Positions 1 to 28,055 of a DNA stretch of 28,055 nucleotides are shown piece by piece. The DNA comes from Caldisericota bacterium (GTDB lineage: Bacteria > Caldisericota > JANLFM01): assembly GCA_024655865.1 (NCBI GenBank), contig JANLFM010000017.1, positions 1-28,055 on the forward strand, in the 5' to 3' direction. How positions within the stretch are numbered: the stretch's first letter is position 1; every line of letters starts with the position of its first letter. Under the pieces are notes generated by a model. That model did no database searches and was not told the origin of the DNA. It saw only the letters and a list, made by a program, of their open reading frames with translations. Position numbers and translations under genes: made by a program.

Positions 1-73
1 CCGTTAGCTCAGACGGTAGAGCATCTGCCTTTTAAGCAGAGGGTCGCAGGTTCGAGTCCTGCACGGCTCACCA
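1..73 (+). tRNA. tRNA-Lys (anticodon UUU), 5' end cut by window
   Basis: The anticodon stem TCTGC/GCAGA (24-28/36-40) encloses a 7-base loop with anticodon TTT at 31-33. The T arm GCAGG-TTCGAGT-CCTGC is perfect and an encoded CCA lies at 71-73. The 3' acceptor strand ACGGCTC (63-69) needs a 5' partner GAGCCGT, of which only CCGT is inside the window, so about three bases lie before position 1. The alcohol dehydrogenase gene begins 22 bases after the CCA and may be read from the same transcript. Confidence 0.96.
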
Positions 74-95
74 TATTATTTGCGTCAATTAAAGG

Positions 96-1097
96 ATGAA
101 AGCCTGGGTCGTTCGCTCCCAAGGAAAGCCTATAAGGGAAAGGATCGTTCTCGAAAATTATCCCGATCCCTTGCCCCTTGAAAACGATCTTCTGCTCAAA
201 GTTAACGTGTGCGCTCTCTGTCGCACTGACCTGCACATTGTTGAAGGAGACATTCCAGCGCATAAACTTCCCATAATTCCTGGCCACCAGATCGTGGGAA
301 GAGTAGTGAGAGTGGGGGAGAAAGTCAGGAATTTCCATATTGGTGACCGAGTCGGAGTCCCCTGGCTCAATAGCGTTGATGAAAACTGCTCCTTTTGCCT
401 GAAAGGGCAGGAGAACCTTTGTCCCAATGCTAGATTTACCGGGTATGATGTGGATGGAGGTTTTGCGGAATACACCCTGGCTAAGGAGAACTTCGCTTAC
501 CTGCTTCCGGAAGGATTAGACGACATTCAAATTGCTCCTCTTCTCTGCGGTGGGGTAATAGGTTACCGCTCTTTCCGTTTTACCGGTGTCTCTTGTGGGG
601 AAAAGCTTGGCCTTTACGGCTTTGGCTCTTCCGCGCACATTATTCTCCAGCTCGCTTTAAAAAAGGGAATTAGGGTATTTGTCCGCTCAAGAGGCCAGGA
701 GCATCTGGAGCTCGCTAAAAAGCTCGGGGCCACATGGGCTGGAGATTATTCAGCCCCCCTTCCCGAACCTCTTCAAGCAGCAATTATTTTTGCCCCTGCA
801 GGGGAGATAGTTCCTCTTGCGCTTCAGGATGTGGATAAAGGCGGGAAGGTAATCCTGGCGGGAATTCATATGAGCCCAATCCCTTCTTTTCCCTACTATT
901 TGATTTACGAAGAACGACTTCTGCAATCCGTGGCTAACTCCACAAGGGCTGATGTCCGCGAGTTTCTCAAGGAGGCCAGTGCTTGCAATTTATCCCCGGA
1001 AGTCACCACTTTTGCTTTTGAGGAGCTTCCTTTAGCCATGGAAGAACTAAAATCTGGCCAGATAAATGGAACAGCGGTAATTTTGATAGCTTCCTGA
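96..1097 (+). CDS. Zinc-dependent alcohol dehydrogenase family protein
   Basis: A 333-residue medium-chain dehydrogenase/reductase, expected to be a cytosolic NAD(P)-dependent alcohol/aldehyde oxidoreductase; the substrate cannot be read. The N-terminal GroES-like domain has catalytic-zinc ligands Cys39 and His64 (in PGHQIVGRV) and probably Cys151. A Rossmann motif GLYGFGSSAH follows near residue 172. The sequence style (GVPWL, NARFTGYDVDGGFAEY) matches the subfamily once labelled adh_fam_2. The structural-zinc lobe is unusual: Cys98, Cys101 and Cys109 are present, but the expected first Cys is Asp95. The ATG directly follows AAAGG, too close for a normal ribosome site, yet family members start with the same MKAW-like residues, so the start is kept. 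It sits between a tRNA and an asparaginase gene with no obvious functional link. Confidence 0.9.
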   Translation: MKAWVVRSQGKPIRERIVLENYPDPLPLENDLLLKVNVCALCRTDLHIVEGDIPAHKLPIIPGHQIVGRVVRVGEKVRNFHIGDRVGVPWLNSVDENCSFCLKGQENLCPNARFTGYDVDGGFAEYTLAKENFAYLLPEGLDDIQIAPLLCGGVIGYRSFRFTGVSCGEKLGLYGFGSSAHIILQLALKKGIRVFVRSRGQEHLELAKKLGATWAGDYSAPLPEPLQAAIIFAPAGEIVPLALQDVDKGGKVILAGIHMSPIPSFPYYLIYEERLLQSVANSTRADVREFLKEASACNLSPEVTTFAFEELPLAMEELKSGQINGTAVILIAS

Positions 1098-1126
1098 CCA
1101 TTAAATGTCATTGAAGGAGGTTTATT

Positions 1127-2017
1127 ATGCCGCAATTAATCATTCATGGTGGGGCGGGAAAAATAAGGAATGAGGCAGAGCACAGGGCAGGCATTGAGGA
1201 GGCCCTGAATTGTGGATGGGGAGCCCTAATTAAAAAGGGAGCGCTTGAGGCCGTTCTTTCCGCTGTTTCCTGCATGGAGGATAACCCCGTTTTTAATTGT
1301 GGCACCGGTTCCTCGTTGAACCTGGACGGGGAAGTGGAAATGGATGCCTCCGTCATGCTTTCCGACGGCTCTTTCGGTGGCGTTGCTGCTTTGAAGCACG
1401 TCCAGCATCCCATCTTAGTTGCCAGGAAGGTTATGGAAGAAACAGATCATCTTCTCCTTGCGGGAGAGGGAGCGTTGAACTTTGCCAGGAAAATGGATTT
1501 TCCCGAGCATAACCCCATAACCGAGATTCGTCAGAAGGCCCTGGAGGAGTTAAAGCAAAGCGGTAACCTTCCTTATCTCCCAAAACTTTCCCAGGCTTTG
1601 CAGAATAGAACCTCTCCTGGCGAGGATAAATTTGGCACAGTTGGGGCCGTAGCTCGTGACGATTCGGGGCTCATTGCCGTGGCCACATCCACAGGAGGCA
1701 TTATGGGAAAATTGCCAGGTAGGGTAGGGGATTCCTGCATCCTGGGCGCGGGCACTTACGCCTCAAGGGATGGGGGCGTTTCCTGTACGGGACACGGAGA
1801 AGCCATACTGAGGTTGCTCCTCGCCTTTAGAGCCTGCGAGAGGATGCACTTTAAAAAAGCTCAAGAGGTGCTTTCTGAATTAGCGCTCTGGGCTAAAGAT
1901 CAAGGGTGTTCCTGCGGTTTGATTGGCATTGATTGGAGGGGCAATATTGCTTTTGCCTTTAACACCGAGAGCATGTCTTATGGGTTCACCGATGGCGATA
2001 GTATGGTGATTTTTTGA
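1127..2017 (+). CDS. Isoaspartyl peptidase / plant-type L-asparaginase
   Basis: A 296-residue N-terminal-nucleophile hydrolase of the asparaginase-2 (IaaA/EcAIII) family. These enzymes are made as an inactive precursor that cuts itself; the new N-terminal Thr then hydrolyses isoaspartyl dipeptides or asparagine. The opening PQLIIHGGAG is typical. The self-cleavage site is visible as DKFG-TVGAVA, putting the catalytic Thr at 171, and the substrate pocket motif (GRVGDSCILGAGTYA) follows. Length matches the family. A strong AAGGAGG lies eight bases before the ATG. No signal peptide is seen, so it should act in the cytoplasm on damaged protein breakdown products. The gap to the upstream dehydrogenase is 29 bases, so the two may be co-transcribed. 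Confidence 0.95.
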   Translation: MPQLIIHGGAGKIRNEAEHRAGIEEALNCGWGALIKKGALEAVLSAVSCMEDNPVFNCGTGSSLNLDGEVEMDASVMLSDGSFGGVAALKHVQHPILVARKVMEETDHLLLAGEGALNFARKMDFPEHNPITEIRQKALEELKQSGNLPYLPKLSQALQNRTSPGEDKFGTVGAVARDDSGLIAVATSTGGIMGKLPGRVGDSCILGAGTYASRDGGVSCTGHGEAILRLLLAFRACERMHFKKAQEVLSELALWAKDQGCSCGLIGIDWRGNIAFAFNTESMSYGFTDGDSMVIF

Positions 2018-2031
2018 GCTCTCTTTTGATC

Positions 2032-2060
2032 TTGCGCCTTTTCCTCTAATCAGGTAAACT
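2032..2060 (+). promoter_or_regulatory. Candidate sigma-70-type promoter before the tRNA-Gln-like gene
   Basis: TTGCGC (2032-2037) and TAAACT (2055-2060) are 17 bases apart, placing a start near 2067, about ten bases before the tRNA. Both boxes are imperfect, so this is a spacing-supported guess. It would also drive the glmU operon. Confidence 0.4.
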
Positions 2061-2077
2061 ATCACGGCGTTATTTTT

Positions 2078-2153
2078 GCCCTCATCGTCTAGCGGCCCAG
2101 GACAACGGACTTTGGATCCGTAAACGGTGGTTCGAGTCCATCCTCCCCAGCCA
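2078..2153 (+). tRNA. tRNA-Gln(UUG)-like gene with a tRNA-Glu-like 5' part; acceptor stem cannot pair
   Basis: The 3' two thirds is a normal tRNA-Gln: anticodon stem ACGGA/TCCGT (2105-2109/2117-2121), loop CTTTGGA with anticodon TTG at 2112-2114, T arm GGTGG-TTCGAGT-CCATC, and encoded CCA at 2151-2153. The 5' part GCCCTCA-TC-GTCT with the loop AGCGGCCC and AGGAC matches a tRNA-Glu acceptor and D arm. The 3' acceptor strand CTCCCCA would need TGGGGAG, but GCCCTCA is present, so none of seven pairs form. It reads like a Glu/Gln chimera joined within the D arm shared by both genes. It may be a real deletion product, a pseudogene or an assembly artefact. Confidence 0.75.
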
Positions 2154-2162
2154 AAAGGTGAA

Positions 2163-3110
2163 ATGATTTTTTCAGCAGTCCTGGCAGCAGGCTTAGGAAA
2201 GAGAATGAAGTCGGACCTCCCTAAGGTTTTACATCCAATTTTGGGGAGGCCAATGATTTTATATGTTCTCGACGCTTTGAACTTTCTGCCTCAGGAAAAC
2301 GTGCATATCATCGTGGGGCATAAAGCAGATCTGGTGAAGAAAGAAATCGAAGGCAATTACTCCTACGTTCTTCAAGATAAGCAACTGGGAACCGGACACG
2401 CTTTGATGCAGCTCGAACCGTATCTATCCTCAAAATCGGGGACTTTGCTCGTAGTTCCCGGAGATATGCCCTTAATTCAAAGGCGCCACTTAGAGGAACT
2501 TCTTAACTTTCATGAGGAGCGAAAACCCCTGGCTACAATTCTTACTGCCAGGGTAGATGACCCCTCCTCCCTGGGCAGGGTAATCCGCAAAAAGGATGGA
2601 AGCCTTGAAAGAATTGTTGAGGAATCGGATGCTTCTCCTTTCGAACTTGGGATTAAGGAAGTCTGCACCTCAGTTTACGCTTTCAAGCTACCAGACCTTT
2701 TTCGCTTCCTTAAAATGGTCAAGCCTGAGAACGTTCAGAAAGAATACTACCTTACTGATGTCGTGCCCTTGATGCAGGCGGAGGGAAAGGTGGAGGCAGT
2801 CACTGTGGAGGATATTCCCTGTATCGGAGTGAATGACAGGGAGCAGCTCTTTCTTTGTCAGAAAATCTTGCGTTCTCGCCTTTTTTCTCGTTTAATGAAA
2901 GAGGGTGTCACTCTGGAGGACACCGAAACAATTTTTATAGATTGGAATGTGAAGATTGGCCGTGATACCGTGATTAAGCCTTTCACCATGCTTGAGGGAA
3001 AAACGGTTGTTGGAGAATTTTGTATTTTAGGGCCGTTTTTGTGGCTGAAGGACGCCACAATTGAAGATCATTCGGAAATTAAAGGAATTATAGAGAGGAG
3101 CGCAAAGTGA
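2163..3110 (+). CDS. glmU: UDP-N-acetylglucosamine pyrophosphorylase, GlmU N-terminal type, short form
   Basis: Makes UDP-GlcNAc from GlcNAc-1-phosphate and UTP for peptidoglycan in the cytoplasm. The 315 residues include the nucleotidyltransferase motif LAAGLGKRMKSDLPK (7-21), QLGTGHAL, the metal-binding PGDMPL, EYYLTDV and GVNDREQL. Normal bifunctional GlmU has about 450 residues. Here only the start of the left-handed beta-helix is present (about residues 250-315), so the acetyl-CoA:glucosamine-1-phosphate acetyltransferase half with its active site is missing. The end is not a visible frameshift: the TGA overlaps the GTG start of prs. The start is the ATG after AAAGGTGA, ten bases past the tRNA CCA; an upstream in-frame ATG lies inside the tRNA. 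It heads a Firmicutes-like glmU-prs-ctc-pth-mfd operon. Confidence 0.9.
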   Translation: MIFSAVLAAGLGKRMKSDLPKVLHPILGRPMILYVLDALNFLPQENVHIIVGHKADLVKKEIEGNYSYVLQDKQLGTGHALMQLEPYLSSKSGTLLVVPGDMPLIQRRHLEELLNFHEERKPLATILTARVDDPSSLGRVIRKKDGSLERIVEESDASPFELGIKEVCTSVYAFKLPDLFRFLKMVKPENVQKEYYLTDVVPLMQAEGKVEAVTVEDIPCIGVNDREQLFLCQKILRSRLFSRLMKEGVTLEDTETIFIDWNVKIGRDTVIKPFTMLEGKTVVGEFCILGPFLWLKDATIEDHSEIKGIIERSAK

Positions 3111-4081
3111 GTACTCCCGAAAGAATCCATCTGTTTACAGGTAATAGCAACCGTCCCTTAGCGGAGGAGGTTGCCGGCTTTTTGGGCATTAAGCTGGGAG
3201 AGATGGAAGTCTCGCGATTTGCAGACGGAGAGACCAAGGTGCGCTGTGCGGAAAGCGTTCGAGGCCTTGATGTTTTTGTTCTCCAGCCCACCTGCCCGCC
3301 TGTAAATGAAAATTTAATGGAACTCCTGATCATGATTGACGCCTTAAAAAGGGCCTCTGCTAAGAGTATAACCGCTCTGGTCCCATATTATGGCTACGCC
3401 AGGCAGGATCGCAAAACCAGACCAAGGGAGCCAATTACTGCGAAATTGGTGGCCGACCTGATTACAGTAGCGGGCGCCAGCCGGGTAGTTGCCGTTGACC
3501 TCCATGCCGGGCAAATACAAGGATTCTTTAATATTCCTTTTGATAATTTGACAGCCTCTCTCCTTTTCCAGGACTACTTTTCTCGCAAGGGGATCGGGGA
3601 TGCGGTGATCGTGGCCCCCGATATCGGCAGGGTGCCCAGGACAAGGATCCTCTCCAGCAAGATGAACTGGTCTCTGGCAATCGTGGAAAAACGCAGACCT
3701 CGTCCAGATGAGGCGGAAGTGGCAAACATCATTGGGGAGGTCAACGGGAAGCTGGCTATCCTGGTTGACGATATGATCACTACTGGAAATACCCTGATTA
3801 CTGCAGCGGAAGCAGTTTGGAAGAGCGGAGCGCGAAGGATTATGGCCGCCTGCACTCACGCTGTGCTTGTAGGAGATGCCATCAAAAAGCTTGAGGATTC
3901 CCCTATTGAGGAGTTAGTGGTGACCAATACCGTTCCCATTGCTCCAGAAAAAATGATATCCAAGATCACAGTGCTTTCAGTAGCTCCTCTTTTAGGAGAA
4001 GCTATAATCAGGATTCTTGAAAATAGGTCAATTTCCGACCTCTTTACCGTTGGTGCCTCAGAACAAATTGCGCTTTACTGA
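3107..4081 (+). CDS. prs: Ribose-phosphate pyrophosphokinase (PRPP synthetase)
   Basis: Transfers pyrophosphate from ATP to ribose-5-phosphate, giving PRPP for purine, pyrimidine, histidine and NAD synthesis in the cytoplasm. The 324 residues cover the full class I enzyme. Visible motifs are FTGNSNRPLAEEV at the start, the ATP/regulatory loop PYYGYARQDRK, VAVDLHAGQIQGFF, and the PRPP-binding loop VDDMITTGNT (220-229). The start is GTG, overlapping the glmU stop by four bases (GTGA), which suggests translational coupling. L25 follows after 22 bases. The pairing with glmU is conserved in Firmicutes and links nucleotide and cell-wall sugar supply. Confidence 0.97.
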   Translation: MSTPERIHLFTGNSNRPLAEEVAGFLGIKLGEMEVSRFADGETKVRCAESVRGLDVFVLQPTCPPVNENLMELLIMIDALKRASAKSITALVPYYGYARQDRKTRPREPITAKLVADLITVAGASRVVAVDLHAGQIQGFFNIPFDNLTASLLFQDYFSRKGIGDAVIVAPDIGRVPRTRILSSKMNWSLAIVEKRRPRPDEAEVANIIGEVNGKLAILVDDMITTGNTLITAAEAVWKSGARRIMAACTHAVLVGDAIKKLEDSPIEELVVTNTVPIAPEKMISKITVLSVAPLLGEAIIRILENRSISDLFTVGASEQIALY

Positions 4082-4103
4082 ATCGAGAAAGGAGTAAACT
4101 ACG

Positions 4104-4757
4104 ATGGCAGAAATTACCTTAGAAGTTTATAAAAGAGAAGCTAAATCCAAGGGCGAAACTCACGAGTTACGCCGGGCAGGAAAAATTCCCGCTATTCTCT
4201 ATGGCAAGAGCGTTTCTCCTTTACCTATTTCAGTGGAGGGAAAGACGCTTTCTAAAGCGTTGCGTAACCCGGCCGGCTTGAATGCCATTTTCAGACTGAC
4301 CGTAAAAAACGACGAGCCTGAAACCTCCTTCATTGCCATGATTAAGGACATCCAGCGAGACTATTTAAACGAGTCCATCCTTCATGTGGACTTTCACGCT
4401 ATCTCGCTTACCGAGAAGATCTCTGTCATGGTACCAGTTCATCTTGTGGGCACAGCTAAGGGAGTGAAGGAGGGCGGAGTTCTTCAGCAGAACCTTCACG
4501 AGATTGAGGTCGAGTGCCTCCCCACAGAGATCCCGCCTCACATTGACCTGGATATTACTCAATTGGAAATCGGGGATTCTTTCTTCGCTCGCGATATTCC
4601 TCTTCCCGAAGGAGTTACTCTTTTAACCGATGAGGGCACCCCGGTAGTAACAATTGTGCCTCCGGAGGTAGAGGAGGCCCCCGCTGAGGTAGCACCAGCA
4701 CCGGAATCCGGTGCACGGCCCTCTGTACCGGAGAAGGCTGAACCCGAAAAAGAATAG
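4104..4757 (+). CDS. rplY: Large-subunit ribosomal protein L25, long Ctc/TL5 form
   Basis: Binds 5S rRNA on the 50S subunit; the long form is called Ctc or TL5. Of 217 residues, about 1-93 form the L25 domain (EVYKREAKSKGETHELRRAGKIPAILYG is represented at the start) and about 95-185 the TL5 beta domain (HVDFHAISLTEKISVMVPVHLVG region). The last ~30 residues are rich in Ala, Pro and Glu, a common disordered tail. The ATG follows AAAGGAG at good spacing. It lies between prs and pth, as in Bacillus, where ctc is also a general stress gene; no stress-sigma promoter is evident in the 22-base gap here. Confidence 0.95.
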   Translation: MAEITLEVYKREAKSKGETHELRRAGKIPAILYGKSVSPLPISVEGKTLSKALRNPAGLNAIFRLTVKNDEPETSFIAMIKDIQRDYLNESILHVDFHAISLTEKISVMVPVHLVGTAKGVKEGGVLQQNLHEIEVECLPTEIPPHIDLDITQLEIGDSFFARDIPLPEGVTLLTDEGTPVVTIVPPEVEEAPAEVAPAPESGARPSVPEKAEPEKE

Positions 4758-4759
4758 AG

Positions 4760-5323
4760 TTGAAATTAGTAGCTGGGCTGGGCAATCCCGGCAAAATCTA
4801 TGAGCGCACCCGGCACAACATCGGCTTCAGGATTTTGAGGGCCTATGCCAAAAAGCATGGATTGCAGCCCTGGCACAAAAAGGGCAAGGCTCGGTTCATT
4901 AAGTTCGACGATTTGATTCTCCTTCTTCCTCAAACCTTTATGAACCTCTCCGGTCTGGCTGTTAGTAATTTCGCTCGCCAATATAAGCTTAGCCCCGAGG
5001 ATATCCTCGTAGTCCATGATGACGTGGACATCGAGTTCGGTGAAATTCGCTTCAAGGAAGGTGGGTCCAGTGCGGGACACAAGGGCTTAGCTTCTATAAT
5101 TACTGAGCTCCAGAGCGAAAGCTTTTCCCGGCTAAGATTTGGTATAGGCAAAAATCCCGATTTGCCCACCGAGGACTACGTGCTCCAGAATTTTTCAAGG
5201 GAGGAAGAGCAAAAACTTCCCCTGCTTCTGGAGCACGCGGTATCGGGAATCGAGCTCTGGCTGGACAACGGGATTGAAGCCTGTATGAATTTTTTTAACC
5301 GCAAGAACCTCCTTTCAGCTTGA
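4760..5323 (+). CDS. pth: Peptidyl-tRNA hydrolase
   Basis: Releases stalled peptides from tRNA so the tRNA can be reused. The 187-residue length is standard. Active-site residues known from E. coli Pth are visible: Asn9 (GLGNPG), His19 (TRHNIGF), Asn62 (FMNLSG) and the Asp in VVHDDVD (about 87). The motif GGSSAGHKGL near 101-110 is also typical. The start is TTG two bases after the rplY stop; the family's opening KLVAGLGNPG supports it. Its stop overlaps the TTG of mfd by four bases, so translation of rplY, pth and mfd is probably coupled. Confidence 0.96.
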   Translation: MKLVAGLGNPGKIYERTRHNIGFRILRAYAKKHGLQPWHKKGKARFIKFDDLILLLPQTFMNLSGLAVSNFARQYKLSPEDILVVHDDVDIEFGEIRFKEGGSSAGHKGLASIITELQSESFSRLRFGIGKNPDLPTEDYVLQNFSREEEQKLPLLLEHAVSGIELWLDNGIEACMNFFNRKNLLSA

Positions 5324-8300
5324 ATCTCTTTCAGGCTCTCAGCGCTATTTCTTCCACATTTTCTACCCTGAAGGGACTTCCGCAAAAAGGTCAGATCATT
5401 CTGGGAAGGGTCCTTGAGGGATTTTTTCCATTTTTGTTAGCCCTTATTAGAGAAAATCTGCAAGCTCCCACCTTAGTCCTTTTTTCTCAAAGCGAATCAC
5501 TGGAGAAGACTTACCTCGTATTAAAGGAGTTTGACCTTCCTGTTTTCAGGTTTCCCGCTCTGGAAGCTTACCTGGGAGAAAAAGTGCCCTATGATCGAGC
5601 GGTGCGCGCAGAGCGCATTGCCACTCTTTGGAATCTCGGCCAGGTGGAAAACCCGATAGTTCTTTCCACCGTGAAAGCTATTCTTCAATGTACACCCCCT
5701 CCTCATTTTCTTGAAGATTTTTGCTTGCCTTTAAAGAAAGGGCTGAAGTATTCCTGGGATTCCATAGTAGGGTTTTTACTTCAAGCTGGGTACCAGCGGG
5801 TACCCAGAGTGGAACAACTGGGGGAGTTCAGCATCAGGGGAGGAATAATGGATCTTTTCGGTCCGGCATTGGAACTCCCGATCAGGTTGGAGTTTTTCGC
5901 GGACCAATTGGAATCGATCAGAGTCTTTGATCCCTCAAGCCAGATTTCTATAGAGGAAAGGGAGGAAGTGGCCCTTCTTCCCTGGAGATTGTTTCAAGTT
6001 CAGGAAGAAAAACTCGATTATCTCGAGCAAGCATTTCAGGATCACCTCAAAACGCTAAAGAAGGAAAAGAAGTTATCTGAGGCCAGGTTTTTGGAAGAGA
6101 ACGTCTTGCGGGATCTTCAATTTTTGAGGAATGGACTGCATTTCCTTGAGGAGGATTATTACTTCCCCTTTTTCTCGCAAAGTTCCTTGCTCTGGCAGTA
6201 CTTTCCTGGAAATGTAACAGTAGTTTCCGAAGAGGAAGCAAGGGTCGCGTTTGCTTTCCAGGAATTCATGAAAACTTCAGAGAAGATTTACAAAGAGGCT
6301 ATTCAAAGGGGTGAACAACTCCCGTTAAATAAAGAAGGGTTCTTAAAGTGGTCCCAGTTTAAGAAAGAACTCGAGCGGAACAGGGTGATATACTGTACCC
6401 CGTTCAGCGCACCGCTGGAATTTCCCATAGAGACCCCGCCTCCCTTGCCCCAGCTTACTGATCTGAGCATGCAGTTGAAATCCTGGCTTAGTTCCGGAAC
6501 CCGGGTTTTGTTTGCTGGTAAGGGGGCGAGAAGATATCGGGAACCCTTGGAAAATGAGGGGATCTCGCTTAAGGAAATAAATTCCCTGCGGGAGGAGCTT
6601 CCCCGGGACAAGGTCTTCATCTGGGATTTGCCTCTTCCCTCGGGATTCATGCACTCCAATTCCAGCCTGGTTGTCCTGTCTGATTTCGAGCTTTTCGGCT
6701 GGCGGAAAAAGGCCTACGTTGAAAGAAAGTACCGCCAGGCAAGACCGGTAAGCTCTTTCGAGGAGCTCCAGGTAGGGGATTACGTTGTTCATCAGACTTA
6801 CGGAATCGGGAGCTACCAGGGTCTGGAAACCCTGACTATTGACGATGTCAGTCGAGATTACCTCAAGATAGCCTATGCGGGAGAGGACAAACTTTTTATT
6901 CCCAGCGACCAAATCTACCTGATCCAGAAGTATCTCGGAGATAGCGTAAAACTACCCCCGTTAACCAGGTTGAATACCACGGAATGGACCCGGACTAAAA
7001 AGAGGGTTCAGGAATCCGTGGAGAGAGTTGCCCAGGAACTCCTGCAAATCTATGCCGTAAAGGAAATTAATTTTCCTGAGCCCTTTTTGGCCTATGAACC
7101 ATGGGAGACAGAGCTTGCTCAGTCCTTTCCCTATGAGGAAACTCCTGACCAAAAGCAGACTATTATAGATGTCCTTTCGGACCTAGAAAGGGGAAGGTGG
7201 ATGGATCGCCTGGTCTGCGGAGACGTAGGTTACGGGAAAACTGAAGTAGCTATCAGAGCCGCTTTCAGGACGGTAGCGGCGGGAAAGCAGGTGGCGATTT
7301 TAGTTCCTACCACCATACTCTGCCAGCAGCACTACAACACATTTTTAGAGCGCATGAAGGGTTTCCCCGTGAAGATAGGTATTTTATCCCGTTTCCGTAC
7401 GCCCAAAGAGCAGGCGGCCGTCATTAAAGGGCTGAAAGAGGGAAAAATTGACATTGTGATCGGGACCCATCGCCTGCTTTCCAGCGACGTGGAATTTAAG
7501 GACCTGGGGCTTTTGGTAATTGATGAGGAACACAGATTCGGGGTAATGCAAAAGGAACAAATCAGGAAACTCAAGGGGAGCGTACACGTGCTCAGCCTCT
7601 CCGCCACTCCCATTCCCAGGACATTGCAGATGAGTCTTTTGGGGATTAAAGATACCAGCATCATGGAAACCGCGCCCCAGAACCGATATCCGGTGAAGAC
7701 CTATGTAACTGAATTCACCGACGATCTGGTCAGGAGAGCCATCCTCTATGAGCTTAATCGAGAAGGCCAGGTCTACTTTGTCCACAACCGGATCCATGCC
7801 TTACCCAGGTTATATGCCAAGCTCGTGGAATTAGTTCCTGAGGCTCGAATTGCCATAGCCCACGGTGCTATGCCCGAAGACAGGCTGGAACAGGTAATGT
7901 GGGATTTCGCCCAGGGAGAGTATGACGTTCTCCTTTCCACGACGATCATTGAATCCGGAATAGACATTCCCAGGGCAAACACACTGATTGTCGCGGATGC
8001 GCATAATCTTGGCCTGGCCCAGCTTTATCAACTCCGGGGCAGGGTAGGGAGGAGCGACGTGCGCGCCTATGCCTATTTCCTGTACCCGCGTTCCCGTGCT
8101 TTAGGTGAAGAAGCGGAAAAAAGGCTGGAGACTATCAGAGATTTCTCCCAGCTGGGAAGTGGCATGAAGATCGCGCTAAGGGATCTGGAAATCAGGGGCG
8201 CGGGAAATGTCCTGGGCAAAGAGCAGCATGGTTTCATGCTTCAGGTTGGGTTTCAGATGTACCGTGAAATGCTGGAGGAGGCTATCGAAAGGATCCAGAG

Positions 8301-8772
8301 AGGGGAGGAACTTCCTCCACCAGAGAAGGAAAGGACCGTGATAGAGCTTGGGGTGAACGCTTACATTCCCACAAGCTACATGGACGAGGAAAGCAAGGTG
8401 GAGTTCTACGAGAGGCTCACGACCCTGAGCTCAAAGGAAAAGCTGCAACTCCTCAGGAACGAAATGAAGGATAGATTTGGCCCCATTCCCTCCCCTTGCG
8501 AACTTCTCTTCCAGGCTGTGGAAGCGCGCATTGTAGCCGAAAAACTTGGAATAAAGAAAGTGGTTAGGGAGGGTAATCTCGTCGTTTTCTACTGGAAAGG
8601 AGAACCCGCTTTCGAGCCGGAAAGGTTTGTTAAGCTTTCCGAAGCCTTCCCCAGGAGGCTCAAAATAAAGGAAGACCACTTTTACCTCAGGTTGGAGAAT
8701 GAAAGGAATGGAGAGATTCTCGATTTTGTGCTAAAAGTTTTGCGTATTCTGGAGAAGGAGACACACTCTTAA
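5320..8772 (+). CDS. mfd: Transcription-repair coupling factor
   Basis: An ATP-driven DNA translocase that removes RNA polymerase stalled at DNA damage and recruits UvrA. The 1150 residues are full length. In order: a UvrB-like N-terminal region (about 15-330), an RNA-polymerase-interaction CarD-like domain (about 480-540, LQVGDYVVHQTYGIGSYQG), the RecG-like motor with Walker A DVGYGKTE (about 634-641), DEEH in VIDEEHRFGV (about 733-742), the SATPIPRTL motif, the second RecA lobe ending in QLRGRVGRS, and a C-terminal TRCF domain from about 990. The start is TTG overlapping the pth stop (TTGA). The stop overlaps the next ATG by one base (TAATG). Confidence 0.97.
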   Translation: MNLFQALSAISSTFSTLKGLPQKGQIILGRVLEGFFPFLLALIRENLQAPTLVLFSQSESLEKTYLVLKEFDLPVFRFPALEAYLGEKVPYDRAVRAERIATLWNLGQVENPIVLSTVKAILQCTPPPHFLEDFCLPLKKGLKYSWDSIVGFLLQAGYQRVPRVEQLGEFSIRGGIMDLFGPALELPIRLEFFADQLESIRVFDPSSQISIEEREEVALLPWRLFQVQEEKLDYLEQAFQDHLKTLKKEKKLSEARFLEENVLRDLQFLRNGLHFLEEDYYFPFFSQSSLLWQYFPGNVTVVSEEEARVAFAFQEFMKTSEKIYKEAIQRGEQLPLNKEGFLKWSQFKKELERNRVIYCTPFSAPLEFPIETPPPLPQLTDLSMQLKSWLSSGTRVLFAGKGARRYREPLENEGISLKEINSLREELPRDKVFIWDLPLPSGFMHSNSSLVVLSDFELFGWRKKAYVERKYRQARPVSSFEELQVGDYVVHQTYGIGSYQGLETLTIDDVSRDYLKIAYAGEDKLFIPSDQIYLIQKYLGDSVKLPPLTRLNTTEWTRTKKRVQESVERVAQELLQIYAVKEINFPEPFLAYEPWETELAQSFPYEETPDQKQTIIDVLSDLERGRWMDRLVCGDVGYGKTEVAIRAAFRTVAAGKQVAILVPTTILCQQHYNTFLERMKGFPVKIGILSRFRTPKEQAAVIKGLKEGKIDIVIGTHRLLSSDVEFKDLGLLVIDEEHRFGVMQKEQIRKLKGSVHVLSLSATPIPRTLQMSLLGIKDTSIMETAPQNRYPVKTYVTEFTDDLVRRAILYELNREGQVYFVHNRIHALPRLYAKLVELVPEARIAIAHGAMPEDRLEQVMWDFAQGEYDVLLSTTIIESGIDIPRANTLIVADAHNLGLAQLYQLRGRVGRSDVRAYAYFLYPRSRALGEEAEKRLETIRDFSQLGSGMKIALRDLEIRGAGNVLGKEQHGFMLQVGFQMYREMLEEAIERIQRGEELPPPEKERTVIELGVNAYIPTSYMDEESKVEFYERLTTLSSKEKLQLLRNEMKDRFGPIPSPCELLFQAVEARIVAEKLGIKKVVREGNLVVFYWKGEPAFEPERFVKLSEAFPRRLKIKEDHFYLRLENERNGEILDFVLKVLRILEKETHS

Positions 8773-9974
8773 TGGCAAAAATTTACTGGGTTACTGATTA
8801 CCTTGCTTTTTCCCCCCAGGTGACCCCTGAGGACCAGGAGGAATTGAAAATGCAGGGGATCAAGGCCATCGTTTCCCTTACTCTGTTACCTCTTGAGAAA
8901 GCTGATTTCCCGGGAATGGAGCTCCTCCATTTGCCCATGGAAGACAAAATTCCTTCTTTAGAGCAAATCAAGGATTATTTCGCCTTCCTTCGTTTAATGA
9001 GAACCATGAACCGCAAGACCCTCACACACTGCTATGCGGGGTTGGAAAGAAGCCCCACAATGGTGGCTGCTTATTTAATTAGCTCTGGCATAACTCCCTC
9101 TCAAGCGATTTTGAAGATCCGTTCCTTACGCCCTGACGCTATAAACGAGGAGGAGGAAAATTTCCTTGAGGAACTTCCCATCCTGCTTAAAGCTGACTGT
9201 GAAAAAGAGGGGGAACTCTTTGAGAAGCTCCTTTCCGTGATGCGCACTCTCAGAGAGAAATGTCCTTGGGATAGAGAGCAGACTCATGAGAGCTTAGGAA
9301 AATACCTGATAGAGGAGTCCTGGGAATTGAACGCTGCCATTCAAGAGGCGAATCCTGAAAAAATCAAGGCTGAATTGGGGGATGTGCTGCTTCAGGTGGT
9401 CTTTCATTCCATAATAGGGGAGGAGGGGGACGAATTTTCTCCTTCTGAGGTAATGTCTACTTTGATTGAGAAGCTGGTTCGCAGGCATCCTCATGTTTTT
9501 GCCTCCTCCTCCGTGTCCACCCCTCAGGGAGTGGAGAAACAGTGGGAAGCGCTGAAAAATGTGGAGGGAAGGACCAGAACCGATATGTATCGCCGCTATA
9601 TGCCTGCGCTCCTTCGCGCAGAGCGCATTCAGGAATCCGCTTCGCATAATGGGTTTGATTGGCAGTCTGGTTTCGGGGTCCTGGAAAAAATTAAGGAGGA
9701 AACGAGGGAGTTAGGGAAATCTTTAGAGGAAGGGCAAAAGGAGAAAATTGCCGAGGAAATCGGGGATCTGCTTTTTACCCTAGTCAACCTTTCTCGCTTT
9801 CTTAAAATCAATCCTGAGGAAGCCCTGCACAGAGCCACAGATAAATTCCTCGAGCGGTACGAGAGGGCTCTAAATAAAATTCACGAAAAGGGTTTAGACC
9901 CCTCCCGGCTTTCTCCCGAAGAGCTGGATTCTTTCTGGAATGAAAGCAAAAGAGAGAACCCCCCTCACAAATAA
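8772..9974 (+). CDS. Tyrosine-phosphatase-like domain fused to MazG nucleotide pyrophosphohydrolase
   Basis: A 400-residue two-part protein. Residues ~1-145 resemble a dual-specificity/protein tyrosine phosphatase: the signature HCYAGLERS gives nucleophile Cys87 and phosphate-binding Arg93, with Asp58 a possible general acid. Residues ~150-395 are MazG, which hydrolyses (d)NTPs to NMPs: CPWDREQTH, then the metal-binding pattern EESWE (181-185) with ELGD (201-204), and a second MazG half with EETRE and EEIGD. In Bacillus the homologous locus carries YabN, a methylase-MazG fusion, so a different N-terminal partner at the same place is notable. The ATG overlaps the mfd stop by one base. The role of the phosphatase part is unknown; it may act on nucleotides or on phosphoproteins. 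Confidence 0.9.
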   Translation: MAKIYWVTDYLAFSPQVTPEDQEELKMQGIKAIVSLTLLPLEKADFPGMELLHLPMEDKIPSLEQIKDYFAFLRLMRTMNRKTLTHCYAGLERSPTMVAAYLISSGITPSQAILKIRSLRPDAINEEEENFLEELPILLKADCEKEGELFEKLLSVMRTLREKCPWDREQTHESLGKYLIEESWELNAAIQEANPEKIKAELGDVLLQVVFHSIIGEEGDEFSPSEVMSTLIEKLVRRHPHVFASSSVSTPQGVEKQWEALKNVEGRTRTDMYRRYMPALLRAERIQESASHNGFDWQSGFGVLEKIKEETRELGKSLEEGQKEKIAEEIGDLLFTLVNLSRFLKINPEEALHRATDKFLERYERALNKIHEKGLDPSRLSPEELDSFWNESKRENPPHK

Positions 9975-11163
9975 TATCAAAGCCAACAACCTAAATGGGC
10001 TGTTCAATTCCATTGCCCAGAATATGGTTCTTCCTTTTTTGGGAGTTTACGCTCGGGATTTGGGAGCTACTTCCTTTCAATTTGGTCTCCTCACGGCGTT
10101 ACCTTCCCTGGTCACCAGTTTATCGCTTCTTCCTGGCCTGCCCTGGGTGGAAAAGCAGCGGAATAAAGTTAAATTCACCGCCATCTTGACTTTGATTTCC
10201 AGGATTTTCTACCCTCTTTTTGCCCTGGCTACTTTGATCGATAAAGGAGTGTACCTGCTTCTGGCTTTTTACGCTCTCTCTTCCTTACCCTGGTCCTGGA
10301 GTAGCCTTTCCTGGAAATCCCTGATTGCTGAAGCAATACCAGAAGAAGGAAGGGATCAGGCATTCTCCCAGAGGAATAGGCTGGTTGCTATATCCAGTAT
10401 CGCCATTACTTTGATCACTGGTATCGTCATGGACGCTCTGGGATTTCCCTGGAGCTACAGGGTAATATTTCTGACCTCTTTTGCCTTCTCCTTAGCCGAA
10501 GTCTCTTTCCTTTTTCAATTGAAACCTTTGACCAAGCCCGAAGAGGAAAGGAACTCTGTTCCCTTAAAACAAATGTTTCAAGTGAACTCCGAGTATCGGC
10601 GCTTTACTATAGGGACGCTGATTTTCCAGGTCGGTTATCAAGGGCTCTTACCCCTGTTTACGATTTATACGGTACAGAATTTGAAGGCCACCCCTGGTTG
10701 GGTTTCCTTGATCAGCATTGCTTCTGCATTAGGCCAGATTATCTTTTATCCCATCTGGGCGCGCTGGGCGACCAGATACGGCCAGGGACTCATGATGTCT
10801 ATTACCACCTTTTTGATGGCACTTTCCCCAATTTTCTATGCGATTTCCACAAGCCTCCTCCCCATTGTTCTTTTTAATCTACTGATTGGTGCCTTCTGGG
10901 CCGGGTACTATCTGGTGTCCTTCAATTATCTTCTCGCTGTTTCTCCGCCAAACGCCAGAGAAAGGCACATTGCCGTATTCAATACGCTCACCAATGCTTC
11001 CGCTGTTTTTTTGCCACTTCTGGGAGTAGCTCTGGCAGACTTAATCGGTATTAGGCTGGCTTTCCTTGTGGGAGCGGCTTTTAGGGCCGGAAGTGGTCTT
11101 TATTTTCTTCTCAAACTGAAACCGCGTGAGGCATTTTTGCCTGGCGGAAGTTCAGGACTTTGA
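9940..11163 (+). CDS. MFS transporter
   Basis: A 407-residue, strongly hydrophobic protein with about 12 predicted membrane helices, in the major facilitator fold. The opening (LNGLFNSIAQNMVLPFLGVYARDLGATSFQFGLL) looks like a TM1-loop-TM2 unit in which an MFS member senses partner helices. A basic loop (PWVEKQRNK) follows TM2 as in motif A. Substrate and direction cannot be read. The chosen ATG overlaps the end of the mazG fusion by 35 bases and has only a weak GGA upstream; translation may depend on coupling. No nearer in-frame ATG keeps the first helix whole. Its stop codon is part of the next gene's extended -10 promoter. Confidence 0.85.
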   Translation: MKAKERTPLTNNIKANNLNGLFNSIAQNMVLPFLGVYARDLGATSFQFGLLTALPSLVTSLSLLPGLPWVEKQRNKVKFTAILTLISRIFYPLFALATLIDKGVYLLLAFYALSSLPWSWSSLSWKSLIAEAIPEEGRDQAFSQRNRLVAISSIAITLITGIVMDALGFPWSYRVIFLTSFAFSLAEVSFLFQLKPLTKPEEERNSVPLKQMFQVNSEYRRFTIGTLIFQVGYQGLLPLFTIYTVQNLKATPGWVSLISIASALGQIIFYPIWARWATRYGQGLMMSITTFLMALSPIFYAISTSLLPIVLFNLLIGAFWAGYYLVSFNYLLAVSPPNARERHIAVFNTLTNASAVFLPLLGVALADLIGIRLAFLVGAAFRAGSGLYFLLKLKPREAFLPGGSSGL

Positions 11164-11169
11164 TATAAT
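11161..11169 (+). promoter_or_regulatory. Extended -10 promoter for the parvulin gene
   Basis: TGATATAAT is a perfect extended -10 (TG-N-TATAAT). It overlaps the stop codon of the MFS gene and puts the transcript start near 11176, about 27 bases before the ATG. No good -35 box lies 16-18 bases upstream, which is usual for extended -10 promoters. Confidence 0.6.
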
Positions 11170-11202
11170 CTAAGCGTATTCACAAGAAAGGAAGGCTATC
11201 CA

Positions 11203-12567
11203 ATGAGCAAAAAGCAAAGGGCACGAAAACAAGCAGAACTTGAGCGAAAAAAACATCTTCGGGCGAAAGAATCCCGCTTCCATTCAGGTTATGAGAGAAT
11301 TTTGAAATGGGTAGGGATTGGAGTAGGGGTAGCCATAGTAATTCTCGCTGTTGTTTTGGGTTTCTGGTACTTCTCCACTAAGAACGTGGTGGCTTACGTT
11401 GGTGGGGAGAAAATTTACCGGGCTGATGTGGATCGCCTCCTTAATACCTGGCTGACGCAACTGAACATTCAGGAGGGAGAAATTCAGGTAGGGTCGGAAG
11501 AATGGAACACCCTCTGGGAACAAATGAGGGAAAGCTTGATTCAGGAAAAGCTGGCTCTCAAGGAAGCACGGCGCCGGGGACTGGAACCAACTCAGGACGA
11601 AATAGATCAGGAAATAAAAAAGTTTGAGGAACAGCAGGGCCTTACTGAGGATGAAATTAAGCAGAATTTGAGCAAGCAGGGAAAAACCTGGGAACAGTTC
11701 CAGGAAGCCATGGCAGAGCAAATCCTTAGGCGCAAGATCTACGAAGAGGTAACTGGAACGGTAACGGTAACCGAGCAGGATATCACGGACTATTTCAATC
11801 AGTACCACAAGAATTACGATCAAATAGAGAAGGTAGCGCTTAAATTCATTTTTTTGGCAAACGTCCTGACCATGAACGGTAACCGCAGCGAGGAGGATAC
11901 CTTAAAATTGGGTAACGACATCATTGAGCGCCTGAAAAACGGGGAGGACTTTGCCACCCTGGCTAAACAATACTGCGATGACAAAAATATAAAGGATAAA
12001 GGTGGTGATTTGGGTTTCATCGAAAAGGGCGATTATGTGGGAAGCTTCGGCGAACAATTTCAAGAAACTGCCTTCTCGCTCAAGGTTGGTGAGCTCAGTG
12101 ACCTTGTGCCCGTGAAGAACGGCTATGGGATTTTCTACGTTTACGATCGCAAAGACCCTTACACGGCCCAAATAGATGATCCCTTCAAGTTTCACTTCCG
12201 CCAGATCCAGTTGGACGACAGGGCTCAGGCGGAGGACGTTTTGAAGCAACTGTCCGAGGGAGGAGATTTTCAGGAAATCGCAAAAAAGACCTCTACGGAC
12301 ACGACTACCGCCTCTCAAGGTGGAGATATGGGAACTGTGGAACGGAATAACCTTAAGGCCTGGCAGCTGAACGCCTTGCTCAATATGAGTCCCGGATCTT
12401 ATTCCCAGATTATCGAGGATTCTGGTAAATTCTACATTCTCAACCTCGTGGAGGTTAAAACTATTAAAGAGGACATCCAGGAGACTTTGATTAACGAAAA
12501 GAAAAACAAGGCCTGGACCGATTTTATCGACCAGTTGAAATCTCAGGTTGAAATTGTCACTCTATAG
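11203..12567 (+). CDS. Membrane-anchored parvulin peptidyl-prolyl isomerase with two rotamase domains (PrsA/SurA-like)
   Basis: A 454-residue extracytoplasmic folding factor. A basic cytoplasmic tail (1-32) is followed by one membrane helix (about 34-54, WVGIGVGVAIVILAVVLGFW) acting as an uncleaved signal anchor; there is no lipobox Cys. A SurA_N-like chaperone region (about 60-205) comes next, rich in charged helices. Parvulin domain 1 spans about 207-320 (GEDFATLAKQY, KGGDLGFIEKGDY, GYGIFYVYDRKD). A second, more degenerate copy spans about 326-425 (GGDFQEIAKKTS, QGGDMGTVERN). PrsA normally has one such domain. AGGAAGG gives a good ribosome site. A parvulin near mfd is common in Clostridia. 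It could help fold exported proteins such as the SLH protein encoded next. Confidence 0.9.
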   Translation: MSKKQRARKQAELERKKHLRAKESRFHSGYERILKWVGIGVGVAIVILAVVLGFWYFSTKNVVAYVGGEKIYRADVDRLLNTWLTQLNIQEGEIQVGSEEWNTLWEQMRESLIQEKLALKEARRRGLEPTQDEIDQEIKKFEEQQGLTEDEIKQNLSKQGKTWEQFQEAMAEQILRRKIYEEVTGTVTVTEQDITDYFNQYHKNYDQIEKVALKFIFLANVLTMNGNRSEEDTLKLGNDIIERLKNGEDFATLAKQYCDDKNIKDKGGDLGFIEKGDYVGSFGEQFQETAFSLKVGELSDLVPVKNGYGIFYVYDRKDPYTAQIDDPFKFHFRQIQLDDRAQAEDVLKQLSEGGDFQEIAKKTSTDTTTASQGGDMGTVERNNLKAWQLNALLNMSPGSYSQIIEDSGKFYILNLVEVKTIKEDIQETLINEKKNKAWTDFIDQLKSQVEIVTL

Positions 12568-12585
12568 TCAATTTCCAAAACAGTG

Positions 12586-12591
12586 TATAAT
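12586..12591 (+). promoter_or_regulatory. Candidate -10 box of the SLH-BMP gene
   Basis: A perfect TATAAT lies 19 bases after the parvulin stop. A weak -35 candidate TAGTCA (12565-12570) is 15 bases upstream. A start near 12598 would give a leader of about 94 bases before the ATG at 12692. Confidence 0.5.
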
Positions 12592-12614
12592 TTTTTTGAA
12601 GAATTTTAGGGGCT

Positions 12615-12625
12615 TAAGGAGGTGA
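12615..12625 (+). promoter_or_regulatory. Orphan perfect Shine-Dalgarno sequence in the leader (possible mRNA stabiliser)
   Basis: TAAGGAGGTGA is a full 11-base complement to the usual 16S rRNA 3' tail, but no ATG or usable frame follows: the only GTG it overlaps opens four codons. The gene's real ribosome site AAAGGAGG is 60 bases further on (12678-12685). Bacillus cry genes carry such an orphan site in the leader (STAB-SD), where bound 30S subunits protect the mRNA. A similar role is inferred here. Bases 12624-12632 can pair with 12659-12666 (eight pairs, one bulge). Confidence 0.5.
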
Positions 12626-12691
12626 GGAAATTTTAAAAAATAGTCTCGGTGATTTAGGAATTTCTCAAATCTAATAAAAAGGAGGTTTGAA

Positions 12692-14341
12692 ATGAAGAAG
12701 TTCCTAATTGCTGTTTTAACCTTTGCGCTGCTTTTGCCCCCTGCCATTTTGCCTATTACCGCTGCTACCAGTCTTTCTGATATTTCCGGGCACTGGGCAG
12801 AGCAAACCATTCTCAAATTGGTGGAGAAGAATTACATTTCCGGTTACCCCGATGGCACCTTCAAACCTAACAATACCATTACCAGAGCTGAGTTCGTGAA
12901 GATTTTGACGTCTGTTATGGGTATCGCTCCCGCCACTGGTGGAGAATCCACTTTCTCGGATGTAAACACCTCTGACTGGTTCTTCGGTTATGTGGCTGCT
13001 GCTGTTGAGAAGGGGATTATCGGGGGTTATCCGGATGGCACCTTCAAGCCCAACGATCCCATCACCCGTGAGCAGGCTGCCAAGATTGTGGTGAAGGCCA
13101 AGGGCATTGACGAAACCACGATCGATGCGGAGTTCGTTTTTGCTCACGCTGGAAACTTCGTGGATAAGGATATGATTTCCGATTGGGCCAAGCCCTTTGT
13201 GGCTGCGGCAGTGGAAAAGGGTATCATGAAGGGCGATGCTACTAACGCCTTCCGTCCCACAGACAACATCACCCGCGCGGAAACCGCCGCTATTGCTTAC
13301 CGTGTCATGCCCAAAGCTGGTATCAAGGTTGGTTTAGTTACGGACGTTGGTGGCCGTGGTGATAAGTCCTTCAACGACTCCGCCCTGCGTGGCTTAGAGG
13401 ACTGGGCTGCTGGATGGGCCCTTGAAACTGTTCCTCCTGACCTGGCAAATGTGGGGATTACCTCCCTGGATGTCAACCCCGTAATCGTGGAATCCAAGGC
13501 CAACGAGGACTACGTTCCTAACCTCACCAAGATGGCCGCTGATGAAAAGTGCGACCTGGTAATCGCCGTGGGCTTCATGCTCACAGGGGCCGTTGCTGAG
13601 GTTGCCCCTCAGTTCCCCGATACCAAGTTCATGCTGATTGATGGCGTCCTTACCGATGAAAGCGGAAACGTTATGGACCCCTATCCTCCGAACGTTGTTT
13701 CCTACTCCTTCAAAGAGCATGAGGGATCCTTCCTCGTGGGGGCTATGGCCGGGTACATGACCAAGACCAATATCGTGGGATTCATTGGCGGAATGGAGGT
13801 TCCCCTCATCAAGAAATTTGAAGCCGGGTACCGCGCTGGTGTAATGACTGCCAATCCCGATGCCAAGGTTCTGGTGAACTACACCGGGAACTTCACCTCC
13901 GCCGATGACGGCAAGAAAAACGCCGTTGCCCAATTCGGCCAGAATGCGGACATCATCTACGCCGCTGCTGGTGCCTGCGGAATCGGCGTGATCGAGGCTG
14001 CCAAGGAAAAGGGCGAGGGCTTCTTCGCCATCGGCGTGGACTCCGACCAGGATTACATGGCTCCCGGGCGTGTTTTGACCTCCATGATCAAGCACGTTGA
14101 CCTTTCTGTTTGGCTGGCCTGCAAATCCGTAGTTGATGGAACTTTCAAGAGCGGAATCGTCGAGCTGGGAGTGAAAGAGGGTGGAGTTAACCACAGCTTG
14201 CTCACCTACACCAAGGACATCATTCCCCAGGAAGTTCTGGACAAGATCGCCGCTATCAAGGACATGATCATCAAGGGGACCCTCGTTGTCCCGGATACCC
14301 TGGAGAAGTTAGAGACCTTCAAGGCTCCTACTATTCCGTAA
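12692..14341 (+). CDS. SLH-domain-anchored BMP-family nucleoside-binding protein of an ABC importer
   Basis: A 549-residue exported protein. A signal peptide (1-24, likely cut at ITA-A) has no lipobox Cys. Three S-layer homology domains follow (about 28-75, 87-135, 147-198), with TRAE-type motifs at 64-67, 125-128 (TREQ) and 194-197. Residues ~201-530 are a BMP/PnrA-type binding protein of the kind that captures purine nucleosides: KVGLVTDVGGRGDKSFNDSA at its start, then VGFIGGMEVPLIKKFEAGY and IGVDSDQDYMAPG. BMP proteins are normally lipoproteins; here SLH anchoring to the wall or peptidoglycan replaces the lipid. AAAGGAGG lies six bases before the ATG. A strong terminator follows, then the ATPase and two permeases of the same importer. 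The purine-nucleoside specificity is by family only. Confidence 0.93.
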   Translation: MKKFLIAVLTFALLLPPAILPITAATSLSDISGHWAEQTILKLVEKNYISGYPDGTFKPNNTITRAEFVKILTSVMGIAPATGGESTFSDVNTSDWFFGYVAAAVEKGIIGGYPDGTFKPNDPITREQAAKIVVKAKGIDETTIDAEFVFAHAGNFVDKDMISDWAKPFVAAAVEKGIMKGDATNAFRPTDNITRAETAAIAYRVMPKAGIKVGLVTDVGGRGDKSFNDSALRGLEDWAAGWALETVPPDLANVGITSLDVNPVIVESKANEDYVPNLTKMAADEKCDLVIAVGFMLTGAVAEVAPQFPDTKFMLIDGVLTDESGNVMDPYPPNVVSYSFKEHEGSFLVGAMAGYMTKTNIVGFIGGMEVPLIKKFEAGYRAGVMTANPDAKVLVNYTGNFTSADDGKKNAVAQFGQNADIIYAAAGACGIGVIEAAKEKGEGFFAIGVDSDQDYMAPGRVLTSMIKHVDLSVWLACKSVVDGTFKSGIVELGVKEGGVNHSLLTYTKDIIPQEVLDKIAAIKDMIIKGTLVVPDTLEKLETFKAPTIP

Positions 14342-14355
14342 AACAATGCTTTCTG

Positions 14356-14391
14356 CGGGAGATGGGGGAGACCCCATCTCCCGTTATTTTT
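14356..14391 (+). terminator. Rho-independent-type hairpin between binding protein and ATPase genes
   Basis: A perfect 12-bp stem (CGGGAGATGGGG at 14356-14367 with CCCCATCTCCCG at 14372-14383) and a GAGA loop are followed by TTATTTTT. No promoter is evident between it and the ATPase gene 18 bases later, so read-through probably sets a low level of the membrane parts relative to the abundant binding protein. The stem may also protect the upstream mRNA from 3' decay. Confidence 0.85.
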
Positions 14392-14408
14392 GGAAAAAGA
14401 GGTGATCA

Positions 14409-15938
14409 ATGGCTGCCGTAATCGAGTTAAAAGGAATCACAAAAAGGTTTCCCGGTGTCCTGGCCAATGACCACATTGATCTTGAAATTAACGAACAGGA
14501 AGTTTTTGCTATTGTGGGAGAAAACGGAGCCGGAAAAACCACCTTGATGAACATTATCTATGGTCTATATCAGCCCGATTCCGGAAAAATAATTATCAAG
14601 GGTAAGGAGAGGAAAATCTCTGGCCCCGGCGACGCCATCGCCCTGGGAATTGGGATGGTGCACCAGCACTTTATGCTTGTGCCGGTTTTTACGGTGGCGG
14701 AGAACGTAGTTTTGGGGACCGAACCTACCAAGTACGGGGGAGTCCTTGACCTCGATCGAGCGCGAAGGGAGGTTAAGGAATTTTCGGAAAAATTTGGAAT
14801 GAAGATCGATCCTGACGCTCGGGTGGAGCACATCTCTGTGGGTATGCAACAGCGGGTGGAGATCATTAAAGCCCTTTTTAGAGGAGCAGACATTTTAATT
14901 TTAGATGAGCCTACCGCAGCGCTTACACCCCTTGAGACTCAGGAACTCTTTGAAACTATCCGGTCCCTTAAGGCCCAGGGAAAGACGGTTATTTTTATTT
15001 CTCATAAACTTCAGGAAGTGCTGGCCATTGCTGACCGGATCGCGGTCTTAAGAGGTGGGAAGGCTGTCGGGGTGGTGGATGCCAAATCAGCTACAACGAC
15101 CCAATTAGCGAGGATGATGGTGGGCAGGGACGTAATTCTGGAGTATGAAAAGGGTCCCCCGAAGTTAGGAGATGTTCTGCTTGAGGCCCATAACATTATG
15201 GCTCAAAATGACCGGGGCATTACCACCGTCAAAGGGGTGTCTTTTCACCTACGCTCCGGAGAAATCCTAGGAATCGCTGGGGTAGAGGGAAACGGTCAGA
15301 CTGAGCTGGTGGAAGTGCTTACCGGATTACGGACTCCAATTTCCGGTGAGATCAAGATAAAGGGTAAACTCTTCACTCACCCTGATGCCCGAGCCCTGCG
15401 GGTCTCCGGAATGGCGCACATTCCCTCAGACCGGCATAAACTGGGCCTCGTTTTACCCTTCGATGTTTCTGAAAACCTAATTCTGGGTATGCACAGCTCT
15501 CCTCCTTTCGCCCGAGGGAACGGATTGGACCGAGAAGCCGTTGAGGAATTTGCCAGAAGCAAAGTAATGGAGTTCGATATCCGACCCCATGATCACAGGA
15601 TTAAGGCCGCCAAACTCTCAGGCGGGAATCAGCAAAAGGTGATTGTCGCCCGAGAGATTTCCTCCAAGCCGGAGATCATGATTGCCTCTCAACCCACAAG
15701 GGGGCTGGATATCGGGGCCACCGAGTTCGTGCACAAGCAGCTTTTAAAGGAAAGAGATAACGGAAAAGCGGTGCTTCTGGTTTCCCTGGAGCTTGATGAA
15801 ATTCTTTCCCTTTCTGACAGGATTGCTGTGATGTATGGAGGAGAGATCGTCGCCGCTTTTGACTCCCAAGAAGTTACGGAAGAGGAAATCGGGCTCTACA
15901 TGCTCGGTGTTAAGAAACAGGAGAGCGTTCATGTCTGA
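14409..15938 (+). CDS. ABC transporter ATPase, BMP/Nup (sugar-type, two nucleotide-binding domains)
   Basis: A 509-residue ATPase with two tandem ABC domains, as in RbsA and NupO/BmpB-type importers. Domain 1 has Walker A GENGAGKT (37-44), signature SVGMQQRVEI and Walker B LILDEPTAAL. Domain 2 has a degenerate Walker A (GVEGNGQTE, near 292), signature LSGGNQQK (near 403) and an altered Walker B (IASQPTRGLD), so only one site is likely fully catalytic; this asymmetry is normal for the group. It powers uptake of the ligand caught by the SLH-BMP protein. GAGGTGATC gives a good ribosome site. It overlaps the first permease start by eight bases. Confidence 0.95.
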   Translation: MAAVIELKGITKRFPGVLANDHIDLEINEQEVFAIVGENGAGKTTLMNIIYGLYQPDSGKIIIKGKERKISGPGDAIALGIGMVHQHFMLVPVFTVAENVVLGTEPTKYGGVLDLDRARREVKEFSEKFGMKIDPDARVEHISVGMQQRVEIIKALFRGADILILDEPTAALTPLETQELFETIRSLKAQGKTVIFISHKLQEVLAIADRIAVLRGGKAVGVVDAKSATTTQLARMMVGRDVILEYEKGPPKLGDVLLEAHNIMAQNDRGITTVKGVSFHLRSGEILGIAGVEGNGQTELVEVLTGLRTPISGEIKIKGKLFTHPDARALRVSGMAHIPSDRHKLGLVLPFDVSENLILGMHSSPPFARGNGLDREAVEEFARSKVMEFDIRPHDHRIKAAKLSGGNQQKVIVAREISSKPEIMIASQPTRGLDIGATEFVHKQLLKERDNGKAVLLVSLELDEILSLSDRIAVMYGGEIVAAFDSQEVTEEEIGLYMLGVKKQESVHV

Positions 15939-17247
15939 TAAAAATGGAAATCCCGATAGCACTGCCCTTGCTTACCCCACCTATAAAAGGATCACCTACG
16001 AGCGCATTGTTGATTTTCTAGTTCCCGTCGTATGTATTATCTTAGGATTCCTCGTGGGGATGGTTCTGATTGCAATTGCCGGGAAAAGCCCTTTTGGCGC
16101 ATACTACGCCCTCCTTAAAGGGGCTTTTGGTAGTCTATCCAATATCTCCGAATCCATCCTTAAAGCAGCCATCCTGATGTTTACCGGTTTGTCCGTGGGG
16201 CTTGCCTTCCGTTGCGGTCTTTTCAACATTGGCGCGGAAGGTCAGTTTATGGTGGGGGCGATTTCTGCTGCCTTTATCGGCCACTGGGTTTCCCTCCCTC
16301 CTTACCTGCACATTCCCTTAATCTTCCTTTTTGCAGGGATTACTTCCGGGATCTGGGGATTAATTGCCGGTTGGTTGAAGGTGACCAGGGGAGTGCACGA
16401 GGTCATCTCCACGATCATGCTCAACTGGATTGCATACTACCTGATTCAAAACTGGCTGGTTACCGGACCTATGTCCGTGAAACCTACTGCCTCCACCCAA
16501 ATAGTAGTTTCTGAGGCGGGAACCCCGGGGATTTTATCCTCCGCCAAACTCTGGCGCTTTCTTGCTGAACCTCCCAACGTCGTGGGGAGGTTCGCCCTTC
16601 TTGCTACGATTTTTGTTGCTTCCTTTTTTATTGCGTACCTGATTTTTAAGAGAAGCTCCAGGCTGAGAAAGATTGGCTGGCTTTTTTCCTTGATCATCTC
16701 CGGGGCAGTCACCGGGTTCTCCGGGTACTTTATTTACCAGTGGCATTACGGTATTCCGGGAGTTCGCTTGAACATAGGAATTTTCTTTGCCCTGGCCGCC
16801 GTAGCCTTTGTCTTCTGGCTGCTCTACCGAACCGTGGTGGGTTATGAGATTCGCGCCTCAGGCTACAACCCTCACGCTGCACGCTATGCCGGGATTAACG
16901 TCAAGAAAAGGATCATGCTTTCCATGTTCCTTGCTGGGGCCTTGGCTGGATTCGGAGGGGTTATTATGGTTTGTGGCACGGAATTCAAGTTCCCCGGGGT
17001 TTTCCCAGGGGGCTACGGTTTTGATGGAATTGCTATGGCCCTGATCGGTCAGAACCATCCCATCGGCATTATGCTCTCAGCTACCCTTTTCGGATTCATC
17101 CGAGGAGGAGCTACCGCGATGCAGCTTCCTCCCTTCAAGATTCATAAATCATTCGCCGATATTATTCAGGGCTCCGTCGTGCTCTTTATTGCTGCCTATT
17201 ACATTATCCGCTACCTTTTGATGCTTCCTGCACGGAGAAAGGATTAA
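15931..17247 (+). CDS. ABC importer permease 1 (BPD_transp_2, Nup type) with extra two-helix segment
   Basis: A 438-residue inner-membrane permease of the branched-chain amino acid/ribose/nucleoside superfamily. The motif GLAFRCGLFNIGAEGQFM near 90 and GYEIRASGYNPHAARYAGI near 308 are typical; family members have about 350 residues. The extra length is mainly residues ~219-276: a helix, a basic loop (KRSSRLRK) and a second helix (GWLFSLIISGAVTGFSGYF) just before the last conserved half. The start is the ATG at 15931 with AGGAG upstream, overlapping the ATPase stop; an earlier in-frame ATG lies 96 bases inside the ATPase gene and would add a polar 32-residue tail. Pairs with the permease that begins three bases after its stop. 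Confidence 0.92.
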   Translation: MSDKNGNPDSTALAYPTYKRITYERIVDFLVPVVCIILGFLVGMVLIAIAGKSPFGAYYALLKGAFGSLSNISESILKAAILMFTGLSVGLAFRCGLFNIGAEGQFMVGAISAAFIGHWVSLPPYLHIPLIFLFAGITSGIWGLIAGWLKVTRGVHEVISTIMLNWIAYYLIQNWLVTGPMSVKPTASTQIVVSEAGTPGILSSAKLWRFLAEPPNVVGRFALLATIFVASFFIAYLIFKRSSRLRKIGWLFSLIISGAVTGFSGYFIYQWHYGIPGVRLNIGIFFALAAVAFVFWLLYRTVVGYEIRASGYNPHAARYAGINVKKRIMLSMFLAGALAGFGGVIMVCGTEFKFPGVFPGGYGFDGIAMALIGQNHPIGIMLSATLFGFIRGGATAMQLPPFKIHKSFADIIQGSVVLFIAAYYIIRYLLMLPARRKD

Positions 17248-17250
17248 CTC

Positions 17251-18354
17251 ATGGTTGAGCAGATAATTACTCTCTCTCTGGCTTCCATGCTTCAGTTCGG
17301 TACCCCGATTCTCCTTTCCGCCCTGGGGGGCGTGATCACCGAGAACTCAGGAGTGGTGAACATTGCCCTTGAGGGCTTGATGAGAATGGGCGGGTTCTTT
17401 GCTGTTGTCGGCTCTTACTATTCCGGAAACCCCTGGATCGGTCTCCTTTTAGGAATCGGTGTAGGACTGGTCATGGGCCTTCTTCACGCCTATATTTGCG
17501 TTACCTGGAGAGGGGACCAGATCGTTTATGGCGTAGCGATCAACATTTTCGCCCTGGGCGGAATGACCTACCTTTTGGAGCGCATCTTTAATACCACGGG
17601 CCATTCTCCTTCCGTTCCCTCTTTTGCCCAGGGAGTTAAGCTTTCCCCTGAAGCAGCAAGCTGGCTCCTTTTAGGAATCCTTGTGATTTCATTCTTCTTT
17701 ATCTTTGCTGCCATTTTAAGAAGGAATAGGAGGAAATGGCTCTTCTCTGCACTTGGTGCCCTGATTATCGGCTTCCCGATATCTTACTTCGTTTCCCGGA
17801 TCCCTGTCGTGGCCAGCATTTTCTGGGGGGTCATGAACAAGCAAACTGTCTTTGTCTATTTTGCCCTGGTTATCCCCTTCTTAATGCATTTTCTGCTCTA
17901 TAAGACAAAGTGGGGACTGCGCATTCGAGCTGTGGGTGAGCACCCCAAGGCTGCAGACACTCTGGGGGTAAACATCTACCTCGTGCGCTATCTCTGCGTG
18001 ATGGCCTCCTGTGTCTTAGCAGCGATTTCAGGGGCCTCCATGTCCATCGGACAACTGGATATTTTCGACAACCACATGCCCGCAGGAAAGGGATTCATTG
18101 CCCTGGCGGCTATGATCTTCGGCAAGTGGAAACCCTTGAACACGCTGCTTGCCGTGCTCTTCTTCACCCTTGCTGGAGTAGCGGGAGATGTAATTCAGAG
18201 CCTTACCACGACCTACCCCTGGCTGGCAAACATTCCTCGGGGTTGGCTGGGTTCCCTGCCCTATATCCTTACCCTTCTGGCCCTGGCAGGATTCGTGGGC
18301 AGAGCTGTTGCTCCGGCAGCGGACGGGATTCCTTACGAGAAGGGTGAAAAGTAA
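17251..18354 (+). CDS. ABC importer permease 2 (BPD_transp_2, Nup type) with extra two-helix segment
   Basis: A 367-residue membrane protein forming the second half of the importer channel. ALGGVITENSGVVNIALEGLMRMG at the start and GLRIRAVGEHPKAADTLGV near 226-244 mark the family, whose usual size is about 310. The surplus is residues ~138-190: a helix (WLLLGILVISFFFIFAAIL), a basic loop (RRNRRK) and a helix (WLFSALGALIIGFPISYF), in the same place as the insertion in permease 1 and resembling it. About ten or more membrane helices are expected. It is the last gene of the importer; about 105 bases without a clear terminator separate it from the next ABC system. Confidence 0.92.
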   Translation: MVEQIITLSLASMLQFGTPILLSALGGVITENSGVVNIALEGLMRMGGFFAVVGSYYSGNPWIGLLLGIGVGLVMGLLHAYICVTWRGDQIVYGVAINIFALGGMTYLLERIFNTTGHSPSVPSFAQGVKLSPEAASWLLLGILVISFFFIFAAILRRNRRKWLFSALGALIIGFPISYFVSRIPVVASIFWGVMNKQTVFVYFALVIPFLMHFLLYKTKWGLRIRAVGEHPKAADTLGVNIYLVRYLCVMASCVLAAISGASMSIGQLDIFDNHMPAGKGFIALAAMIFGKWKPLNTLLAVLFFTLAGVAGDVIQSLTTTYPWLANIPRGWLGSLPYILTLLALAGFVGRAVAPAADGIPYEKGEK

Positions 18355-18459
18355 ATCCGGAGAAAAAATCCAAATCTCATCAGAGTTCATTTCAGTGACC
18401 TCGTGATTCTTATTTTTCAGGAACCTCCTTTTAAGGGGGGAAGGGGAGATCGATAAAGT

Positions 18460-19191
18460 ATGCCTGAGCTTGTAGAGGTCGAAAACCTCACCAAGAAATT
18501 CGGTCATCTGGTTGCTCTTAGCGGCCTCAGCTTGTGCATTTCTCGCGGGATTACTTTTGGGCTGGTAGGTCCTAATGGTAGCGGCAAGACAACCCTGATC
18601 AGAATACTTTGCGGCCTCCTTCGCCCTTCCTCAGGGAAAGTTTCCCTTTTCGGCCGACCTGCTCCTTTTCCAGAGATGCGCCAGCTAATCGGTTATATGC
18701 CTCAATTGGAAAGCCTCTATTTGGATTTGACCGTCGAGGAGAATCTTCTTTTTTTCGCATCACTTTATGGCCTTAAAGGGAAAGAGAGAAAGCAAAGGAT
18801 CTCAAATATCCTGGAACTCGTGGAGTTGGAAGAAAGGCGCAAGAGTAAGGTGGAGCACTTAAGCGGTGGTCTAAGACAAAGGCTCTCTTTAGCCTGTGCC
18901 CTGCTTCATTCACCGGAGTTACTCCTTCTGGATGAACCCACGGTAGGGGTTGATCCCGAGCTGCGCTATTCTTTCTGGGGCTATTTTTCTCAACTCGCGG
19001 AAAATGGATCCACAATTCTTATATCCACTCACTATCTGGATGAGGCCAACCGCTGTCAGCGCGTCCTGATGCTTCGGACGGGAAGAATCCTTGCTGAAGG
19101 TTCCCCTTCAGAAATTCTCTCCAACACCGGCGAGGAGAATCTGGAGCTGGCATTTCTCAAGCTGAGCCAGGAGGCCAAGAATGTCGTTTGA
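18460..19191 (+). CDS. ABC-2 type exporter ATPase
   Basis: A 243-residue single ABC domain of the DrrA/NodI/CcmA-like exporter group. Walker A GPNGSGKT (37-44), Q-loop in GYMPQLESLYLDLTVEEN, signature LSGGLRQRLSLA, Walker B LLLLDEPTVGVDP and an H-loop in ISTHYLDEA are all intact. It should energise the membrane protein encoded next, whose start lies 11 bases inside this gene. Cargo is unknown: drug, lipid or polysaccharide exporters share this layout. The ATG follows a purine-rich AAGGGGAG tract; a CCTCC upstream (18424-18428) could pair with the GGGGG of that tract and limit translation, but this is inference. Confidence 0.92.
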   Translation: MPELVEVENLTKKFGHLVALSGLSLCISRGITFGLVGPNGSGKTTLIRILCGLLRPSSGKVSLFGRPAPFPEMRQLIGYMPQLESLYLDLTVEENLLFFASLYGLKGKERKQRISNILELVELEERRKSKVEHLSGGLRQRLSLACALLHSPELLLLDEPTVGVDPELRYSFWGYFSQLAENGSTILISTHYLDEANRCQRVLMLRTGRILAEGSPSEILSNTGEENLELAFLKLSQEAKNVV

Positions 19192-20272
19192 CAGGGTATT
19201 CGCCTTAGCTTTGCGAATCATCAGGCAATTCCTCCGCGACAAGCGGACCTTAGCCCTCATTTTTCTCGCCCCGATCTTCGTTATGGGATTACTCGCTTAC
19301 CTGATCACCTCGCCTTCCCAAAACCTGAAGGTGGGGCTTTCCCTTCCAGAAGGGGTGCCCTTCAAGGAGCTGGTCCTGGAAAAAATGGAAGGATACGGCC
19401 TTGATGTGGAATCAATTCAGGCCTCTCAGGCTGTTTCCCGGATTCAGGAAGGAGCAATTCAGGCTGCCCTGATTGTTCCCCAAGAGATTCTGAACCCGGC
19501 GCCCGGTGCCCCTCCCCAAATCAGGCTTGTCCTTGAAGGAAGCGAGCCCTCTACAACTTCTCAAATTCTGGAGAAACTCTCCCTGCTCATTCGGGATATA
19601 AGCCCCTCATTGCTTGGCGGAAGAGCCCTTCCCGAGCTGGAAACTGAGTTTCTTTATGGAGGTAAGGATTTTGACACTGTAGATTACCTGGCTCCCGTTT
19701 TCATCTCCTTTTTTGTTTTCTTCTTTGTGTTCCTGCTCTCCGTGGTTTCCTTCATCCGGGAAAGGACCAGGGGCACCATGGAGCGCTTGCTGGTTTCCCC
19801 CATTGGGAAGGCGGAAATTATTGCGGGGTACGCTCTTGGTTTTCTGGTTTTCGCTCTAATCCAATCGATAATCGTTCTCCTTTTTGCCATTTACGTCCTG
19901 GGGATTCAATACCGGGGAAGCCTCTGGCTCGTCTACCTAGTGAATCTCTTTGTGATTCTGGCGGCGGTCAGTTTGGGGATTTTCCTTTCCGCCTTTGCCC
20001 GGAACGAGTTTCAGGCCATTCAGTTTATCCCCGTGGTGATCATTCCCCAGGCCTTCCTGGGAGGATTCTTCTGGCCCGTGGAGCAGCTTGTCCCCCTGCT
20101 TCAAGCTTTCTCCTACTGTATGCCCATGACCTATGCTAACTGGGCCTTGAAGGGCGTGATGATCAAGGGTCAGGGATTCGGGGAAATCTGGCCCTATATC
20201 CTTATCCTCCTGGCCTTTACCACCTTTTTCTTTTTTCTGGCCTCGGTCTCCGTGAAAAGGAGTACGGAGTAG
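19181..20272 (+). CDS. ABC-2 type exporter permease
   Basis: A 363-residue membrane protein. A first helix (about 23-43) is followed by a large extracytoplasmic domain (about 45-165) and then five or six helices in the C-terminal half, the classical long ABC-2 permease layout (YhfI/YbhS/DrrB-like). The motif SFIRERTRGTMERLLVSPI after the second helix is diagnostic. It overlaps the ATPase gene by 11 bases, so the two proteins are almost certainly made as a pair. Substrate is not readable from sequence. A GNAT gene follows after 17 bases and may be co-transcribed. Confidence 0.9.
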   Translation: MSFDRVFALALRIIRQFLRDKRTLALIFLAPIFVMGLLAYLITSPSQNLKVGLSLPEGVPFKELVLEKMEGYGLDVESIQASQAVSRIQEGAIQAALIVPQEILNPAPGAPPQIRLVLEGSEPSTTSQILEKLSLLIRDISPSLLGGRALPELETEFLYGGKDFDTVDYLAPVFISFFVFFFVFLLSVVSFIRERTRGTMERLLVSPIGKAEIIAGYALGFLVFALIQSIIVLLFAIYVLGIQYRGSLWLVYLVNLFVILAAVSLGIFLSAFARNEFQAIQFIPVVIIPQAFLGGFFWPVEQLVPLLQAFSYCMPMTYANWALKGVMIKGQGFGEIWPYILILLAFTTFFFFLASVSVKRSTE

Positions 20273-20289
20273 GGGATGGGTTCAGGGAT

Positions 20290-21183
20290 TTGAATTTTAA
20301 GCTCAGAAGTGCCCGAGATGAGGACGCAGAAAGGATCCTGGAAATTTCTTCCCGGATCTGGGAAGGGGAGGACTATATCCCTTATGTGCTTGAGGAGTGG
20401 CTTCGGGATAAGAATTCTGAGCTTTGCGTGGCTGAGCTTGAGGGGAATGTCATTTCCTTTGCGCGCTACTTGAGGCTCGTTCCGGGTTACATCTGGCTTG
20501 AGGGGCTGCGCACCCATCCCGATTTCCAGGGCAGGGGCGCAGCCAGGGCGATCACCCATTACCTGATCGAGAAGGCCGTATCAGAAGGGGCCTTACGAGT
20601 AGGCCTCTCCGTTTACTCAGGAAATACTGCCTCCTTGCGCCTCGCGGAATCTATGGGTTTTAAGAGAAGGGCCTCCTTCGTTTACCTGGAAGGTAAGTTC
20701 GAGGATTTGCCAGAGCTCGAAATCTCCCAAGAAGTTCCTCTTTCACGGCCCCTTAAGGCAAGTGATCTGGAGGCTTGTGATTTTCTCTTCAGCTCCAAGT
20801 TTCTTCTGGCTGCTAAAGGCTACCTTCCTTTAGGCTGGCGCTTCTACCCCTTTTTCATGAATCCTGAGACTGCCCTTTCCCGGATGAAGCTCGCGCTCCA
20901 GATAAGAGACGAAGGGGGAATTTCCGCACTTCTTTTATCCAGCGAGTATTCCCAGCCTTACGGGGGATTCTCCCTGGATTTCCTTGAGGGTTCTGAGAGG
21001 GAAATGCTGAGCCTGCTGGCTCAGGCTAAAGCCCTGGCAAAAGGTCGAAAAACCGTAGAGGCTTTCGTCCCTAAATCAGAAACTGGCGAGGCCCCGCTTC
21101 TTTCCTTGCTGAAACAGCTTCCCTTGAAGAGCTGGAGCAATTTCCAGGAGGATATTTTCGTTTACGAGCTTATATTGGAGTAA
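20290..21183 (+). CDS. GNAT-family N-acetyltransferase with extra C-terminal domain
   Basis: A 297-residue protein. Residues ~4-135 are a GNAT domain: the acetyl-CoA loop is HPDFQGRGAAR (about 78-88), followed by the NTASLRLAESMGFKRR segment typical of motif B. The opening (RSARDEDAERILEISSRIWEGEDYIPYVLEEWL) recalls vertebrate NAT16/histidine acetyltransferase-type proteins, which also have a second half of similar length. Residues ~150-297 carry no motif I recognise and may be a second, degenerate GNAT fold. Start is TTG with AGGGA just upstream; an ATG alternative is not available near the domain edge. The acceptor is unknown. The gene follows the ABC-2 pair by 17 bases. Confidence 0.82.
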   Translation: MNFKLRSARDEDAERILEISSRIWEGEDYIPYVLEEWLRDKNSELCVAELEGNVISFARYLRLVPGYIWLEGLRTHPDFQGRGAARAITHYLIEKAVSEGALRVGLSVYSGNTASLRLAESMGFKRRASFVYLEGKFEDLPELEISQEVPLSRPLKASDLEACDFLFSSKFLLAAKGYLPLGWRFYPFFMNPETALSRMKLALQIRDEGGISALLLSSEYSQPYGGFSLDFLEGSEREMLSLLAQAKALAKGRKTVEAFVPKSETGEAPLLSLLKQLPLKSWSNFQEDIFVYELILE

Positions 21184-21209
21184 AGAAAAAGGGTAAACTG
21201 GAGAAAAAT

Positions 21210-21332
21210 GTGAAATTAAACAAAGTTGAAATTGGCATTGTAGCTTGTGCCAGTAATGCTTCCAATACAGGAAGCTTGACAGGTAAGGCTGCGCTTGAGA
21301 TCGTTAAAATGCTAAAAGAAGGCTGGGGATAA
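21210..21332 (+). pseudogene. Short remnant resembling the N-terminus of a DGC-type putative zinc-binding protein
   Basis: A GTG-started frame of 40 residues with GGAG seven bases upstream. It reads MKLNKVEIGIVACASNAS and continues NTGSLTGKAALEIVKML. The IGIVAC-ASNTG-LT-AA pattern resembles the start of DGC-domain putative metal-binding proteins (about 110-130 residues), but the frame stops after 40 residues and the usual later Cys motifs are absent. Likely a truncated gene; a true small protein is possible. An inverted repeat (GCTTCC/GGAAGC, 21258-21275) lies within it. Confidence 0.4.
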
Positions 21333-21374
21333 CCTGGAATACGATCTTAGGATCGAAAAGGAAGGCCCCTTTAA

Positions 21375-22523
21375 TCAATGAGAAATATCCGAACTTAACT
21401 CTTCATGGATCCTCTTCAGCCACTCCCTGATGGGGATCTGCTGGGGACATAAGGACTCACATTGTCCGCACTCCGTGCAGCGGTCTGCTTTATGCTCATC
21501 TTTAATCCATTTCTTATAGGCCATTTTTGCCCTCTCCATCTGCTCGAAGCACTTGCCATCGTTGTAGATTTCGAAGATGTCCGGGATGGGGATTTCCGCA
21601 GGGCATGGCTGACAATAGTTGCACTGGGTACAGGGCACGGGCCGGAGGTTCCGGTAGGTTTCCCTGGCCTGAGCGATGAGCTCTAAATCATTTTCTGTAA
21701 AAGTCCCGGGTTTAGCTTTCGAGGCGATAGCTATGTTTTCCGAAACCTGTTCGAAGGTGCTCATTCCGCTTAAAGTGACAGAAACCTCCGGGTGATTGAA
21801 GACCCAGAGGAGAGCCCACTCTGCAGGAGTCCTTTTTACTTTAGCTTGATCCCAGATCTTCTGGACCGGGGAAGGGGCTTTGGCCAGAGAGCCACCCCTG
21901 ATGGGTTCCATGACGACTACGGCTAACCCCTTTTGGAAAGCGTATTTCAACCCTCGCTTCCCAGCCTGATAATCCTCGTCGAAATAGTTGTACTGGATCT
22001 GGCAAAAAGTCCAGTTATCGTAGAAGTCTACGATCTCCTTAAAGAGGGCGAATTCATCGTGAAAAGAAAAACCCAGAGATCCGATTTTCCCCTCGGCCAT
22101 TTTTCTTTCTGCCCAGGCGAAGCAATCCAGTTCCAAAACCTTCCCCCAATTAGCTTTAGAAAGGCCGTGGAAAAGGTAGAAGTCCACGCGCTCGCTCTGA
22201 AGTCTTTCCAGTTGTTCGTTGAAGTAGCGCTCACAATCCTCCTTCTTTTCCAAAAGCCAGATAGGGAGTTTGGTGGCTAATTTCACCCCCTCCCTGTATT
22301 TTCCTTTAAGGATCTTTCCCAGGAAGACCTCGCTTTTTCCCTGATGATAGGGGTAGGCCGTGTCGATGTAGTTCACGCCCTGATCGATGGCGTAGTAGAT
22401 CATCCTCTGGGCTTCTTCCTCATCGATCTTGCTCTGGTCCCCATCCAGCACGGGCAGGCGCATGGTTCCAAATCCCAGAAGTGATGACTCCCAGTTCAGC
22501 CTTCCAAATTTCCGGTATTGCAT
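21375..22523 (-). CDS. Aldo/keto reductase with C-terminal ferredoxin-type 4Fe-4S clusters
   Basis: A 382-residue two-part oxidoreductase. Residues ~1-295 are an aldo/keto reductase TIM barrel with the catalytic tetrad visible: Asp54 and Tyr59 (NYIDTAYPYH), Lys85 (LATKLP) and His119 (FYLFHG). The C-terminal ~75 residues hold two cluster motifs, CTQCNYCQPCP and CTECGQCESLCP, so electrons may pass between NAD(P)H and an iron-sulfur partner. This fusion is common in anaerobes. The start is the ATG at 22523-22521 with GAGGTGA five bases upstream and a good promoter just beyond. A longer in-frame extension begins inside repeat copy A and is judged false. It faces the GNAT operon tail to tail. Confidence 0.93.
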   Translation of the reverse strand: MQYRKFGRLNWESSLLGFGTMRLPVLDGDQSKIDEEEAQRMIYYAIDQGVNYIDTAYPYHQGKSEVFLGKILKGKYREGVKLATKLPIWLLEKKEDCERYFNEQLERLQSERVDFYLFHGLSKANWGKVLELDCFAWAERKMAEGKIGSLGFSFHDEFALFKEIVDFYDNWTFCQIQYNYFDEDYQAGKRGLKYAFQKGLAVVVMEPIRGGSLAKAPSPVQKIWDQAKVKRTPAEWALLWVFNHPEVSVTLSGMSTFEQVSENIAIASKAKPGTFTENDLELIAQARETYRNLRPVPCTQCNYCQPCPAEIPIPDIFEIYNDGKCFEQMERAKMAYKKWIKDEHKADRCTECGQCESLCPQQIPIREWLKRIHEELSSDISH

Positions 22524-22558
22524 CGGTTCACCTCGATCTTCAGGAGTAGCTCTTTCCG

Positions 22559-22587
22559 ATATTAAAAACTCTGGCGAAAAAAGGCAA
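22559..22587 (-). promoter_or_regulatory. Promoter of the aldo/keto reductase gene
   Basis: On the reverse strand TTGCCT (22587-22582) and TAATAT (22564-22559) are exactly 17 bases apart, giving a start near 22552 and a leader of about 29 bases. It lies between the gene and repeat copy A, which supports the short protein start. Its -35 box sits inside the left copy of a 22-base direct repeat. Confidence 0.6.
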
Positions 22588-22590
22588 CCG
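22569..22590 (+). repeat. 22-base imperfect direct repeat, left copy
   Basis: Matches 23115-23136 at 20 of 22 positions; both share CTCTGG and the 13-base core AAAAAGGCAACCG in the same orientation. The two copies bracket inverted repeats A and B and the IS110 remnant, like a target-site duplication or the scar of a larger insertion. Confidence 0.7.
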
Positions 22591-22601
22591 GCCAGTATCT
22601 C

Positions 22602-22626
22602 GGGGGTCAGGTCTTGCAATCCAACA
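22602..22626 (+). repeat. Dispersed repeat, copy A (GGGGTCAGGTCTTGCAAT type)
   Basis: GGGGTCAGGTCTTGCAAT followed by CCAACA. It is identical to copy C over 24 bases, differs from the inverse of copy D at one of 24, and is inverted relative to copy B 505 bases on. It begins just upstream of the aldo/keto reductase promoter. Read on the reverse strand it supplies an ATG and the codons for MQDLTP, a false N-terminus. Confidence 0.9.
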
Positions 22627-22740
22627 TTTTTTTCATTGGGCTTCGGTAGCTACTTTCAGAATATAAAGAAATAACTAAAAAGATTTTTTTGGAGACTTTC
22701 AATTATCAAAGAGCTAAAGGAGGCCGCTGCCTTTCCGGAA

Positions 22741-22988
22741 AGAGCGTCAGGGGGAAGCCCAGGATCAGCAAGAGGGAAAATGACCTGATCCGGGCCCTCC
22801 TCTATCAGGGAACTTTATCCGCAGTGAGGTACAACCCCCAGGTGAGGGGGATCTATCAGAGGCTCAAGGAGAAGGGTGCTCCGGAGAAGAAAGCCAGGAT
22901 CGCTGCCGCTCACAAACTGCTCCTCATCGCCCATGCCATTTACACGAAAGGGGTGCCTTACGACCCTTCCTACTCAAGAGGGGGTTGA
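22741..22988 (+). pseudogene. IS110-family transposase, C-terminal remnant
   Basis: The frame encodes the end of an IS110/IS116/IS902 transposase: SVRGKPRISKREN, then LSAVRYNPQVRGIYQRL, KKARIAAAHKLLLIAHAI and a YDPSYS-like end. About 80 residues match the last part of the transposase_20 domain with its catalytic Ser region; the remaining ~250 upstream residues, including the DEDD nuclease, are absent. The ~20 residues upstream in the same frame (from an ATG at 22689) show no IS110 likeness. The remnant lies between inverted repeats A and B. The downstream text GGTTGACATGAAATACAGTA could be the old IS right edge. It cannot move by itself. Confidence 0.8.
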
Positions 22989-23064
22989 CATGAAATACAG
23001 TATCTGACTCCAGTTTCCTTTGTCAGCCAAAAGCGGTGTAGAAGTGGAGGAGACCCTAAAAATA

Positions 23065-23107
23065 GGGGCCAGAAATGTAGTAATGTCGTAATGCAAGACC
23101 TGACCCC
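23065..23107 (-). repeat. Dispersed repeat, copy B, with REP-like hairpin
   Basis: The reverse complement starts GGGGTCAGGTCTTGCATTA and continues CGACATTACTACA. The first 16 bases match copy A; then it diverges. The outer edges GGGGTCAG and CTGGCCCC can pair (one G-T), making a hairpin of the whole 43-base unit, as in REP-type elements. On the forward strand its edge provides an ATG and MQDLTP codons, which falsely lengthen the next gene. Confidence 0.8.
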
Positions 23108-23114
23108 ATTGTTG

Positions 23115-23136
23115 CTCTGGTGGAAAAAGGCAACCG
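23115..23136 (+). repeat. 22-base imperfect direct repeat, right copy
   Basis: Partner of 22569-22590 with two mismatches. It lies eight bases beyond repeat copy B and 32 bases before the chosen start of the next gene. If the 546 bases from one copy to the next were removed, the aldo/keto reductase and the next gene would be divergent neighbours about 100 bases apart. Confidence 0.7.
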
Positions 23137-23168
23137 AGGTTATGATTGAGAAAGGAAAGGGAAGCCCA

Positions 23169-23990
23169 ATGTCTCCACAGGATCAAAAAGAATGGAAAAT
23201 CTTCATCCTCTCTGATGCCACCGGGGAAACAGCTTTAAAGGTGGTAAAAGCCGCCCTGGCGCAATTCCAGGAAGCAAATGTGGAAACCGTAATTCGCCCT
23301 GGAATTGCAAGGGAAAGCCAGATTGAAGAAATCATTGAGGAAGCGAAGCGCACCGGGGGCCTGATCGTCTATACTCTCGTCGTTCCTACTCTCAGAGCCT
23401 TTCTGGTTCAACTTGCCAGGGAAAGGGGGCTGGAGTGCATCGACGTGCTTGGTCCCATGCTTATCCGTCTTAGCGATTGGCTTGGCCAGAAACCGCTTTC
23501 CCGTCCGGGCCTCAGAAGGGAACTCGAGGAGGACTACTTCCGCCGGATAATGGCCGTGGAATTCGCCATTGAGCACGACGACGGGAAAAGGGCCGAGGAG
23601 CTGGACAAAGCTGATCTCGTTCTCGTGGGAGTCTCCCGTACGACGAAAACTCCCCTGAGCATTTACCTCGCTTACCGGGGCTGGCTTGTGGGCAACGTGC
23701 CCATCGTTATGGGCATTGAACCTCCTTCCATACTCTACGAGATCCCGCAGTGGAAAATCGTGGCCCTGACGGTGAACGCAGAACGCCTAGCAATGATCCG
23801 CTCGAACAGGATCCGGCGTTTCCACGTGGGCGGGGACTACGTGGATCTGGATGGGATTAAAGAGGAGCTCAGATTGGCCCACCGCATCTTCTATCAGGCA
23901 GGCTGGCCCATACTCGATATGAGCTATAAATCGGTGGAGGAAGCCGCTCAGGAGATCACGGAACTCCTCCAGGCCCGAAAGCCCAAATAA
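23169..23990 (+). CDS. PEP synthase / pyruvate phosphate dikinase regulatory protein (PPSR family)
   Basis: A 273-residue cytoplasmic bifunctional kinase/phosphorylase that uses ADP to phosphorylate, and phosphate to reactivate, pyruvate phosphate dikinase (PpdK) or PEP synthase (PpsA). The opening KIFILSDATGETALKV and the nucleotide loop GVSRTTKTPLS (154-164) are diagnostic of this family (formerly DUF299). Length is normal. Neither target enzyme is encoded in the window, so which is controlled is open. The start is the ATG at 23169, preceded by AAAGGAAAGGGA at good spacing; an ATG at 23142 is possible, and one at 23091 lies in repeat copy B and is rejected. No strong promoter of its own is seen. 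Confidence 0.94.
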   Translation: MSPQDQKEWKIFILSDATGETALKVVKAALAQFQEANVETVIRPGIARESQIEEIIEEAKRTGGLIVYTLVVPTLRAFLVQLARERGLECIDVLGPMLIRLSDWLGQKPLSRPGLRRELEEDYFRRIMAVEFAIEHDDGKRAEELDKADLVLVGVSRTTKTPLSIYLAYRGWLVGNVPIVMGIEPPSILYEIPQWKIVALTVNAERLAMIRSNRIRRFHVGGDYVDLDGIKEELRLAHRIFYQAGWPILDMSYKSVEEAAQEITELLQARKPK

Positions 23991-23994
23991 ATTT

Positions 23995-24024
23995 TTCACA
24001 AACTTACCAAAATTATGTTATAGT
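23995..24024 (+). promoter_or_regulatory. Candidate distal promoter of the MFS exporter gene
   Basis: TTCACA (23995-24000), an 18-base gap and TATAGT (24019-24024) with an extended TG-T just before it. It lies right after the previous stop codon and gives a long leader of about 115 bases. Confidence 0.4.
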
Positions 24025-24091
24025 TATTCCCAGTTTGTCTGGCTTCGGATTCCAATTTCAGACTTTTTTAAAAGGAAAACCTGACAAAAGT

Positions 24092-24119
24092 TTGACTGGT
24101 TACTCCATAGATTTAGAAT
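24092..24119 (+). promoter_or_regulatory. Candidate proximal promoter of the MFS exporter gene
   Basis: TTGACT (24092-24097) and TAGAAT (24114-24119) are 16 bases apart, both five of six matches to the consensus. A start near 24126 leaves a leader of about 24 bases with a strong ribosome site. Confidence 0.6.
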
Positions 24120-24149
24120 GTGCTCTGATTTAACTTTGAAGGAGGATCC

Positions 24150-25502
24150 ATGGAGCAAGTAACGGCACTGAAAAAACCTTTAAATGGCATGCGTTCGTTT
24201 TTCATCGTCTGGGCAGGTCAGGTGTTTTCCCTTTTGGGTTCAGCCATGTCACGCTTCGCTTTGACGATCTGGGCCTATCAGATTACCGGTCAAGCCACCT
24301 CTTTGACCACGATGGCCTTCTGTGCATTTGGCCCCGAGGTTTTTATGAGCCCTTTCGCCGGGGCACTCGTTGACCGCTGGAACAGAAAACTCACCATGGC
24401 CCTCTCCGATATCGCTACCGGAGTTTCCACCCTGGCCATGCTCGTCCTCCTCCTTTTAGGAAAACTGGAAATCTGGCACGTTTACATTGCTGTGGCCTTC
24501 GCCGGTTTCTTCACTTCCTTCCAATGGCCGGCCTATTCCGCCTCCATCAGTTTAATGGTTCCCAAGGGCCAATACGCCAGAGCGAGCGCCATGATCTCCC
24601 TTGCGGAATCCGGGACGGGGATCTTGGCTCCCATTTTCGCTGCCAGCCTCATCGGTTTGATCGGGGTCGCAGGAATTTTCGGTCTTGATATCTTAACCCT
24701 CCTTCTGGCCTTAGGCGCGCTCCTCATTGCCCGAATTCCCCAGCCCCAGCGCTCTCAGGAAGGGTTAAGGGCGCAGGGCACCCTCTGGAAAGAGTCCTTC
24801 TACGGCTTCAAATACATTTTCTCCCGGCCATCCCTTCTCGGGCTCCAGACCATCTTCCTCTTCGGAAATATGTTTTCCTCAATCGGGGGAATCCTCGCTT
24901 CCCCCATGATCCTGGCAAAAACCAACCAGAACGCCACAATTTTGGGGGCTGCGGATTCCATCGGGGGGTTAGGGGGCGTTTTGGGAGGAATCCTCTTGAG
25001 CATCTGGGGAGGACCTAAAAGGAAGGTGCACGGCGTTTTTCTGGGCTGGGCCCTTTCCTCCCTTCTGGGATTGGTCATGCTGGGCGCAGGAGGCAATTTC
25101 CTTTTCTGGGCAGGAGGAATGTTCCTGGGCTCCTTCATCAGCCCGCTGATCAACGCCTCAAACCAGGCTATCTGGCAATCCAAAGTTCCCCCGGATATTC
25201 AGGGGAAGGTTTTCTCCATTAGAAGATTAATCGCCCAGGTGGTCTCGCCAATTTCCATTGTGGTCGCGGGGCCCCTGGCGGACAAGGTTTTCGAGCCTTT
25301 AATGAGAAACGCCAATCCGCTTTATTCCTTGGGAAGGGTTTTTGGCACGGGACCCGGTTCGGGAATGGCCTTGCTCATCACCCTTATGGGACTCCTCGTG
25401 GTTCTCGTGGGCCTGAGCGGCTACCTCATCCCTGCCGTGCGCGATGTGGAAAAAATCATCCCCGACCACGATGTTCAGGAGACGGTCGTCCTTGAAAATT
25501 GA
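24150..25502 (+). CDS. MFS efflux transporter (MFS_3 / macrolide-efflux type)
   Basis: A 450-residue membrane protein with about 12 helices. RSFFIVWAGQVFSLLGSAMSRFALTIWAYQITG at the start and the loop GALVDRWNRK after TM2 (motif A) place it in the EntS/MefA-like exporter group. GAADSIGGLGGVLGGILLS and the later PPDIQGKVFSIRRL segment are also typical. Substrates in the group range from siderophores to macrolides, so no drug can be named. GAAGGAGG lies seven bases before the ATG. Two promoter candidates precede it. A DUF4342 gene follows after 45 bases and is probably read on the same mRNA. The C-terminal ~25 residues are acidic and cytoplasmic. Confidence 0.92.
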   Translation: MEQVTALKKPLNGMRSFFIVWAGQVFSLLGSAMSRFALTIWAYQITGQATSLTTMAFCAFGPEVFMSPFAGALVDRWNRKLTMALSDIATGVSTLAMLVLLLLGKLEIWHVYIAVAFAGFFTSFQWPAYSASISLMVPKGQYARASAMISLAESGTGILAPIFAASLIGLIGVAGIFGLDILTLLLALGALLIARIPQPQRSQEGLRAQGTLWKESFYGFKYIFSRPSLLGLQTIFLFGNMFSSIGGILASPMILAKTNQNATILGAADSIGGLGGVLGGILLSIWGGPKRKVHGVFLGWALSSLLGLVMLGAGGNFLFWAGGMFLGSFISPLINASNQAIWQSKVPPDIQGKVFSIRRLIAQVVSPISIVVAGPLADKVFEPLMRNANPLYSLGRVFGTGPGSGMALLITLMGLLVVLVGLSGYLIPAVRDVEKIIPDHDVQETVVLEN

Positions 25503-25547
25503 AGTATAAGGGAGGACATTCAAGACTAAACTGGAAAGGAAAAGATA

Positions 25548-25808
25548 ATGAGCGAGGAAGAAATTAGAGTGGAAGAAGTAAAAGTCACAGGGGAGATGCT
25601 TGTTTCTACAATTCGAGCCCTCCTGCACGAGGGAAACATCCGGCGCATCATCATCAAAAACGAGGAGGGGCGAACCTTAATTGAAATCCCGCTGACGATT
25701 GGCGTAGTGGCCACTTTACTCCTCCCTGTCTGGGCTGCCATCGGAGCCCTGGCCGCTTTAGCCACAAAGTGCACGATCGTCGTGGAAAAGGTCGTCCCCA
25801 AAAACTAA
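25548..25808 (+). CDS. DUF4342 domain protein
   Basis: An 86-residue small protein. An acidic, helical N-terminal part (about 1-30, with LVSTIRALLHEGN) leads to IRRIIIKNEEGRTLIEIPLT and a hydrophobic stretch (about 51-75, GVVATLLLPVWAAIGALAAL), ending in a basic tail. This pattern is that of DUF4342, whose function is not known; the N-terminal part resembles a UBA/EF-Ts-like helix pair in some members. It may sit at or in the membrane. A good AAGGAAAAG ribosome site precedes the ATG. It follows an MFS exporter, and its stop codon is one base before repeat copy C, so the repeat sits hard against the gene. Confidence 0.88.
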   Translation: MSEEEIRVEEVKVTGEMLVSTIRALLHEGNIRRIIIKNEEGRTLIEIPLTIGVVATLLLPVWAAIGALAALATKCTIVVEKVVPKN

Positions 25809-25809
25809 C

Positions 25810-25833
25810 GGGGTCAGGTCTTGCAATCCAACA
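25810..25833 (+). repeat. Dispersed repeat, copy C
   Basis: Identical to copy A over 24 bases (GGGGTCAGGTCTTGCAAT then CCAACA). It forms an inverted pair with copy D, bounding 494 bases without a recognisable gene. Confidence 0.92.
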
Positions 25834-26279
25834 ATTCCGGATTTGGGAAGAACTTCTAACCTATTCCAACCCACCTTGAAAATAAGAAGGATTCCCTAAA
25901 GAAAAAAATTTAATCCCAGCCATTTCCTTTAATGCAATAATAAATGTTTTTTTGTGTTAAAACTCCGCTTCTGCTCCGCTTCTCCTCCCTTTAGCATCCC
26001 TTGAACTCTCTACACCCAAAACCACTAATAAGGGGATTTACATTTAGGCGGGGGCAAGCATCGAAATATCTGGCCTTTTGATCAAAATTAGAAGCAAGGA
26101 GGCCAGGTCTTGAAATCAAGCATTTCCTCTTTTGTGCATTCCAGGCCATCTCGGGAGATGCCTTAACTGCCACAGTGACCATCTTTCAACTCTTTGTTAA
26201 GCGGAAGTTCTAAAGAAAATCCTTTTATAGCCTATCCCTTATAGCCTGAAAGAGGCCACAGAAACTCGATAGAATAAAA
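25834..26279. other. Gene-free block between inverted repeats C and D
   Basis: About 446 A+T-rich bases hold no frame that I can tie to a protein family on either strand; the best is a 63-codon reverse frame (25991-26182) with no recognisable motif. It contains short tandem CTCCGCTTCT units (25967-25985 area), a diverged repeat copy (E) and runs of A and T. It could be the eroded inside of a non-autonomous mobile element, of a size similar to the A-B block. Confidence 0.6.
26100..26127 (+). repeat. Dispersed repeat, diverged copy E
   Basis: GGCCAGGTCTTGAAATCAAG followed by CATTTCC keeps the AGGTCTTG core and the CATTT end of the family. CTTGA-AA-TCAAG inside is a small perfect palindrome. 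It points the same way as copy C and lies inside the C-D block. Confidence 0.6.
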
Positions 26280-26303
26280 TGTTGCATTGCAAGACCTGAC
26301 CCC
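26280..26303 (-). repeat. Dispersed repeat, copy D
   Basis: The reverse complement begins GGGGTCAGGTCTTGCAAT and goes on GCAACA, one mismatch in 24 to copies A and C; the following TTTTATTC also resembles copy A's flank. Next to it, CCCGGGAGA occurs twice (26301-26309 and 26313-26321). Confidence 0.92.
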
Positions 26304-26385
26304 GGGAGAGCCCCCGGGAGAAAGGGGCTGACTTTTTGAGTTTCCCCGGCATTCATGATAAATTTTTATTAAGCAATTCTAACTT

Positions 26386-26394
26386 TGTTAAAAT
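26386..26394 (+). promoter_or_regulatory. Candidate extended -10 promoter of the ClC gene
   Basis: TGTTAAAAT fits an extended -10 (TG-N-TAAAAT). A weak TTATTA lies 17 bases upstream at 26366-26371. The start would fall near 26401, only about seven bases before the ATG at 26408. Confidence 0.45.
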
Positions 26395-26407
26395 TTGCTC
26401 CGTAAGC

Positions 26408-27988
26408 ATGGATTCTATGAAAGAGGAAGCCCCTCCGTGGCAAACGACATTGTCGAAATGGAAAGCTTTTCAAAAGCGCTCTGTAATCCAGGCAATTCTT
26501 GTGGGCGCCTTAGTTGGTATTTCTATAGTAGCCTTCAGATTCTTATTAGGTTTTTTAGATAGCCAGCGATTAGCCCTCTACCGCTTATTTTCCCAGCAAG
26601 TAGCTTTTATCCCCCTGTGGCTCTTAGTCCTTCTAATTTTGGGGTTTTTAGTAGGTTCCATGGTCAAAAAGGATCCGTTGATAAGCGGTAGCGGAATACC
26701 TCAGATAAAAGCCAAATTAATTGGATTTCTGAAGGGGAACTGGCTTACTACTTTTCTCTTTAAGTTTATTGGAGGAGTCTTATCCATCGGGGCTGGGCTC
26801 TCCCTGGGGAAGGAGGGTCCCTCGGTTCAGCTTGGGGCAAGCTTGGGTAATGGCATTAGTTCCCTTTTGAAAAGGGAAATTTTTGAAGAGAGGTATTTGA
26901 TGACTTGCGGTGCCAGTGCCGGTTTAACTGCGGCTTTTAACGCCCCTATAGCCGGTACCGTTTTTGCCCTGGAGGAACTCCACAAAAGTTTTTCGCCGCT
27001 TTTATTAGTGTCTGTGATGACTGCCTCCGTCACTGCGGATTTGGTTTCATCGCTCTTTTTTGGTTTGAAGCCCATCTTCGATTTGAGCTTTATCCAAACT
27101 CTGCCTATTGGAGATTACATTTATCTTTTGGGCTTAGGTCTATTCTTAGGTTTTTTAGGTATGGCATTCAATGAAGGCCTGATTAAAGCGCTCAATTTCT
27201 ATGATAGATTGAAAATTAAACCGGAATTTAGACCTATTTTGCCGCTTTTGTTAAGCTTACCTCTAGGGTTCCTTCTCCCATTGGTTTTAGGCGGTGGTGA
27301 GGGATTGATTAAATCTCTAAATGTTACGAACTACGCCCTCTGGTTTGTTATTGTCCTTTTTATCTCTAAGTTTGTTTTTACGTTGTTCAGTTATGGCTCT
27401 GGAGCTCCAGGAGGCATTTTCATGCCCATACTGACCATAGGTGCTTTAGCTGGTTATGCCTACGGGCAAGTCATGGTCAGTGTCTTTAAGTTAAATCCAG
27501 TTCTGATTAACACCTTCGCTGTTTTAGCTATGGCGGGTGAATTTGCAGCCACGGTCAAAGCCCCAGTTACGGGTATATTGCTGATAACTGAGATGGTTGG
27601 GTCCTTTCATTACCTTTTAGCTTTGAGTACGGTTTCCCTCACGGCCTACGTAACAACGGAGCTCTTTGGCGTTGAGCCGATTTACGATGTTCTCATGGAT
27701 CGAATAGTACATGCTAACAAGTTTGAGCGAAGCGCAGGGGGAAACAACAAGATAATTTTTGAAGCTGTAGTTCGTTTAGGCTCATTTTTGCACGGAAAAA
27801 GGATTAAGGATATTGAATGGCCCTCGCGGTGTTTGGTTGTGAGCATTAAGCGCGGAACTACGGAAATCATTCCCAGAGGAAACACAAAGCTTCTCCCCGG
27901 AGATAGGCTGGAGATCATAGCCGATGAGGCTGACTACTCGGAGATTTATCAAAGAATTACGGAAATGACATCAGAACCTAAGTATTAG
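26408..27988 (+). CDS. ClC-type chloride channel/antiporter with C-terminal TrkA-C domain
   Basis: A 526-residue membrane protein. The three anion-selectivity motifs are intact: GSGIP (94-98), GKEGP (134-138) with the gating Glu136, and GSGAPGGIFMP (330-340). A second acidic pair in FALEELHKS corresponds to the inner proton glutamate of E. coli ClC, so chloride/proton exchange is more likely than a passive channel. The last ~70 residues (from about 455) look like a TrkA-C/RCK-C ligand-binding domain rather than CBS domains. The ATG at 26408 is chosen because the only promoter-like box ends just before it; no ribosome site precedes it, and ATG 26417 or TTG 26336 are alternatives. Codon use is A+T-richer (many TTA, TTT) than the genes before 25.8 kb, which hints at a different origin. 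Confidence 0.92.
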   Translation: MDSMKEEAPPWQTTLSKWKAFQKRSVIQAILVGALVGISIVAFRFLLGFLDSQRLALYRLFSQQVAFIPLWLLVLLILGFLVGSMVKKDPLISGSGIPQIKAKLIGFLKGNWLTTFLFKFIGGVLSIGAGLSLGKEGPSVQLGASLGNGISSLLKREIFEERYLMTCGASAGLTAAFNAPIAGTVFALEELHKSFSPLLLVSVMTASVTADLVSSLFFGLKPIFDLSFIQTLPIGDYIYLLGLGLFLGFLGMAFNEGLIKALNFYDRLKIKPEFRPILPLLLSLPLGFLLPLVLGGGEGLIKSLNVTNYALWFVIVLFISKFVFTLFSYGSGAPGGIFMPILTIGALAGYAYGQVMVSVFKLNPVLINTFAVLAMAGEFAATVKAPVTGILLITEMVGSFHYLLALSTVSLTAYVTTELFGVEPIYDVLMDRIVHANKFERSAGGNNKIIFEAVVRLGSFLHGKRIKDIEWPSRCLVVSIKRGTTEIIPRGNTKLLPGDRLEIIADEADYSEIYQRITEMTSEPKY

Positions 27989-28055
27989 CGATTGCCTCCC
28001 AATGGGGTCTATCATCGGATTTATGAATCTACCCTCCATATTAAAGGATGTGAAG
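27989..28055. other. Terminal 67 bases without a recognisable feature
   Basis: No gene start, hairpin with T-run or repeat copy is seen after the ClC stop codon before the window ends. Confidence 0.5.

Follow-up and report, generated by a model that had tools for sequence, protein, structure and literature searches.

The window, by which we mean the whole 28,055-nucleotide stretch of DNA analyzed here, contains an open reading frame (12692-14341) for a protein of 549 aa, in which a signal peptide leads into three SLH repeats, with a complete BMP (PnrA-type) domain behind them; the protein is referred to below as SLH-BMP (Table 1). Pfam SLH matches the protein in three stretches (3e-49), and Pfam Bmp covers residues 212-535 and positions 2-299 of the 301-position profile (1e-66), with a score of 225 bits vs a curated cut-off of 24.1. 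No lipobox was found in the whole 549-aa sequence, whose only cysteines are residues 287, 429 and 477; since the first of these is residue 287, there is no lipidation site by the signal peptide. The Pfam matches and cysteine positions thus bear out the original prediction of a signal peptide without a lipobox, followed by the three SLH repeats and then by a complete BMP domain, and Pfam likewise places the matching ATPase and two permeases that it had described directly beside the receptor gene (14409-18354). It had also put a linker between the SLH and BMP parts at residues 198-205; a short linker is present, but the predicted structure moves it to about residues 206-211, a length of approximately six residues. 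As a separate observation, the lipid-type orthologs in the phylum have a loop of about 18 residues behind the first helix of the BMP domain that is missing from SLH-BMP proteins (around 13424-13430). Two NCBIfam equivalogs named "putative B6 ABC transporter" (NF047927 and NF047930) were considered and rejected, as the scores fell below their cut-offs (72 bits vs 400 and 476 vs 670).

Table 1. Coordinates of the receptor gene, the importer genes and their features in the window
Feature	Position	Strand	Evidence or remark
Ribosome-binding site AGGAGG, receptor gene	12680-12685	+	Sequence
Signal peptide, about residues 1-25, cysteine-free	12692-12766	+	Sequence
SLH repeat 1 (W35, G51, ITRAE with R65)	12776-12895	+	Pfam SLH 1.5e-15; motif
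SLH repeat 2 (W96, G112, ITREQ with R126)	12950-13081	+	Pfam SLH 2.3e-20; motif
SLH repeat 3 (W165, G181, ITRAE with R195)	13157-13288	+	Pfam SLH 1.9e-13; motif
Linker between SLH repeat 3 and BMP, about 6 residues (206-211)	13307-13324	+	Model: helix 195-205, strand 212-217
BMP (PnrA-type nucleoside-binding) domain	13325-14296	+	Pfam Bmp; structural match with guanosine-bound Lbp, Z 40.4
Terminator-like hairpin (T-rich tail), after receptor gene and before ATPase gene	14355-14392	+	13 pairs; -29.6 kcal/mol, z -5.8
Two-domain ABC ATPase	14409-15938	+	Pfam ABC_tran, two stretches
Permease 1 (BPD_transp_2)	15931-17247	+	Pfam
Extra two-helix segment, permease 1, residues 212-276	16564-16758	+	Absent from lipid-type orthologs; model helices 217-240 and 249-272
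Permease 2 (BPD_transp_2)	17251-18354	+	Pfam
Extra two-helix segment, permease 2, residues 126-194	17626-17832	+	Absent from lipid-type orthologs; similar to the permease 1 segment

Chance or misassembly was rejected as a source of the fusion because the SLH-BMP frame is conserved in relatives and recurs in all five genomes of the window's family. Full-length relatives in two of these (G001 and G004) are 89% and 66% identical over the whole frame, and two more genomes carry the same fusion up to a contig end, where it is broken off. Searching for SLH plus BMP architectures, as had been suggested, therefore gave the five genomes of this one family, but 0/34 among BMP-bearing genomes of other groups, including the SLH-rich Paenibacillus and Cohnella. 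No SLH extension was present among 80 BMP loci listed from a wider contig scan, and no SLH-BMP was found in viral contigs. Two other unusual BMP proteins came to light. In a bin labeled Spirochaetales SZUA-6, a BMP that has no lipobox cysteine (L103:185-1240) clusters within family f2 of the phylum, which would reflect either transfer or a misnamed bin. In addition, a lipoprotein-type polypeptide of 775 aa in G005 (L195:700-3024) has two complete BMP domains in tandem.

AlphaFold modeled the whole SLH-BMP chain at a pLDDT of 93.8 and a pTM of 0.87. The BMP part of the model matches guanosine-bound Lbp from Clostridium thermocellum over 304 residues (rmsd 2.6, 43% identity), followed by BmpD with adenosine (Z 39.1) and PnrA (Z 38.0). 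Its SFND, GNF, GVD and KHVD positions are invariant in the phylum, and from these conserved positions and the fold the BMP part would be a nucleoside binder. The SLH part matches Sap (Z 22.1, 174 residues) and SpaA (Z 20.7, 157 residues), with SpaA in complex with pyruvylated ManNAc among its matches (Z about 20-22). SpaA grips the sugar with a tryptophan and a glycine, and its TRAE arginine forms a pair with the pyruvate (PMC10628300). The same three kinds of residue occur in every SLH repeat of the window's protein (Table 1), paired by motif, not by superposition.

The envelope of the organism bears directly on what such a module could hold. The window's genome encodes one CsaB (TIGR03609, 298 bits vs a cut-off of 213), whose gene adjoins one for a WecG/TagA-family glycosyltransferase, and a pyruvyl transferase is found in 37/41 genomes of the phylum. 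Omp85 is absent from this genome and from 40/41 relatives, LptD is absent from this genome, and four transpeptidase genes are present in it. A diderm setting with a periplasmic, OmpM-like SLH was rejected, given that neither Omp85 nor LptD was detected; the window's protein also differs from OmpM-type outer-membrane tethers in having a BMP domain where OmpM has its barrel. A pyruvylated wall polymer is the most plausible anchor, because CsaB lies beside a TagA-type gene and both Omp85 and LptD are missing. Approximately 30 reading frames of the genome contain SLH, among which L092:8082-9488, L093:1132-2361, L098:1242-2093, L100:295-1188 and L101:1652-2410 were read by eye as M23 peptidase, L,D-transpeptidase or amidase. 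Since several SLH proteins appear to be peptidoglycan enzymes, SLH appears to serve this organism as a general-purpose wall foot. A point against the wall-anchor explanation comes from C. exile, for which the absence of BamA and an envelope resembling an outer membrane, of unclear type, have been reported (PMC4104836), and which probably shares a phylum with the window's organism.

A second, lipidated BMP that serves the window's importer was looked for in the genome, a draft assembly (96% complete), whose single further BMP appears to belong elsewhere. It lies on another contig (C1, L003:9767-10915), has the lipobox LLAFAVTSC, and has an ATPase and two permeases of its own directly behind it, forming a separate complete importer behind genes that read as purine catabolism, adenine deaminase among them. 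It is only distantly related to SLH-BMP (66.6 bits), and we rejected it as the receptor of the window's importer on account of this distance and of its own importer.

SLH-BMP likely serves the adjacent nucleoside-type ABC importer directly, as a non-lipidated receptor whose SLH trimer holds it non-covalently on a pyruvylated wall polymer, in a cell that lacks a BamA-type outer membrane. The protein would be exported without a lipid, its SLH trimer would grip the polymer, a nucleoside would be bound in the BMP cleft, and the receptor would then dock on the two permeases encoded downstream and hand over its cargo. As its own linker is only about six residues long, the reach to the pump would have to come from flexibility of the wall polymer, from a membrane-near position of the polymer, or from an SLH trimer that lets go and binds again. 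The terminator-like hairpin behind the receptor gene would probably leave more receptor than pump; a promoter scan upstream of the receptor gene gave no sigma-70-like site. The original prediction of a wall- or S-layer-held receptor, placed away from the membrane, is thus supported in part: a non-lipidated SLH-BMP lies by its own importer, in a genome with CsaB, many SLH proteins and no Omp85, a wall location is probable, and a position far from the membrane or an altered hand-over is possible. The modeled six-residue linker would give little reach, which counts against direct feeding of the pump, and the short linker together with the conserved pairing with the permeases fits a membrane-near receptor equally well as a distant one.

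Alternatively, SLH-BMP could be a wall-side capture or storage protein that relays nucleosides to a membrane-near receptor, so that the adjacent pump is fed indirectly. Surface scavengers of nutrients held by SLH are known (IlsA and BslK), and two genomes of family f4 carry a BMP with a Cu_amine_oxidN1 domain and a lipidated BMP side by side. However, no partner receptor was found in the draft genome, where the sole other BMP is distant and sits in its own importer, and for this reason we regard a relay as less likely than a direct receptor and give it a rather small chance. It is also conceivable that the SLH part is vestigial and that the protein is merely secreted or a minor component of an S-layer. 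We judge this to be highly improbable, considering that the ligand residues are intact in all repeats and CsaB is present, that the BMP positions are conserved, and that the gene stays with its importer.

Returning to SLH-BMP as a direct receptor, we compared the anchors of its orthologs across the phylum. In families f2, f4 and f5 the orthologs of the window's BMP are mostly lipoproteins, some with a CarboxypepD_reg domain between the lipid and the BMP domain. In one f5 genome (G019) and several f4 genomes the lipid is missing and a Cu_amine_oxidN1 domain precedes BMP; L013:1501-3069 and L031:997-2616 are examples of such orthologs without a lipobox. Importer genes were not seen beside the f4 Cu_amine_oxidN1-BMP on the stretch examined (L084). 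On a midpoint-rooted tree of BMP domains, the SLH proteins form one clade (96/96) and Cu_amine_oxidN1 appears twice, and thus the anchor appears to have changed at least three times. Lipid was probably the older state, considering that it is the commoner one, with the tree rooted at the midpoint only.

SLH-BMP is no lone oddity, as ABC receptors with an SLH foot are frequent in the phylum. SLH and SBP_bac_5 are joined in one frame in at least 26/41 genomes (matches paired by contig and frame), including the window's own genome, where on another contig (C61) an SLH-SBP_bac_5 gene is followed by DppB and DppC and has an SLH module 65% identical to that of SLH-BMP. Because 11 of the 12 inspected copies lie directly before DppB/DppC-like genes of their own (L065:3655-5787; L067-L074, L076 and L080), an SLH receptor beside its own pump is a repeated arrangement. 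For the twelfth, on a 4-kb contig (L066), DppB/DppC were not detected in the 1.6 kb downstream. The SLH modules of the two receptor types (window 12692-13318 vs L065, L068 and L069) do not form two clades; in genus g2 they pair with one another (99/98) and not with their g1 counterparts. This fits an SLH module that was exchanged between receptor genes, or one that was acquired repeatedly. One further fusion was seen, in G033 (L075:1591-3612), combining SLH with a PBP_like_2 domain of the tungstate- or phosphate-binding type. A candidate SLH receptor from G056 was discarded, as it is not an SBP and is a protein with other repeats.

The permeases of the window's importer have a peculiarity of their own, an extra segment of about 65 residues at homologous places in both proteins, which occurs in 5/5 genomes of the SLH-BMP family (in three of the five, the permeases lie on a different contig than the receptor and were assigned by orthology). 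In permease 1 it was modeled as two membrane-length helices at a pLDDT of about 75-80. The two segments resemble each other, with a score of 55 vs 34 and 31 for the best matches elsewhere, and 0.15% of shuffles scored as high. The f2 and f5 permease orthologs lack the segment, as do the permeases of the lipid-BMP importer in the window's genome, and for the f4 orthologs the coordinates of the matches allow no more than a short insert at that place. One could read this as an extension of the direct-receptor explanation, in which ABC receptors of the phylum repeatedly swapped lipid for wall-directed feet (SLH or Cu_amine_oxidN1) and the importer of the window's family was remodeled, the helical hairpin common to both permeases being an adaptation to the wall-held receptor, for example a docking platform. 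The occurrence in both permeases of every SLH-BMP genome, the absence from lipid-type importers and the mutual similarity of the segments speak for such an adaptation. Against it, the permeases of G019 lack the segment though their Cu_amine_oxidN1 receptor is also lipid-free, the DppB and DppC proteins beside SLH-SBP_bac_5 are of ordinary length, and the receptor and permeases are on different contigs in three genomes. As one clade represents one event, the link between segment and SLH anchoring is only a correlation, and we regard the docking platform as doubtful.

In relation to described proteins, SLH-BMP combines familiar parts. It resembles PnrA, BmpD and Lbp (PF02608) in its BMP fold (Z 38-40 over 300 residues, 31-43% identity) and in the ATPase and two permeases alongside; however, the described members are lipoproteins or periplasmic, while the window's receptor has three SLH repeats and no lipid. 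It also departs from the lipoprotein receptor of a single-membrane ABC importer in lacking the lipobox cysteine. With IlsA and BslK, the haem binders of the Bacillus cereus group, it shares a nutrient-binding domain kept at the cell surface by SLH repeats, although theirs is a NEAT haem domain and does not serve a neighboring ABC importer as its substrate-binding protein. The S-layer proteins Sap and SpaA share the SLH trimer fold and the ligand residues, and CsaB is encoded in the window's genome, but SLH-BMP has no S-layer lattice domain and has a transport receptor in its place. Closest in arrangement are the SLH-SBP_bac_5 receptors of the same phylum (such as L065:3655-5787), in which an SLH foot (module up to 65% identical) also replaces the lipid and the importer also lies alongside; these differ in being peptide-type receptors with DppBC-type permeases that lack the extra hairpins, and no description of them was found in the literature either. 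Searches for SLH together with solute-, substrate- or oligopeptide-binding terms, in chiefly open-access literature, turned up no ABC receptor described as SLH-anchored. SLH-anchored nutrient binders and the SLH and BMP modules are already known, and what appears to be new, as we found no report of it, is the SLH foot on the receptor of an ABC importer.

The general view of single-membrane bacteria is that an ABC importer receptor must carry a lipid to remain close to its pump. A wall-held receptor raises the question of how its cargo reaches a pump in the membrane. The phylum offers a ready comparison set, since one orthologous receptor occurs in it with lipid, Cu_amine_oxidN1 and SLH feet. 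With a wall-binding foot and a linker of about six residues, and with such feet on more than one type of importer, the nearness required between receptor and pump and the hand-over of cargo would be testable by foot swapping.
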